DNA of 64,000 nucleotides, taken from Pseudomonas syringae. Lineage in GTDB: Bacteria; Pseudomonadota; Gammaproteobacteria; Pseudomonadales; Pseudomonadaceae. Below, piece after piece: positions 1-64,000 of the stretch. The translations under genes were made by a program, and so were the position numbers. Each line of letters opens with the position of its first letter. Within the stretch, counting starts at the first letter, position 1. The notes under the pieces were generated by a model. That model searched no databases, had not been told where the DNA came from, and was given only the letters and a program-made list of their open reading frames with translations. Location: NCBI RefSeq assembly GCF_000737245.1, contig NZ_JPQU01000023.1, positions 186,001-250,000 on the forward strand, in the 5' to 3' direction.

Positions 1-1557
1 TGGGGCAGACGTCCGGATCAAGTGATCGAACGCACTGAGAGAAGCTTTCGCGCCCTCCCCCAAAGCAATGATGATCTGCTTGTACGGGGTGGTTGTAACG
101 TCGCCGGCGGCGAAGATACCGGGGATTGAAGTCTCACCACGGGAATCCACCACGATCTCCCCACGTGGCGACAGTTCAATGGTGCCTTTGAGCCAATCGG
201 TATTAGGCAGCAGACCGATCTGCACGAAGATACCTTCCAGCTCAACGGTGACTTCCTCGCCGTTCAGACGATTCTTGTAGCGCAAGCCATTAACCTTCTG
301 CTCGTCGCCGGTCACTTCGGTGGTCTGGGCATTAGTGATCACGGTCACGTTTGGCAGACTGGTCAATTTTCGTTGCAGCACCGCGTCAGCGCGCAGCTGC
401 ACATCAAACTCCAGCAGTGTGACGTGCGCCACGATACCCGCCAGATCAATCGCTGCTTCAACGCCGGAGTTACCACCACCGATCACGGCCACACGCTTGC
501 CTTTGAACAATGGGCCATCGCAGTGCGGGCAGTACGCCACGCCTTTGTTGCGGTATTGCTGCTCGCCAGGGACATTCATCTCCCTCCAGCGCGCACCGGT
601 GGCCAGAATCACAGTCTTGGCCTTGAGGGTCGCACCGCCGGCAAATTTGACTTCATGCAGCTCGCCGTTCTTGCCAGGGATGAGCTGGTCTGCGCGTTGC
701 AGGTTCATGATGTCGACTTCGTACTGCTTGACGTGCTCTTCAAGGGCAACGGCCAGTTTTGGGCCTTCGGTGTGCTGCACGGAGATGAAGTTCTCGATGG
801 CCATGGTGTCCAGCACCTGACCGCCAAAGCGCTCAGCCGCGACACCCGTACGAATGCCTTTACGTGCTGCATAAACAGCCGCCGCCGAACCTGCCGGGCC
901 ACCGCCGACCACCAGGACGTCGAAAGCGTCCTTGGCATTGAGTTTTTCTGCCTGACGATCACCGGCACCGGTGTCGATCTTGGCAAGGATCTCTTCCAGG
1001 CCCATGCGGCCCTGACCAAACAGCTCACCGTTCAGGTAAATACTCGGGACCGACATGATCTGCCGATCAGTGACTTCCGCCTGGAACAGTGCACCGTCGA
1101 TAGCAACGTGCTTGATGTTCGGGTTCAGCACTGCCATGAGGTTCAGCGCCTGGACGACATCCGGGCAGTTCTGGCAGGACTGGGAAAAATAGGTTTCGAA
1201 CCTGAAATCGCCCTGCAGTGAGCGAACCTGTTCGATAGTGTCTGCACTGGCCTTGGACGGGTAACCGCCGACTTGCAGCAGCGCCAGCACCAGTGAAGTA
1301 AATTCGTGGCCCATCGGGATACCGGCGAAACGCAGGCTGATGTCTTGTCCCGGGCTATTGAGCGAAAACGACGGCGTGCGCGCATCGGTGCCGCTGTCAT
1401 TCAGGGTAATGTCTTTTGAAACGCTGATGACGTCGTTGAGCAGCTCCAGCATTTCTTTGGATTTCGCGCCGTCATCAAGGGACGCGACGATCTCGATTGG
1501 TCGGGTGACCCGTTCCAGATACGACTTCAACTGGGCTTTAAGATTGGCGTCCAACAT
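1..1557 (-). CDS. ahpF: Alkyl hydroperoxide reductase subunit F (partial, 3' end outside window)
   Basis: FAD/NADH-dependent disulfide reductase that passes electrons from NADH to AhpC for reduction of hydrogen and organic peroxides in the cytoplasm. I translated the minus strand from the ATG at 1555-1557. The N-terminal thioredoxin-fold half carries the redox pair C-Q-N-C at residues 128/131. It is followed by the FAD-binding [12 protein letters not shown] motif, the second active-site pair in YCPHCDG, the NADH-site VIGGGNSG and the C-terminal FAD motif GIFAAGDVT. The frame is open to base 1 (519 codons). Family members are about 520 residues, so only the last few residues and the stop are missing. 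It lies downstream of ahpC on the same strand, separated by a hairpin terminator, so part of its transcription is probably read-through. Identification is firm. Confidence 0.97.
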
Positions 1558-1594
1558 GCGGGCGATTTCCTTTTGATCAGGTTTTTACTGGAGT

Positions 1595-1631
1595 AGAAAA
1601 AACAACGCCCAGGCGATGGTCGCCCGGGCGT
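1595..1631 (-). terminator. Intrinsic terminator after ahpC
   Basis: On the minus strand ACGCCCGGGCGA and TCGCCTGGGCGT form a 12-bp stem (one G-U pair) with a 3-nt loop, followed by T-rich sequence ending in TTTTTT. It sits between ahpC and ahpF and probably attenuates transcription into ahpF. Confidence 0.8.
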
Positions 1632-1692
1632 TTTGAGGGGCGAAGCGGTTTACTTGCTCAAGAGCTCGACGCCCCTAGCCAACTCATCGGAG

Positions 1693-2256
1693 TCAGATCT
1701 TGCCAACCAGGTCCAGGGACGGAGCCAGAGTAGCCTCGCCTTCCTGCCATTTGGCTGGGCAAACTTCGCCTGGGTGAGCAGCAACGTACTGGGCGGCCTT
1801 GATTTTGCGCAGCAGCTCGGAAGCGTCACGGCCAACACCGCCGTCGTTCAGCTCAACGATTTTGATCTGACCTTCTGGGTTGATCACGAAAGTGCCACGG
1901 TCAGCCAGACCTGCTTCTTCGATCAGAACGTCGAAGTTGCGGGAGATCTGCAGGGTTGGGTCGCCGATCATGGTGTACTGGATTTTGCCGATTGCTGGCG
2001 AAGTGTTATGCCATGCAGCGTGAGCGAAGTGGGTGTCGGTCGAAACGCTGTAGATCTCAACGCCCAGCTTCTGGAAGGTGGCGTAGTTGTCTGCCAGGTC
2101 TTCCAGCTCGGTTGGGCACACGAATGTGAAGTCAGCTGGGTAGAAGAACACGACAGACCACTTGCCTTTAAAGTCAGCTTCAGAAACGTCGACGAACTCG
2201 CCGTTTTTGAATGCAGTGGCTTTGAACGGTTTTACCTGGCTGTTGATGATAGGCAT
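1693..2256 (-). CDS. ahpC: Alkyl hydroperoxide reductase subunit C (2-Cys peroxiredoxin)
   Basis: Peroxidase subunit that reduces hydroperoxides and is re-reduced by AhpF. The 187-aa protein has the peroxidatic cysteine at residue 47 in DFTFVCPTE and the resolving cysteine at 166 in GEVCPAKW, both canonical. The frame extends further upstream, but the ATG at 2254-2256 follows an AGGAG ribosome site and gives the usual AhpC N-terminus MPIINSQ, so I chose it. It is followed by a strong hairpin and then ahpF. No clear OxyR operator was found upstream by eye. Confidence 0.98.
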
Positions 2257-2368
2257 CGGTGAATCTCCTGATGGTTTGTGAAGGGGTTTGAAATTCGATG
2301 GAGTGGAGCTTACGCACAATCGCGGCCATGGGCTCATTGGCAAACCTCATGCCGCTGATTGTTTTTCA

Positions 2369-3328
2369 CTATAAGAGATGTTTATTAATAGAAGAAATCG
2401 GAATTGCCGCTGAGCCATCCAGCCCGGTCATGAAGGGCGTGGCCTCGACGTAACGCATGGCCGACTTCATATCTTTCCAGCCGACATAGCTCATCAACGA
2501 TTTCAGGTCCCACCCATTATGATGCGCCCATGTGGCAAAACCGCGACGCAGCGAGTGACTGGTGTAGGACTGCGCGGCAATGCCCGCACGCTCAAGAGCG
2601 TTGCGCAATAACGGAATCACGCTATTGGCGTGCAGCGCCTCATCACCCAGGTTGCCCCAGCGATCAATGCCCCTGAAGACCGCACCACTCACCAGCGCTG
2701 CGCAGTTTATCCATTCGATGTAGGCCTGCACTGGACACAATCGCTGCAACGCCGGGGTCTGATAGGTTTTGCCAAGATTGTCGCGGTCACCTTTACTGCG
2801 CGGCAAATAGAGGCTGATGCCCGAGCCTGCCAGCGCCTTGACGTGCTCCACTTGCAGGCGGCACAACTCATCGCTGCGAAAACCCCGCCAGAAACCCAGC
2901 AGGATCAACGCCGTATCTCGCCGACAACGCAACACAGTGGCGTGGTCGTGGCGCGACCTAGCCTGCTCGGCCTCATTGCTTAGCCAGTTGATCGCTTGTT
3001 CAAGATGCAATAGCTGCAGCGGTTCGGCCTGTTTTTCCTGCGCCGGATGCAGCGCACGAATGCCTTTGAGGACCTTGCGCACCACCGGCGCCTTGGTGGG
3101 GTCGTTGAAACCCTGGCTGATGTGCCATTGCGCCAACGCAGAGAGCCTCAGCTTGAGCGTGTTGACCGACAGATCCCCCGCGTAACTCGCCAGGTAGCGG
3201 GCAACGCTTTCACTGGTCGCGGGCAGGAACCCTCCCCATATCACTTCGAAATGTTCAATGGACGCTCGGTAGCTCCGACGGGTGTTATCCCGGGTTGCCG
3301 CGTCGATATAGCGATTTATGTCCTGCAT
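2369..3328 (-). CDS. Tyrosine-type site-specific recombinase/integrase
   Basis: A 319-aa phage-integrase-family recombinase that would cut and rejoin DNA through a 3'-phosphotyrosine. It has an N-terminal SAM-like DNA-binding region (about 1-110) and a C-terminal catalytic domain. The catalytic set is visible: R151 in GFRSDEL, H258-L-R-R261 in SHSLRRG, W284 in YVGW and nucleophile Y293 in MRYVEA. The ATG at 3328 is preceded by AGGG; the next upstream ATG (3361) has no ribosome site. No tRNA, att duplication or phage gene lies nearby, so it is not an obvious element integrase. It is divergent from a KfrA-like gene across an AT-rich region with inverted repeats. Target site and role are unknown; a domesticated recombinase is one reading. 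Confidence 0.88.
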   Translation of the reverse strand: MQDINRYIDAATRDNTRRSYRASIEHFEVIWGGFLPATSESVARYLASYAGDLSVNTLKLRLSALAQWHISQGFNDPTKAPVVRKVLKGIRALHPAQEKQAEPLQLLHLEQAINWLSNEAEQARSRHDHATVLRCRRDTALILLGFWRGFRSDELCRLQVEHVKALAGSGISLYLPRSKGDRDNLGKTYQTPALQRLCPVQAYIEWINCAALVSGAVFRGIDRWGNLGDEALHANSVIPLLRNALERAGIAAQSYTSHSLRRGFATWAHHNGWDLKSLMSYVGWKDMKSAMRYVEATPFMTGLDGSAAIPISSINKHLL

Positions 3329-3382
3329 GGCAGCCCTGGCGTACTGAAATCGGGATGGCACATCACGAAAATGCGCATCACA

Positions 3383-3417
3383 CGGGATAATACGCCAATA
3401 TCCCGCCTCATATTATC
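3383..3417. promoter_or_regulatory. Overlapping inverted repeats in the integrase/KfrA intergenic region
   Basis: CGGGATA (3383-3389) pairs with TATCCCG (3399-3405), and GATAATA (3386-3392) pairs with TATTATC (3411-3417). Two perfect 7-bp dyads share bases in an AT-rich divergent promoter region. This is the layout expected of operators or recombinase core/arm sites; which one cannot be told from sequence. Confidence 0.45.
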
Positions 3418-3455
3418 GAAAATAAAATTGATTATTTCCCAATGTTTAGTATGTA

Positions 3456-3484
3456 ATTACAGAGTACATACCACAGTACGTAAT
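3456..3484. promoter_or_regulatory. Candidate operator upstream of the KfrA-like gene
   Basis: ATTAC and GTAAT flank two GTAC tetramers just 13 bp before the KfrA-like start codon. The symmetry is imperfect. KfrA proteins are known to bind their own promoter region, so autoregulation here is a reasonable inference only. Confidence 0.3.
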
Positions 3485-3497
3485 CGTAGGAGATAGC

Positions 3498-4520
3498 ATG
3501 GCTCGGGGCGGCATTAACAAGGCTGTGGTGCAAACCGCACGCTTGGCACTGATCGCCCGAGGCGAACACCCAAGCATTGATGCAGTACGCGTAGAAATGG
3601 GTAATACCGGCTCGAAAACCACCATCCACCGCTATCTGCGGGAACTTGATGACAGTGATTTACGAAACGGCTCGTCGGAAGTCGACATTGGTGAGGAGCT
3701 GACCGAGCTGGTCGCCCGCCTCTCCCAGCGCCTCAATGGCCAGGCTCAGGAGCTGGTGTCGAACGCACAAACGGCGTTCGACCAACAGTGCGCAGCCCTG
3801 CAAGACACGCTAAAGGAGACAGAAAAGCACTTGGCGGATCGTGAAGTGATGCTCGCCAGTGAAAGCGAGCAACTGCAAAAGCAAGTCGCAGCGCTCGACG
3901 CGACGCGGGAGCAATTGCGCAACCAACAGTCTCAAAACGCGCGACTGATCCAGGCCAATCAAGACCTGGAAACGCGCCTGCAGGACAAGGATGGGCACAT
4001 ACGCTCGCTGGAAGAAAAGCACGTGCATGCCCGTGACGCGCTGGAGCATTACCGCAGCGCCATCAAGGAACAGCGCGAACAGGAGCAACGGCGCCACGAG
4101 ACCCAAGTGCAGCAATTGCAGATGGAATTACGCCAGGCCCAGCAAAGCGCCATGGGGCGGCAGGAAGAAATCACTCAACTCAATCGCGATAACGAACGGT
4201 TGCTGACAGAGAGTCGAAACGCACAGCGAGAGTTGCACACTCAACAGACCCATTTGAGTACCCTCAGCGATCAAGTCAACAGCACCACGGAGAAATTCCA
4301 GCAGTGCGAGGCACGTTGCGCGGTATTGGAAGAACGATTGCGTAGCGCATTGGAAGAAAGCAGTGGATTGAAGCAGCGGGCAACGGATGTGGAGCAGCAG
4401 AATCGGGTTCTGGAGCTGATCCTTATCAAGACCGAGCTGGCGCTGGAGAATCTTCGAGCCACAGAGGCTCAAGCCTCGGCTAGCGAGGCTTCGCCTGATA
4501 AAACCTCAGAGAGAGAGTAA
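3498..4520 (+). CDS. KfrA-like DNA-binding coiled-coil protein
   Basis: A 340-aa protein with an N-terminal helix-turn-helix region (about residues 1-60) of the KfrA_N type, with SKTTIHRYLREL as the likely recognition helix. It is followed by an almost continuous Gln/Glu/Arg-rich coiled coil (about 65-325) and a short polar tail. KfrA proteins on plasmids bind their own promoter and form filament-like coiled coils linked to segregation. This chromosomal relative is divergent from a tyrosine recombinase, suggesting the two form a unit. The ATG at 3498 has GTAGGAGA upstream. Domain architecture is clear; biological role unknown. Confidence 0.85.
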   Translation: MARGGINKAVVQTARLALIARGEHPSIDAVRVEMGNTGSKTTIHRYLRELDDSDLRNGSSEVDIGEELTELVARLSQRLNGQAQELVSNAQTAFDQQCAALQDTLKETEKHLADREVMLASESEQLQKQVAALDATREQLRNQQSQNARLIQANQDLETRLQDKDGHIRSLEEKHVHARDALEHYRSAIKEQREQEQRRHETQVQQLQMELRQAQQSAMGRQEEITQLNRDNERLLTESRNAQRELHTQQTHLSTLSDQVNSTTEKFQQCEARCAVLEERLRSALEESSGLKQRATDVEQQNRVLELILIKTELALENLRATEAQASASEASPDKTSERE

Positions 4521-4593
4521 AGCCCAAGGCATTACCGCAACCTCCGCCCCCCCTTAGAAGCACAACATGACGAACTGAACCTGGATGATATTT

Positions 4594-4683
4594 GTGGGAG
4601 CGAGCTTGCTCGCTAAGAGGCCAGTCCGTCCGATGCATCTTGGTCGGCTGCAATACCGCCTTCGCAAGCAAGCTTGCTCCCAC
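4594..4683. repeat. REP doublet (REPIN-like), GAGCTTGCTC stem class
   Basis: Two inverted REP units starting GTGGGAGCGAGCTTGCTCGC and ending GCTTGCTCCCAC enclose about 50 bp. The same unit recurs at 4931, 52535 and 52647. Confidence 0.85.
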
Positions 4684-4810
4684 GGTTTAGTACTCGTTCG
4701 CTAGATAACAGCCCGCACCGACCTGCTTCTGTGATCGGGCGGTTGGTTCCGATTCTGACCCTGACATTGACCCTGTGGGAGATTCTATATTTGCTCGCAA
4801 GCGGATGAAT

Positions 4811-4906
4811 GACGTGGGACCGGCTTTAGCCGGGAAGGCGGCATTCCAGACGATAAATATCAGGTGAATGTCCCGGCCCCTTCCCGGCTAAAGCCGGTCC
4901 CACGTC
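4811..4906. repeat. REP doublet (REPIN-like), GGCTTTAGCCGGG stem class
   Basis: GACGTGGGACCGGCTTTAGC at the left and its exact inverse at the right end form a near-perfect long inverted repeat. The same class occurs at 38266 and 59089. Confidence 0.85.
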
Positions 4907-4930
4907 GTCGCGCCAATATTGAAATCACTT

Positions 4931-5020
4931 TTGGGAGCGAGCTTGCTCCCGAAGAGGCCGCCATCTCCTGCCTGTACCTTGCTGAGGGAACGCAGTCTTC
5001 GCGAGCAAGCTCGCTCGCAC
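4931..5020. repeat. REP doublet (REPIN-like), GAGCTTGCTC stem class, degraded ends
   Basis: TTGGGAGCGAGCTTGCTCCC is opposed by GCGAGCAAGCTCGCTCGCAC. It is the third repeat within about 430 bp, making 4521-5043 a repeat cluster with no gene. Confidence 0.75.
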
Positions 5021-5043
5021 AGGTCCACCGCTTACTGAACACC

Positions 5044-6765
5044 TCACCCCGTGCGATGACTTTCCAGCATCGTGCGTACTCGCAGCGCCAGCTCATCCAC
5101 GGTAAAAGGCTTGGTCAGCAGATCCATACCATCTTCAAGGAAGTCATCCAGGTTTTGCGCGTTACGCGCGTACCCGGTCATGAACAGCACCTTCAATCCA
5201 GGCCTGTGCTGCCGGGCGACCTCGGCAAGCTGCCGACCGTTCAGGCCCGGCAAACCGACATCAGTGATGAGAAAATCAATGCGTTTCGGGCCTTGCAATA
5301 GGGGCAAGGCAGACTTGCTATCACTGGCTTCGAGCACGCAATAGTCCAGCTCGCGCAAGGCATCTACCACCAACATCCTGACTGCGTCCTCGTCCTCTAC
5401 CACCAACACCTGCTCACCATAACCGGCACGAGGAGCCGACTCGATCGCCAGAACCTGCTCGCTGCGCTCAACATTGTGCAGATGACAGGGCAAAAACAGT
5501 TGAACACGTGTGCCGGTTCCTTCGCGACTGTCGATCAGCACGTGGCCACCCGTCTGCTTCACAAAACCATAGACCATGGACAAACCCAGACCAGTGCCCT
5601 GACCAATGGGCTTGGTGGTGAAAAACGGATCGAACGCTTTTTCCAGCACCTCGCTGGACATGCCGCTGCCGGAGTCCTCTACACACAGCTGTACATAATC
5701 ACCGGGGGTGATCGCCCCTTGCTGCGCCACGACGGTGACGTTGGAGCTAGAAACAGACAATTCCCCGCCCTCCGGCATCGCGTCCCGGGCGTTGATCACC
5801 AGATTGAGCAGCGCGTTTTCCAACTGATGCTCATCGGTCTGCGCACGACGCAACTCCTCACTCAGTTGAATACGTAACTCGACACTTTCACCCACGGTGC
5901 GCCGCACCAACTCCTCCATGGAACGGACCATGCGGTTGACATCAACGGCGCTGTTATTGAGTGACTGGCGACGAGCGAACGCTAACAACCGATGGGTCAA
6001 CGCGGCGGCGCGGTTGGCCGAAGTTATGGCGGCAGCGATATAGCGGTCTATCTCTGAGACACGACCTGCCGCCACTCTGCGCTGAATAAGGTCCAGTGCG
6101 CCGAGCACGCCAGTCAGCATGTTATTGAAGTCGTGAGCGATGCCCCCGGTTAGCTGGCCGATGGCATCCATCTTTTGCGCATGCCGCAACGCTTCCTCCG
6201 CTTGCTCGCGCTCCGCCATTTCAATCTGCAGCAATTCATTGGTCGTCGCCAGCTCGCGGGTCCGTTCGAGAACCCGAAGTTCCAGGCTTTCATTGAGTTC
6301 GCGCAGCGCCTCTTCGGCGCTGACCTGCGCAGTAATGTCGGTATTGGTGCCCAACCAATGGGTGATGTGGCCCTTCTCGTCGCGAATCGGCAGCGCCCGA
6401 GCCAGAAACCAGCTGTAAACGCCGTCCTTTCCCCGCAATGGAAAGGTGTCCTCCCAGATCGAGCCTGTCGCAAAACAGTGGGAGAGCCGCGCCGAAACAC
6501 GGTCGACATGATCGGGATGATGTACAGAGCGCCAGCCCAGTGCGAGCATGGCCTCTAGCGAAGAGCCGGTGTACTCGTACCAGCGCTCGTTGTACCAATA
6601 AATGCTGCCAGCGGCGTCAGCGGTCCAGGCCAGCTGGCTCATGTTGTCCGCCAGCGTCCGGAACTGCCGCTCACTTTCCAGCAGGGCATCAATGTTGCGC
6701 ATGGGCTGCGGTTCTTGCTCAGCAGTGTTCAATGGCAGTGCTGTCCAGTGATAGTGACGTCTCAT
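5044..6765 (-). CDS. PAS-domain hybrid sensor histidine kinase with C-terminal receiver
   Basis: A 573-aa signalling protein. Order: a PAS domain with its PAC segment (about 30-145), a coiled linker, a HisKA domain with the phospho-acceptor H211 in GGIAHDFNN, an HATPase domain (N box NLVINARDAM, G boxes DSGSGM and GQGTGLGL), and a receiver domain with phospho-acceptor D502 in LITDVGLPG. No membrane segment is visible, so it probably senses a cytoplasmic signal. I chose the ATG at 6765 because AGGAAGGA precedes it; an upstream ATG at 6807 has a poorer site. No response regulator is adjacent, so the partner is unknown. It lies after gor on the same strand. Confidence 0.92.
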   Translation of the reverse strand: MRRHYHWTALPLNTAEQEPQPMRNIDALLESERQFRTLADNMSQLAWTADAAGSIYWYNERWYEYTGSSLEAMLALGWRSVHHPDHVDRVSARLSHCFATGSIWEDTFPLRGKDGVYSWFLARALPIRDEKGHITHWLGTNTDITAQVSAEEALRELNESLELRVLERTRELATTNELLQIEMAEREQAEEALRHAQKMDAIGQLTGGIAHDFNNMLTGVLGALDLIQRRVAAGRVSEIDRYIAAAITSANRAAALTHRLLAFARRQSLNNSAVDVNRMVRSMEELVRRTVGESVELRIQLSEELRRAQTDEHQLENALLNLVINARDAMPEGGELSVSSSNVTVVAQQGAITPGDYVQLCVEDSGSGMSSEVLEKAFDPFFTTKPIGQGTGLGLSMVYGFVKQTGGHVLIDSREGTGTRVQLFLPCHLHNVERSEQVLAIESAPRAGYGEQVLVVEDEDAVRMLVVDALRELDYCVLEASDSKSALPLLQGPKRIDFLITDVGLPGLNGRQLAEVARQHRPGLKVLFMTGYARNAQNLDDFLEDGMDLLTKPFTVDELALRVRTMLESHRTG

Positions 6766-6842
6766 CGCAGTTTTCCTTCCTGGAACATCGTACAGCCCGA
6801 GTTTCATCCTGAATCTCGGGGGCTCAGCTCAATGCATAAAGA

Positions 6843-8201
6843 TTAACGAGCCACTGGCGAGCGCATGGTGACGAACTCTTCGGCGAGGGTCGGATGCACG
6901 CCAATGGTGTCATCGAAGACGCGCTTGGTCGCCCCGGCCTTCAACGCAATGGCCAGACTCTGTACGATTTCCCCAGCATCAGGGCCGACCATGTGACAAC
7001 CCAGGACCACGTCGGTATTGGCGTCGACCACCAACTTCATCAAAGTTCGCTCCTGATTGTCGGTCAGGGTCAATTTCATCGGCCGAAAGCGGCTCTCGAA
7101 AATCTGCACCTCGTGCCCCGCCTTGCGGGCTTCCTCTTCAGTCAGCCCCACCGTACCGATGTTTGGCAAGCTGAACACTGCGGTAGGTATGTGGGCGTAA
7201 TCCACCGGGCGATAATCCTCTGGCTTGAACAGCCGTCGCGCCACGGCCATGCCTTCAGCCAGAGCAACCGGTGTGAGCTGCACCCGCCCAATAACGTCAC
7301 CGAGGGCCAGAATCGACGGCTCGCTGGTTTGATAGTTGTCATCGACCTGAATGAAACCGTCTTTGTTGAGCTTGACGTCCACAGTCTCCAACCCGAGGTT
7401 ATCCAGCATAGGCCGACGACCCGTGGCATAGAAAACACAATCGGCGGTGGCGGTGGAGCCATCCTTGAGGAAAACCTGAAGACTGCCATCGCTCTGCTTT
7501 TCAATACGCTCGATGTCGGCGTTGAATCGCACATCCATGCCGCGCTTGACCAACTCTTCGTGCAGATGCTGACGAATGCTGCCATCAAAGCCGCGCAGGA
7601 ACATTTCACCGCGATACATCAAGGTGGTTTCAGCACCCAACCCATGGAAGATCGACGCAAATTCAACCGCGATATACCCGCCGCCGACCACAATGACGCG
7701 CTTGGGCAATTGCGGAAGGAAAAACGCTTCGTTCGAGGTAATAGCGTGCTCACGACCCTGAATATCAGGGACCTGAGGCCAGCCACCGGTGGCGATCAGG
7801 ATATGTTCGGCCGTGTAGCGCTGGCCATTCACTTCAACCTCACGCGGGCCAGTCAGCCGCGCGTGCCCTTCCAGCAGCGTGACGCCGCTGTTGACCAGCA
7901 GGTTGCGATAGATGTCGTTGAGGTGATGAATCTGGCGATCTTTGTTGGCAATCAGCGTTGCCCAATCGAAATCCGGCTCGCTGACCGACCAGCCGAAGCT
8001 CTTGGCTTGCTCGAACTCTTCCGAGTAATGAGCGCCGTAAACCAGCAGCTTCTTCGGCACGCAACCGACGTTGACACAAGTGCCGCCCAGATAGCGGCTC
8101 TCCGCAACGGCGACACGAGCACCAAAGCCAGCCGCAAAACGCCCGGCACGCACACCACCGGAACCCGCACCGATTACAAAGAGGTCAAAATCGTAAGCCA
8201 T
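6843..8201 (-). CDS. gor: Glutathione-disulfide reductase
   Basis: NADPH-dependent flavoenzyme that keeps glutathione reduced in the cytoplasm. The 452-aa protein shows the FAD-binding [10 protein letters not shown] at the N-terminus, the redox-active [13 protein letters not shown], the NADPH-binding [10 protein letters not shown] and a C-terminal dimerisation domain ending with the HPT of the active-site HPTLAEE. Length and motifs match the gamma-proteobacterial enzyme. The ATG at 8201 follows an AGGAGA ribosome site. It lies downstream of galU behind a short hairpin. Together with ahpCF it forms an oxidative-stress neighbourhood, though not one operon. Confidence 0.97.
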
Positions 8202-8245
8202 TGGAATCTCCTGAACAGAACGACAGCATATCAGCCAGAAACGAC

Positions 8246-8267
8246 AAAGCCACCCGAAGGTGGCCTT
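8246..8267 (-). terminator. Hairpin between galU and gor
   Basis: On the minus strand AAGGCCACC and GGTGGCTTT form a 9-bp stem around a TTCG tetraloop. The following U-tract is weak, so partial termination or mRNA stabilisation are both possible. Confidence 0.5.
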
Positions 8268-8299
8268 GTTGAGCAGTGAGCCCGAAACATCCAGGCGAC

Positions 8300-9133
8300 T
8301 TAGCTGCCTTTTTTGTAGAAGTGTTCGAAGCAGAAGTTGGTCGCTTCGATGTAGCCTTCAGCGCCGCCGCAGTCAAAACGGGTGCCCTTGAATTTGTAAG
8401 CCAGCACGTTGCCTTCGGCAGCCTGCTTCATCAAGGCGTCGGTGATTTGAATTTCGCCGCCTTTGCCCGGCTCGGTCGCTTCGATCTTCTCGAAGATATC
8501 CGGCGTCAGGATATAACGACCGATGATCGCCAGGTTCGATGGCGCATCTTCAGGCTTTGGTTTTTCAACCATGTCAGTTACGCGAAACAGGCCAGGCTTG
8601 ATTTCTTCACCGGCGATGACACCATATTTCTGGGTCTCGCTTGGATCAACTTCCTGAATGGCAACAATCGAGCAACCATAGTGTTTGTGCAGCTTGACCA
8701 TCTGAGCCAGGACCCCTTCGCCGTCCAGGTTCACACAAAGGTCATCCGCCAGCACAACGGCAAACGCCTCGTTACCGATCAATGGACGACCGCTGAGGAT
8801 CGCGTGGCCAAGGCCTTTCATTTCGGTCTGGCGAGTGTAGGAGAAGCTGCACTCATCGATCAGGCGGCGAATACCAACCAGATACTTCTCTTTGTCGGTG
8901 CCTTTGATCTGGTTTTCCAGCTCGTAGCTGATATCAAAGTGATCTTCAAGAGCGCGCTTGCCACGACCCGTTACGATGGAGATTTCATTCAAGCCTGCAT
9001 CAAGTGCTTCTTCCACGCCGTATTGGATCAGTGGCTTGTTGACCACCGGCAGCATCTCTTTGGGCATGGCTTTGGTCGCTGGCAAAAAGCGAGTGCCGTA
9101 ACCGGCTGCTGGGAACAAGCATTTCTTGATCAT
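8300..9133 (-). CDS. galU: UTP-glucose-1-phosphate uridylyltransferase
   Basis: Makes UDP-glucose from UTP and glucose-1-phosphate for lipopolysaccharide, exopolysaccharide and glucan synthesis. The 277-aa protein has the N-terminal nucleotide-binding signature [20 protein letters not shown], the VLADDLC metal-site region and the C-terminal [13 protein letters not shown] typical of GalU. Length is normal. Start ATG at 9133 with AGGACC upstream. It is the first gene of a galU-gor minus-strand run. Confidence 0.97.
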
Positions 9134-9523
9134 AAAGGTCCTTAATAAAGGGCTGTTGGCATTAGCGAGGCAGTCTAATCAGGCGGGGGCTAGCTTACAA
9201 TGCCCCGCCACTGGCCGTGCGATGCCATGGTAGAGAGATCCCTGAGCAGATAGTTCCGCCCAATCGCAGATATTGTGACCGTTGGAGCACCGTCGACAGC
9301 GCCAATTACTAAGGATAATCAGGCCCTCCGCAAATCTTTTAACGGGCAGAACGACTGTCTCGATGTCCATATTCGCTTAGCGATACCACGACATGCAGCG
9401 TAGCTGACTACCCTTAAGCGTGTAGGAATTATCGTAACCGACACCGCTGCATACCGGGGGCGACAGCCCAGTGGGCGGCGCTTTATCATGCGCGGCTGAA
9501 TAACCTTATCCGAGAACAATTCG
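9134..9523. other. Intergenic region without recognised gene
   Basis: About 390 bp between the divergent galU and a small plus-strand gene. A GGCGGGG/CCCCGCC inverted repeat lies at 9182-9209 in the galU leader region. Otherwise I see no gene or RNA signature. Confidence 0.5.
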
Positions 9524-9706
9524 ATGTCAGACACAAAAACCGTTAACGGCTATTTGATCAATAAGCTCGCCGATGGTCATTGGTGGGTTTGCGCCGCTAA
9601 CGCAGAAGCCATTGCCGGACCGTTCGCCAGCGAAAGTGCCGCTGTGGAAGTCGCGGCAGTTTTGCAGGACCAACCCAAGGCAGCCCGCCGCCGCTCGGAA
9701 AAATGA
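9524..9706 (+). CDS. Small conserved-type protein, function unknown
   Basis: A 60-aa soluble protein (MSDTKTVNGYLINKL...) with a tryptophan-containing core (GHWWVCAA) and a basic C-terminal tail (KAARRRSEK). No signal peptide or membrane segment. The start has CGAGAAC upstream as a modest ribosome site. I do not recognise a family. Coding character agrees with the neighbouring genes, and its compact single-domain look suggests a real gene rather than chance. Confidence 0.6.
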   Translation: MSDTKTVNGYLINKLADGHWWVCAANAEAIAGPFASESAAVEVAAVLQDQPKAARRRSEK

Positions 9707-9807
9707 CGCTTTAGTTCACTTACCAGAATGATGTCGGAACGATGGCATCGTTCATCAGTCGAACCAATAACCCTACTCTTTGGCCTCTCTTGCGAAGCGC
9801 AAAAAAC

Positions 9808-10089
9808 ATGATCCGATTTTTGTCCATTATTGCTGTACTGGGCCTCGCTGGCTGCGCAACCTCCTCCAATACTTATCTCAAGAATGGCAAGCAAGGTCTG
9901 AGCATCGATTGTTCAGGCGAAGCGATGTCGTGGGCCAGTTGCTACGAAAAAGCCGATGCCTCTTGTGCAGGCACCGGATACGAAATCGTTGGGACCGATG
10001 GAACACCGCAACCCAGGGAGAGCGATAAAACCCTGGGCGTGGATGTCGGCAACTACAAAGCCCGTAGCGTTTTGGTGGTATGTAAATAA
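9808..10089 (+). CDS. Small putative lipoprotein
   Basis: A 93-aa protein starting MIRFLSIIAVLGLAGCATSS, a short hydrophobic signal with lipobox LAG-C, predicting an acylated cysteine and envelope location. The mature part has three further cysteines that could form disulfides, and ends with VLVVCK. An in-frame ATG lies 66 bp upstream, but only the internal ATG gives a lipoprotein signal. It is convergent with another small lipoprotein gene 21 bp away. Function unknown. Confidence 0.7.
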   Translation: MIRFLSIIAVLGLAGCATSSNTYLKNGKQGLSIDCSGEAMSWASCYEKADASCAGTGYEIVGTDGTPQPRESDKTLGVDVGNYKARSVLVVCK

Positions 10090-10110
10090 TTCCCCGGCCT
10101 ACCCCCTTGA

Positions 10111-10461
10111 TCAGCCGGAGATGCACTCGGTAGCCGCGGTCTGCACATCTTTCGGCCGGATCGGCAGGTTGGACAAGCGCTCATAGACCTTGATCGAGCT
10201 GCCGTTTGAGCGGTTTTCGATATCCAGAACAGCGGCTGGGTCTTTGCTTAGTTTCTGCGCCACGATCACCCGTAGCCCGTCGTGATGATCCATCACGACC
10301 GGAGCTTTGCGGCTATTGGAGATCTTGCCGACGAAACACGCGGCATACTCTTTCGGGCTTTTTCCAGACATGACATTCATTGTGGCTGGGGTATGTTCGA
10401 TATCTGCGACGGTGGCACAACCAGTCATCGCCAGAGCCAAAATCACGACGGCCAATTTCAT
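10111..10461 (-). CDS. Small putative lipoprotein
   Basis: A 116-aa protein starting MKLAVVILALAMTGCATVAD with a clear lipobox MTG-C, so predicted to be lipid-anchored in the envelope. The ATG is preceded by GGGAGGATTGT, a strong ribosome site. The mature domain carries a conserved-looking HHDGLRVIVAQ segment and a pair of cysteines (ACFVG, TECISG). I do not recognise a named family. Confidence 0.75.
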   Translation of the reverse strand: MKLAVVILALAMTGCATVADIEHTPATMNVMSGKSPKEYAACFVGKISNSRKAPVVMDHHDGLRVIVAQKLSKDPAAVLDIENRSNGSSIKVYERLSNLPIRPKDVQTAATECISG

Positions 10462-10629
10462 ACAATCCTCCCAATAAAGGTCCTACGACAAGCTTGATGA
10501 GGATTAAATCCCCGATAAGGTCGTTTTACCGTGAAAGACTGCAATAAATCATGAATCGCCGGTAAATGCCGGTGCGCGTCATGCTATCGTTTTGATTTTT
10601 CGAAAAAAGCCTTCCCGTCGGAGACACCC

Positions 10630-10935
10630 ATGAAATTCGTACACCAGCGCGAGCACCTCAATGAAGACGACCTGGTCGTCATCGAGTGTTCTCAGCTCTG
10701 CAATATTCGCCTGATGAACGATTCCAACTTCCGCAGCTTCAAAAATGGCGGTAAGCACACCTACCACGGCGGCGCATTCGACCGGTTCCCTGCCAAGATC
10801 GCCGCGCCAAGCACCGGATTCTGGAACATCACGATCGACACGTCAGGTCGCAAGATGGATTCCAATGGCGGGCGCAAGACCACCTTTACTCACTCGATTA
10901 AAATCGTCCGCCGCTCGACTTCCCGATTGAGCTGA
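10630..10935 (+). CDS. DUF1883 domain protein
   Basis: A 101-aa soluble protein that fits the DUF1883 family: MKFVHQREHLNEDDLVVIECSQ at the start, a central GGKHTYHGGAFDRFPAKI and a C-terminal GFWNITID beta-strand region followed by a basic tail. DUF1883 domains also occur fused to TIR or signalling domains; here it stands alone. Followed after 14 bp by a 60-aa gene on the same strand. Function unknown. Confidence 0.8.
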   Translation: MKFVHQREHLNEDDLVVIECSQLCNIRLMNDSNFRSFKNGGKHTYHGGAFDRFPAKIAAPSTGFWNITIDTSGRKMDSNGGRKTTFTHSIKIVRRSTSRLS

Positions 10936-10949
10936 CACAAGGAGCCAAT

Positions 10950-11132
10950 GTGAGCACGCCTGTTCCCCGTACCACCAAATACGCCGTCAGCTATAAACTC
11001 AATGGCGAACGCCGCTTCGAGTTCGCTCAATTGCAGTCGGCATCTGTCGAAGAAGCAAGGAGCGCCCTGGAAAAAATGCACGGCCAGAGCGGCGATGAGA
11101 TTACCGACGTCAAAGTCAGCAAAGCCCTGTAA
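10950..11132 (+). CDS. Small hypothetical protein (GTG start)
   Basis: A 60-aa protein read from the GTG at 10950, with GGAG 6 bp upstream; the overlapping ATG at 10948 runs into an immediate stop in its own frame. The sequence (TTKYAVSYKLNGERRFEFAQL..., ALEKMHGQSGDEITDVKVSK) looks like a small alpha/beta domain. It is 14 bp behind the DUF1883 gene and 23 bp ahead of alkB, so probably co-transcribed. Confidence 0.65.
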   Translation: MSTPVPRTTKYAVSYKLNGERRFEFAQLQSASVEEARSALEKMHGQSGDEITDVKVSKAL

Positions 11133-11155
11133 GCCGGCGGTACACCTGCACGTCC

Positions 11156-11830
11156 ATGAAACGAGAAAGCACGACGCCCATTACCTTTGATCTGTTCGAT
11201 GATGCGCCAGTTCATACGGCAACTGAGCAGATCGGGCCGCGCTCTTACGTGTTGCGCGGCTTCGCCCTACCCCTGATCGAGGGACTGCTGCCGGCACTGA
11301 GCGAGGTGTTGAGCCAGGCGCCCTTTCGCCACATGGTCACACCCGGCGGGTTCACCATGTCGGCGGCGCTGAGCAGTTGCGGCAGTTATGGCTGGAAGAC
11401 TGATCGATCCGGCTACAGTTACTCGCCAACCGACCCCCAAACCGGCCTGCCCTGGCCAGCAATCCCTGCGGTTTTCATGGAGTTGGCCCAGGCGGCCGCC
11501 TTGGCGTGCGATTTTCCGGGGTTCGTTCCCGACGCGTGTCTGATCAACTGCTACGTGCCCGGGGCAAAAATGTCCCTGCATCAGGACAGGGACGAAAAAC
11601 AATTGCAGTGGCCCGTCGTCTCGGTGTCGTTGGGCCTGCCCGCGATCTTTCTATTTGGTGGTTTTCAGCGTCAGGACAAAGCACAACGCATCCCGCTGAT
11701 GCACGGCGATGTGGTGGTCTGGGGTGGAGAAGATCGTCTTCGGTTCCATGGGGTGCTGCCCATCAAACCCGGTTATCACGCTCAGTTGGGCGAGCAACGC
11801 ATCAACTTCACCTTCAGAAAGGCCATGTGA
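11156..11830 (+). CDS. alkB: DNA oxidative demethylase AlkB
   Basis: Fe(II)/2-oxoglutarate dioxygenase that removes alkyl groups from N1-methyladenine and N3-methylcytosine in DNA or RNA. The 224-aa protein shows the iron ligands H-x-D in LHQDRDE and the distal H in LRFHGVLP, and the 2-oxoglutarate-binding arginines in RINFTFR, matching E. coli AlkB in length and order. The nucleotide-recognition loop GYSYSP is present. It is the third gene of a short plus-strand run and is followed by a REP doublet. Confidence 0.95.
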   Translation: MKRESTTPITFDLFDDAPVHTATEQIGPRSYVLRGFALPLIEGLLPALSEVLSQAPFRHMVTPGGFTMSAALSSCGSYGWKTDRSGYSYSPTDPQTGLPWPAIPAVFMELAQAAALACDFPGFVPDACLINCYVPGAKMSLHQDRDEKQLQWPVVSVSLGLPAIFLFGGFQRQDKAQRIPLMHGDVVVWGGEDRLRFHGVLPIKPGYHAQLGEQRINFTFRKAM

Positions 11831-11920
11831 TCGCGCTGTGTTTTGTCTGGGCTGAGGGAATTTCTGTATTTGTCTGCAGAACTTCTGACAACTCATAAAC
11901 CCTCGGTTGACATCGAACCT

Positions 11921-12010
11921 GTGGGAGCGAATTCATTCGCGAAGGCAACATTGAAAACGCTGAAAATGCGTCGATTGTACTGGCCTCTTCGCGAATGAAT
12001 TTGCTCCCAC
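11921..12010. repeat. REP doublet (REPIN-like), GCGAATTCATTCGC stem class
   Basis: GTGGGAGCGAATTCATTCGC and its inverse GCGAATGAATTTGCTCCCAC flank about 50 bp between the convergent alkB and GH15 genes. The class recurs at 34440 and 40961. Confidence 0.85.
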
Positions 12011-12044
12011 AACACATAGCAAAACCGCAAACCGATCCGCGCGC

Positions 12045-13865
12045 TTATTTAACGGTATCTGCTTCGGCCCTGGCCCGGGTTTTCACCGGGCAAACAACCC
12101 GATGCAGGTTGAGCGCAGTGTTGATGATCCCGATGTGGCTGAAGGCCTGAGGGAAATTCCCCAGCATGCGTTTTTCACGGGGGTCATATTGTTCCGCGAG
12201 CAAGCCAAGGTCGTTGCATAAGCCACACAGGCGCTCAAACAAGACAGCAGCATCCTCGTCCCGCCCCATCAATACATAAACATCCGCCAACCAGAACGAA
12301 CAGACCAGAAAAGTCCCTTCACGACCTGCTACGCCATCGGTGCTGTGATCCGTGTCATAGCGCAACAACAACCCGTCTTCAATCAGGCTGCGTTCGATGG
12401 CAGCGACAGTGCCGATGAATCGTTTGTCGTCAACCGGCAGGAACCCCGTCAGGGCGATTTGCAGCAGACTGGCGTCCAGCGCCTTTTCACCATAGGTCTG
12501 GGTGAAACTGCCCAGCTCGGCGTCATAGCCATTGCGGCAGACATCGGCATGGATCTCGTCAGCAACGCTGCGGTAGTGCACCGCCATCGCCCGCTCTTCA
12601 TCGGTCTGTGCCGTTTCGGCAATGAGCTTGGCGTTGCGATCAAATGCAACCCAGGCCATGACTTTCGAATGAGTAAAGTGACGTGGCTCCGAACGAATTT
12701 CCCAGATACCTCGATCAGGCTGGTGCCAGACTTTCTCGAGGAACGGCATGATGACTTTCGAAATCGCGATACTGCGTGGTGGGCGAGGCAAGCCGCCCTT
12801 GATAGCCTGGATCATCGCGTCGGCCACCTCCCCGTACACATCCAGCTGCATTTGCGTAGCTGCGCCGTTACCAATGCGGACCGGACGGGAATCCTCGTAC
12901 CCGCTCAACCAGGGTAATTCGAATTCTGGCAGTCGCCGCTCGCCACCCAGACCGTACATGATCTGGATTTGCTCGGGATTGCCGGCGACCGCTCGCATCA
13001 ACCATTCGCGCCAGGCTGCTGCTTCTTCGAAGTAGCCCAGATTCATGAATGCCAGCAAGGTCATGGTCGCGTCGCGCAGCCAGCAGTAGCGATAATCCCA
13101 GTTGCGCTCGCCCCCCAGCTGTTCTGGCAGAGAAGTCGTTACTGCGGCGACGATGCCACCGGTGGGCTGGTAAGTCATGGCCTTGAGGGTGATCAACGAA
13201 CGCTTGACCCGCTCGGTCCACGGCCCGACATCAGGACAACGATCCGAGAATTCCAGCCAGAAATACTCTGTCTCTTGCAGGGCCTGCTCGGAATCTATGC
13301 CATCCTCGACCGGCTCACTGGATGCCTGATGACTGAGCACGAAGGGTTTGCGCTCCCCGGCATCGACACGAAAATGACTCGCCGTGTGATGATCCATCGC
13401 CTGCAACGCTTCGGGTGTGCGCAACACGAGCATTTCCGGCCCTGCGACTGCCGTAAGCCGGTGACCACCCTTATTCTCGACCCAAGGCACACTGCTGCCA
13501 TAGTCGAAGCGAATCGCCAGGTCCATATCAAAAACCACATGACCCTCAAGGCCGACCACGATACGCACGACATGGCTGCCATGATTGACAGGCATGAAAT
13601 CGACCAGCATCGCGCGACCGGTTTCAGTTTCGAACAGGGTCTCGAGAATCAAGGTGCCGCTACGGTAGCGCCGTTCTGTTTTGACAGTCGGCGACACCGG
13701 CGCGATCTTCCAGCGGCCGTTATCGCTATCGCCCAACAGTGCGGCGAAACATGCCGGCGAGTCGAAGCGCGGGAAACACAACCAATCGAGCGAGCCATCT
13801 CTGGAAACCAGCGCGGCGGTTTTGCAGTTGCCGAGCAGCGCATAGTCTTCAATCAATGCAGCCAT
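12045..13865 (-). CDS. Glycoside hydrolase family 15 protein (glucoamylase/trehalase-like)
   Basis: A 606-aa cytoplasmic hydrolase. The N-terminal beta domain begins IEDYALLGNCKTAALVSRDGSLDWLCFPRFDSPACF, split here as the IEDYALLGN and DWLCFPRFDSP landmarks of GH15. The C-terminal (alpha/alpha)6 barrel contains WDYRYCWLRDATMTL, the substrate-binding/catalytic strip of the family, and EQYDPREKRMLGNFPQAFSH near the end. No signal peptide. Family activities include glucoamylase and trehalase; its place at the end of gnd-zwf-HAD, near the trehalose operon, suggests it feeds glucose into the oxidative pathway. Exact substrate not assignable from sequence. Confidence 0.9.
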   Translation of the reverse strand: MAALIEDYALLGNCKTAALVSRDGSLDWLCFPRFDSPACFAALLGDSDNGRWKIAPVSPTVKTERRYRSGTLILETLFETETGRAMLVDFMPVNHGSHVVRIVVGLEGHVVFDMDLAIRFDYGSSVPWVENKGGHRLTAVAGPEMLVLRTPEALQAMDHHTASHFRVDAGERKPFVLSHQASSEPVEDGIDSEQALQETEYFWLEFSDRCPDVGPWTERVKRSLITLKAMTYQPTGGIVAAVTTSLPEQLGGERNWDYRYCWLRDATMTLLAFMNLGYFEEAAAWREWLMRAVAGNPEQIQIMYGLGGERRLPEFELPWLSGYEDSRPVRIGNGAATQMQLDVYGEVADAMIQAIKGGLPRPPRSIAISKVIMPFLEKVWHQPDRGIWEIRSEPRHFTHSKVMAWVAFDRNAKLIAETAQTDEERAMAVHYRSVADEIHADVCRNGYDAELGSFTQTYGEKALDASLLQIALTGFLPVDDKRFIGTVAAIERSLIEDGLLLRYDTDHSTDGVAGREGTFLVCSFWLADVYVLMGRDEDAAVLFERLCGLCNDLGLLAEQYDPREKRMLGNFPQAFSHIGIINTALNLHRVVCPVKTRARAEADTVK

Positions 13866-13912
13866 TACACTTCCGCCCTTGTCGAGTCATGCCAGTCAGC
13901 GAGCCGACCGGT

Positions 13913-14725
13913 TCAGCGTTGCAGGATGTAGCGGTCGATAGCGCTAGCAACACCATCTTCAAGATTACTGCCGGTGATGAAGCTGGCCTTACTGCGCACA
14001 ACCTCTTCAGCCTGCCCCATGGCAATTGACAGTCCCGCCTGCTGGAACATGGCGACGTCATTACCGCCATCGCCTATGGCTGCGGTGTTGGCCATCGGAA
14101 CACCCAGCTGAGCAGCCAGCGTGACTAGCGCGGTGCCCTTGTTAGCGTCCAGTGCCGTGACATCCAGGTAATACGACTGTGAGCGTGCAGCAAGCGCCAA
14201 ACCTGCGATCAATGGGTTAAGCCTGCTTTCAAGCTGCTTGAGCAGTTCAAAGTCGGTGCTGGCCGCTACGATCTTGTCGATCCGATCGAGGTAAGCTTCA
14301 AAGCTCGCCACCTGAACCGGCGCATATCCGAGCGTGTGCCACTCGTGCTCAACGTAGTCACCGTCAGGATCAGTCAGCAACCACTGATCATCGGCAAATA
14401 CCCATACCGCAACGTCGTGTTCAGCGAACAGGTCAAGGGTCGTCCGGGCAGCCGCTTCATCAATGCGATGGGCGACCAACAGGCTGCCGTCCGCATTGAC
14501 AATGTTGCCGCCATTGAACCCCACGGTTGGCAGATCAATCCCCAGGGCCTCGATCTGTTGACGCATGGCGCGTGGAGGCCTGCTGCTGGCCACCGTGAAA
14601 TGAACCCCGGCGGCCCGCAAGCGGGCAACTGCGTCTATATTGGCTTGGCTAAGGGTGTGATCGGGGCGGAGCAGCGTGCCGTCGATATCGGAAAGCAGAA
14701 GCTGAACTCTCGTATCTTCAACCAT
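13913..14725 (-). CDS. Cof-type HAD-IIB sugar phosphatase
   Basis: A 270-aa haloacid-dehalogenase-family phosphatase. Motif I is LLSDIDGTLL (nucleophile D, acid D), motif II is VASSRPP, motif III the downstream lysine in DANKGTAL, and motif IV GDGGNDVAMF, the Cof/YbiV arrangement with a C2 cap. The ATG at 14725 overlaps the zwf stop by 8 bp, implying translational coupling. The frame extends upstream but lacks a better start. Context suggests dephosphorylation of a hexose-phosphate; substrate unknown. Confidence 0.9.
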   Translation of the reverse strand: MVEDTRVQLLLSDIDGTLLRPDHTLSQANIDAVARLRAAGVHFTVASSRPPRAMRQQIEALGIDLPTVGFNGGNIVNADGSLLVAHRIDEAAARTTLDLFAEHDVAVWVFADDQWLLTDPDGDYVEHEWHTLGYAPVQVASFEAYLDRIDKIVAASTDFELLKQLESRLNPLIAGLALAARSQSYYLDVTALDANKGTALVTLAAQLGVPMANTAAIGDGGNDVAMFQQAGLSIAMGQAEEVVRSKASFITGSNLEDGVASAIDRYILQR

Positions 14726-16250
14726 TAATATCCCGCCATTCCCGACCGTCACGGGCCATTAAGTCATCGGCCGCAAGAGGGCCGTCTTCGCCAGCTGGAT
14801 ACAGCTCGACCTGCGGGTGTTTCTGCCATGCGTCCAGAAATGGTTGCACTGCCTTCCAGCCGTTTTCGATGTTGTCCGCGCGCTGGAATAGCGTCTGGTC
14901 GCCCGTCAGGCAATCGTAAATCAGGGTTTCATAGCCGGTGGAAGGCTGCATTTCGAAAAACTCGTTGTATTCAAAACCCAGCTCGATGTCTTCCATGTGC
15001 AAATTCGGTCCCGGACGCTTGGCGTAGAGATCGAACCACATCCCCTCATTAGGCTGAATCTGGATACGCAGGAAGTTGGGCTTGAGCTGGTCAACTTCAG
15101 TATCGCGGAACTGCGCATAGGGCGCCGGCTTGAAGGAAATGGCGATTTCCGTACTGCGAGTGCTCATGCGCTTCCCGGTACGCAAGTAGAACGGAACACC
15201 CACCCAGCGCCAGTTATCGATCATCACCTTGAGGGCCACGTAGGTTTCAGTGGTGCTTTCCGGATCGACCTTGTTCTCCTGACGGTAGCCGGTGATGTCA
15301 GCCCCTTCTTTGTTGCCCTTCGAATACTGACCACGCACCGAATTGGCCAAAGCCTCCAGCTCGGACCACGGCCGTATGGCGCCGACGACCTTGGCTTTCT
15401 CGCCGCGAACCGCGTCGGCGCCGAATGCCGCCGGCGGCTCCATGGCAACCATTGCCAGTAGCTGGAACAGGTGATTGGGCACCATATCCCGCAATGCACC
15501 AGTGTTTTCGTAGAAGCTGCCACGCGTTTCGACGCCAACGGTTTCCGCTGCGGTGATCTGCACGTGGTCGATGTAATGGTTATTCCAGAACGACTCGAAC
15601 AACGCATTGGAGAACCGGCTGACCAGAATATTCTGGACGGTTTCCTTGCCCAGATAATGATCGATACGGTAGATCTGCTTTTCGGTCATGACCTTGAGCA
15701 AACAGGCGTTCAGTTCCACCGCGCTGGCGTAATCGGAACCAAACGGCTTTTCGATCACCACCCGCCGAAACTGATCCTCGGTTTCCGTCAGCAGGCCGGA
15801 AGAGCCAAGCCGCGTCGCGACCTCACTGAAGAACCGAGGAGCCGTCGCGAGATAGAACACCGCATTCCCGCTGCCGGTGCTCTTGATCTTCTCGGCGATG
15901 TCGGCGTAGGTGGAATCATCGAGAAAATCCCCCTGCACATAGCTGATACGGCTCGCGAGACTGGCCCAGAGCTTTGGATCCAGGGGCTCCTCACCGCCGG
16001 ACGCCACCTTGCTTGCGGCTTCCTGGCGGATGAAATCCTCAAGCTTTTTGGCAAAGTCAGCATCGCTGATCGCATTGTGATCAACGCCGACGATGTGCAG
16101 ACCTTCGTCAACCAGACCGTCACGGGTCAGGTTATAAAGCGCCGGCATCAGCAGACGCTTGACCAGGTCACCATGCGCGCCAAACAGGAACAGCGTGGTA
16201 GGCGGCGCGACTTCAGGCTTCGGCACTCTATTACCTTGGGTTAACCCCAT
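14718..16250 (-). CDS. zwf: Glucose-6-phosphate 1-dehydrogenase
   Basis: Oxidises glucose-6-phosphate to 6-phosphogluconolactone. The 510-aa protein has the N-terminal coenzyme motif LFGAHGDLVKR, the substrate-binding RIDHYLGKE with the catalytic histidine, and EKPFGSD. The more usual motif here is GASGDL; the serine is replaced by histidine. Start and stop overlap gnd (TAATG) and the HAD gene, so the three are one translationally coupled operon. Pseudomonads normally also carry a zwf copy next to hexR and pgl; this copy, paired with a short gnd, is the second type. Confidence 0.95.
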   Translation of the reverse strand: MGLTQGNRVPKPEVAPPTTLFLFGAHGDLVKRLLMPALYNLTRDGLVDEGLHIVGVDHNAISDADFAKKLEDFIRQEAASKVASGGEEPLDPKLWASLASRISYVQGDFLDDSTYADIAEKIKSTGSGNAVFYLATAPRFFSEVATRLGSSGLLTETEDQFRRVVIEKPFGSDYASAVELNACLLKVMTEKQIYRIDHYLGKETVQNILVSRFSNALFESFWNNHYIDHVQITAAETVGVETRGSFYENTGALRDMVPNHLFQLLAMVAMEPPAAFGADAVRGEKAKVVGAIRPWSELEALANSVRGQYSKGNKEGADITGYRQENKVDPESTTETYVALKVMIDNWRWVGVPFYLRTGKRMSTRSTEIAISFKPAPYAQFRDTEVDQLKPNFLRIQIQPNEGMWFDLYAKRPGPNLHMEDIELGFEYNEFFEMQPSTGYETLIYDCLTGDQTLFQRADNIENGWKAVQPFLDAWQKHPQVELYPAGEDGPLAADDLMARDGREWRDING

Positions 16251-17227
16251 TATTTGGGGCCCTCTTTGTGGCCACCAAAGCCGAAGCGCATGGCAGAGAG
16301 CATCTTGTCGGCGTAGGAACTTTTCTGCCGCGAACGGAAACGCGCAAACAACGCGCTGGAGAGCACCGGTACTGGAACCGCTTGCTCCATCGCCGCCTCA
16401 ATCGTCCAGCGCCCTTCGCCACTGTCGGCAACGGCACCCGAGTAAGCATCCAGCTGCGGATCGGTCGCCAGCGCGTCTGCCGTCAGATCCAGCAACCAGG
16501 ACGAGACCACGCTGCCACGACGCCATACTTCGGCGATATCAGCCATGTTCAGGTCGAAGCGCTGTTCAGGTGGCAGGTTTTCCGAGTTCTTCTGCTTGAG
16601 AATATCGAAGCCCTCAGCGAAGGCCTGCATCATGCCGTACTCGATGCCATTGTGGATCATCTTCACGAAGTGGCCCGAGCCGGCTGGGCCCGCGTGAATA
16701 TAACCACGCTCGGCACGATCGTCTGTGGAGCTGCGACCCTTGGTGCGCTCTACAGAGCCATAGCCTGGAGCAAGGGTCTCAAAGAGTGGATCCAGACGCT
16801 GCACCACGTCGGCTTCACCGCCAATCATCATGCAATACCCACGTTCCAGCCCCCAGACGCCGCCCGAGGTACCGACATCCACATAATGCAGGCCTTTTTC
16901 GGTGAGCGCCTTGGCACGACGCACGTCGTCTTTATAGAAGGTGTTGCCACCGTCGATGATGACGTCATCGGCATCCAGCAGATCAGCCAGAACATTGATG
17001 GTCTCTTCCGTTGGCTCACCGGCAGGCAACATGACCCAGACAGCACGGGGCTTGTCCATTGCGGCGACCAGCGCTGGGAGATCTGCAACGGCGGTCGAGC
17101 CTTCTTTGGCGAGCGCACTGCAGGAGGCTTCATCGCGATCATAAACAACCGTGGTGTGACCGTTGAGCATCAGTCGCCGTGCGATGTTGCCGCCCATACG
17201 GCCCAGTCCGATGATTCCAAGTTGCAT
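16250..17227 (-). CDS. gnd: 6-phosphogluconate dehydrogenase (decarboxylating), short form
   Basis: Converts 6-phosphogluconate to ribulose-5-phosphate and CO2. The 325-aa protein begins [19 protein letters not shown] (dinucleotide-binding GxGxxG) and has the substrate-binding [14 protein letters not shown] and the catalytic [15 protein letters not shown]. At 325 residues it is the short GntZ/YqeC-type enzyme, a group often NAD-preferring, not the ~470-aa form. The frame runs 183 bp further upstream, but the ATG at 17227 has GGAG and begins exactly at the Rossmann fold. First gene of the gnd-zwf-HAD-GH15 operon. Confidence 0.93.
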
Positions 17228-17550
17228 GTGCAGATGCTCCGTAATTGTAAAAAAGTGTCTCATTTTATAGCTCAGCCACAACCAGGGCCAAGCATGGGGT
17301 TTGATTGGTGCGGTGACCGCCACGATTGGGGCGAGGTCCAGGCACCGGAAAAGCAGGTTCCAGCCCGCATCTACAAGCTCATTGCCATGATTGAGAAACG
17401 TTCCGGACAATTAAAAATAAAAAAGTTCCTTTTTTTTGCAAAAGAAATCAGAATCGTCGCCGATAGAGAGGTAAGCAGAGGCGATTCGAGGATCGATAGT
17501 CATTTGCCATGGACCTTTCAGGTTTGAATCCGCCATTTGCGAGGTGAGCA
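17228..17550. other. Intergenic region between divergent gnd and a small gene
   Basis: About 320 bp with no supported gene. It holds an A/T-rich block (17410-17455) and presumably both divergent promoters, which I could not place with confidence. Confidence 0.4.
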
Positions 17551-17727
17551 ATGGGCACTGTACTTCCAGCTACCGCACCACAAACCCTCTACGTTACTGT
17601 CCGTCGTGACGAACTGCGCCAGCTTAAAGAAGAGCGCGAACAATTGCAGAAAAAGGTCGCTCATTTGAGCCTGATGCTGCAGCAGTCACAGCTCACCGGA
17701 TCCAGCACCACTGCCCTTCGCGCCTGA
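17551..17727 (+). CDS. Small coiled-coil protein, 58 aa
   Basis: A 58-codon frame starting MGTVLPATAPQTLYVTVRRD with GAGGTGA 4 bp upstream as ribosome site. Residues about 18-46 (RRDELRQLKEEREQLQKKV, then HLSLMLQQ) form a heptad-patterned amphipathic helix, so it probably dimerises. The arrangement of a leucine-zipper-like helix after a short flexible lead resembles small regulators or scaffold proteins, but no family is recognised. It is followed by two strong hairpins. Confidence 0.65.
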   Translation: MGTVLPATAPQTLYVTVRRDELRQLKEEREQLQKKVAHLSLMLQQSQLTGSSTTALRA

Positions 17728-17736
17728 TCCTGCGCC

Positions 17737-17760
17737 GGATGTTGCAGCCCTGCAACATCC
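17737..17760. terminator. Perfect hairpin after the 58-aa gene
   Basis: GGATGTTGCAG and CTGCAACATCC are exact inverse copies separated by two bases, so about 10 bp of stem with a tetraloop. No U-tract follows. A second dyad, GGCAAGCC/GGCTTGCC, lies at 17785-17810. Confidence 0.5.
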
Positions 17761-17959
17761 CTTCGATAGACAGTAATCCAAAGCGGCAAGCCCGCCCTGA
17801 CCGGCTTGCCCTCATGCAAAACACTCCCGGCCACCTTACGCCCCGCTACTAAAAGCTCCGACCCGACGCGTCTTGTAATGTTCCTCGTCACACCGGGCGG
17901 CGATCATGTACCTGAGTCCAACCCTCAGTCAGACGCAAGAGCACACCGGGCTGCGTCAT

Positions 17960-18451
17960 TCAAAGAGATTTCTGCCAGAACATCGCCTTGCCCATGACCG
18001 GGTCGAGTTCATAGCCAGCGAAACCAAGCTTGCGATAGGCGTTCTGAGCGACTGCATTGCCCTCCAGAACTTCCAGAGTCATTTTGCAGCAGCCACGCTG
18101 ACGGGCTATTTCCTCGACTTTGGCCAGCATTTTCTGGCTGATACCCAGGCCGCGATATTGGGCGACTACCGCAACGTCATGGATATTGATCAAAGGCCGG
18201 CACTGGAACGTCGAAAAACCTTCGAAGCAATTCACAAGCCCGACAGGCTCGCCGGAAATGAATGCGAGCACGCTGAACGCGTGGGGCCGCTTGGCCAACT
18301 CGATTGCCAGTTGCTGCTGCGTGTCGAGAGAGATCGACTGACCGCCGCCCATTACGTCTTCAGCATAATGATTCAGCACGAAGCCAATCGCCTCGGCGTG
18401 TACCGGATTCGTGTAACTCGCCTGCAGCACCAAAACCTCTGGGGTATCCAT
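17960..18451 (-). CDS. GNAT-family N-acetyltransferase
   Basis: A 163-aa acetyl-CoA-dependent acetyltransferase. The acetyl-CoA-binding motif A is VVAQYRGLGISQKML (the R/Q-x-x-G-x-G/A pattern), preceded by the beta-strand INIHDVAV and followed by LEVLEGNAVAQNAYRKLGF, the classic motif B. No signal peptide. GAGG lies 8 bp before the ATG at 18451. Substrate unknown; the overall shape is close to small-molecule or protein-amine acetyltransferases. Confidence 0.88.
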   Translation of the reverse strand: MDTPEVLVLQASYTNPVHAEAIGFVLNHYAEDVMGGGQSISLDTQQQLAIELAKRPHAFSVLAFISGEPVGLVNCFEGFSTFQCRPLINIHDVAVVAQYRGLGISQKMLAKVEEIARQRGCCKMTLEVLEGNAVAQNAYRKLGFAGYELDPVMGKAMFWQKSL

Positions 18452-19047
18452 TTCATCCTCGTGCGTTCATCAAAGACCGAGATGGCTGCCCTATGGCAAG
18501 CCGGGCCGTGGATTCTATCGCGCTCCACCAAAAAATGTTCCATGACCTTTGTAGGGGAAATCCTCTAACGCACTCGGATAGAACGACAAGCGCACCGAGA
18601 AAAGGCATTCATATTATCTCTGGCTGACGAGTGACGCTCGCTCGCCTCTGCGCGGCCCCTCGTTCCGTGGTCTAAGACCCGGATTGTCAAACAATCCGAC
18701 CAGCGGCATAGGACGCATTTGGCGGGTAAAAGAGCGCTATAAAAAAGCGCAACCACCATTCTGATAGCTGATATCAACGAAATGCTGGAGCGATGATTGT
18801 TCCGCCGTCCCGCATTCCAGACATTTCCCACAAAAAAAGTCGAAACTTCTGAAACAGCCATAGGTCAGGTGAATAGAGCGCCTATGCTGTTGGTTAGCCC
18901 TGCAATTTGAGCGCTGCCACCCTGTCCAGCGATTGCGCAAACGGTAAATGGGTACTGATCTTGCGTAGTACATTTGTGTCTGGCCATAGGACATGGCCAA
19001 TAACAATTCGAGTGCAGTACTTACACTGTATTAAATGGGAGAAAACG
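18452..19047. other. Intergenic region upstream of glgA
   Basis: Nearly 600 bp between the divergent GNAT gene and glgA. An open frame continues upstream of the glgA ATG to 18907 through a TTG codon but shows no GlgA-like sequence. I see no RNA signature. The length suggests regulated promoters for the glucan/trehalose operon. Confidence 0.4.
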
Positions 19048-20634
19048 ATGATTAGCGCCGCTGTCAAAACCCAGAAGGGAGAGAGTTTTAATCAGCCGGC
19101 CAGCGAGCTGACTCATCTGCCGGTCTTCGCTACGACGAGCGTTCCACTGCTGCAACTGCCTGTTTCACAGCCAACCATCGTGCCGACCAACAAACGCAAA
19201 GTTCTGTTCGTCACATCGGAGCTGGCTGACCTGGTCAAAACCGGGGGTTTGGGCGATGTGTCTGCCGCGCTGCCGCGAGCCATGCGTCACCTGCACGATG
19301 TCCGCGTGCTGATACCCGGCTATCCACAGGTCCTCAATAGCGGTAATCCGATTCACGTGATCAGCCAGTTGGGTGGCTACGCCGCTTTGCCACCTTGCAA
19401 GATTGGTCGCATGGACATGAAAGATGGCCTGGTCATTTATGTACTGATCTGCCCTGAACTATATGAACGCGAAGGCACGCCTTACGCTGACAGGAATGGT
19501 CGCGACTGGTCGGACAACCACATCCGCTTCGCGCGTCTAGGCTTGGCCGCAGCCGACTTTGCCGCTGGCGCAGTGAAGACTCAATGGTGCCCTGAACTGG
19601 TTCACGCCCATGACTGGCCAGCCGGCCTGGCGCCCGCCTACATGAAATGGCGCGGCCAGACCACACCGAGCATCTTCACTATCCACAACCTAGCTTATCA
19701 AGGCACTGTCAGCACCGGTTCCAGCGTCGAACTGGGCATACCCAACGAAGCTCTGGGCGCTGACGGGATGGAGTTTTACGGCAAGTTGTCGTTCATCAAG
19801 GCCGGCATGGCCTACGCCAGTCATATCACGACCGTCAGTGCAACCTACGCCAAGGAAATCACCACCCCTGAATTCGGTTGCGGCCTGGAAGGCTTCCTGC
19901 AAAGCAAGGCCGATCGCGGCCAGCTCAGCGGCATCCCCAACGGTATTGATGCCAGCTGGGACGCCGCCACCGATGAACATCTGATTTGCCACTTCGCCCC
20001 GAATGAATGGCAGCGCAAAGAAATCAACGCTGACCACGTTCGAGAGCTGTTCGAGCTTGAGCCGTCTACAGGCCCGCTGTTTGCCGTGGTTTCCCGTCTG
20101 GTCTACCAGAAAGGTCTGGACCTGACCATCGGCGTGGCTGAGCAGATTGTGAGCCAAGGTGGTCAGATTGCGATCATCGGCCGCGGCGAGCCGGAAGAAG
20201 AAGATGCAATGCGTGAGTTGGCATTGCGGTTTCCTGGTCAGATCGGCGTGCGAATCGGCTTCAACGAGACCGATGCCCGACGCATGTTTGCCGGCAGCGA
20301 CTTCCTGCTGATGCCTTCGCGCTACGAGCCATGCGGGCTGAGTCAGATGTACGCCCAGCGCTTCGGTTCTCTGCCAGTGGCACGTAACACAGGCGGCCTT
20401 GCTGACACCATCGAAGACGGCGTCACCGGTTTCCTGTTCGATGAGTCAACCGTCGAAAGCTACAAAGAAGCATTGAACCGTGCCTTCAAAGTGTTCTCCA
20501 ACCCTTCACTACTCAATGCCATGCGCTGTCGCGCCATGGCGGCACCTTTCAATTGGCATCAAGCGGTAGAGCCTTACGCAGAGCTCTATCAAGATCTGTT
20601 GAAAAAGAACGTGGGTGCTTCACTTCACTACTGA
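19048..20634 (+). CDS. glgA: Glycogen synthase
   Basis: GT5 glycosyltransferase that elongates alpha-1,4-glucan from ADP-glucose. The 528-aa protein has a ~48-aa N-terminal extension before KVLFVTSELADLVKTGGLGDV, the ADP-glucose-binding K-T-G-G-L loop. It then has HAHDWPAGLAPAY, the C-terminal domain opening VSRLVYQKGLDL, and PSRYEPCGLSQMYAQ with the catalytic E of the ExxGL motif. ATG at 19048 follows GGGAGA. It starts a run of closely spaced genes through GlgX and beyond, consistent with one long operon for alpha-glucan and trehalose. Confidence 0.95.
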   Translation: MISAAVKTQKGESFNQPASELTHLPVFATTSVPLLQLPVSQPTIVPTNKRKVLFVTSELADLVKTGGLGDVSAALPRAMRHLHDVRVLIPGYPQVLNSGNPIHVISQLGGYAALPPCKIGRMDMKDGLVIYVLICPELYEREGTPYADRNGRDWSDNHIRFARLGLAAADFAAGAVKTQWCPELVHAHDWPAGLAPAYMKWRGQTTPSIFTIHNLAYQGTVSTGSSVELGIPNEALGADGMEFYGKLSFIKAGMAYASHITTVSATYAKEITTPEFGCGLEGFLQSKADRGQLSGIPNGIDASWDAATDEHLICHFAPNEWQRKEINADHVRELFELEPSTGPLFAVVSRLVYQKGLDLTIGVAEQIVSQGGQIAIIGRGEPEEEDAMRELALRFPGQIGVRIGFNETDARRMFAGSDFLLMPSRYEPCGLSQMYAQRFGSLPVARNTGGLADTIEDGVTGFLFDESTVESYKEALNRAFKVFSNPSLLNAMRCRAMAAPFNWHQAVEPYAELYQDLLKKNVGASLHY

Positions 20635-20649
20635 TTAAGGGGTCAACGG

Positions 20650-22464
20650 ATGCCTCTGCGTACGGATGAGAACTGGCGCCACGGCGCCGTTCTGCTGGAT
20701 TCTGGACACACTCGGTTCGCCCTCTGGGCACCGGATGCCTACTACGTAAGTATTGAAATCGAGGGTGGCCAGTCTCTGGCCATGCTCCCGCAAAACGAAG
20801 GTTGGTTCATACTTGAGACCCGCTGCCCGGCGGGTACTCGCTACCGCTACAACATCGATGGGGAAATAGAAGTCCCCGACCCCGCCTCCCGCTCTCAAGC
20901 GTCTGATGTTCACGGTTACAGCGTGGTGGTCGACCCCCTGGCCTACGAATGGCAAAACACCGGATGGCAGGGACGGCCCTGGCATGAGGCGGTGATCTAC
21001 GAATTGCACGTGGGCGCTCTGGGCGGTTATGTCGGCGTAGAAGCACACCTGCAGCGCTTGGCGGACCTCGGTGTGACGGCCATCGAACTGATGCCCATCG
21101 CGCAATTCCCCGGTGAGCGCAATTGGGGTTACGACGGAGTTTTGCCTTATGCCCCACAGTCGTCCTATGGCACTCCGGAACAGCTCAAGCACCTGATCGA
21201 CACGGCCCATGGTTTTGGCATCGCGGTCATTCTGGACGTGGTTTACAACCACTTCGGCCCGGACGGCAATTATCTCGGGCGCTATGCCAAAGGATTCTTC
21301 CGCAGCGATGTGAAGACCCCATGGGGCGACGCCATTGATTTCCGCCGGCGCGAAGTGCGCGATTTCTTCATCGACAATGCTTTGATGTGGCTGCTGGAGT
21401 ACCGCTTCGACGGGTTGCGTCTGGATGCCGTGCATGCCATCAACGATTCGACGTTCCTGCAAGAGTTCGCCACCAAAATTCATCAGCACATCGACGCACC
21501 GCGCCATGTCTGGCTCAATCTGGAAAACGAGTTCAATCAGGCCAGCCTGTTGGAGCAAGGCTTTGATGCGCAGTGGAATGATGACGGGCACAACACCCTG
21601 CACGTGCTGCTGACCGGCGAGACCGACGCCTACTATTCCGATTTTGCCCATCAGGCAACCAACAAGCTGGGGACCTTGCTCAGCCAAGGCTTTGTCTATC
21701 AGGGCGAAAGTACCCGGCATGGGCACAACCGCGGCGAACCGAGTGGCCACTTGCCGCCCAGCGCCTTTGTCCTGTTCCTGCAAAACCACGATCAGATCGG
21801 TAATCGGGCCTACGGCGAGCGCTTGCCACAGCTGTGTTATGGACCCGCGTTACGGGCAGCGACAGCACTGTTGCTGCTTTCACCCATGATCCCGCTGATG
21901 TTCATGGGCGATGAATGGGCCGCTAGCGAACCCTTTTTGTTTTTCACCGACCATCACGGCGAACTGGCCGATGCAGTGCGTGAAGGGCGACGTGCAGAGT
22001 TCGCCGACTTCGCGGCGTTCGCGGATGAAGAAAAGCGTGAGCACATCCCTGACCCCAATGACGTGGCAACGTTCGAAGCGTCCAAGCCTGCCTTTGATGC
22101 GGCATTGCTTGAGACCGATATAGGCGCCGATCACCAGACTTGGCTGGCGCTCTACCGGCAATTGCTGACCCTGCGCCACAGCCAGATTGTGCCTCGCCTG
22201 CCAGGGGCGCAGGCGCTGGGTGCCGAGGTGCTTAGCGAAGGCGCGGTAATGGCACGCTGGCGCATGGGAGACGGCACAGTCCTGCGCATTGATCTGAATC
22301 TGACGGAGCACGCGGTTAGCGCGCCTGAATGGAGTGCCGGCAGCGTTGTTTTCGAAACCCTGCCCAACGCAGCAGAACTTTCCCGGCGAGGCGTCCTCAA
22401 TCCTTACACGGCCATTGTCAGCCTGATAGCAACCGATGTTATGGAGAAACAGGATGAGCAATGA
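20650..22464 (+). CDS. treZ: Malto-oligosyltrehalose trehalohydrolase
   Basis: GH13 enzyme that releases trehalose from malto-oligosyl-trehalose made by TreY. The 604-aa protein has an N-terminal CBM48-like fold (FALWAPDAYYVSIEIEG), the barrel with DVVYNHFGPDGNY, the nucleophile Asp in FDGLRLDAVHAI and the LQNHDQIGNRAYGER region with the third catalytic Asp. The stop overlaps the malQ start by 11 bp. Together with TreY it forms the TreYZ route from glucan to trehalose, an osmoprotectant. Confidence 0.95.
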   Translation: MPLRTDENWRHGAVLLDSGHTRFALWAPDAYYVSIEIEGGQSLAMLPQNEGWFILETRCPAGTRYRYNIDGEIEVPDPASRSQASDVHGYSVVVDPLAYEWQNTGWQGRPWHEAVIYELHVGALGGYVGVEAHLQRLADLGVTAIELMPIAQFPGERNWGYDGVLPYAPQSSYGTPEQLKHLIDTAHGFGIAVILDVVYNHFGPDGNYLGRYAKGFFRSDVKTPWGDAIDFRRREVRDFFIDNALMWLLEYRFDGLRLDAVHAINDSTFLQEFATKIHQHIDAPRHVWLNLENEFNQASLLEQGFDAQWNDDGHNTLHVLLTGETDAYYSDFAHQATNKLGTLLSQGFVYQGESTRHGHNRGEPSGHLPPSAFVLFLQNHDQIGNRAYGERLPQLCYGPALRAATALLLLSPMIPLMFMGDEWAASEPFLFFTDHHGELADAVREGRRAEFADFAAFADEEKREHIPDPNDVATFEASKPAFDAALLETDIGADHQTWLALYRQLLTLRHSQIVPRLPGAQALGAEVLSEGAVMARWRMGDGTVLRIDLNLTEHAVSAPEWSAGSVVFETLPNAAELSRRGVLNPYTAIVSLIATDVMEKQDEQ

Positions 22465-24532
22465 TCAACTGGAGCACCTGGCGACTGAGGCGGGTCTCTC
22501 GGTCGACTGGGTCGACGCCAATGGTCGACCGCAACGGGTCAGCCCCGAAGTGTTGAGCAACGTACTGGAAAGCCTTGGCTATCCAGCGCAGACAAACGAA
22601 CAGATTGACGCCAGTTTGCAAAAACTGAAGCAGGCTCATCATCAGCCGACGCCACCGCCTCTGCTGACGGTTGATCATGGCAGCAACCTTGACCTGAGCG
22701 CCTGGTTCGAACCCGGCACACCGTTCGTTCTGCATCTGGAAGACGGCGCGACCATCGATGCCAACCTGACCGCTACAGGCTCCCTGCCTGCGCTGGCTCC
22801 GGTGGGCTATCAGCAGCTGAATATCGCCGGACAACACTTGACCATCGCCGTAGCGCCGGACAGCTGCTTCAGCGTGGCCATGGCCACCGATACTGCAGTG
22901 CCTCGGACCTGGGGCTTGACCGTTCAGCTGTATGGCCTGCGGCGTGAAGGCGACGGCGGTTTTGGTGACACTCAGGCGCTTGAGAGTTTTGCCCGTTCCG
23001 CTGGCGAACGCGGCGCCGATGCGCTGGCAATCAGCCCCGTTCATGCAATGTTCGCCAACGATCCGCACCGCTATAGCCCGTATTCGCCTTCCAGCCGACT
23101 GTTTCTGAATAGTCTGTATTGCTCGCCAGGCACTATCTTGGGCGAGCGCGCCTTACGTCTGGCCATTGAGGAGTCCGGATTGAGCGATGAGCTCAAGCGT
23201 CTAGAGGATCTGCCGCTCATTGACTGGCCCGCCGCTTCCAGCGCCAAGTGGAAAATCCTGCACAAGCTTTACGATGCCTTCAGCGGCAGTGCTCATCCTT
23301 TGCACGAAGACTTCAACAGCTTCCGCCATTGCGGCGGCGAAGCGCTGGAAAATCACTGTCGCTTCGAAGCCATTCGCGGCGAATGCGCCAAGCTGGGCAT
23401 GAGTGACAACTGGCACGAATGGCCGCCCGAATTCAAAGACCCGCGCAGCGAAGAGATCGCACGCTTTGCCGCCAATCATGGTCCGCAAATCAGCTTTCAT
23501 GCCTTCGCCCAGTGGCTCATGGCTCGCGGCCTTGAGCGCGCCCAGGTGGCCGCACGCAGCGGTGGCATGCGCATTGGGTTGATTGCTGACCTCGCCGTGG
23601 GTGCCGACGGCGCTGGCAGCCAGGCCTGGAGTCGGCAGGATGAGTTGCTGTCGGCACTGACCGTCGGTGCGCCACCTGACATCCTCAATCGCGCCGGACA
23701 AAGCTGGGGGATTTCCGCGTTTTCACCGGAAGGTCTGAAGCGTAACGGGTTCCGCGCGTTTATCGAAATGCTGCGGGCCAATTTCGCCCATGCCGGTGGC
23801 TTGCGTATCGATCACATCATGGGCTTGCAGCGCCTGTGGGTGGTGCCACTGGGTGCTCCTGCCAGCGACGGTGCCTACCTGAACTATCCGCTGGACGACA
23901 TGCTCAGGTTGCTGAGCCTCGAATCGTGGCGGCACAAAGCAATCGTGCTGGGCGAGGACCTGGGCACGGTGCCTGAAGGCCTGCATGAAAAATTATCCGC
24001 GAGGGCCATTCTGGGGATGCGCGTGCTGTTGTTCGAACAACACAACGCGCACTTCAAGCCCATCCTGGACTGGTCGGATGAAGCGCTGGCCATCACCAGC
24101 ACCCATGACCTGCCGACACTTGCCGGCTGGCTGGCTGAAAACGACATTGACTGGAATCTGCGTCTGGGCCTGGTGGATGAGGAGCAGGCGCAAAACTGGC
24201 GCATTGATCGCGAACGCGAGCGTGACGGCTTGCGCCTTGCGTTGAGCCAGAATTCGGACAATTTCAGCGATCATCGCTCTGAGTCCGAGCAGATGATTGA
24301 TGCCAGCGTGCGCTACCTCGGACATACCCGCGCACCGTTAGTGTTATTGCCCATGGAAGATGCGATGGGCCTTTCCGAGCAGTTCAATCTCCCTGGGACT
24401 ACCGATAGCCATCCAAACTGGCGGCGGCGCCTTCCGGCGTTCAGCGCCTCACTGATGGAAGACGAAACCGTTGCACGCCGCGTGGAATTGCTTTCACAGG
24501 CGCGCCTGCAAGCTGCCGAGCGTGACCAATGA
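22454..24532 (+). CDS. malQ: 4-alpha-glucanotransferase (amylomaltase)
   Basis: GH77 enzyme that transfers alpha-1,4-glucan segments, recycling short maltodextrins. The 692-aa protein contains the nucleophile region GGLRIDHIMGLQRLW, the acid/base GEDLGTVPEG and the TSTHDLPTLAGW signature, all in family order. The ATG at 22454 is preceded by GGAGAAACAGG and overlaps treZ; its stop overlaps the treY start (ATGA). Tight coupling between treZ, malQ and treY suggests balanced synthesis. Confidence 0.95.
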   Translation: MSNDQLEHLATEAGLSVDWVDANGRPQRVSPEVLSNVLESLGYPAQTNEQIDASLQKLKQAHHQPTPPPLLTVDHGSNLDLSAWFEPGTPFVLHLEDGATIDANLTATGSLPALAPVGYQQLNIAGQHLTIAVAPDSCFSVAMATDTAVPRTWGLTVQLYGLRREGDGGFGDTQALESFARSAGERGADALAISPVHAMFANDPHRYSPYSPSSRLFLNSLYCSPGTILGERALRLAIEESGLSDELKRLEDLPLIDWPAASSAKWKILHKLYDAFSGSAHPLHEDFNSFRHCGGEALENHCRFEAIRGECAKLGMSDNWHEWPPEFKDPRSEEIARFAANHGPQISFHAFAQWLMARGLERAQVAARSGGMRIGLIADLAVGADGAGSQAWSRQDELLSALTVGAPPDILNRAGQSWGISAFSPEGLKRNGFRAFIEMLRANFAHAGGLRIDHIMGLQRLWVVPLGAPASDGAYLNYPLDDMLRLLSLESWRHKAIVLGEDLGTVPEGLHEKLSARAILGMRVLLFEQHNAHFKPILDWSDEALAITSTHDLPTLAGWLAENDIDWNLRLGLVDEEQAQNWRIDRERERDGLRLALSQNSDNFSDHRSESEQMIDASVRYLGHTRAPLVLLPMEDAMGLSEQFNLPGTTDSHPNWRRRLPAFSASLMEDETVARRVELLSQARLQAAERDQ

Positions 24533-27312
24533 CCCAACTTCAACCATTGCGCGCGACACAACGCCTGCAATTTCATAAAGACTTCACCCTCGATGACGCG
24601 GTGCCTCTGGTGCCCTACTTCGCCAGCCTGGGTATCAGCCATCTCTATGCCTCGCCACTGCTCAAGGCTCGCGCCGGATCCATGCATGGCTACGACGTGG
24701 TCGACCCGCGGATCATCAACCCGGAGCTTGGAGGCGAACCTGCGCTCAAGCGGCTGGTAAGCGCACTGCGCGAGCACGGCATGGGCTTGATTCTGGACAT
24801 CGTGTCGAACCACATGGCCGTGGGAGGCGCTGACAATCCTTGGTGGCTTGATCTGCTGGAATGGGGGCGCCGCAGCCCCTATGCGGATTTTTTCGACATC
24901 CAGTGGAATTCACCGGACCCGCTGCTCGAAGGCCAACTGTTACTGCCATTTTTGAGTACTGACTACGGCACCGTATTGCAGGCCGGAGAAATCCCCCTGC
25001 GTTTCGACGCCCAGCACGGCATGTTCTACATCGAGCACTACCAGCATCACTTCCCGATCAACCCCGGGACTTATGGGCCCCTGCTCGAATCCGACGACAA
25101 CCCGCTACTGGACGAACTGAGCAAGCGCTTCGCCGCTCTGGATCAATTCCCCCAAGCCTATGAGCGCGCCCGTCAGGCCCGCGCCGAGCTGGCGGAATTG
25201 GCCAAGGATCCGCAAATCGTCGGGGCAATCGAGCAAGCCATGCAGCGCTTCGACTCCACCCGGCCCGAAGGTTTCCAGCGTTTGCACGGCTTGCTGGAAC
25301 GCCAGCACTATCGCCTGGCGAGCTGGCGCACTGCCGGTGATGACATCAACTGGCGGCGGTTCTTCGACATCAACGAGCTAGGCGGCTTGCGGGTCGAGCG
25401 GCCAAATGTATTCGAAGCGACCCACGGCAAGATTTTCGAACTGATCGCCGAGGGTATGGTTGACGGATTACGGATCGACCACATTGACGGTCTTGCCAAC
25501 CCTAGAGGCTACTGCCGCAAGTTGCGCCGTCGGGTGAATGGCTTGTTGGCCGCACGTCCTGCAGGCACTGAACTTGAGCATCTGCCGATTTTCGTCGAGA
25601 AAATTCTCGGCCCAGACGAGCAGTTGGCCAAGGACTGGGGCGTGGACGGCACCACTGGCTATGAGTTCATGAACCAGGTCTCGCTGCTACAGCATGATCC
25701 AAAGGGTCAGGCGCCGTTGGGAGAACTGTGGAGCCGCTTGAGCGAGCGCACCGCAGACTTTGATCAGGAAGTGCTTGAAGCTCGTGATCTGGTGCTGCAT
25801 GGCACGCTGGCAGGGGACTTCGAGAACGTCGCCCAGTCGTTGCTTCAGGTTGCGCGCAGTGACCTGATGAGCCGCGACCTGACGTTGGGGGCCATACGTC
25901 GCGCCCTCCTGGCTTTGGTGGTCAATTTCCCGATTTACCGGACTTACATCAGCGTGTGCGGGCGTTCGGCGGAAGATGAGCGATTCTTCCAGCAGGCCAT
26001 GCAGGGTGCCCGCAACACCTTGAGCGAAGCAGACTGGTCGGTGCTGGATTATCTGCAGCGCTGGCTTGGAGGCGAGCCGTGGCGGCAACTGCCGCGAGGT
26101 CGGATGCGTAAGCTTTACAAAAATGCCTGCGTTCGATTCCAGCAATTGACCTCGCCGGTGGCAGCCAAGTCGGTGGAGGACACTTCGTTCTATCGCAGTG
26201 CGGTGCTGCTCTCGCGCAACGACGTGGGCTTCCATCCGCAGCATTTCAGTGCACCACCCCAGGCGTTTCACGATGCCTGCCTGGCTCGACACGAATCCTT
26301 CCCGGATAACTTGCTCACCACGGCCACTCACGACCACAAGCGCGGTGAAGACACCCGTACGCGCCTCGCGGTGCTGAGCGAGTGCGCGGGCTGGTACGCC
26401 GAACAGGTGGAGCGCTGGCGTCAGTTGGCGTTGCCTCTGAAGGGCGACAAGGAGCCAACGATCAGCGCTGGCGACGAGCTGATGCTTTACCAGGCGATGC
26501 TGGGCAGTTGGCCACTGGATCTGGATGGCGAAGACGCGTTGAACGCCTATGCTGAGCGTTTGACCAAATGGCAGGAAAAAGCACTGCGTGAAGCCAAACT
26601 TCACAGCAGCTGGAGCGCGGCCAACGAACCCTATGAGCGCGCTTGCCGGGAGTTCCTCCAAAGTATCCTGCTGAGCACGGAAGGCACCGCACTGCGCCAG
26701 TCACTGGGCGCCACCGCCAACCGTATCGCGACCGCAGGAGCGTTAAACAGTCTGGCGCAAACCTTGCTTCGCATGACAGTGCCTGGCGTGCCCGATCTTT
26801 ACCAGGGTACCGAGTATTGGGATTTCAGCCTGGTGGATCCGGACAACCGTCGGCCTGTGGATTACGCAGCTCGGGCGCAGGCGCTGAAGCAGGGTTCTGA
26901 ACCTCAAGAGCTGTTGCAAAACTGGCAGGACGGTCGCGTCAAGCAGGCGCTGATCCATAAAGTGCTGAACGTGCGGGCCGGGCATTCTGAGCTGTTCAGC
27001 CGGGGGGATTATGTGCCGCTGCAAGTGTTGGGCAGTCATGCTGAACAAGTGCTGGCCTTCGCTCGCGTCTCTAAGCAGGAACGCGCGATCGTGATCGTGC
27101 CACGCGTGTTCAATGAACTATTAGGCACGGCGCAAACTCCATTGATCAATGCGACAAGTTGGGGTGATACACGAGTGGTCCTACCGTTCGCGGATTCAAA
27201 TCGAAGTTGGAAGGGACTTTTTTCAGACGATGTAGTCACAACTGACAAGGAGATGCTGCTTAGCGCAGCGCTCGAAGAATTTTCAGTAAATCTGCTTATT
27301 CAAACTATGTAA
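24529..27312 (+). CDS. treY: Malto-oligosyltrehalose synthase
   Basis: GH13 enzyme that isomerises the reducing end of maltodextrins to give terminal trehalose units. The 927-aa protein shows DIVSNHMAVGG, the nucleophile region DGLRIDHIDGLANP, the acid/base EKILGPDEQL and TATHDHKRGEDTRTR, characteristic of TreY. Start overlaps malQ by 4 bp. It provides substrate for TreZ. Confidence 0.96.
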   Translation: MTQLQPLRATQRLQFHKDFTLDDAVPLVPYFASLGISHLYASPLLKARAGSMHGYDVVDPRIINPELGGEPALKRLVSALREHGMGLILDIVSNHMAVGGADNPWWLDLLEWGRRSPYADFFDIQWNSPDPLLEGQLLLPFLSTDYGTVLQAGEIPLRFDAQHGMFYIEHYQHHFPINPGTYGPLLESDDNPLLDELSKRFAALDQFPQAYERARQARAELAELAKDPQIVGAIEQAMQRFDSTRPEGFQRLHGLLERQHYRLASWRTAGDDINWRRFFDINELGGLRVERPNVFEATHGKIFELIAEGMVDGLRIDHIDGLANPRGYCRKLRRRVNGLLAARPAGTELEHLPIFVEKILGPDEQLAKDWGVDGTTGYEFMNQVSLLQHDPKGQAPLGELWSRLSERTADFDQEVLEARDLVLHGTLAGDFENVAQSLLQVARSDLMSRDLTLGAIRRALLALVVNFPIYRTYISVCGRSAEDERFFQQAMQGARNTLSEADWSVLDYLQRWLGGEPWRQLPRGRMRKLYKNACVRFQQLTSPVAAKSVEDTSFYRSAVLLSRNDVGFHPQHFSAPPQAFHDACLARHESFPDNLLTTATHDHKRGEDTRTRLAVLSECAGWYAEQVERWRQLALPLKGDKEPTISAGDELMLYQAMLGSWPLDLDGEDALNAYAERLTKWQEKALREAKLHSSWSAANEPYERACREFLQSILLSTEGTALRQSLGATANRIATAGALNSLAQTLLRMTVPGVPDLYQGTEYWDFSLVDPDNRRPVDYAARAQALKQGSEPQELLQNWQDGRVKQALIHKVLNVRAGHSELFSRGDYVPLQVLGSHAEQVLAFARVSKQERAIVIVPRVFNELLGTAQTPLINATSWGDTRVVLPFADSNRSWKGLFSDDVVTTDKEMLLSAALEEFSVNLLIQTM

Positions 27313-27329
27313 TACCTGGGAGTGTCGAG

Positions 27330-27716
27330 ATGAGTGCCGACGAAAAGCGGATCCGTGAGTTCGCGTATCAGATATGGGAATCGGAAGGCCAGCCCTCCGG
27401 CCAGGATGAGCGCCATTGGGAGATGGCACGCAAGCTGGCTGAGGCCGAAGCACTGGCCCCGGACAAATCCACCGCCCGCAAGGCGGCCAAGCCCAAGTTG
27501 CCGAAAGTGGATGGTGCGGCTGAACCCAAGCCATCACCTGCTAAACCCGGTAAACCGGCTGCTCCTGCGCCGACCGGCAAGTCACCGGCCAAGCCTGCAC
27601 CCAAGGCAGCAGTAAAAACCAAGCCGCCCGCACCGGCGGCGCAGGCTGAGCAACCGACTAAAGCAGCACCGAAGAAACCAACGGCCAAAAAGCCCGGTAA
27701 ACCCTCGGCGCCTTGA
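27330..27716 (+). CDS. DUF2934 protein with Lys/Ala/Pro-rich tail
   Basis: A 128-aa protein. Residues 1-45 (KRIREFAYQIWESEGQPSGQ, then HWEMARKL) are a DUF2934 domain, a short helical module. The rest is a low-complexity tail of Lys, Ala and Pro (KSPAKPAPKAAVKTKPPAP) resembling histone H1-like tails and strongly basic. It sits 17 bp after treY and before glgX, a conserved-looking place within the glucan operon. The function is unknown; a nucleic-acid or polyanion-binding tail is a guess. Confidence 0.85.
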   Translation: MSADEKRIREFAYQIWESEGQPSGQDERHWEMARKLAEAEALAPDKSTARKAAKPKLPKVDGAAEPKPSPAKPGKPAAPAPTGKSPAKPAPKAAVKTKPPAPAAQAEQPTKAAPKKPTAKKPGKPSAP

Positions 27717-27872
27717 ATCAGTCAGGGTGACGTTCCGGACCGCAGTGACCGCCGACTCAGGGTCGTGATCTGCGGTCATTCAACCGTTCAGTTTCCTTTT
27801 ATTTGTTGAAGCCGCCTCGCTTCGACTGCGGTTTCGGCCGCCCCGAAAAACACCAGACGTCAGGAATGCATA

Positions 27873-30065
27873 ATGAGCACGCAGTCAAAAACCCCCAAGG
27901 ACAGTGCCAAAGCCGACAAGGCCAAGGTTGAACAAGCAGAGCCGACTGTTTCGCGCATTCGTGAAGGTCTACCCTTTCCGTTGGGTGCCAACTGGGACGG
28001 CCTCGGCGTTAACTTCGCGCTGTTCTCGGCCAACGCCACCAAGGTAGAACTTTGCCTGTTTGATTCGACTGGCGAAGTGGAACTCGAGCGTATCGAACTC
28101 CCGGAATACACTGACGAAATCTTCCACGGTTATTTGCCCGACGCCCACCCGGGGCTGATTTACGGCTACCGTGTCTACGGCCCTTACGATCCGCAGAACG
28201 GCCACCGCTTCAACCACAACAAATTGCTGATTGACCCCTACGCCAAGCAATTGGTCGGCGAACTCAAATGGTCGGAAGCGCTGTTCGGTTACACCATCGG
28301 CCATGAAGACGGCGACCTGAGCTTCGACGAGCGGGACAGCGCGCCTTTCGTGCCTAAAAGTAAAGTCATCGACCCCGCCTACACCTGGGGCCGTGATCAG
28401 CGGGTCGGTGTGCCTTGGGACAAGACCATTCTGTATGAAACCCACACCCGTGGTTTCACCATGCGTCACCCGTCCGTGCCTGATGAACTCAAGGGCACGT
28501 TCTCCGGCATGATGGTTGAGGACGTTATCGATCACATCCGCAAGCTGGGTGTGACCTCCGTTGAACTGCTGCCGATTCATGCCTTCGTCAACGACCAGCA
28601 CTTGCTGCAGAAAGGCATGACTAACTATTGGGGCTACAACAGCATCGCCTTTTTTGCCCCGGACCCACGCTACCTGGCGCACGGCAAGATTGCCGAGTTC
28701 AAGGAAATGGTCGCGCACATGCACCATGCCGGGCTCGAAGTCATTCTTGACGTGGTTTACAACCACACCGCTGAAGGCAACGAACTGGGCCCTACCCTGT
28801 CCATGCGCGGTATCGACAACGCCTCGTATTACCGCTTGATGCCCGATGACAAGCGCTTCTACATAAACGACTCCGGTACCGGCAACACCCTTGACCTGAG
28901 CCACCCGTGTGTCCTGCAGATGGTCACCGACTCGCTGCGCTACTGGGCCTCCGAAATGCACGTCGATGGCTTCCGCTTCGACCTGGCGACCATCCTTGGC
29001 CGTTACCACGACGGTTTTGACGAGCGCCATAGCTTCCTCGTCGCCTGCCGTCAGGACCCGGTACTGCGCCAGGTCAAACTGATTGCCGAGCCTTGGGACT
29101 GCGGTCCGGGTGGCTATCAGGTGGGTGGTTTCCCACCGGGCTGGATGGAATGGAACGACAAGTTCCGCGATACCGTTCGGGCGTTCTGGAAAGGTGACGA
29201 AGGCCAACTGGCAGACTTCGCCGGGCGCATGACCGCCTCCGGCAACATGTTCAACCAGCGTGGCCGCCGTCCTCAGGCGTCGGTGAACTTCATCACCGCC
29301 CACGACGGTTTCACCCTGCATGACCTCGTGTCTTACAACGACAAGCACAACGAAGCCAACGACGAAAATAACCAGGACGGCAGCAACAACAACCTGTCCT
29401 GGAACCATGGCGTCGAAGGTCCGACGGAAGATCCGGAAATCAATGCGCTGCGTCTGCGTCAGATGCGCAATTTCTTCGCCACGTTGCTGCTCGCACAGGG
29501 CACGCCGATGGTGGTGGCCGGTGACGAGTTCGCCCGCACCCAGCATGGCAATAACAATGCCTACTGCCAGGACAGCGAAATTGGCTGGGTCAATTGGGAT
29601 CTGGACGAAGACGGCAAGGCATTGCTCAAGTTCGTCAAGCGTGTGATCAAGCTGCGTCAGTCTTACCCGATCCTGCGTCGTAGCCGCTTCCTGGTGGGCG
29701 ATTACAACGAAGAAATCGGCGTCAAGGACGTGACCTGGCTTTCGCCGGACGGCAGTGAGATGGGTATCGAGCAATGGGAAGACGCCAATGCGCGCTGCCT
29801 GGGCATGCTCATGGACGGTCGCGCGCAGGAAACCGGTATTCGCCGGCCCGGCTCTGATGCGACGCTGTTGCTGGCGGTCAACTCGCACCATGACGGCGTG
29901 AACTTCACCCTGCCGCAAGTGCCGGAAGGTGCGCACTGGACCTGCCTGATTGATACCAATCAGCCAGACATGAAAGCAAAAGAGCAGTTTGGTTTTGGCG
30001 AGCACTACACCATCACCGCCCGCTCGCTGCTGCTGTTCGAACTGCAGCACGACGAGCAGCCATGA
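27873..30065 (+). CDS. glgX: Glycogen debranching enzyme
   Basis: GH13 isoamylase-type enzyme that hydrolyses alpha-1,6 branches of phosphorylase-limit glycogen. The 730-aa protein has a ~30-aa Lys-rich lead, a CBM48 domain (GLGVNFALFSANATKVELC), then EVILDVVYNHTAEGN, the nucleophile DGFRFDLATILGR, the acid/base LIAEPWDCGPGGY and TAHDGFTLHDLVSYN. Its stop overlaps the start of an acyl-CoA dehydrogenase-like gene (ATGA), so the glucan operon continues directly into the next four genes. Confidence 0.96.
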   Translation: MSTQSKTPKDSAKADKAKVEQAEPTVSRIREGLPFPLGANWDGLGVNFALFSANATKVELCLFDSTGEVELERIELPEYTDEIFHGYLPDAHPGLIYGYRVYGPYDPQNGHRFNHNKLLIDPYAKQLVGELKWSEALFGYTIGHEDGDLSFDERDSAPFVPKSKVIDPAYTWGRDQRVGVPWDKTILYETHTRGFTMRHPSVPDELKGTFSGMMVEDVIDHIRKLGVTSVELLPIHAFVNDQHLLQKGMTNYWGYNSIAFFAPDPRYLAHGKIAEFKEMVAHMHHAGLEVILDVVYNHTAEGNELGPTLSMRGIDNASYYRLMPDDKRFYINDSGTGNTLDLSHPCVLQMVTDSLRYWASEMHVDGFRFDLATILGRYHDGFDERHSFLVACRQDPVLRQVKLIAEPWDCGPGGYQVGGFPPGWMEWNDKFRDTVRAFWKGDEGQLADFAGRMTASGNMFNQRGRRPQASVNFITAHDGFTLHDLVSYNDKHNEANDENNQDGSNNNLSWNHGVEGPTEDPEINALRLRQMRNFFATLLLAQGTPMVVAGDEFARTQHGNNNAYCQDSEIGWVNWDLDEDGKALLKFVKRVIKLRQSYPILRRSRFLVGDYNEEIGVKDVTWLSPDGSEMGIEQWEDANARCLGMLMDGRAQETGIRRPGSDATLLLAVNSHHDGVNFTLPQVPEGAHWTCLIDTNQPDMKAKEQFGFGEHYTITARSLLLFELQHDEQP

Positions 30066-31141
30066 GCCTGGCGCTGAGCGAGTTCCTCGACTGGCGCAAG
30101 CACGGCTATGCCGATACGCGAGCGTTAGGCGAGTGCCTGCAGGCGCTGGTTGACGAGGGGCTGGATCAGCTGCCAATGCCCGCCAGCGGTCAGACACTGG
30201 ATCGCTGGCGCAGTCTGGCCTGTGTCGCAGGCCACGACCTGGGTCTGTGCAAGTTGTATGAAGGTCACACTGACGCACTGGCGATCATGCAGGAGCTGGG
30301 CTTTCAGGGGTTCAGTTCGGTTCCTGCTGAACCCGGCAGCACTTGGGGAGTGTGGGCGGCTGAACCGCCGCAGGCCCGCGTCAGGGTCAGTGGGAGCGGC
30401 TCATCGGTGCAGCTCGATGGCCGCAAGGCCTGGTGCTCGGGTGCTGCCGTGCTCAGCCACAGCCTGGTCACTGCCTGGAATGACGACGGCCAACAGCAGT
30501 TGGTCGCTGTCGATCTCAGGCAGGCTGGGGTGACTGTTACTCAGGACGGTTGGCGCGCGGTGGGTATGGGCGCAACGGGCAGCTTTGAGGTTCAATTCAA
30601 AGCGGCCCGAGGTGTGGCTGTAGGGCCACCCGGTGCCTACATCGAGCGGGCCGGTTTCTGGCAAGGCGGGATCGGCATCGCTGCCTGCTGGTATGGAGCG
30701 GCGCGTGCCATCGCCTCGAGGCTGTTGCAGCATGTAATCAAACAGGATGAACCCCATGCCCAGGCTCATCTGGGTGCGGTCGATACGGCGCTGCACAGCG
30801 CGCTCAGCGTTTTGCATCATGCGGCTAGCTGCATCGATAACGCGCCTGAGGACAATGCCGAACACACTACCGAACACAGCAACATCACCGAACAGAGCAA
30901 CATCGAACTTCTCGCCCGGCGCAGTCGGGCGGCTATCGAATTCAGCGCCGAGCAGATCATTACCCACGTCGGCCATGCACTGGGCGCAGGGCCTTATTGC
31001 AAGGACGCGCACTTTGCGCGGCTAGTGGCCGATCTGCCGGTCTTTTTGCGTCAGAGCCATGCCGAGCGGGATCTGGCGGCGCTCGGACGACTGACGGCAG
31101 CCCAGCCGATCACTCCCTCCTCAAGGACATGGATGTTATGA
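30062..31141 (+). CDS. Acyl-CoA dehydrogenase-like protein in a glgX-coupled cassette
   Basis: A 359-aa protein with the layout of the acyl-CoA dehydrogenase superfamily: an N-terminal helical part (1-110), a beta domain with VQLDGRKAWCSGA and TQDGWRAVGMGATGS, and a C-terminal four-helix domain (SRAAIEFSAEQIITHVGHALG). It is shorter than typical enzymes (~380) and I cannot locate the catalytic glutamate with certainty, so flavin oxidation of an unusual substrate is possible. An 18-bp tandem duplication (TEHSNI/TEQSNI) lies in a loop. ATG overlaps the glgX stop; its own stop overlaps the PIG-L start. Confidence 0.8.
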   Translation: MSLALSEFLDWRKHGYADTRALGECLQALVDEGLDQLPMPASGQTLDRWRSLACVAGHDLGLCKLYEGHTDALAIMQELGFQGFSSVPAEPGSTWGVWAAEPPQARVRVSGSGSSVQLDGRKAWCSGAAVLSHSLVTAWNDDGQQQLVAVDLRQAGVTVTQDGWRAVGMGATGSFEVQFKAARGVAVGPPGAYIERAGFWQGGIGIAACWYGAARAIASRLLQHVIKQDEPHAQAHLGAVDTALHSALSVLHHAASCIDNAPEDNAEHTTEHSNITEQSNIELLARRSRAAIEFSAEQIITHVGHALGAGPYCKDAHFARLVADLPVFLRQSHAERDLAALGRLTAAQPITPSSRTWML

Positions 31142-31896
31142 CGGATAATCCGATCACTGGCAGCGGTACGTCGCTGCACGAGTGGAACACCTCGAAGAAA
31201 CTCGCCCAGTTGCCGGTCATCAGTGCCGACATGCTGGTGCCGATCAATTCCCGCGCGGTGATCATCGCACCCCATCCTGATGATGAAGTGCTGGGCTGCG
31301 GCGGTCTGATGCGCCAGTTGGCGCAGCTGGATCGGCCTTTAAAGCTGATCTCCGTCACCGATGGCAGCGCTAGTCATCCGGGCTCCAACCTATGGCCTGC
31401 GGAGCGATTGAGCGCGGTCCGCCCCCAGGAAAGCGCCGAGGCATTACGTCGGCTGGATCTACCAATGCACAGCCTGCAATGGATCCGCGGTGGCTTCAGT
31501 GACACCAGCGTTGCAGCGCAGGAAGACGAGCTGGTGGAGTATCTGCAACGGTATCTGTGCCCCACTGACGTGGTTATCGCCACTTGGTCCATGGACGGCC
31601 ACGCTGACCACGAAGCCGTAGGCCGCGCCAGTGCCCGGGCGGCAGAAGCAGTCGGCGCGCCCTTTCATGAAGTGCCGATCTGGGCCTGGCACTGGGCGTC
31701 GCCGGAAGATGAGCGTTTGCCGTGGGACAGGGCCCGCAAGGTGCTGCTGGATCCAGTCACCATCGCCCGCAAACGTCATGCGGTCCACGCTTTCGCCAGC
31801 CAACTGGAAGGCGACCCGCTCATTGGTCTGCCCCCAGTCCTCTCGGCGTCTGCCCTGGAGCGTCTGCTGCAACCGTTTGAAGTGGTGTTCGTGTGA
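31138..31896 (+). CDS. PIG-L family deacetylase
   Basis: A 252-aa zinc-dependent N-deacetylase of the LmbE/PIG-L family, whose members remove acetyl groups from N-acetylglucosamine-type sugars. The zinc/catalytic motif HPDDE is at residues 46-50 in IIAPHPDDEVLGCGG, and the third zinc ligand lies in DGHADHEAVGRA. I chose the ATG at 31138, not 31129, because AAGGA is correctly spaced and ATGA overlaps the upstream stop. No signal peptide, so cytoplasmic. With a methyltransferase and a glycosyltransferase directly downstream, the likely target is an amino sugar or its lipid-/glycoside-linked form. Confidence 0.9.
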   Translation: MTDNPITGSGTSLHEWNTSKKLAQLPVISADMLVPINSRAVIIAPHPDDEVLGCGGLMRQLAQLDRPLKLISVTDGSASHPGSNLWPAERLSAVRPQESAEALRRLDLPMHSLQWIRGGFSDTSVAAQEDELVEYLQRYLCPTDVVIATWSMDGHADHEAVGRASARAAEAVGAPFHEVPIWAWHWASPEDERLPWDRARKVLLDPVTIARKRHAVHAFASQLEGDPLIGLPPVLSASALERLLQPFEVVFV

Positions 31897-32492
31897 GCGT
31901 CGCCGACAGCTATTTCGACGAGCTCTTCCAGGCCAGTGATGACCCTTGGGCTTTCAAGCAGCGCTGGTATGAACGCCGCAAGCGCGCGTTAACCCTCGCG
32001 GCGTTGCCCCGAGAGCGCTATGCGGCCATTTTCGAACCTGGATGTGCCAACGGCGAACTCAGCGCAGACCTTGCGACACGCTGCGACCGGTTGTTGGCCT
32101 GCGACACCTGCTTGCCCGCCGTGGAGCTGGCCCGTCAGCGTTTGCGCACGTTCAGCCATGTCAGAGTGATACAGGCGCGTTTGCCGCAACAATGGCCCGA
32201 TGAACGCTTCGACCTGATCGTGCTCAGTGAACTGGGCTATTACCTGGACGAAGTCGACCTGAATCTGTGGATTGATCGCGCGCTCGCTTCACTCACCGAC
32301 AGCGGGCAACTGCTGGCTTGCCACTGGCGACCCGACATCGACGGCTGCCCGCTGAACGCGGAGCGGGTTCACGCAATCCTTCAGGAACGGCTGCAAATGC
32401 CCCGACTGTTCACTCACCAGGAACCCGACTTCTTACTCGATATCTGGAGTCGCGAAGGCGAATCCGTGGCAGAAAAGGAGCTTCTAAGATGA
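31893..32492 (+). CDS. NodS-like SAM-dependent methyltransferase
   Basis: A 199-aa class I methyltransferase read from a GTG that overlaps the PIG-L stop (GTGA). It begins with the SDDPWAFKQRWYERRKR segment seen in NodS-type enzymes, followed by SAM motif I IFEPGCANGELS, the acidic LLACDTC strand end and the FDLIVLSELGYYL motif. This closely mirrors NodS, the N-methyltransferase that acts on the deacetylated amino group of chitooligosaccharide Nod factors. The combination of a sugar deacetylase immediately upstream and a NodS-like enzyme suggests N-methylation of a de-N-acetylated sugar; substrate is inference. Confidence 0.85.
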   Translation: MSVADSYFDELFQASDDPWAFKQRWYERRKRALTLAALPRERYAAIFEPGCANGELSADLATRCDRLLACDTCLPAVELARQRLRTFSHVRVIQARLPQQWPDERFDLIVLSELGYYLDEVDLNLWIDRALASLTDSGQLLACHWRPDIDGCPLNAERVHAILQERLQMPRLFTHQEPDFLLDIWSREGESVAEKELLR

Positions 32493-33142
32493 TTGGCGTG
32501 CTCATCCCGGTCCACAACGAAGAACAACTGCTCGGTGAATGTCTGGAGACGGTGCTTGCGGCGGGCCAGCACCCGGCACTTGCGGATGAGCAGGTGTTGG
32601 TCCTGGTTGTGTTGGACAGCTGCACAGACGGCTCGGCGGCTATAGCGGAGCATTATTCTGTGGCCACTCTGGAAGTCTCGGTCCGAAACGTGGGTCAGGC
32701 GCGGGCGGCGGGTGCGTCATTGCTGCTGGAACGCGGCGCCCGCTGGATTGCCTGTACGGACGGCGACAGTACGGTTGCGCAGGACTGGCTGGTTGAGCAG
32801 CTGGCATTGGACGCTGATGCGGTCTGCGGGACCGTGACGCCTGGCCAGTGGCACGACGAGATTCCGCTGGAAGCGCAGATCCGCTACCAACAAAGCTATC
32901 AGCATCGGGACGGGCATCGGCATATCCACGGCGCCAATCTGGGTGTCAGCGCAGCGGCTTACACCTTGGCGGGCGGCTTCCCACCGCTGGCGTGTCATGA
33001 AGACGTCCATCTCATTCGGCAGTTGGAGTTGAGGGGCGCACGCATTGCCTGGAGCTGCCGCCCGCGAGTCACCACCAGTACCCGGCTACAAGCTCGGGCC
33101 TCTGGCGGTTTTGCTGACTATTTAAGGGCTCTGGCTGACTGA
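32489..33142 (+). CDS. Family 2 glycosyltransferase
   Basis: A 217-aa GT-A fold glycosyltransferase: MIGVLIPVHNEEQLLGECL opens the nucleotide-sugar domain, LDSCTDGSAAIA and CTDGDSTV (DxD-type metal site) follow, then HGANLGVSAAAY and the ACHEDVHL acceptor/catalytic acid region. No membrane helices are evident, so it is a short soluble enzyme, not a processive synthase. ATG overlaps the methyltransferase stop (ATGA). Last gene of the four-gene cassette; the convergent hydrolase gene follows 4 bp later. Confidence 0.88.
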   Translation: MIGVLIPVHNEEQLLGECLETVLAAGQHPALADEQVLVLVVLDSCTDGSAAIAEHYSVATLEVSVRNVGQARAAGASLLLERGARWIACTDGDSTVAQDWLVEQLALDADAVCGTVTPGQWHDEIPLEAQIRYQQSYQHRDGHRHIHGANLGVSAAAYTLAGGFPPLACHEDVHLIRQLELRGARIAWSCRPRVTTSTRLQARASGGFADYLRALAD

Positions 33143-33146
33143 AAGG

Positions 33147-34220
33147 CTATGGCTGATGGGCTGTTTGCAAGCCGGTGTTCAGCTCGGGCATACCCAGGGC
33201 ATCCTCGAAAAAACGCACAGCCTCGGCGCTCAGATTACGATGAATGTCTTCACGATCCACGCCTTCGCGATCAGTACAGACGATGGGCGCCGTGGCTCGC
33301 TGCTCGTCGCTGCAGGGTGCCATGAACACGAAGTGCCCTGCCCCGGCCAGCAGTTTGTATTCAGGGGTCTGCGGCAGTTTGCGGGCCAGCGCTTCGGCAT
33401 TCTTGTCGACGGCGAGCAGTTCGTCACCACCACCGCTGTAAAGCAATACCGGCACATGCACGCCTGACAGCGTAGTGCGGCCGAACATTAAAGTCAGCGG
33501 TGCCATCAGCATCAAGGCCCCCACCCGGGGATCGGCCTGGGCATGCAAATCATCCCGGTCCAGCAACAACTCGCCTTGAGTCTTGCAAGCGTCGCGATCC
33601 AGCGGATGCTCTACACAATAGGTTTTCAGGCGCTTCAGATCAGGTTCAGCGCCCGCCAGAATCAACGCAGTTTCACCGCCAGCCGAATACCCAATCACTC
33701 CGACCTGATCGGCGCTCAAATATGGAGACAATCGGGGATCGAGCAGCGCTGCGCTGATGGCTTCGGATATCTGCAGCGGCCGGCCGTAGAGATTGCTGAG
33801 GCTGCCCAATCGGCTGTGATCCTGGGTGTTATCGCCGGGATGAACAACCGCTACGACCACGAAGCCCTGGCGTGCCAGGGAAGTCGCCAGATCATGCAGC
33901 GCCAAGGGTGTGCCGGTATTGCCGTGGGACAGCAGTATCAGCGGGAAACGCCCCATGGCGATGGCCGCATCAGGGCTGGCTTCAATCCAGTAGTCCTGGA
34001 CCTTGCTGGTGTGTTCTTCGTCGGTAGAGGGGTAGAACGCCAGAGCATGCATCGGCTGAGAATCCAGCGGATCAGGAAACGTCAGCTGGTGATAGCCGAC
34101 ACTCCAGTGTTCGTCAGCGCTTGCGTGCACCGAAACCATGCCGCCCAGCAGGGAAAACATCAGTAATGCACAAAGACGTACCATCACAAGGCCCAACCTT
34201 TGTAATCCGAAATGACCCAT
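33147..34220 (-). CDS. Secreted alpha/beta hydrolase (dienelactone hydrolase/PAF-acetylhydrolase-like)
   Basis: A 357-aa exported hydrolase. The N-terminus has a signal-like hydrophobic stretch (LCALLMFSLLGGMVSV) followed by HASA-D, a plausible signal peptidase site. The core shows FPLILLSHGNTG (oxyanion region), the nucleophile elbow VGVIGYSAGGE and the late GAGHFVF histidine, the usual Ser-Asp-His order. I placed the start at 34220, where AGAGG lies 7 bp upstream; 34184 is an alternative. An even longer frame exists but would bury the signal. Substrate unknown, probably an ester or lactone. Confidence 0.82.
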   Translation of the reverse strand: MGHFGLQRLGLVMVRLCALLMFSLLGGMVSVHASADEHWSVGYHQLTFPDPLDSQPMHALAFYPSTDEEHTSKVQDYWIEASPDAAIAMGRFPLILLSHGNTGTPLALHDLATSLARQGFVVVAVVHPGDNTQDHSRLGSLSNLYGRPLQISEAISAALLDPRLSPYLSADQVGVIGYSAGGETALILAGAEPDLKRLKTYCVEHPLDRDACKTQGELLLDRDDLHAQADPRVGALMLMAPLTLMFGRTTLSGVHVPVLLYSGGGDELLAVDKNAEALARKLPQTPEYKLLAGAGHFVFMAPCSDEQRATAPIVCTDREGVDREDIHRNLSAEAVRFFEDALGMPELNTGLQTAHQP

Positions 34221-34439
34221 CCAGACGCCTCTGCGGCAGCTGAACCTGAGCTTCATGCTCTGGCGCGAACTCTCGCAGTACTGGCGTACAGAGATAAGAG
34301 TCACGATTTACGGATTAGTGCATAGGGCGGGCCAGATGTTTTGTGAATCGGGCCGAGCGGCCTCAGAACCTGGGGGAGATTCTTGATTACCTGCAAGGCT
34401 TCTCGGAAACACCTCAACGCGCTGGTCGATCTCAGCCTC

Positions 34440-34529
34440 GTGGGAGCGAATTTATTCGCGAATGCTGACGTACAACCGAAGCATATCCAGCGAATGTACC
34501 GACCTCTTCGCGAATGAATTCGCTCCCAC
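34440..34529. repeat. REP doublet (REPIN-like), GCGAATTCATTCGC stem class
   Basis: GTGGGAGCGAATTTATTCGC opposes GCGAATGAATTCGCTCCCAC. A single further half-unit (GGCAAGCCCGGCTCCCAC) lies at about 34613-34630. The rest of 34221-34672 shows no gene. Confidence 0.85.
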
Positions 34530-34672
34530 GGCTCCTTGCACCACCTGCGCAGTGCCTGCCCGGGATACAGACTCCGCGGTCTTCTTGAAAAAATCACCGA
34601 AACCTTATCGCAGGCAAGCCCGGCTCCCACAGGTGTCACCGGGCCGCTTGTAGCTTTCCGCTCGTAGCTGCC

Positions 34673-35281
34673 TCAGGCCGCGAACAACTCTTCAGCAATC
34701 TGCTGCTGTGCAGCGGTCATTGCATTGGCGCGAGGTTCGTCGCCATAGGCCAGGCCGTGAGCGAAAACAAACTTCAGGTTAGTGACGCCGATGAAACCGA
34801 ACAGCACTTTCAAGAAGTCCTCATGCCCTACGCTGGTTGGCTGACCAACGTGCAAACCACCCGCGGTGGAGACGATGATCACTTGCTTGTCGCCACACAG
34901 CCCTTCTGGGCCGGTTTCGGTGTAACGGAAGGTGCGACCGGCGACCGTGATGCGGTCAATCCAGGCCTTGAGCTGGCTTGGAATGGTGAAGTTGTACATC
35001 GGGGCGCCAATGACCACGACGTCTGCGTCGAGAAATTCCTGCAACGTTGCTTCATTGCTGGCAACTTCCTGCTGTTGAGCAGCATCACGACCTTCTTCAG
35101 GAGTGCCGGCAGCAGCCAGGGTACCTGCGGAAAAGTGAGTCAATGCTTCACTGGCCAAATCGCGATAAATCACCTGAGTACTAGTTTCAACGGCGCTGAA
35201 CGCCTCAACCACACTGCGGCTCAGCTGACGCGAGGCAGAATGGTCGGCAAGGATGCTGGAATCGATGTGCAAGAGTTTCAT
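34673..35281 (-). CDS. azoR: FMN-dependent NADH-azoreductase
   Basis: A 202-aa flavodoxin-fold quinone/azo reductase. [21 protein letters not shown] is the FMN phosphate loop, [19 protein letters not shown] the isoalloxazine-binding segment and STAGGLHVG a further flavin contact. The enzyme typically protects against quinones and electrophiles. It is divergent from a LysR-type gene 129 bp away, the usual partner arrangement, so induction by an aromatic or electrophilic signal is likely. Confidence 0.94.
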
Positions 35282-35410
35282 GAGGAGCTTCCCGAGTGAG
35301 TGAGTCGCCAGCAGGCGGCAAGTGGCGATAATCCTACCCTTGAAACCAATAGCTGATTAGTCGCCATAAATGCGATAGTTCGTCCCACCTACAGGACAAT
35401 CGAGCGTTTC

Positions 35411-36316
35411 ATGCAAGACCTCAATGATCTTTACTACTTCGCCAAGGTTGTCGAATCCGGGGGATTCGCAGCGGCTGGACGATTACTGGGCATACCCAAA
35501 TCGCGACTGTCGCGCCGTATTGCCGAGCTCGAAGCCAGGCTTGGCGCCAGTCTGCTCCAACGCACCACCCGCAAACTGGCCATGACTGCAGTGGGCGAGC
35601 GCTATCTGAGCCATTGCCAGGCAATGCTGCTGGAGGCCGAAATGGCAGACGAAGTGGTCGCCTCTTTGTCCGCCGAACCCCGCGGGCGGCTGCGGGTATC
35701 CTGTCCGGTCGGCATGATTCACTGGAACCTGTCGGCAGTGATCAACGAGTTCCTTATCAGCCATCCGCTTGTGCAACTGGAAATGCTGCTGGTCAACCGC
35801 CGGGTGGATCTGGTCAATGAAGGCATCGACGTTGCATTGCGCGTGCGGGATATCGGCGATGAAGACCCCAGCCTCATTGTTCGTCAGCTATCCCCTGCCC
35901 GTGCCATATTGGCTGCCTCACCCGCCCTGATTGCCGGGCGTAGCGTCGTCCACCCCCGCGACCTTGCCACCCTGCCCGTGCTGGGTGCCGTCGAGGCTGA
36001 TCGCAAAGTTCACTTTCAACTGCGGCACGCTGACGGCGACCACTGTGATCTGGCCCTGGAGCCGCGGCTGGTGGTCGATGACTTCCCGATTCGCAAGAAT
36101 GCGGCGGTAGAGGGCCTGGGCTTCACGCTTCTGCCGATGATGAATTGCTACAAGGAGCTGGAAAGCGGACAACTCATCCAGCTATTGCCTGACTGGTCAC
36201 TGCCCGGAGGTAATCTGCAAGCGGCGTACACCCAAAGGCGGGGAATGTTGCCTGCGGTGCGGGCCTGGATTGAGCACGTCAGTGCAGCATTCGGCGCGGA
36301 GCCCGGTTGTCGTTGA
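35411..36316 (+). CDS. LysR-family transcriptional regulator (azoR-divergent)
   Basis: A 301-aa LysR regulator: N-terminal winged HTH (GGFAAAGRLLGIPKSRLSRRIAELEARLG) and a two-lobed effector domain (RLRVSCPVGMIHWNL..., FTLLPMMNCYKE). Of the AaeR/DhcR-type subgroup by its start MQDLNDLYYFAKVVE. It is divergent from azoR and probably controls both genes from the 129-bp gap. An MmcQ/YjbR-type gene follows 35 bp downstream. Confidence 0.92.
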   Translation: MQDLNDLYYFAKVVESGGFAAAGRLLGIPKSRLSRRIAELEARLGASLLQRTTRKLAMTAVGERYLSHCQAMLLEAEMADEVVASLSAEPRGRLRVSCPVGMIHWNLSAVINEFLISHPLVQLEMLLVNRRVDLVNEGIDVALRVRDIGDEDPSLIVRQLSPARAILAASPALIAGRSVVHPRDLATLPVLGAVEADRKVHFQLRHADGDHCDLALEPRLVVDDFPIRKNAAVEGLGFTLLPMMNCYKELESGQLIQLLPDWSLPGGNLQAAYTQRRGMLPAVRAWIEHVSAAFGAEPGCR

Positions 36317-36351
36317 GACTCTTGAATCCTGGGATTGAATCGAGGAATGCC

Positions 36352-36696
36352 ATGTTTGCCGAACAAGTCGCGCAATTCTGCCTGCAACTGCCGGGCGCCC
36401 GAGAGGATTACAAATGGGGTGGCATGCGGGTGTTTTCCGTAGCCGAGAAGAAGATGTTCGCAGTGCTGGACCTGGCGGGCAAAGGCCTGTCATTCAAAGT
36501 CGCGCCGGAGTTGTTTCTGGGTTACGTCGACCGCCCCGGCGTCCGCCCCGCGCCCTATCTGGCCAGAGCCTACTGGATCAGCGTGGCGGTACCCTACGCC
36601 CTGAGTGACGACGAACTTCAGGATTTGCTGACCCGTTCCCACCAGTTGGTGGTCGGCAAGCTGCCGAAGAAGCAACAGATCGGATTGAAGTTGTAG
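36352..36696 (+). CDS. MmcQ/YjbR family protein
   Basis: A 114-aa CyaY-like fold protein of the MmcQ/YjbR family: LQLPGAREDYKWGGMRVFSV at the start, LSFKVAPE in the middle and YALSDDELQDLLTRSHQLV at the end, the family layout. GAGGA lies 6 bp before the ATG at 36352. Often described as DNA-binding-like but without a defined role. Probably co-transcribed with the LysR gene. Confidence 0.88.
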   Translation: MFAEQVAQFCLQLPGAREDYKWGGMRVFSVAEKKMFAVLDLAGKGLSFKVAPELFLGYVDRPGVRPAPYLARAYWISVAVPYALSDDELQDLLTRSHQLVVGKLPKKQQIGLKL

Positions 36697-36718
36697 AGGA
36701 TGGATGTGCCGTCACTGT

Positions 36719-36804
36719 GTGGGAGCGGTGCTTGCCCGCGATAAGGACACCGCAGATGTCAGTTAGATAGCGTAAAACCTATCGCGGGCAAGCACCGCTC
36801 CCAC
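36719..36804. repeat. REP doublet (REPIN-like), GGTGCTTGCCCGCG stem class
   Basis: GTGGGAGCGGTGCTTGCCCG and CGGGCAAGCACCGCTCCCAC are exact inverse copies enclosing about 46 bp between two convergent genes. The stem differs from the other classes in the window. Confidence 0.85.
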
Positions 36805-36824
36805 AGGAGTCGAACCCAGCGAGC

Positions 36825-37256
36825 TCAATAAAAATGCCGAGCCAGGTAATTCCCGCCCAACAACAGCCGATCAACCCAGTACGCCTGATGCAGCAGCACG
36901 ATCAGCCAGAACACCAATTGAAAGGACACTTTGCGGGTTTTGTGGCGGAACAGTTGCTGTGCAATCAACGCTCCCGGCCAACCACCCAACAGCTCCACGG
37001 CGTGCAGGACCTTTTCCGGCGTGCGCCAGCCGTCGGCTCTGGCCTGACGCTTGTCGCGCCAGTACAGAAACACCGCCAGCACACTCATAACCAGATAGAT
37101 CGCCAGCGGCAACCAGACGCCATTGATTGCCAACGCCCCCGCTCCGATGATCGGCAGCGCGCAGAGCGTCAGCAGCACGAAAAGCTTCAGGCGCACAAAG
37201 CGCCGCGCCGATGTTTTGCCGGAGGCCTTGCGTTCAGTTCGAATCTGCTGAGCCAT
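36825..37256 (-). CDS. DUF1294 membrane protein
   Basis: A 143-aa inner-membrane protein with a basic N-terminus (RTERKASGKTSARR), two adjacent helices (LFVLLTLCALPIIGAGAL and LPLAIYLVMSVLAVFLYW), then the DUF1294 signature DKRQARADGWRTPEKVLH and GGWPGALIAQQLFRHKTRK, and a final helix. Family function unknown; some members carry a cold-shock domain, which this one lacks. It starts 5 bp after the uppP stop, so the two are probably co-transcribed. Confidence 0.87.
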   Translation of the reverse strand: MAQQIRTERKASGKTSARRFVRLKLFVLLTLCALPIIGAGALAINGVWLPLAIYLVMSVLAVFLYWRDKRQARADGWRTPEKVLHAVELLGGWPGALIAQQLFRHKTRKVSFQLVFWLIVLLHQAYWVDRLLLGGNYLARHFY

Positions 37257-37261
37257 ACGCT

Positions 37262-38092
37262 TTAGCCGCTCACCGACGTCCAGTCGATCCAGCCAAACTG
37301 CCAGGTGGCGAGAATCAGCAGACCGAACGCGATCCGATACCAGGCGAATACCGCATAGCTATGGGTGGCGATGAACCGAAGCAAACCACGCACCGCGATC
37401 ATGGCGAACACGAACGAAGTGACGAAGCCAATCGCAAACACTGGGAAATCTGCGGGCTGGAAAAGGTGGTGATACTTGTAACCTGAGTACACTGCAGCCC
37501 CGACCATGGTGGGCATGGCCAGGAAGAATGAAAACTCGGTGGCCGTCTTGCGCGACAAGCCGAACAGCAAACCGCCGATGATCGTCGAGCCGGAACGCGA
37601 GGTTCCCGGGATCATCGCCAGACACTGTGCGCAACCGACTTTCAGGGCGTCTACCCAGGTCATGTCATCGACGCTTTCAGCGTGGACCGTATGCTCGCGG
37701 CGCTCGGCCCACAACATGATAATGCCGCCGACGACCAGCGCCGTCGCCACGGTGATGGGGTTGAACAGGTATTCGTGAATCCAGTCCGCAAACAGCACAC
37801 CCAACACCACGGCTGGCAGAAACGCGATCAACAGGTTGACGGTAAAGCGCTGGGCCTGACGCTGCTTTGGCAAGCCGACCACGACGTCGATGATCTTGCG
37901 CCGGAACTCCCAGACCACCGCGAGAATCGCGCCAAGCTGGATAATGATGTTGAAGGCCATCGCCCGTTCGCCGCCAAAATTGATCAAGTCCGCGACGATG
38001 ATCTGGTGTCCGGTGCTGGAGATCGGCAGAAACTCCGTAAGCCCCTCGACAATCCCGAGAATCAATGCCTGAGCGGCGGTCCAAAGATCCAT
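37262..38092 (-). CDS. uppP: Undecaprenyl-diphosphatase
   Basis: Integral membrane phosphatase (BacA family) that recycles undecaprenyl diphosphate for peptidoglycan and surface glycans and can give bacitracin resistance. The 276-aa protein has the two active-site motifs, [13 protein letters not shown] near the N-terminus and [13 protein letters not shown] in the middle, with 7-8 hydrophobic helices. The second of two adjacent ATGs (38092) is better spaced from GGGGGA. The frame continues upstream without family similarity. Confidence 0.94.
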
Positions 38093-38265
38093 CATTCCCC
38101 CAATGTGGCCCACTCGAAGGAGGCCTGTAAGTCGTATTGTTTTCAACCGGTGTGAATATACCCGGCCAACGGTGAACAGCAGCTGAATACGCTGGTCGCG
38201 GGCCTGAGTATTACCGGGCGCGGCGATCCTAACAGACATACAGAGCGCATGCTTCCATTGAACCC

Positions 38266-38354
38266 GTGGGACCGGCTTTAGTCGGGAATATGGCGTTACA
38301 TACGCTCCATCTGTTTCGTCATTAACTCCCGCTCTCCCGGCTAAAGCCGGACCT
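38266..38354. repeat. REP doublet (REPIN-like), GGCTTTAGCCGGG class, degenerate right end
   Basis: GTGGGACCGGCTTTAGTCGG at the left pairs with CCGGCTAAAGCCGG at the right. The terminal TCCCAC is lost. Confidence 0.7.
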
Positions 38355-38435
38355 GCGAGATTGCACGAATCATGTATCTCCAGGCGTCATCCGCTTACAA
38401 TCCACGCCGTTTTCTACCCCCAAGGAGCGGCAACA

Positions 38436-38963
38436 ATGAAGGTTCTGGTGCTGGCTGGCCCTGAGTCCAGCGGCAAAAGCTGGCTGGCCGCAGAAATACA
38501 AAACCGCTTTGGTGGGAGGCTGGTGAGCGAATACGTTCGTGATTTCATCGAACAACACCAGCGGGACACTAGTTACGCTGACATCCCGGCCATCGCCCAG
38601 GGCCAGCTCGACAGCGAAGATGCCGCCCGCGCTGCCGCCCCCGAGCTTTTGATTCTCGATACTCACCTGCTGAGCAATATGCTCTGGAGTCTGACGTTAT
38701 TTGGGGATTGTCCGGGATGGGTAGAGCAGGCATTACTGACGCGGCATTACGATCTGCATCTGCTTCTGGCCCCGGAAGGCGTCGAATGGATTGGCGACGG
38801 CCAGCGTTGCCAGCCGGAACTGGCCCTGCGCCAACGATTCTTTGCAGACAGCCTGCGCTGGCTTGAGCAAAACCGGCAGACTCACCTGGTGATTGGCGGC
38901 GACTGGGCGCAACGTCGCGAGCAGGCGTTTACCGCCGTGCATCATCTGCTGAGCAAGGACTGA
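38436..38963 (+). CDS. Small P-loop ATPase (NadR C-terminal kinase-like)
   Basis: A 175-aa P-loop protein beginning VLVLAGPESSGKSWLAAEI, a Walker A of the GxESxGKS type found in the nicotinamide-riboside-kinase domain of NadR. It continues with VSEYVRDFIEQHQ (NadR-like Y-x-R segment) and ELLILDTHLLSNMLW as Walker B. This looks like a stand-alone AAA_28/NadR-kinase-type domain; nicotinamide riboside phosphorylation is plausible but not proved. The stop is 3 bp from that of the convergent enhancer-binding protein gene. Confidence 0.82.
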   Translation: MKVLVLAGPESSGKSWLAAEIQNRFGGRLVSEYVRDFIEQHQRDTSYADIPAIAQGQLDSEDAARAAAPELLILDTHLLSNMLWSLTLFGDCPGWVEQALLTRHYDLHLLLAPEGVEWIGDGQRCQPELALRQRFFADSLRWLEQNRQTHLVIGGDWAQRREQAFTAVHHLLSKD

Positions 38964-38966
38964 CTC

Positions 38967-40295
38967 TCAACGGATCTGATGTTTGTGCAGTAACCGATAA
39001 AACGTCGGCCGCGAAACACCCAGCACTTTTGCGGCGACACTCAGGTTGTCGCTGTGGCGGGTCAGCACATCACACAGGGCCTGACGTTCTGCCCGGGATT
39101 TATAGTCGTCCAGCGTGCCCATACTGCTGATGATGTCGTCCTCGCCCAGCAAGCCAAGGTCCGCCGCTTCAATCTGCCGTCCTTCAGCCAGCACCAGGCC
39201 GCGACGCACCCGATTGGCGAGCTCGCGCACGTTCCCTGGCCAGTCATGCTTGCCCATGGCAACCAGCGCATCCTGACTGAAGTTGCGCACCCTTCTGCCG
39301 GTTTCCTGACTGTAGAAATGAGCGAAGTGGTTAGCCAGTAATGCCAGATCCCCATGGCGCTCGCGCAACGGTGCGGTCCCGACCTGCAGCACATTCAGGC
39401 GGTAATAAAGATCTTCGCGGAAGCTTTTCTTGCGGATTGCCGCCTCCAGATCGACATGGGTGGCCGCCAGCACCCGCACGTCGATCGGAATAGCTTCGCG
39501 CCCGCCTATGCGCTCGATTTGCTTGTCCTGGAGGAAGCGCAGCAGGTTGGCTTGCACTTCCATGGGCAAATCGCCGATCTCATCCAGAAACAAGGTTCCG
39601 CCGTTAGCGGCCTCGATCCGGCCAATCTTCAGCTCATTGGCGCCCTCGAAGGCGCCCGGCTCATAGCCGAACAGTTCGGTATGCAGCAAATGTTCGGCGG
39701 TAGCACTGCAATTGATCGCCACGAATGGCTTGTGGCGTCGTTGTGACTGCATGTGCAGGGTGCGCGCCACCAGTTCTTTGCCAGTGCCAGGCTCGCCGCG
39801 AATCAGGACAGGGGATTCAGTGGGTGCCAATTTGCTCAGCAGGCGACGCAACTCACGGATAGGCCGGCTTTCGCCGAGCATCTCGTGTTCCGGGCCGGAC
39901 ACATAGCCAGCACCCTGAGTGCGCATGCGTGCCATGCCAAACGCGCGCCCCAGAGTGACCTGCATCCGCGCGACGTCGAATGGCAAGGTGTGAAAATCAA
40001 AAAACCATTCACAGACGAAGTCACCGATTTTCTCCCGACGCAAATCATCAGGAGTTAACACCGCGATCCATTCGGTATGGCTGCGGGCAATCAAATCCTT
40101 GACGACTTCCGGGTGCTCGAAATGGTACGGCATAAGGCGGATCAAGCCGACATCGCAGCTGCGCCCGACTGCGTTTTCGAGGGTGCTGATGTCCACATCC
40201 CACATCGATGCGCGTAGAACGGGGATGAGCTGATGGCAATCGTCACACGGATCAACAATCAACAAGCGTCGCAATGGTGGTGCCGATTCATGCAT
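38967..40295 (-). CDS. Bacterial enhancer-binding protein with altered GAFTGA motif
   Basis: A 442-aa regulator: an N-terminal VpsR/receiver-like domain (1-125, without a convincing phospho-acceptor pocket), an AAA+ central domain (about 138-365) with Walker A GEPGTGKE (167-174) and Walker B GGTLFLDEIGDLP, and a C-terminal Fis-type HTH (LSVAAKVLGVSRPTFYRLL). The sigma-54 contact loop reads GAFEGA (214-219) where GAFTGA is expected. Threonine-to-glutamate there would be expected to impair sigma-54 engagement, as in proteins such as VpsR that work with sigma-70. The name sigma-54-dependent would therefore be unsafe. Targets unknown. Confidence 0.88.
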   Translation of the reverse strand: MHESAPPLRRLLIVDPCDDCHQLIPVLRASMWDVDISTLENAVGRSCDVGLIRLMPYHFEHPEVVKDLIARSHTEWIAVLTPDDLRREKIGDFVCEWFFDFHTLPFDVARMQVTLGRAFGMARMRTQGAGYVSGPEHEMLGESRPIRELRRLLSKLAPTESPVLIRGEPGTGKELVARTLHMQSQRRHKPFVAINCSATAEHLLHTELFGYEPGAFEGANELKIGRIEAANGGTLFLDEIGDLPMEVQANLLRFLQDKQIERIGGREAIPIDVRVLAATHVDLEAAIRKKSFREDLYYRLNVLQVGTAPLRERHGDLALLANHFAHFYSQETGRRVRNFSQDALVAMGKHDWPGNVRELANRVRRGLVLAEGRQIEAADLGLLGEDDIISSMGTLDDYKSRAERQALCDVLTRHSDNLSVAAKVLGVSRPTFYRLLHKHQIR

Positions 40296-40672
40296 AAGAA
40301 GTCCCTGGCGCCATGACTTAGGAATTAAGCTGAGAAAACTATTTATAAACAGGTAGTTGGCGGTCTCGATTTGAACATTAGCAAGTTTTTGACGGGCGCT
40401 TGTACCGATTAACTATATGGTTCAGACCCAAATAGAATTAGGCGAATAAAACAAGCGCCTGTCTTCGCTGCGCCGCCGTGCCGCACCTTCGCCCATGGTC
40501 AAGCCGCCTGCCTGGAGCCAGCGAAATACGTGGGATGCGTAAAAAAAACGAAAATAAATGTCCGACTGTGTGACTTCAATGGGGGGCTTCGTCATCAACA
40601 CAAGTATCCAGCCGAACGGTACGCCCAACCGCCGGCGCTCACTCTTGATATGGGCACTTTGAGGAACACACC
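40296..40672. other. Intergenic region between divergent genes
   Basis: About 375 bp upstream of both the enhancer-binding protein gene and an 88-aa gene. The part near 40320-40440 is AT-rich and probably contains promoters. No gene or RNA signature recognised. Confidence 0.4.
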
Positions 40673-40939
40673 ATGAACGCCCCATTGCGCTTCAACGATG
40701 CACTCCTGATCGCTGGACACGCTTTTGAACCTTTCCAATGCGTCGCCTGGGCACCACAGGATGGTAATGGCGAGCTGAGCCTGACGGTGATCGACCGTAC
40801 CAGCACACGTATCGGCCGTCGGCAGATTGCCCGCAGCATCTATTCGGACCCGGCGCAGCTGGCCAGCGCTCTGGAACAAGCCCGCGCGGAAATCAGCAAC
40901 GAAGGCTACCGGCTCGAGCCGTGGACCATGCCAGCCTGA
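40673..40939 (+). CDS. Small conserved-type protein, function unknown
   Basis: An 88-aa soluble protein (MNAPLRFNDALLIAGHAFEPF...). GAGGAACACACC precedes the ATG, a good ribosome site. The sequence mixes beta segments (LSLTVIDRTSTRIGRRQIA) with a C-terminal helix (DPAQLASALEQARAEISNEGY). No family recognised. It stands alone between an AT-rich upstream region and a REP doublet. Confidence 0.68.
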   Translation: MNAPLRFNDALLIAGHAFEPFQCVAWAPQDGNGELSLTVIDRTSTRIGRRQIARSIYSDPAQLASALEQARAEISNEGYRLEPWTMPA

Positions 40940-40960
40940 TAGTCGGCAGACCTCGGACCT

Positions 40961-41050
40961 GTGGGAGCGAATTCATTCGCGAAGGCGATGTAAAAGCCGA
41001 TGAAGATGCATCGACTGGACTTACCCATTCGCGAATGAATTCGCTCCCAC
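40961..41050. repeat. REP doublet (REPIN-like), GCGAATTCATTCGC stem class
   Basis: GTGGGAGCGAATTCATTCGC and GCGAATGAATTCGCTCCCAC are exact inverse ends. A separate GGACCGGCTTTGGCCGG fragment follows at about 41063. Confidence 0.88.
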
Positions 41051-41111
41051 AGAGTTTCATAGGACCGGCTTTGGCCGGCCCTAGGGTTTCCGTTGAGTCC
41101 TGAGGGATCAT

Positions 41112-41699
41112 TTACGACGGCCGCAAACCCTCGATATGCTGATACTCAAGCCCCAACTTTGCCGCCATCTGCTCGGCTTTGCGCAAGCGAATCGGCCCAC
41201 TTTCAATATCGATCAGCAGCCCCGGGCAGTTGAATGGGCTATCTGAAGGCATAGCCTTTACCCGGCCATCGGTCATCACCAGCACACGCTGCTGTTCAGA
41301 CGGATGTTTTCTCCTGCGCTGTTCAAGCCATTCGCCCGCCTGCTCGAATGCGACCATTAGCGGCGTTCCCCCGCCAGCGCCCAATTCGTCCAGCCATGGC
41401 ATTAACGCTCTGGAAGCCTTGAGGCCCTGATGTTGCCAGCGTGGCGCGTTGCCGTTGGCGGTCAACAGCGCCAGGCGAACACGTCGCCGATAAGCATCGT
41501 CGAACACTTGCGCCAGCAACCCCTTGGCTTGGCTCAAGGCCTGATGGCGCTTGGTGGAAGCGGAGGCATCAACAATCAGCAGCCACAGTTCCTTGGCCTG
41601 CTGACTGCGGGGCTGGCGGATCAGATCATTTCGAGATTTCGGGCGGCCGCGCAACAAGGTTGGCAACCAGGCGATAGCACCAGCAGCACCATGGCGCAC
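41112..41699 (-). CDS. von Willebrand factor A domain of a ChlD-type chelatase medium subunit
   Basis: vWA domain that in Mg/Co chelatases bridges the AAA+ small subunit and the large subunit. Residues 38-50 (LWLLIVDASASTK) hold the MIDAS motif DxSxS, followed by GAGGGTPLMVAFEQA (MIDAS threonine) and VLVMTDGRVK. The first conventional start is a GTG at 41699 with only a weak ribosome site, but the reading frame is open upstream to 41793 and merges in -1 phase with the end of the chlI gene at A_AAA_AAG. I therefore think most product is a 563-aa fusion made by frameshifting, with this reading frame as its C-terminal 223 residues; independent translation from the GTG is the alternative. Confidence 0.88.
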   Translation of the reverse strand: MRHGAAGAIAWLPTLLRGRPKSRNDLIRQPRSQQAKELWLLIVDASASTKRHQALSQAKGLLAQVFDDAYRRRVRLALLTANGNAPRWQHQGLKASRALMPWLDELGAGGGTPLMVAFEQAGEWLEQRRRKHPSEQQRVLVMTDGRVKAMPSDSPFNCPGLLIDIESGPIRLRKAEQMAAKLGLEYQHIEGLRPS

Positions 41700-41741
41700 A
41701 GTGCCGGTTTTACCACCAGGGAGCTTGCCGGGCCGGGGTCT

Positions 41742-41789
41742 GGCATCCGTGCCCGATGCAGCACGAGGACGGATGCCTAGGGCTTTTTT
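41742..41789 (-). other. Programmed -1 ribosomal frameshift signal (chlI to vWA frame)
   Basis: On the minus strand the chlI frame ends CCA AAA AAG CCC TAG. A_AAA_AAG (41789-41783) is the strongest known bacterial -1 slippery heptamer. After a 5-nt spacer a perfect 9-bp stem GGCATCCGT/ACGGATGCC begins (41777-41769 with 41750-41742, 18-nt loop), inside the normal distance for a stimulatory hairpin. Slippage continues into the vWA frame with no intervening stop. No strong Shine-Dalgarno-like stimulator was seen upstream. Confidence 0.8.
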
Positions 41790-42802
41790 GGCCAGCTGGG
41801 TACTTCACGACGGGCGCCAGTCGCCATGGGCTGTGCCGGTAACTGGCCCCAACTGCCCTGCCCCTGATCTTGCTGTGACGCGTTACGTGGCGCAGATTGT
41901 GGTGCGTTGTCTTGCGACGCGGATTCGTCCCGAGGCGGCGTGCTGTTGCGACGTCTGTGGCGCAAGGCAAACTCAGCCACCGCGTCGATATCCTGCTCGG
42001 CGATGGCCGTCACACCGCGCCAGGCGGCATGGGCGCGAGCGGCCCTGAGCCAGACCAGATCGGCGCGCATCCCGTCCACACCAGCTGCAAAGCAACGCTC
42101 AGTGATGATGTCGAGAGAGGTGTCATCCAGTGCAATGCTGCCCAGTAGCTGCCGGGCTCGTTCGCAGCGCTGTTTCAAGGCGTCTTGCTCGCCCTGCCAC
42201 TGATCGCAGAAAGCCTGCGGATCAGCGTCAAACTCCAGACGACGACGAATGATCTGTCCACGTTGCACGGGCAAGGTCTGCCCGCTCAGCGCTACATTCA
42301 GGCCAAAACGGTCCAGCAGTTGCGGGCGTAATTCACCTTCTTCCGGGTTCATGGTGCCAATCAGCACGAAGCGCGCCGCATGCCGGTGCGAGATGCCATC
42401 GCGCTCCACCAGATTGACGCCACTGGCAGCCACGTCCAGCAGCAAATCAACCAGATGGTCAGCCAGCAGATTGACCTCATCGACATACAACACCCCGCCA
42501 TCGGCCTTGGCCAGCACCCCAGGTGAAAACTGCGCGCGACCTTCGCCCAGTGCAGCATCCAGATCCAGCGTGCCCACCAGGCGCTCTTCCGTCGCGCCCA
42601 GTGGCAAGGTCACAAACTGACCGCTGGCCAGCAGGTCCGCCAGCCCACGGGCCAAGGTCGATTTAGCCATGCCTCGGGGGCCTTCAATCAGCACGCCACC
42701 GATTTTCGGATCGATAGCGGTGAGGCACAGGGCCAGTTTCAGCTCATCAGCGTCAACCACTGCTGCCAGCGGGAAATGAGGGGGATCGGGCAATGTCGTC
42801 AT
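41777..42802 (-). CDS. ChlI-type chelatase AAA+ small subunit (cobalt chelatase partner)
   Basis: A 341-aa AAA+ ATPase of the magnesium-chelatase ChlI type, here inferred to power cobalt insertion with CobN. Walker A is EGPRGMAKST, Walker B GGVLYVDEVNLL, and the ELRPQLLDRFGL sensor/arginine-finger region is present. The last ~50 residues are a low-complexity Gln/Ser/Pro linker (SASQDNAPQSAPRNASQQDQ), as between the AAA and vWA parts of ChlD proteins. It ends at a -1 frameshift signal, so it probably encodes both this short product and a long ChlD-like one. Its start overlaps the cobN stop (ATGA). Confidence 0.92.
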   Translation of the reverse strand: MTTLPDPPHFPLAAVVDADELKLALCLTAIDPKIGGVLIEGPRGMAKSTLARGLADLLASGQFVTLPLGATEERLVGTLDLDAALGEGRAQFSPGVLAKADGGVLYVDEVNLLADHLVDLLLDVAASGVNLVERDGISHRHAARFVLIGTMNPEEGELRPQLLDRFGLNVALSGQTLPVQRGQIIRRRLEFDADPQAFCDQWQGEQDALKQRCERARQLLGSIALDDTSLDIITERCFAAGVDGMRADLVWLRAARAHAAWRGVTAIAEQDIDAVAEFALRHRRRNSTPPRDESASQDNAPQSAPRNASQQDQGQGSWGQLPAQPMATGARREVPSWPKKP

Positions 42803-45800
42803 CAGTTCTCTTCTATATCCAGCAACAGGCCTTCCAGCGCGTCGCGGTATTCACCCGGTTCTTGCCAGAGGCCCCGCTGCTGCGCTTCAAGCATCCGTTC
42901 GGTCATGTCGCGTAATGCATCAGGGTTGTGCTGCTGGATGAAATCCCGGGTCGAGGGATCCAGCAAGTAAGCATCGGCCAGCAAGGCATACTGGTGATCG
43001 TCGATCAGCTCGGTGGTGGCATCGAAGGCAAACAGGAAATCTACCGTCGCCGCCATCTCGAAAGCACCTTTGTACCCATGGCGCTTCACACCATCGATCC
43101 ATTTTGGATTGGCGGCCCGGGAGCGGATCACCCGGTTCAGCTCCTCCTTGAGGGTGCGGATCTTCGGCAAATCGGGCTGGCTATGGTCGCCGTGATAGCT
43201 TGCTGCCTTCTGCCCGCTGAGGCTTTCAGCGGCGGCGAGCATGCCACCCTGGAATTGGTAATAGTCATTGGAGTCGAGCAGATCGTGTTCGCGGTTGTCC
43301 TGGTTCTGCACCACCGCCTGTACCTGAGAGAGCCGCTTGGCAAAGCGCTCGCGGGCTGGCGTGCCCTCGTCGCCAGCGCCATAAGCGTAGCCACCCCAGT
43401 TCAGATAGACCTCCGCCAGATCCTCGCGGCTCTGCCACAAACGAGCGTCGATGGCACCCTGCACGCCCGCGCCATAGGCGCCGGGCTTGGCACCGAAAAT
43501 ACGCCAGCCGGCTTGCCTTGAGGCTTGATCAGCGTCGACGCCCTGATTTTGCAGCGTGGCACGCTCTTCTCTCACCTTGGACGCCAGCGGGTTCAGGTCA
43601 TCCGGTTCGTCCAGGGCGGCGACCGCTTGTACGGCGGCATCGAACAGGCGAATCAGATTGGCGAACGCATCGCGGAAAAATCCCGAGACCCGCAACGTGA
43701 CATCCACTCGCGGACGGTCGAGCAGGCTCAGCGGCAGAATCTCGAAATCATCTACCCGCTGACTGCCTGTAGCCCATACCGGGCGCACGCCCATCAATGC
43801 CATGGCCTGGGCGATATCGTCGCCACCGGTGCGCATAGTCGCCGTGCCCCAGACCGACAAACCGAGTTGACGTAAATGATCACCATGATCCTGTAAGTGC
43901 CTCTCCAGCAACAGATTTGCCGATTGAAAGCCGATGCGCCACGCTGTCGTGGTGGGCAGGTTACGCACATCGACCGAAAAGAAGTTACGCCCAGTGGGCA
44001 GTACGTCCAGCCTGCCGCGACTCGGCGCACCGCTAGGTCCGGCAGGCACGAAACGTCCACTCAAGGCATCAAGCAAACCCTGAATCTCGGCGGGACCACA
44101 CGCTTCGAGACGGGGCGCGACCACTTCACGCAAGCTCTCAACTATCTGATTCAACTCATTGTTATTTAAAGATAATGCATAAGAATCGTCGGTGATGATT
44201 TGCTCGATCATCTGGCTGGCATACAACTCCAGTCGCTCCCGTGCGTCCCCCGCCGTTCGCCACTGATCTGCGCTGATTTCCAGCAAAGCCTGGGGCTTGG
44301 GACCTGTCCAAGGCTCGGCGAGTTCGCAATCCAATGGATCGAAACCCAATTCGAATGCCTTGCTTAACGCTCGCAGCAAGCTCGACTGCGCGCCACGGCC
44401 ATCGCCACGAGGAATCCGCAACAAGGCCAACAGAGTGTCGACGCGCAGGCGCCCGGCGGGTGACTCCCCGAAGATATGCAGACCGTCGCGGATCTGCGAC
44501 TCCTTCAAGTCACACAGGTAAGTGTCCAGGCGCGGTAGCCAGACAGCGGCATTGTCATCCTTGAGCCCCCCGACCTTGAGAGAGCTGTCCAGCCCCAGCT
44601 CCTGGTCAATATGCGTCTCGCGAACCAGCTTGAGGATGTCCCGCTGCAACTCGAGGGCCCTGCGCGGATCCAGTAACTGGGCTTCGTAATACTCGTCCGC
44701 CAGCAGCTCCAGGTCGCGTAGTGGTCCGTAGGTTTCAGCTCGGGTCAGCGGCGGCATCAGGTGATCGATGATCACCGCCTGAGTGCGACGCTTGGCCTGC
44801 GCACCCTCGCCCGGATCATTGACGATGAACGGGTAGATGTTAGGCATCGCGCCAAGAATCGCATCCGGCCAGCAAGTTTCTGACAGCCCGACGCCCTTGC
44901 CCGGCAGCCACTCGAGGTTGCCATGCTTGCCCACGTGCACCACCGCATGCGCGCCGTAGGCTTTGCGCAGCCAGAAATAGAACGCCAGATAGCCATGAGG
45001 CGGAACCAGATCCGGGTCGTGGTAGACCGCACTGGCATCCACCTGATAACCCCGGGCAGGCTGAATGCCGACGAAGGTCAGCCCAAAGCGCAACCCGGCG
45101 ATCATCATCCGGCCGCTGCGAAACATCGGATCGGCTTGCGGCGCACCCCAGCGGGCAATCACCGCATCCCGGTTAGCGGCGGGCAATTGCTCGAAAGCCG
45201 CCGCGTACTCTTCCAGCGCCATGCTTTGCTCGCAAGGGCGAAGATCAATGCTGTCCAGATCGTTGGTCACGCCGCCCAGCAATTGATGAATCAGCGCGGT
45301 GCCGGTATCCGGCAAATCTGCCACCGGGTAGCCGGTGCTTTGCATGGCCCGCAGGATGTTCAGGGCGGCCGCCGGGGTATCCAGACCGACGCCGTTGCCA
45401 ATCCGACCGTCCCGGGTCGGGTAATTGGCGAGAATCAAGGCGACGCGCTTGTCCGCATTCGGTAAGCGGCCGAGCAGAGCCCAGCGCCGGGCCAGCTCGG
45501 CAACAAAATCCATACGCTCCGGCTGAGCCCGATAGCAGACCACATCCGATTGGCTACGCTCGCTTCGCCAGGCCAGGTCCTTGAAGCTGATAGGCCGACT
45601 GATGATGCGGCCGTCCAGTTCCGGCAAGGCAATGTGCATCGCCAGATCCCGAGCGCCCAAGCCTTGTTCGCTGGCGCGCCAGCCGGGCTCGTTGTCCTGA
45701 GCGCAAATCGCTTGAATGACCGGGATATTGCGCCGAAACGGCCGCATGTGCGGCGCTTCGGGGCTGGATTGGGCGAAGCCGGTGGTATTGAGAATCAGCT

Positions 45801-46578
45801 CGCAGCCGACATCATCCAGCCAGTCCTCGACCACTCGCGAACAACCCGCCTCCTTGAGGCTGGCCACGGCGATCGGCAGAGGATTCAAACCCTGTGCCTG
45901 CAATCGTTCACAGAAAACATCGATGAATGCGGTATTGGCGGCCTGTAAGTGCGAGCGATAAAACAACAGCGCCACGACCGGCTGGCCTGCGCACCACTGC
46001 CCTTGCCAGACAGCAGGATCACTGCTGACCCCTTGGGGATGATAAACAGCGGTGCGCGGCAGCGGCTGCGGCTCAGACCATGGATAGTCTCGACCCAGCA
46101 TGCGGCTGGCAAGGCAACGATAGAAATCCAGCGCGTTGTGCATCCCGCCTTGTCGCAGGAACTGCCAGAGTCGATGGCAGTCCTCGGCGGGCGCGGTGCT
46201 GCGCTCTTCCAGCTCAGGGTCCGGGTTGTCACAACCGGGCACCATGATGATCTGCACACCGCGGGCGGCAAGTTCCCCGAGACGCTCGACCCCATAACGC
46301 CAGTAACCCATCCCGCCATGCAGCGAGATGAAGATCACCTTGGCATGTTGCAGCACGTCCTCGACGTATAGATCCACCGAGGCATGATTCTGTACCTGCA
46401 TGGGGTTAGCCAGACGCAGACTCGGGTAGTCATCAGGGAGTTGCTGCGCTGCCTCGGCCAGGAGTGCCAGGCTCGAATCGCCACTGCAGAGAATCACCAG
46501 CTCGGCGGGCGTCTGCCCAAGGTCGGCAATATTGTCGTCCGGGACAAATCCACCGGGCTGGGTTCTCAGTAGATGCAT
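42802..46578 (-). CDS. cobN: Cobaltochelatase large subunit CobN
   Basis: Large subunit of the aerobic cobalt chelatase that inserts Co2+ into hydrogenobyrinic acid a,c-diamide. The 1258-aa protein shows [18 protein letters not shown] near the N-terminus, the family signature [21 protein letters not shown] in the middle (given here as [14 protein letters not shown]) and a C-terminal [21 protein letters not shown]. Size is usual for CobN. It starts 3 bp after the cobW stop and overlaps chlI, forming one cobW-cobN-chlI-chlD operon under the minus-strand cobalamin riboswitch. Confidence 0.97.
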   Translation of the reverse strand: [1258 protein letters not shown]

Positions 46579-46581
46579 GGG

Positions 46582-47646
46582 TCAGCCAGCAAGCGCAGCG
46601 CGCAATTGAGCTTCAAGGGCGGCGGCGTCCAGTTTCTGGCCGATCAGCACCAGATGGGTAGCGCGTTCTTCATCGGCGCTCCAGGCCCGATCAAAGTGCT
46701 TGTCGAAACGAGTGCCCACGCCCTGGATCAGCAGGCGCATGGGTTTGCCCGGAATCGCCGCGAAGCCTTTGACCCTCAGAATGCCGTGCTGCACCACCAA
46801 CTGAGTCAACGCGTCGAGCAGCAAGCTTTCATCGGCTTGCGGCAGCTTCATCGAGATGGAATCGAAGGCGTCATGATCGTGGTCGTCATGATCATCGCCT
46901 TCATGGTGATCGTGGTGAGTCTTGCGGCCGTCGATGTGCTGCTCTGACTCCGCCCCCAGGCCCAACAGGACATTGATCGGCAAACGACCGCTGCTGGCTT
47001 CGATGACCTTGACCGCTGGCGGCAGCTCTTCAGACACCTCGGCACGCACAGCGGCCAGGCCTGCCGCATCAATCATGTCGGCCTTGTTGAGAATCACCAG
47101 ATCAGCACTGGCCAATTGGTCAGCAAACAGCTCGTGCAGAGGCGATTCGTGGTCCAGATTCGGGTCGAGCTTACGTTGCGCGTCAACCTGATCAGGGAAC
47201 GCAGCGAAAGTACCGGCCAGCACCGCGGGGCTATCAACCACGGTAATCACCGCATCAACCGTGCAGGCGTTGCGGATTTCCGGCCACTGAAAAGCCTGAA
47301 CCAGGGGTTTGGGCAGTGCCAGGCCCGATGTTTCGATAAGAATATGATCCAGATCGCCACGGCGGGCGACCAGCTCGCGCATCACCGGGAAGAACTCTTC
47401 CTGCACCGTGCAGCACAGGCAGCCGTTGGCCAGTTCGTACACGCGGCCGACCGCTTCTTCTTCGCTGCAGCCAATGGTGCACTGCTTGAGGATTTCGCCG
47501 TCGATACCCAGCTCGCCAAACTCGTTGACGATCACTGCGATGCGCCGGCCTTCGGCGTTGTCGAGCATGTGTCGCAGCAGGGTGGTTTTGCCCGAGCCGA
47601 GAAAGCCGGTGACGATGGTGACGGGGAGCTTGGCCAGTGTTTTCAT
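46582..47646 (-). CDS. cobW: CobW-type metal-chaperone GTPase
   Basis: A 354-aa G3E P-loop GTPase thought to deliver cobalt to the chelatase. The P-loop is TGFLGSGKTTLL; the metal-binding CxCC motif lies in NGCLCCTVQ; VILNKADM is the guanine-specificity NKxD motif. A histidine/aspartate-rich stretch (THHDHHEGDDHDDHDHDAFD, about residues 245-264) is a likely metal-loading region, and the C-terminal CobW_C domain follows. The ATG at 47646 gives the usual N-terminus; the frame extends 57 bp upstream. First gene of the operon behind the minus-strand riboswitch. Confidence 0.95.
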   Translation of the reverse strand: MKTLAKLPVTIVTGFLGSGKTTLLRHMLDNAEGRRIAVIVNEFGELGIDGEILKQCTIGCSEEEAVGRVYELANGCLCCTVQEEFFPVMRELVARRGDLDHILIETSGLALPKPLVQAFQWPEIRNACTVDAVITVVDSPAVLAGTFAAFPDQVDAQRKLDPNLDHESPLHELFADQLASADLVILNKADMIDAAGLAAVRAEVSEELPPAVKVIEASSGRLPINVLLGLGAESEQHIDGRKTHHDHHEGDDHDDHDHDAFDSISMKLPQADESLLLDALTQLVVQHGILRVKGFAAIPGKPMRLLIQGVGTRFDKHFDRAWSADEERATHLVLIGQKLDAAALEAQLRAALAG

Positions 47647-47769
47647 GGGATGCCCTTTGGCAATGCGGCGGGCAAACGGGACGAAAACCCTGGGCAATGG
47701 CACAAGGATCGATTCGCCACCGGATCACCCCGCCCGGTTGTAGTGAGAATTCGTCGGGCACATGGCCCG

Positions 47770-47964
47770 GATCGAGGCAGGTCTCCTGGCTTGCGGCGCT
47801 CCCACGTCTATCTTGGGAGCCATCGTTGCGCCTTCCCGCGCTTGGCAGTGGCTGTGCAACGATCATGACCGGTACAGTTGCGGGGGCAGCCGCGGCATTA
47901 CCGCGTTCCCTTCTTAGCTCCTTGCCGCCTGGCTGAACTGAATAGGCGGCCGGAGAACCTCGAA
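47770..47964 (-). ncRNA. Cobalamin riboswitch upstream of cobW
   Basis: Read on the minus strand, the conserved core GCTGCCCCCGCAACTGTA is followed by GCCACTGCC and AAGCGCGGGAAGGCG, and at the 3' end the B12 box AAGCCAGGAGACCTGCC (47776-47794). These are the hallmark blocks of the adenosylcobalamin-sensing aptamer. It lies about 125 bp before the cobW start and should repress the cobW-cobN-chlID operon when cobalamin is plentiful. Confidence 0.95.
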
Positions 47965-47970
47965 CCCGCA

Positions 47971-48013
47971 AGGCTACGCAGTGGTCGCTGGCAGGTCAAT
48001 CAACTGATTGACG
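47971..48013. promoter_or_regulatory. Shared divergent promoter core with 18-bp palindrome
   Basis: GTCAATC-AACT-GATTGAC (47995-48012) is a perfect dyad whose arms supply a -35-like TTGAC on each strand. On the minus strand TTGACC (47999-47994) is 17 bp from TAGCCT (47976-47971), placing a start right before the cobW riboswitch. On the plus strand TTGACG (48008-48013) points to the other riboswitch, with a weaker -10. Promoter assignment is inferred. Confidence 0.5.
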
Positions 48014-48045
48014 TTCTGCACGGCACCATGCTCTCCTACGCACCT

Positions 48046-48245
48046 TGTTACGGGTGCCCTTCACAGGGTGAAACGGGAAACCGGTGCGTTCAAGCCTCAA
48101 GCTTGTGCAAGTCCGGCGCTGCCCCCGCAACGGTAAGCGAGTGAAGAGTCAGATCCACTGTGCCGATCAACGGCATGGGAAGGTGACTCTTGCAGGTTGA
48201 ACGTTCTGCGTTCCGCCCCTCGCAAGCCCGGAGACCGGCCCGACA
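48046..48245 (+). ncRNA. Cobalamin riboswitch upstream of cbtB
   Basis: Plus-strand sequence GGGAAACCGGTG, then GCGCTGCCCCCGCAACGGTA, CCACTGTGCC, GGGAAGG and the B12 box GCAAGCCCGGAGACCGGCC (48222-48240) fit the cobalamin aptamer in order and spacing. It ends about 115 bp before cbtB and should shut off the cbtB-cbtA-cobE-cobM operon in the presence of the cofactor. Confidence 0.95.
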
Positions 48246-48355
48246 TACAGTTATAACTAACCCCGCGGTGGGCGGGCGCTGTTGAACCCTGCTGACTTTC
48301 GTCAGCGGGCTACGCATGCGCTTGCTCACTTGCCGACAGTCAAGAGGGACATGCC

Positions 48356-48541
48356 ATGTCGATCACCGCCACCACCCAGCCCGCCAGCACCACCGCCACC
48401 CAAAGCCAACGCCTGTCGGCCGCCATCAGCGCTGCAATCCTTGGCGCGTGCCTGGTGTACTTCGGTGGTTTTTCGCACATCGAGGCGGTACACAACGCTG
48501 CCCACGATACCCGCCACAGCTCTGCCTTTCCTTGCCATTGA
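48356..48541 (+). CDS. cbtB: Cobalt transporter subunit CbtB
   Basis: A 61-aa single-span membrane protein. A Ser/Thr-rich lead is followed by one hydrophobic helix (AAISAAILGACLVYFGGF) and the CbtB hallmark HIEAVHNAAHDTRHSSAFPCH, whose histidines and cysteine are likely cobalt ligands. GAGGGACATGCC lies before the ATG. It is paired with CbtA 12 bp downstream and regulated by the preceding riboswitch. Family role in cobalt uptake is predicted from riboswitch association. Confidence 0.93.
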   Translation: MSITATTQPASTTATQSQRLSAAISAAILGACLVYFGGFSHIEAVHNAAHDTRHSSAFPCH

Positions 48542-48553
48542 GAATCACCCGCC

Positions 48554-49273
48554 ATGTTCAAGCGAATCGCTCAAACGGCAGGCTTTACCGGCCTGCTCGC
48601 GGCATTACTGCTGACCCTGCTGCAAAGCTTCTGGGTCACACCATTGATCCTCCAAGCCGAAAGTTATGAAAACGCTCCCGCCGAACAGACTCATGAACAC
48701 AGTCATGAGCATGCTCATGGTGAAGCTGCACCTGCCGGGCATGTGCATAACGACGAAGCCTGGTCACCGGAAGATGGCTGGCAGCGCATCCTGTCCACCA
48801 CGGGCGGCAACCTGGTGGTAGCGGTCGGTTTTGCCCTGATGCTCGCGGCGCTCTATACCTTGCGTGCGCCGGGTAGAACCTCTCAAGGTGTGCTCTGGGG
48901 CTTGGCGGGTTTTGCAGTCTTCACGTTGGCACCGACACTGGGCCTGCCACCGGAGTTGCCGGGTACCGCCGCTGCGGACCTGAGCCAACGGCAGATCTGG
49001 TGGGTTGGCACCGCCGCCTCCACCGCTGTCGCCCTGGCGTTGATCGTTTTCGGCCAGCACTGGCTGCTCAAAGTTTTGGGTGTGGCGATTCTGGTGGTAC
49101 CCCATGTGATTGGTGCGCCACAACCGGCAGTCCACGAGAGCCTTGCGCCCGAAGCATTGGCGGCGCAGTTCAAGATTGCCTCGCTGCTGACCAATGCGCT
49201 GTTCTGGATCGCCATGGGCGTGATCAGCGCCTGGCTGTTCCGCCGGCACAATCCTGCCTTCGATCAGGCCTGA
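48554..49273 (+). CDS. cbtA: Cobalt transporter subunit CbtA
   Basis: A 239-aa inner-membrane protein with about five to six hydrophobic helices. After the first helix comes a histidine-rich periplasmic-type loop (HEHSHEHAHGEAAPAGHVH) likely to bind Co2+. The Trp/Gly-rich RQIWWVGTAAST and LVVPHVIGAPQP segments are typical of CbtA. Second gene of the riboswitch-controlled operon. Confidence 0.93.
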   Translation: MFKRIAQTAGFTGLLAALLLTLLQSFWVTPLILQAESYENAPAEQTHEHSHEHAHGEAAPAGHVHNDEAWSPEDGWQRILSTTGGNLVVAVGFALMLAALYTLRAPGRTSQGVLWGLAGFAVFTLAPTLGLPPELPGTAAADLSQRQIWWVGTAASTAVALALIVFGQHWLLKVLGVAILVVPHVIGAPQPAVHESLAPEALAAQFKIASLLTNALFWIAMGVISAWLFRRHNPAFDQA

Positions 49274-49275
49274 TC

Positions 49276-49698
49276 TTGATCAATCCTGAAGCCTCCCGGC
49301 CGACGCTGGTCGTCGGCCTCGGCTGTCAACGGGGTTGCTCTGCAGGCGAGTTGCTGGAGTTGATCGAGCACAGCCTGCACCGCACTGATTTTTGTCTGGC
49401 TGACGTCACCGCCCTCGCCTCCATCGATCTCAAAGCTCGCGAGCCGGGGCTGTTGCAACTGGCCGCACAGCTTGATCGGCCATTGAAATGTTTCAGTGCT
49501 ACGCAACTGGCAGTGTACGAAACGCAACTCAGCCATCGCTCTCCAGTCGCCTTCCAGCACAGTGGTTGTTATGGCGTGGCGGAAAGCGCTGCCCTGGCGT
49601 TGGCCAGCGAGTCAGGCCCTGCACAATTAAGAATCACCCGGCAAAAAAGCGCCCTGGCAACTTTCGCCTTGGCCATCAGCCCCTCTCTTGACCGATAA
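49276..49698 (+). CDS. cobE: Cobalamin biosynthesis protein CobE
   Basis: A 140-aa protein homologous to the C-terminal domain of CbiG: PTLVVGLGCQRGCSAGELLELI at the N-terminus, then LASIDLKAREPGLLQLA and SGCYGVAESAALALA, the family's conserved blocks. CobE is needed in aerobic corrin synthesis and binds corrin intermediates; its chemistry is not settled. There is no ATG at the right place. I propose the TTG at 49276, 3 bp after the cbtA stop, as start; the frame also stays open far upstream over cbtA. Followed by cobM 35 bp downstream. Confidence 0.88.
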   Translation: MINPEASRPTLVVGLGCQRGCSAGELLELIEHSLHRTDFCLADVTALASIDLKAREPGLLQLAAQLDRPLKCFSATQLAVYETQLSHRSPVAFQHSGCYGVAESAALALASESGPAQLRITRQKSALATFALAISPSLDR

Positions 49699-49733
49699 TC
49701 CCAGTTCTTGCCATCTATCGATTCTGGAGCACC

Positions 49734-50480
49734 ATGACGGTCTATTTCATTGGCGCAGGCCCCGGCGACCCCGAACTGATCACGGTCAAAGGCCAGCGCC
49801 TGATCCGGACTTGCCCGGTGATCATCTATGCCGGCTCACTGGTGCCAGCGGCGGTGCTTGAGGGTCATCAGGCGGTTCAAGTCAGCAACAGCGCGGAACT
49901 GCATCTGGAGCAGATCATCACCTTGATGAAATCCGCTCATGACCAAGGCCAGGATGTGGCACGTGTGCATTCCGGGGACCCTAGCCTGTATGGCGCTATC
50001 GGTGAGCAGATTCGCTATCTGCGTGAACTGGGCATCCCATTCGAAATCATCCCCGGCGTGACCGCTACCGCAGCCTGCGCTGCGCTGCTGGAAACCGAGC
50101 TGACCCTGCCGGATATCTCCCAAAGCGTGATCCTGACCCGTTACGCAGACAGGACTTCAATGCCGGAAGGCGAATCCCTGGCAGAACTGGCCCAGCATAA
50201 AGCCACCATGGCGATCCACCTGGGGGTGAACAACCTGGCGAAAATCGTCGCCCAATTGACTCCGCACTATGGCGCCGACTGCCCGATTGCCGTGGTGCAT
50301 CGTGCGAGCTGGCCGGATCAGGACTGGGTGGTGGGAACCCTGACCGACATTGAAGCAAAGGTCACGGAGAAAGGCTTTCGCAGGACCGCGCTGATTCTGG
50401 TCGGGCGCGTGCTGGCCAGTGATGCTTTCAGTGAGTCTTCCCTGTATCGCGCAGGGCATGCGCATCTCTACAGACAGTAG
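49734..50480 (+). CDS. cobM: Precorrin-4 C(11)-methyltransferase
   Basis: SAM-dependent tetrapyrrole methyltransferase that methylates precorrin-4 at C-11. The 248-aa protein begins VYFIGAGPGDPELITVKGQRL, the family's SAM-binding opening, and has VARVHSGDPSLYGAIGEQ, IPGVTATAACAALL and LILVGRVL near the end. Last gene of the cbtB-cbtA-cobE-cobM operon, followed by a REP doublet and a bidirectional terminator. Confidence 0.96.
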   Translation: MTVYFIGAGPGDPELITVKGQRLIRTCPVIIYAGSLVPAAVLEGHQAVQVSNSAELHLEQIITLMKSAHDQGQDVARVHSGDPSLYGAIGEQIRYLRELGIPFEIIPGVTATAACAALLETELTLPDISQSVILTRYADRTSMPEGESLAELAQHKATMAIHLGVNNLAKIVAQLTPHYGADCPIAVVHRASWPDQDWVVGTLTDIEAKVTEKGFRRTALILVGRVLASDAFSESSLYRAGHAHLYRQ

Positions 50481-50485
50481 CTCCA

Positions 50486-50579
50486 CCTGTTGGAGCGAGG
50501 CTTGCCCGCGAAACGGTCAACGCGGTGCAACAGGAAATCCGTGTTTTCGTTCTTCGCGGGCAAGCCTCGCTCCAACAGG
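50486..50579. repeat. REP doublet (REPIN-like), GAGGCTTGCCCGCG stem class
   Basis: CCTGTTGGAGCGAGGCTTGC and GCAAGCCTCGCTCCAACAGG are exact inverse ends separated by about 54 bp, a few bases after the cobM stop. The TTGGAGC start distinguishes it from the GTGGGAGC classes. Confidence 0.85.
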
Positions 50580-50610
50580 TTTCACCGTGAATTTCGCTTA
50601 CCCCACCCAC

Positions 50611-50638
50611 AAAAAACCCCGAACACATCGGGGTTTTT
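50611..50638. terminator. Bidirectional intrinsic terminator between cobM and nfuA
   Basis: AAAAAACCCCGA-ACACA-TCGGGGTTTTT: a 6-bp GC stem flanked by A- and T-tracts, which works for both the plus-strand cobM transcript and the minus-strand nfuA transcript. Confidence 0.88.
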
Positions 50639-50658
50639 GATCCAGCAAAGAAAACCGC

Positions 50659-51252
50659 TTAGTAATAAGCATGCTCTTTCTGGGTGTGGTCGGTGACGTC
50701 ACGCACGCCAGTCAACTCGGGGATGCGCTCTAGCAAGGTACGCTCGATGCCTTCGCGCAAGGTCACGTCAGCCTGACCGCAACCCTGGCAACCGCCGCCG
50801 AACTGCAACACCGCGATGTTTTGCGCGTCTTCCTCGATCACATCGATCAAGGTGACCTGGCCGCCGTGACTGGCAAGGCCTGGGTTGATTTCGGTTTGCA
50901 GGTAATAGTTGATGCGCTCGTTGATCGGGCTGTCGGCGTTGACCATCGGAACTTTGGCGTTTGGCGCCTTGATGGTCAGCTGGCCGCCCATGCGATCAGT
51001 GGCGTAATCGACAACGGCGTCATCCAGAAAGGCTTCGCTGAAACCATCAATCCAGGCCGTGAAACTTTTCAGGCCAATGGCCTTGTCGTCCGGCTTTTCT
51101 TCGCCCGGCTTGCAATAGGCGATGCAGGTTTCAGCGTACTGGGTGCCAGGTTGGGTAATAAACACGCGGATGCCGATGCCCGGGGCATTCTGCTTTTCCA
51201 GCAGATCGGCCAAGTAATCGTGGGCAGCATCGGTAATAGTGATAGCGGTCAT
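50659..51252 (-). CDS. nfuA: Fe/S biogenesis protein NfuA
   Basis: A 197-aa Fe-S cluster carrier with a degenerate A-type N-terminal domain ([15 protein letters not shown]) and a C-terminal Nfu domain bearing the cluster-ligating CxxC in [13 protein letters not shown]. It repairs or delivers 4Fe-4S clusters under oxidative or iron stress. Length and domain order match E. coli NfuA. The ATG at 51252 is preceded by GAGGAATTTTC. Confidence 0.97.
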
Positions 51253-51322
51253 GAAAATTCCTCGCAGACGTGCGGGCAGTTTACGCCAATCGAATGCATC
51301 CTACAAAGTCCTAGTATTTTTG

Positions 51323-52348
51323 TCAGGAAAGAACCTGGGAAGCATTTTCAGCGCGGCGATTGTCCAGCCAGGCCTTCATTCGACGGTACAGGCTCTTTTC
51401 GATCCACTCGTAACTGCCCCATGCACCCAGGCCAATAACCGGCACGCAGATGGCAAACACCAGATACGGGTTGAGGTTGTAATGCTGAGAAGCGAGCCAG
51501 CCACCGTACAACACCAGCACATGCAGCAAGTACACCGAGTAAGAACAATCACCCAATACCTTGAGCACTCGGTTGCCTCGGAACAACGGCTCCATGGCGA
51601 TACACGACATCACGATCAAAGCGCTGGGCAGTCCCCAGGTGAGTAACCGTTGCTGGTCTGCTGACAGGTGATAGATCGCAGTCAGGCCGCAGGCAACGCC
51701 CAACAACGGCAGCCATACCCCTTCCTTGATCCAGCCTCGGCGGTAAATGATGCCGATACCGATGCCCAGCAGAAACTCATAAATGATGTCATTGCCATAG
51801 AAGCGACTGATCAGGCCAGAGCGGGCCAGCACTTCGCAGACTGCAAACAGCGCCGCAGCCACGATCAAGGGGCGATGGCGCTGCTTGAACAGGAATACCG
51901 TAGAGAACAACAGGTAGAAGAACATCTCATAGTTGAGCGTCCAGCCGACGTTCAGGGTCGGGTACAAACCGTAGCCGCCGGGGTTTTCCGCCGGAATGAA
52001 AAACAGCGACAGCATGAAGGTCTGCCAATTGATCACCTGATGCGGCAACAGCGGGGCGGCAACCAGCAGCAACAGCCCCATGGCGGCGGTATAGAACCAG
52101 TACGCCGGGACAATCCGAATGATGCGATTGAGCATGAACCGCCCGGCGGGCATTTCGCTGTTCTGGGTAGACAGAAAGATCACCAGACCACTGATGACGA
52201 AGAAAATATCGACGCCCACGGCGCCCTTGGTTACGAAGAAATCACCAATGGGGCCACTGGCGTGAAAGTTGAAAAAAATCTGCATGAAGTGATGACACAC
52301 CACGACCCACGCGGCGAGTGCCCGCAGGGCTTGAACCGAAATCAACAT
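51323..52348 (-). CDS. Acyltransferase family 3 membrane protein
   Basis: A 341-aa integral membrane O-acyltransferase (OafA/YrhL type) with about ten hydrophobic helices. The family's N-terminal active histidine lies in WVVVCHHFMQ, followed by GAVGVDIFFVISGLVIF and the arginine-containing GRFMLNRIIRIVPAYW. Members transfer acetyl, succinyl or other acyl groups onto surface glycans or antibiotics. No glycan gene lies adjacent, so the acceptor is unknown. Confidence 0.92.
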   Translation of the reverse strand: MLISVQALRALAAWVVVCHHFMQIFFNFHASGPIGDFFVTKGAVGVDIFFVISGLVIFLSTQNSEMPAGRFMLNRIIRIVPAYWFYTAAMGLLLLVAAPLLPHQVINWQTFMLSLFFIPAENPGGYGLYPTLNVGWTLNYEMFFYLLFSTVFLFKQRHRPLIVAAALFAVCEVLARSGLISRFYGNDIIYEFLLGIGIGIIYRRGWIKEGVWLPLLGVACGLTAIYHLSADQQRLLTWGLPSALIVMSCIAMEPLFRGNRVLKVLGDCSYSVYLLHVLVLYGGWLASQHYNLNPYLVFAICVPVIGLGAWGSYEWIEKSLYRRMKAWLDNRRAENASQVLS

Positions 52349-52534
52349 CAGAAACCTCTTGGCCTTTGAACAACCATTCAGGGCGGTAAAAACACCGCTT
52401 GTAACCTGAACACTCAGGGCGTCCGACCGCGGTTATTCAAAAAAGATCGTCAGTTTCTGTTGTTTTCCGGTCAACGGTAGATGGCCGCAGGCCATGTCCG
52501 GTGTGGCTTGCGCGTCTTAATTGGTCCAGAACCT

Positions 52535-52622
52535 GTGGGAGCAAGCTTGCTTGGGAAGAGGCCAGAACATTCCCGCCCATTCTTTGGAGATAGACCGCCT
52601 TCGCGAGCAAGCTCGCTCCCAC
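52535..52622. repeat. REP doublet (REPIN-like), first of a tandem pair
   Basis: GTGGGAGCAAGCTTGCTTGG at the left and GCGAGCAAGCTCGCTCCCAC at the right. The whole unit, including the inner GAGGCCAGAACAT spacer, is repeated at 52647. Confidence 0.85.
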
Positions 52623-52646
52623 AGAATCGAGCTCATCCACACATCT

Positions 52647-52735
52647 GTGGGAGCAAGCTTGCTTGGGAAGAGGCCAGAACATCCCCCGCCTATTCTTATG
52701 GGATAGACCGCCTTCGCGAGCAAGCTCGCTCCCAC
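52647..52735. repeat. REP doublet (REPIN-like), second of a tandem pair
   Basis: Nearly identical to the 52535 unit in both ends and spacer (GGGAAGAGGCCAGAACAT, ATAGACCGCCTTCGCG), so the pair arose by recent duplication or gene conversion. The rest of 52349-52775 holds no gene. Confidence 0.85.
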
Positions 52736-52775
52736 CGATCACCGCTTCCACAGGTGAACGTCCGGCCCAAAAAAT

Positions 52776-55079
52776 CTAAAGATTCTCGTACCGATTCATA
52801 TCCAGAACCCCTGCCTCCAGCGGCGTGGTTTCCTGAATGTAGCGATTCAGGTCATGAAAATAGGTCCAGAACAACGGATGGCTGCGCCGCACACCCCAGC
52901 GTTCGATGATTTTTTCAAACTCCACCTGGTGCCGGGCCTGCTGCATCGCGTCCACGAACACCGTCACGTCGCTGGCCGGGACGTTAAAGATGAAGTTGGG
53001 ATAACTGCCAAGCACGCCCGGATAGATCGTCAGGGTATCCAGGCCTGGCTGATAACGGTGGGATTCGCCCAGCAAAAACGCCACGTTGGAATGCGCGCGG
53101 TTACGCAGCATGCTGTAGATCATCCGCTTGCCGGCAGCATCTTCAACGCGCAGCACCGTGTTCTCAGGCAGAAAGTCGATGACCTTCAAGCCTGCCGCCG
53201 GTCGCGAGACCAACCGGCTCAGAGACTGCTCGACGGGAGCAAAACTACTGTCGTTGCGACTCAGTGAACAATAAGCGCCACTGCAGCGATTGATCGGATC
53301 TGGCGCAGCATTCAGCGTTCCCGCCCGTTCGACGAGCTTGAGTGCGAAGTCACGCTTGGGGTCCTTCTCGTCCAGTTTCATACCGCTGGCGGTGTCATCG
53401 TCGATGCGTTGGTAATCCAGCCACATCTTCAGCTTGCCGCCTTTCTGATACCAGTCGCTCAACAGATCGTCGCGCTTGTCTGCCGGCATCAGACGCAAAA
53501 AGTTCACCTCGGCGCCGTTGCGGATCAAGTCGAAATAGAGCCGGGTCTGAACCTGATGGGAGATGTTGCCGTACACATCGAAGTTCACCGCCAATTGGTA
53601 ATACGTGCGTTCCAGCAACGGAAAATCAAACAGCCACAGGGTCTGCGGTGCTTCGCCGATCAAACCCTTGTTGACTGATGCGCTGTCAAAATGACGGAAG
53701 ACTGTCAGCAATGCATTGTCATTGCCGGCCCATAACGTCGCCCAGCCGGGCGGCGGCAGCTCGGCGTAGGCATCACGACGCATGTCCTCGTATTCGTTGC
53801 GCTTGTCCCGATAACTGCGCCACAGGCTCAGCACGCTGCCAACATCGTCGTTCTGCCCTGGCATGGCCAGTAACGGCGTTGCTGCTGCGCGATATTTGCC
53901 ATCGAACACGTAAAGATCATGGGAGGGCTCCTGGAACAGCACCCAGAACTGATCGCGAATCACGTCCGTCGCGATCTGCCCCCGGCATACCGGACCACGG
54001 ATGAACGTGCGCACGAAGTACTCAGCGTTATCCAGCATGAATTGATAGCGCGCCACCGCTGGGATGGCCTGGAAGGTCTCGAATGGATTGGCCTGCCGTC
54101 CCGGCCCATAGCCCGGGAGTGCGTCTACTTGCCATTGGTTGTCGTAGAACAGTTGTTTGACCCGGGCCATTTTTTGCGGCCCCAGACCATAGGTGATATG
54201 GGTCTTGTGCACGATCACGCCTTTGACAGGCATAAGCCGATAATAGAAGTTGCTGCCCGGATCATCGTCGGGTCTGCGGGTCGCGATCAGGTCAATCGGT
54301 TGGTCGCTCGGCGTGCGGGAACGCACCCACTGGAAGAAATGCCCAGGTTCGCCGCCAACAAAATAGATGTGAGCCAGGAACAGATGCTCGTACAACCAGC
54401 GTCCCACCAGCGCCTGGCTGGAACCGGGCCGATTGAGCAGCGCCTCCCACTCGGCAATCTGCGCAGTTTCGCTGACAGAAGTCTGTTGCGCCGCCTCATC
54501 TATTGGGGCGCCAGCCGCAAACCAGCGCTGCAGCGTCTGGTATTGCGCGTCGCTCAAACCCGCCACGGCCAGCGGCATGCCTTCTCTGGGATGTGCCTGG
54601 GCATAGGCATTGAATTCACCCGGTTGCGCGCAGAGATTTTCACGACCGATGCCCAAGGAGATTTCATCGGGGATTTTCGCGTTAGGCGTCAATGGAGCAT
54701 TGCGCCCCAACTCGATCATGCGGCTCATGAGGGCAGCCTGGCTGCCCTGAGCATCCAGTACCGAGTAAAAGCCTTTTTCCGCCCAGGCTCCCGGGCCACT
54801 GGCATCGTAGAACAACCGCGTCGGTGCCTGGGCAACGCTGCGTTCACCATCGTAAACCGGAATTTTACTGGCCCCGCGAGCTACACCCTCTCCGGCCCCC
54901 AGATTCAACTGACAAGGGGCATCGTTGCAGGCGTGACAGGCCACGCACTTTTCCGTGAGGATCGGCTGGATGTCCCGAACGTATGAAATGTTCGGCTGCA
55001 CAGACGGTTCATCCGCCTGGACCTGTGATATGCCACCCACCAACAGCACAACGATGCTTATAAAGAAGCGATACGGCAT
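52776..55079 (-). CDS. cti: Periplasmic cis/trans fatty-acid isomerase
   Basis: Heme enzyme that converts cis-unsaturated membrane fatty acids to trans, stiffening the membrane under solvent or heat stress. The 767-aa precursor has a signal peptide (RFFISIVVLLVGGISQVQA) and the single c-type heme motif CxxCH in EKCVACHACN about 40 residues later. The remaining ~700 residues match the Cti fold with YQTLQRWFAAGAPI near the N-terminus. The ATG at 55079 gives the signal sequence; the upstream TTG does not. It is divergent from metH. Constitutive expression is usual for cti. Confidence 0.95.
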   Translation of the reverse strand: MPYRFFISIVVLLVGGISQVQADEPSVQPNISYVRDIQPILTEKCVACHACNDAPCQLNLGAGEGVARGASKIPVYDGERSVAQAPTRLFYDASGPGAWAEKGFYSVLDAQGSQAALMSRMIELGRNAPLTPNAKIPDEISLGIGRENLCAQPGEFNAYAQAHPREGMPLAVAGLSDAQYQTLQRWFAAGAPIDEAAQQTSVSETAQIAEWEALLNRPGSSQALVGRWLYEHLFLAHIYFVGGEPGHFFQWVRSRTPSDQPIDLIATRRPDDDPGSNFYYRLMPVKGVIVHKTHITYGLGPQKMARVKQLFYDNQWQVDALPGYGPGRQANPFETFQAIPAVARYQFMLDNAEYFVRTFIRGPVCRGQIATDVIRDQFWVLFQEPSHDLYVFDGKYRAAATPLLAMPGQNDDVGSVLSLWRSYRDKRNEYEDMRRDAYAELPPPGWATLWAGNDNALLTVFRHFDSASVNKGLIGEAPQTLWLFDFPLLERTYYQLAVNFDVYGNISHQVQTRLYFDLIRNGAEVNFLRLMPADKRDDLLSDWYQKGGKLKMWLDYQRIDDDTASGMKLDEKDPKRDFALKLVERAGTLNAAPDPINRCSGAYCSLSRNDSSFAPVEQSLSRLVSRPAAGLKVIDFLPENTVLRVEDAAGKRMIYSMLRNRAHSNVAFLLGESHRYQPGLDTLTIYPGVLGSYPNFIFNVPASDVTVFVDAMQQARHQVEFEKIIERWGVRRSHPLFWTYFHDLNRYIQETTPLEAGVLDMNRYENL

Positions 55080-55273
55080 ATCCAGCGTCCAAAGGGTCAC
55101 GTGCAAAGTGACTATTAAGGTAACTATTCATAAGGTGAAAAAGCGCCGTCATTCTACAGGTCAGATCGCCCCTCAACATGAGCGATATTCATAGCAAAGC
55201 GTTATCAACACTAAAAGTGTTCGGGTTTGTTATCATTTCGGCCTTTCTGTATCGACCTTTTCCAGGTAGCCCT

Positions 55274-58981
<3,708 letters not shown>

Positions 58982-59006
58982 CCGGTAGCCCGGAGCTGCA
59001 AGCTGC

Positions 59007-59030
59007 AAGCTGCAAGTCAGATTGCAGCTT
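59007..59030 (+). terminator. Hairpin after metH
   Basis: AAGCTGCAA and TTGCAGCTT form a perfect 9-bp stem with a 6-nt loop 26 bp after the metH stop. It is preceded by two extra AGCTGCA copies. No U-tract, so Rho-independent termination is uncertain. Confidence 0.45.
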
Positions 59031-59088
59031 GATGGTGGTGATTTCACCCCCTTGGGAGGTTCCAGGTTTGTCCGAAAGCCGATGTGAT

Positions 59089-59184
59089 GACGTGGGACCG
59101 GCTTTAGCCGGGAAGGGGCCAGTAGATCCACTCCGTATCTATCGTCTGAAATGCCGCCTTCCCGGCTGAAGCCGGTCCCACGTC
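59089..59184. repeat. REP doublet (REPIN-like), GGCTTTAGCCGGG stem class
   Basis: GACGTGGGACCGGCTTTAGC and GGCTGAAGCCGGTCCCACGTC-like ends are inverse copies around about 50 bp, between convergent metH and an acyl-CoA dehydrogenase gene. Matches the 4811 unit. Confidence 0.85.
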
Positions 59185-59225
59185 GCTAGCCTGCTTTGCG
59201 CTCCCACAGGACCGCATTTCCAATT

Positions 59226-60449
59226 TCACCCCCGCAGCATCTCCTTGGGCACATACTTGCCAATCTCAAACTTGCCAATCGCCGCCCGGTGCACTTCGTC
59301 CGGGCCGTCGGCCAGGCGCAGGGTGCGCTGCATGGCGTACATGTAAGCCAGCGGGAAGTCGTTTGAAACCCCCGCTCCACCGTGAATCTGAATGGCCCGG
59401 TCAATCACCCGCAGTGCCACGTTGGGCGCAACGACCTTGATCTGGGCGATTTCGCTTTTCGCGACTTTGTTGCCCACCGTGTCCATCATGTAGGCCGCCT
59501 TGAGGGTCAGCAGCCGGGCCATGTCGATTTCCATACGCGAGTCGGCAATCTTGTCGACATTCCCACCCAAGCGCGCCAATGGCCGGCCGAATGCCACACG
59601 ACTGACGGCCCGCTTGCACATAAGCTCGAGGGCACGCTCGGCCATTCCGATTGAGCGCATGCAGTGATGAATTCGGCCGGGACCCAGGCGTCCCTGGGCA
59701 ATCTCAAACCCACGCCCTTCACCCAGCAATACGTTTTCGTAAGGCACCCGCACATTTTCAAACAGCACTTCGGCGTGCCCGTGGGGTGCGTCGTCGTAGC
59801 CAAACACCGGGACCGGACGGACGATCTTCACGCCCGGAGTATCGGTGGGCACCAGAATCATCGAATGCTGCTGATGGCGCGGCCCATCGGGATTGCTCAA
59901 GCCCATGAAGATCAGAATCTTGCAGCGCGGGTCGCAGGCCCCGGACGTCCACCATTTGCGGCCGTTAATCACCCACTCATCGCCCTGGCGCTCTGCACGG
60001 GCAGCCATATTGGTGGCATCGGATGACGCCACGTCGGGCTCGGTCATGGCAAACGCCGAGCGTATGTCGCCGCGCAGCAAAGGCTCCAGCCATAACTGTT
60101 TCTGTTCGTCATTGGCATAGCGCACCAGAACTTCCATGTTGCCGGTGTCCGGTGCTGAGCAATTGAAGGGCTCGGGCCCCAACAGCGAACGGCCCATGAT
60201 TTCCGCCAGCGGCGCGTACTCCAGATTGCTCAACCCGGCTCCGAGCTCTGACTCGGGCAGAAACAGGTTCCACAGCCCCTCAGCTTTGGCTTTAGCCTTG
60301 AGCTCTTCCATGATTGCCGTCGGCTGCCATCTGTCGCCCTCCGCCACCTGACGCTCGAACACCTGCTCGGCAGGATAAACGTAGTTGTCCATGAACGCCG
60401 TCACACGTTCGCGCAGTTCTTGAACCTTCGCAGAGTAAGCAAAATCCAT
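59226..60449 (-). CDS. Acyl-CoA dehydrogenase (ACAD10/11-like)
   Basis: A 407-aa flavoprotein dehydrogenase. [18 protein letters not shown] is the FAD/substrate-binding family signature, [16 protein letters not shown] the second, and [19 protein letters not shown] the C-terminal signature. N-terminal [13 protein letters not shown] and the overall length fit the ACAD10/11-like subgroup found in pseudomonads. It probably starts beta-oxidation of an unusual or 4-hydroxy acyl chain, but the substrate is not readable. Divergent from a LysR regulator 171 bp away. Confidence 0.94.
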
Positions 60450-60620
60450 GTGAGGCTACCTTCTGAATGAGGTTTGTCAGGTCATGGAGGGGATGCTAGG
60501 CCGGCAGGCAACATTTATCTAATCTATTCTCGGCGTGTATAAACATTCATAACCGATATATGATCGACCCACGCTCCGGTATGAGAGCGACAAAACAAGA
60601 ACGGTAAAGAGGGGCATGGC

Positions 60621-61550
60621 ATGAACCTGAGCAAGGTCGATCTCAACCTATTCATTGTCTTCGACGCGATTTATACCGAAGCCAACCTGACCCGCGCAGG
60701 CCAGATCGTGGGCATTACTCAGCCCGCTGTATCCAACGCCCTGGCGCGGCTTCGCGAAACCTTCAACGACCCGCTTTTCGTCCGCACGGCCCAAGGCATG
60801 GTGCCCACCCCCATGGCCCAAAACATCATTGGCCCGGTGCGCAATGCGTTATCACTGTTACGGGTTTCGGTTCAGGAAAGCCGCATCTTTAACCCGTTGC
60901 AGGCCAACAAGAATTATCGGATCAGCATGACCGACCTGACCGAGGCGGTGATTCTGCCGCCGCTATTCCAGCGCCTGAAGCGCCTTGCACCCAACGTCAC
61001 CATCGAAAGTTTTCTTTCCAAACGCCGTGAAACGACCAAGGAGCTGGCCGCCGGACGCCTGGATTTTGCTGTAGATGCGCCGCTCAACACCGACCCGCAG
61101 GTGCGGCACGTCAAACTCATGGAAGACAAATACGTCTGCGCCATGCGCAAGGGCCATCCGCTGGCCACTCGAGAAGCCATCAAGCTCGACGACTACCTGT
61201 CGATGACCCACATCCATATATCCAGCCGTCGCAGCGGTTTGGGTTACGTCGATCTGGCGCTGGGTAAAATGGGCATTCAGCGCAAGATCGCGCTGCGCTC
61301 CCAGCATTACCTGATGGCATCGCAAGTGCTGCAACAGACGGACATGGTCATGACCGTCCCGGAACGCTTCGCCAAGCGCCATGATCTGCGGTACCTCCCC
61401 TTGCCCGTGCAGGATGTGCCGACAGTGGAAACTCATCTTTATTGGCACGAAAGCACCGATCAGGACCCGGCCAATCGCTGGATGCGCGAGCAGATGATTG
61501 AGCTCTGTCAGCAGGTGACGGCCCATGAATCCAAGCTGGAAGTGGCTTGA
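60621..61550 (+). CDS. LysR-family regulator (NodD/NahR-type)
   Basis: A 309-aa LysR regulator with the NodD/NahR-style start MNLSKVDLNLFIVFDAIYTEANLTRAG and winged HTH VGITQPAVSNALARLRETFNDPLFVRT. The effector domain (NYRISMTDLTEAVILPPLF...) is complete and ends after WMREQMIELCQQV. It is divergent from the acyl-CoA dehydrogenase gene and probably regulates it in response to a fatty or aromatic acid. Confidence 0.92.
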   Translation: MNLSKVDLNLFIVFDAIYTEANLTRAGQIVGITQPAVSNALARLRETFNDPLFVRTAQGMVPTPMAQNIIGPVRNALSLLRVSVQESRIFNPLQANKNYRISMTDLTEAVILPPLFQRLKRLAPNVTIESFLSKRRETTKELAAGRLDFAVDAPLNTDPQVRHVKLMEDKYVCAMRKGHPLATREAIKLDDYLSMTHIHISSRRSGLGYVDLALGKMGIQRKIALRSQHYLMASQVLQQTDMVMTVPERFAKRHDLRYLPLPVQDVPTVETHLYWHESTDQDPANRWMREQMIELCQQVTAHESKLEVA

Positions 61551-61594
61551 TTCCTGGCATTTAACCTATTGTTTTAATTCTCAATCGAAACGCT

Positions 61595-61681
61595 GTAGGA
61601 GCTCTCGAACAACGCAAGGCAGCGATGGCGTCTTGTCTAATACACGCCATCGCGGCCTCGCGTTGCTCGTTGCGCTCCTAC
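61595..61681. repeat. Long inverted repeat, REP-like with inner hairpin
   Basis: GTAGGAGC/GCTCCTAC ends enclose GCGATGGCGT (61622-61631) and its exact inverse ACGCCATCGC (61644-61653). The outer arms contain AACAACGCAAGGC opposed by GCGTTGCTCGTTGCG, so it is a distant REP-like class different from the others. Confidence 0.65.
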
Positions 61682-61761
61682 TAGTTTGATGCTTACCGCA
61701 CTTGACGTTTACGTAAAGGACGCCTTAGTTTGAGCCCTTCGCTTATCCGCTGAGCCTGCCC

Positions 61762-62163
61762 ATGAGCACCCAGACCTATAGCATTTCCGATCTCGCTCGC
61801 GAGCTGGACATCACCACTCGCACGATCCGTTTTTACGAAGAGCAAGGCATGTTGAGCCCCGAACGCCGTGGACTTGAGCGTGTTTATTCGGCTAGAGACA
61901 AAGTTACCCTGAAGCTGATCCTGCGCGGCAAACGCATCGGTTTTTCCCTCGCCGAATGCCGCGAGCTGATTGAGCTCTACGAGCCAAGTGGCGGCAACCA
62001 CAAGCAGTTACATACCATGCTGGGCAAAATTGGCGAGCGCAGGGCGCAACTTGAAGAACAGCTGCTGGATATCAGACAGATGCAGATCGAGCTCGACACC
62101 GCAGAAGAGCGCTGCAAGCTTGAGCTCGATAAGAATAATGAAAATCAGCTGGTTACAGACTAA
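61762..62163 (+). CDS. MerR-family regulator (LiuR-like)
   Basis: A 133-aa MerR regulator: winged HTH YSISDLARELDITTRTIRFYEEQGML, second wing RGLERVYSARDKVTLKLIL, then a dimerising helix (HTMLGKIGERRAQLEEQL) and a short effector end with a single cysteine. The dimerisation part matches LiuR, the regulator of leucine/isovalerate catabolism. It sits 30 bp before an HMG-CoA lyase gene, the last step of that pathway, supporting the assignment. The other liu genes are not in the window. Confidence 0.88.
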   Translation: MSTQTYSISDLARELDITTRTIRFYEEQGMLSPERRGLERVYSARDKVTLKLILRGKRIGFSLAECRELIELYEPSGGNHKQLHTMLGKIGERRAQLEEQLLDIRQMQIELDTAEERCKLELDKNNENQLVTD

Positions 62164-62193
62164 TCCTCGAATCTATCGAGGTTGGAGCCTGAT

Positions 62194-63093
62194 ATGCAGT
62201 TCCCCCAGAAAGTACGCCTGGTTGAAGTCGGCCCTCGTGACGGGCTGCAGAACGAAGCGCAATTGATCAGCATCGCCGACAAAGTGCAATTGGTGAACGA
62301 ACTGACCCGCAGCGGGTTGAGGCATATCGAAGTCGGCAGCTTCGTGTCCCCCAAATGGGTGCCGCAAATGGCCGGGTCGTCGGAAGTCTTCGCTCAGATC
62401 CAGCGGGACCAAGGTGTCACCTATGCCGCGTTAACGCCCAATCTGCGTGGTTTCGAAGACGCCCTCGCCGCCGGGGTAAGGGAGGTTGCCGTGTTCGCCG
62501 CAGCCTCGGAGGCATTCTCGCAGCGCAACATCAATTGTTCTATCAGCGAAAGCCTGGCGCGCTTTGCCCCGGTCCTCGAGGCGGCCCGGTTATATGGGAT
62601 CAAAGTGCGGGGATATGTTTCTTGCGTGCTGGGTTGTCCTTATCAGGGTCAGATCGCCCCTGAGCAGGTGGCTTCCGTGTCCCGCGAGCTTGTCGATATG
62701 GGCTGCTACGAGGTTTCCCTGGGCGACACCATTGGCACCGGCACACCAGGCGCGACGCGGACATTGCTGAATGTCGTGGCCGGTCAAATTCCCCGTGGCA
62801 AACTCGCCGGGCACTTTCACGATACCTACGGGCAGGCGCTGGCCAACATCTATGCGAGCCTGCTCGAAGGCATTGAGGTGTTCGACAGCTCGGTCGCAGG
62901 CCTAGGCGGATGCCCCTACGCCAAGGGCGCCAGTGGCAATGTCGCCAGCGAAGACGTGTTGTACATGTTGCAAGGACTCGGGATTGAAACCGGTGTTGAT
63001 CTTGACCGGCTGATCAGTGCGGGGCAGCGAATTTCTTTGCTATTGGGGCGGCCAAATGGCTCGCGGGTGGCGAAGGCGCGATTGAGCCTCTAG
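62194..63093 (+). CDS. mvaB: Hydroxymethylglutaryl-CoA lyase
   Basis: Cleaves HMG-CoA to acetoacetate and acetyl-CoA at the end of leucine degradation. The 299-aa TIM-barrel enzyme opens VRLVEVGPRDGLQNEAQ, has the active-site GHFHDTYGQAL and the family signature GLGGCPYAKGASGN with the catalytic cysteine. ATG at 62194 has TTGGAG 6 bp upstream. A small CCTCGA/TCGAGG dyad lies between the MerR stop and the start. A CrcY-like sRNA follows. Confidence 0.96.
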   Translation: MQFPQKVRLVEVGPRDGLQNEAQLISIADKVQLVNELTRSGLRHIEVGSFVSPKWVPQMAGSSEVFAQIQRDQGVTYAALTPNLRGFEDALAAGVREVAVFAAASEAFSQRNINCSISESLARFAPVLEAARLYGIKVRGYVSCVLGCPYQGQIAPEQVASVSRELVDMGCYEVSLGDTIGTGTPGATRTLLNVVAGQIPRGKLAGHFHDTYGQALANIYASLLEGIEVFDSSVAGLGGCPYAKGASGNVASEDVLYMLQGLGIETGVDLDRLISAGQRISLLLGRPNGSRVAKARLSL

Positions 63094-63124
63094 GGCAATC
63101 GCTGGTGCGACATGTTGTCACAGA

Positions 63125-63166
63125 GTGTTACCCTAGCCCGGCACGCAGAGGAAAAGCGGGTAACAC
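63125..63166. promoter_or_regulatory. Candidate CbrB-binding inverted repeat
   Basis: GTGTTACC (63125-63132) and GGTAACAC (63159-63166) are exact inverse copies about 110-150 bp before the predicted sRNA start. CbrB is known to bind TGTTAC/GTAACA-type repeats upstream of Crc-family sRNA genes. A third partial copy (TGTTGTCAC) lies just upstream. Confidence 0.55.
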
Positions 63167-63248
63167 GGAAACAATTGCTGACGAATGGACATCCTTCGCC
63201 TGACGCCATTTTCCTCCAAGCCCTTGATTTAATGGGCTTTACAAAAAC

Positions 63249-63263
63249 TGGCACGGCTCCTGC
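63249..63263 (+). promoter_or_regulatory. Sigma-54 promoter for the sRNA
   Basis: TGGCACGGCTCCTGC carries the -24 GG and -12 GC dinucleotides at the required 10-bp spacing and matches TGGCACG-N4-YTGC well. Expected transcription start is about 63274. Confidence 0.8.
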
Positions 63264-63273
63264 TATATCTCAG

Positions 63274-63656
63274 GTACAACAAAAACAAAAAAATATGCAG
63301 TAACCCAATAAAAACAACATGTACGGCTCTGACATAACAAGAACAACACGGACAGAGGCGCAGCTAACAGATTTTTTTGGAGTGGATAGCTTTTCGTAGG
63401 ACCTTGAAAGAGGACCTCGCAACCGGGCAGAAAACAATAAAACTACCTTCAGGTAGCTCCCGCACTGGTTGGATCATTGTTGTGAAGCAGTGATGAAAGC
63501 AGCATCAGCGCTCAAAAAAATACGTTTGCTCTTGATCTCGAATGGGGATCGCTCGAAAACAGCGACAAGGGTACGGCCACCAAAAACAACAATAGGCCGC
63601 CCAATAATAAAAAAGAGCATGCAGTAATTTAGAGGGGAGCTCAGGCTCCCCTTTCT
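63274..63656 (+). ncRNA. crcY: CrcY/CrcZ-type catabolite-repression sRNA
   Basis: About 380-nt RNA that would sequester Hfq with Crc and relieve carbon catabolite repression. Six A-rich CA motifs are spread over it: near 63277, 63307, 63336, 63431, 63582 and 63603 (for example AATAAAAACAACA, AACAAGAACAACA). It starts behind a sigma-54 promoter and ends at a strong intrinsic terminator. In P. putida crcY lies directly after the HMG-CoA lyase gene, the same position as here, which is why I choose crcY over crcZ. Confidence 0.85.
63633..63656 (+). terminator. Intrinsic terminator of the sRNA
   Basis: GGGGAGC-TCAG-GCTCCCC, a 7-bp GC stem, followed by TTTCT. Confidence 0.85.
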
Positions 63657-63689
63657 GCTGTCTGGGGTTTGGGAATGGTGTGGTGTCAG

Positions 63690-63990
63690 CCCAATTGTCT
63701 GCGCTGCTTATTTTCGGTTCCGTCCTGGCGGCCGGGTCACTTTTGTTTTGGCAAAAGTAACCAAAACCATTTTCGCTGGCGTCCGGCCCCTGGTTCCCAG
63801 GGGTTCCTTCGCTCCGGCACCGTGGTGCGGGCACGCGCCGAAGGGCCATCCCTGGCCCAGCGGCGCTCGCTCGGCATCCATGCCGAGCGACCCACACCAC
63901 GGCACCTCCACTCAGCCTCCCGACGCTCGTTTCGCGGTGCCTGCTATTTCTGCACATGGCTTTCGAAAGAAAAGCAAAAGCAGATCAAGA
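63690..63990. repeat. Hairpin-rich probable dispersed repeat at the window edge
   Basis: No gene is supported here. The segment holds TTTTGGCAAAAGTAACCAAAA, a sequence familiar from intergenic repeats in Pseudomonas. Three tight perfect hairpins follow: CCCCTGG/CCAGGGG (63787-63803), GGGCCA/TGGCCC (63843-63858) and TCGCTCGGCAT/ATGCCGAGCGA (63867-63890). The minus-strand reading frame over it looks like a by-product. Copy number cannot be tested within the window. Confidence 0.5.
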
Positions 63991-64000
63991 GCTAAAAAGC

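Follow-up and report, generated by a model that had tools for sequence, protein, structure and literature searches.

A conserved, predicted -1 frameshift signal in chlD of a Pseudomonas syringae cobalamin locus, and a probable signal of opposite polarity in Marinomonas

The window, a 64,000-nucleotide (nt) stretch of Pseudomonas syringae DNA (contig NZ_JPQU01000023.1 of assembly GCF_000737245.1, positions 186,001 to 250,000), contains a neighborhood concerned with B12 and cobalt. Within it, a ChlI-like reading frame is continued in the -1 frame by a vWA-encoding frame. The features of the locus, in window coordinates, are as follows.

41112..41783, minus strand: -1 frame, 223 codons; linker and vWA domain, the C-terminal part of a predicted 563-aa medium subunit
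41697..41699, minus strand: GTG, the first ATG, GTG or TTG of the vWA frame, 28 codons in; its position is not conserved in relatives
41742..41777, minus strand: predicted stimulatory hairpin; 41777-41769 pairs with 41750-41742 (9 bp), and further in 41767-41764 pairs with 41755-41752
41777..41779, minus strand: zero-frame stop codon TAG, one codon past the heptamer; same spacing in 138 of 140 loci
41778..41782, minus strand: spacer CCCTA (5 nt) from heptamer to hairpin
41783..41789, minus strand: slippery heptamer A_AAA_AAG, in phase (zero-frame codons AAA and AAG)
41777..42802, minus strand: chlI-like zero frame, 341 aa; putative small subunit with AAA domain and AAA lid, the 5' part of a predicted frameshifted chlD
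42802..46578, minus strand: cobN, large subunit of cobaltochelatase (TIGR02257, above cut-off)
46582..47703, minus strand: cobW (TIGR02475, above cut-off)
47759..47977, minus strand: cobalamin riboswitch upstream of cobW-cobN-chlD
48035..48257, plus strand: second, divergent cobalamin riboswitch, preceding cbtB, cbtA, a cbiG C-terminal-type gene and cobM

The TGA of cobN and the ATG of the chlI frame share one nucleotide (TGATG). A TIGR02442 search of the draft genome (109 contigs) detected no second ChlI-type gene, returning the locus itself and four weak AAA matches (E of 7.5e-7 or worse), and searches of the same contigs for CobT and for CobS yielded no match. Together with CobN, CobW and the upstream riboswitch, these results fit a cobalt chelatase; an earlier note on this DNA had proposed that the locus works with CobN.

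The zero frame closes with CCA AAA AAG CCC TAG, its protein ending in P-K-K-P, and the -1 frame, which reads GCC CTA GGC ATC CGT from 41783, stops at a TAA (41114-41112). Slippage on the heptamer is predicted to join 340 residues to 223, producing a protein of 563 aa. Coordinates, phase, the 5-nt gap, the 9-bp stem and this product length were all reproduced on the minus strand as the note had described them. The 341-aa half matches the Pfam families AAA_5, AAA_lid_2 and Mg_chelatase, as well as NCBIfam TIGR02442 and TIGR02030 (both below their cut-offs), and the 223-aa half matches VWA_2 and positions 459-585 of TIGR02442. Scanned separately, the halves score 414 and 64 bits against TIGR02442, for which the cut-off of 779 bits applies to the whole protein, and their best stretches (88-342 and 459-585) lie in register. 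The closest solved structures by sequence are ChlI/BchI (6l8d, 8osf, 1g8p) and, in 2x31, the chain of the 60-kDa subunit. The magnesium chelatase subunits ChlI/BchI and BchD in these entries are sequence homologues of the two halves but are separate proteins (38-kDa and 60-kDa in the entry names), unlike the predicted single gene of the window.

We scored this arrangement in 80 named loci and in loci from genus-, family- and order-level searches, dropping the window's own genome and counting the window once. The loci come from two collections, so one species may be counted twice; 131 of the 140 105-nt windows are distinct. Of the 199 genomes sampled in the genus, 198 have a match, nine of them weak (E of 5e-8 or worse), so that the gene is counted in 189 of 199 genus genomes, including that of the window. 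Among the 202 scored loci, the best vWA match lies in the -1 frame in 155, a single fused frame is present in 40, all in outgroups, and 7 have no scorable vWA match. Contig ends cut 4 of the 162 non-fused loci, leaving 158 with flank (window included). Exact C-A_AAA_AAG occurs in 140 of these 158, other A runs (6 to 10 A's) in 17, and the last, L239, is a conventional chlI and chlD pair that falls among the 155 loci with a -1 match. In two of the 140 (L064 and L213), the contig ends 24 codons into the vWA frame.

Pseudogenes and sequencing errors typically show themselves by a frame break, and chlD might on this account simply be broken. The break, however, falls at an identical codon across relatives and both halves are under selection; we regard a broken gene as already refuted by the comparative data and assign it a negligible probability.

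The heptamer is present in phase in all 139 relatives of at least 60% identity, a set that was not chosen by the heptamer, and thus passes the conservation check that the earlier note had proposed. More broadly, a run of 6 to 10 A's lies shortly 5' of the zero-frame stop in 157 of the 158 non-fused loci, distant ones included, and in-phase A_AAA_AAG is exact in 146. The codon preceding the two lysines in these 146 loci is CCA in 124, GCA in 11, CTA in 5, TCA in 3, ACA in 2 and GTA in 1, which amounts to six codons for six amino acids, all with a final A; that final A is part of the definition of the 146, so the evidential weight rests on the 139 of 139. Lysine codons outside the slip site in 140 open reading frames (ORFs) are AAG 397 times and AAA 207 times.

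Synonymous constraint in 130 distinct ChlI-frame ORFs, which were not selected by the heptamer, reaches its maximum over three-codon windows at the slip site (0.292; next separate window, 0.241; standard deviation [sd], 0.085). The proline column there scores 0.98, against 0.30 to 0.74 in 14 other proline columns, and the lysine columns score 0.98, against 0.49 to 0.84 in other lysine columns. A scan of 80 heptamer-selected sequences has the same peak with a narrower margin (0.17; next, 0.154). The invariant heptamer of the 139 relatives and the position of the constraint peak indicate that the signal exceeds chance. The two exceptions to the usual spacing of the zero-frame stop are L032, where it directly follows AAG, and L106, where it lies seven codons on, indicating that an adjacent stop is usual yet dispensable. 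In L106, the stop beside the slip site has been lost (CCC CAG), the next stop is inside the hairpin region, and both heptamer and hairpin are kept. The draft genome has 53 detected tRNA genes, 2 of them encoding tRNA-Lys, both with the anticodon UUU; a sole tRNA-Lys is also the situation described in the cited passages of PMC5009743 for the A_AAA_AAG of Escherichia coli dnaX.

The predicted hairpin begins at the G of the TAG codon and consists of 9 bp, an internal mismatch and 4 bp. In the window, its 46 nt fold at -22.6 kcal/mol (z of -3.2), which 1 of 200 shuffles equaled; longer folds there give z values of -2.5 (66 nt; 3 of 200 shuffles) and -0.9 (101 nt; 38 of 200). Across 123 distinct sequences, the 47 nt that start 3 nt past the heptamer have a median of -28.4 kcal/mol and a median z of -4.1, with z below -2 in 99 and positive in none. 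We counted pairs in the register of the window hairpin on consensus columns of the 123 sequences. Paired cells number 1486 of 1719 in this register and 561 to 879 in registers slid by 1 to 3, although the register was taken from the same sequences and is thereby favored over the slid ones. Changes on both sides of a pair number 60, against a mean of 23 and a maximum of 32 in shuffles, which do not remove relatedness, and 19 to 44 in the slid registers. These are the compensatory changes that the note had called for; pair 27/52, for example, is C-G in 63 sequences and T-A in 32 of the 123. In 39 of the 123 sequences the first pair is disrupted, chiefly in those whose stop codon ends in A, and the inner columns pair in only about 73 to 88% of sequences. 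Synonymous constraint in the vWA frame is highest inside the hairpin (0.312; sd, 0.078).

The heptamer and hairpin also bear on slippage by RNA polymerase, which on the run of A's would cause part of the mRNA to gain or lose a base. Efficient transcript slippage needs about 8 to 9 A's, and such slippage is plausible in the relatives with 9 to 10 A's (L149, L151, L157 and L158). The run at the window has 6 A's, however, and an in-phase heptamer that ends in G, followed by a compensated RNA hairpin, fits slippage of the ribosome, making the polymerase a very unlikely source of the second product.

If the vWA domain were instead a separate subunit, it would begin at the GTG at 41699, 78 nt past the stop, by translational coupling or by reinitiation past the TAG. 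That GTG is, as the note had stated, the only GTG start before the vWA domain, although in-frame TTG leucine codons occur too. Initiation at a downstream start beside frameshifting is reported for some experiments in Antonov 2013 (PMC3711429), whose cited passages do not name the cassette. Neither the start codon nor its position is conserved, however: the first start of the vWA frame is found at scattered offsets (commonest are TTG at codon 42 in 32 of 140 loci, GTG at codon 54 in 16 and GTG at codon 36 in 12), and 21 of the 140 have an ATG among their first 66 vWA codons, so that the note's expectation of no conserved vWA start is borne out. Moreover, the -1 frame already shows protein-coding constraint in the segment ahead of the GTG. 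Between hairpin and GTG, diversity at codon positions 1, 2 and 3 is coding-like (0.35, 0.33 and 0.59 in 80 sampled sequences), and G, W and T-L residues are conserved ahead of the vWA domain. A separate vWA subunit would also leave the heptamer and hairpin unexplained, and we hold it to be improbable.

The locus is very probably a frameshifted chlD gene (fs-chlD) from which -1 programmed frameshifting would yield subunits of 341 and 563 aa, the reading that the note had put forward and that the conserved heptamer, the stem covariation and the lack of a conserved vWA start support. For some ribosomes, translation would end at 41777 and yield the 341-aa ChlI/CobS-like ATPase. Others, assisted by the hairpin 5 nt downstream, would slip by -1 on A_AAA_AAG, tRNA-Lys(UUU) re-pairing from AAA_AAG to AAA_AAA, and would read 223 more codons to make a 563-aa ChlD/CobT-like medium subunit (AAA, linker and vWA). 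Both products would act with CobN as the aerobic cobaltochelatase of B12 synthesis. The case is made by the sequence elements, their conservation and covariation and the operon context, and by searches that found no alternative subunit genes. We infer both the occurrence and efficiency of slippage in this species and cobalt as the metal of the enzyme; a cobalt-chelatase role at the locus is highly probable, if slightly less so than the frameshifted gene itself, and that the product ratio sets the stoichiometry of the complex is a guess. Two apparent genes would then be one recoded gene, which would complete the B12 cobaltochelatase where the genome search found no other small or medium subunit.

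This mechanism is already known in Pseudomonas, and the gene in the window is a further Pseudomonas orthologue of the known case; the note had mentioned frameshift-encoded subunits for chlD-type cobalt chelatases in cobalamin producers. In the cited passages, Antonov 2013 (PMC3711429) lists a magnesium-chelatase cluster of 23 -1 fs-genes, Pseudomonas included; Atkins 2016 (PMC5009743) gives A_AAA_AAR in Pseudomonas and prints the hairpin of P. protegens; and Kuznetsov 2022 (PMC9227772) places P. aeruginosa at a stage where fs-chlD supplies both the small and the medium subunit of cobalt chelatase. Frameshifting efficiencies in E. coli were 63, 40 and 10% for three cassettes from this family (PMC3711429); the measured cassettes carried 7 to 11 A's, versus 6 A's and a G at the window, and the passages cited do not name Pseudomonas as the source of one. 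As described in PMC3711429 and PMC9227772, the cluster has a -1 shift, an A-run slip site, downstream structure, a cobalt-chelatase role, and an N-terminal small subunit and a full medium subunit from one gene, all in common with the window. What the window holds is of the same sort: ChlI and vWA frames in -1 relation, a conserved in-phase A_AAA_AAR, downstream structure, fused counterparts elsewhere, and a draft genome with cobN in which a separate small-subunit gene and cobS/cobT were not found. There is no difference in kind between cluster and window. Antonov 2020 (Mol Biol Evol) reportedly treats fs-chlD, or the 'magnesium chelatase' frameshift cluster. To this the present analysis adds a broader survey, the evidence for compensatory changes, a check of the tRNA-Lys genes and the riboswitch setting.

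The signal of P. protegens resembles that of the window in its A_AAA_AAR and in a hairpin beginning CTAGGCATCCG (PMC5009743). The passage concerned calls the stem sequence not strongly conserved, whereas the sequences examined here show a largely conserved outer stem that carries compensatory changes. E. coli dnaX, as covered in the same source, likewise has A_AAA_AAG, a single tRNA-Lys and products with a common N terminus; it too has a downstream hairpin. In dnaX, however, the zero frame encodes the long product and the shift leads to the short one, the opposite of the window, where the zero frame stops one codon past the heptamer. Inspection by eye for a Shine-Dalgarno-like stimulator 5' of the window heptamer revealed no AGGAG-like run in GAAGTACCCAGCTGGCC.

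The dnaX-type arrangement, with the long product in the zero frame and an early -1 stop, is found in chlD of Marinomonas and not at the window. Elsewhere in the window's order, beyond its family, many genomes carry a single unbroken ChlD, with no second strong match of ChlI type among those listed. We infer 48 genomes to be Marinomonas, the same 48 that a family-level search around this genus recovered. A strong chlD match is present in 45 of them, including L292 with a short frame of 328 aa, and these 45 have no second ChlI-type match better than 1e-6. Among eight genomes tested, CobN is above its cut-off in all and CobS in none, with weak sub-cut-off matches in 2. In Marinomonas it is the intact frame that codes for the medium subunit, and in 38 of the 45 genomes this frame contains an in-phase G_GGA_AAG with an early -1 stop, the seven exceptions being 2 genomes of group 1 along with L287 and L289-L292. 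According to the cited passages of PMC5009743, G_GGA_AAG is highly shift-prone in E. coli.

Neither group of Marinomonas genomes is defined by a tree: group 1 comprises the 31 best matches to one Marinomonas protein (L251-L280 and L232), and group 2 comprises 7 genomes picked by the shared linker peptide PGKS (L153, L154, L281-L284 and L286). The linker of group 1 reads GAG GTN NCG CCG GGA AAG, with G_GGA_AAG in 29 of 31 and a Shine-Dalgarno-like GAGGTR just 5' of it (GAGGTG or GAGGTA) in 28 of 31. The -1 stop follows after 1 to 3 codons in 26 of 31, modestly above the 18.9 of 31 expected from the protein sequence, and after 11 or 17 codons in the other five. Nowhere in the gene is synonymous constraint higher than in this block (0.379; mean, -0.003; sd, 0.070), and its six codons were matched by 0 of 100000 random column sets of the same amino acids. 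Over 318 conserved columns, the mean share of the top codon is 0.61, and the glycine of the slip block is alone among 35 conserved glycine columns in reaching 0.96. In group 2, all 7 genomes carry CCG GGA AAG TCT elsewhere in the linker (residue 322-351), each with the -1 stop exactly 7 codons later, and the constraint peak again falls at this site (0.514; sd, 0.10). In L285 and L288, G_GGA_AAG has a -1 stop 5 codons on. The same heptamer at different linker positions in different groups suggests that the Marinomonas signal has changed place or originated repeatedly. A search for a conserved hairpin downstream found none in Marinomonas (median z, -1.1; range, -3.4 to 1.5; weak consensus of -4.0 kcal/mol).

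Codon conservation in Marinomonas at a shift-prone heptamer far exceeds the needs of the protein, and an out-of-frame stop lies close behind. Judged on sequence, G_GGA_AAG would shift ribosomes and the short product would be the small subunit. Cobalt-chelatase frameshifting thus probably exists in two opposite polarities, with Pseudomonas and its near relatives slipping to make the medium subunit and Marinomonas slipping to make the small one. No description of a reversed chlD polarity was found in the literature searched, although Antonov 2020 might contain one. If true, the reversed arrangement would explain the source of the small subunit in genomes with an intact fused chlD, and selection would be maintaining two products of one gene while the direction of the shift changes, as passages of PMC5009743 describe for dnaX, which occurs in both polarities.

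Of all 40 fused loci, 7 have A_AAA_AAR in phase and a -1 stop no more than 8 codons on, whereas codon usage predicts 2.1. Among the 31 fused loci outside Marinomonas, 9 carry A_AAA_AA(A/G) or G_GGA_AA(A/G) in phase within the linker. Three of the fused genes outside Marinomonas (L161, L168 and L237) carry an in-phase linker A_AAA_AAA with a -1 stop 1 to 2 codons later, and these may, on their sequences, be further reversed cases.

Two other structures were observed. In L219 (G175:C1:2217000-2223500), from a genome of the same genus as the window, cobN runs on into the chlI frame as a single 1582-aa open frame in which the slip site is retained, either a CobN-ChlI fusion or a sequence error. 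Directly 3' of the gene in the window, at 40961-41050, lies an inverted pair of GTGGGAGCGAATTCATTCGCGAA-type units, which we take to resemble the REP elements of Pseudomonas.
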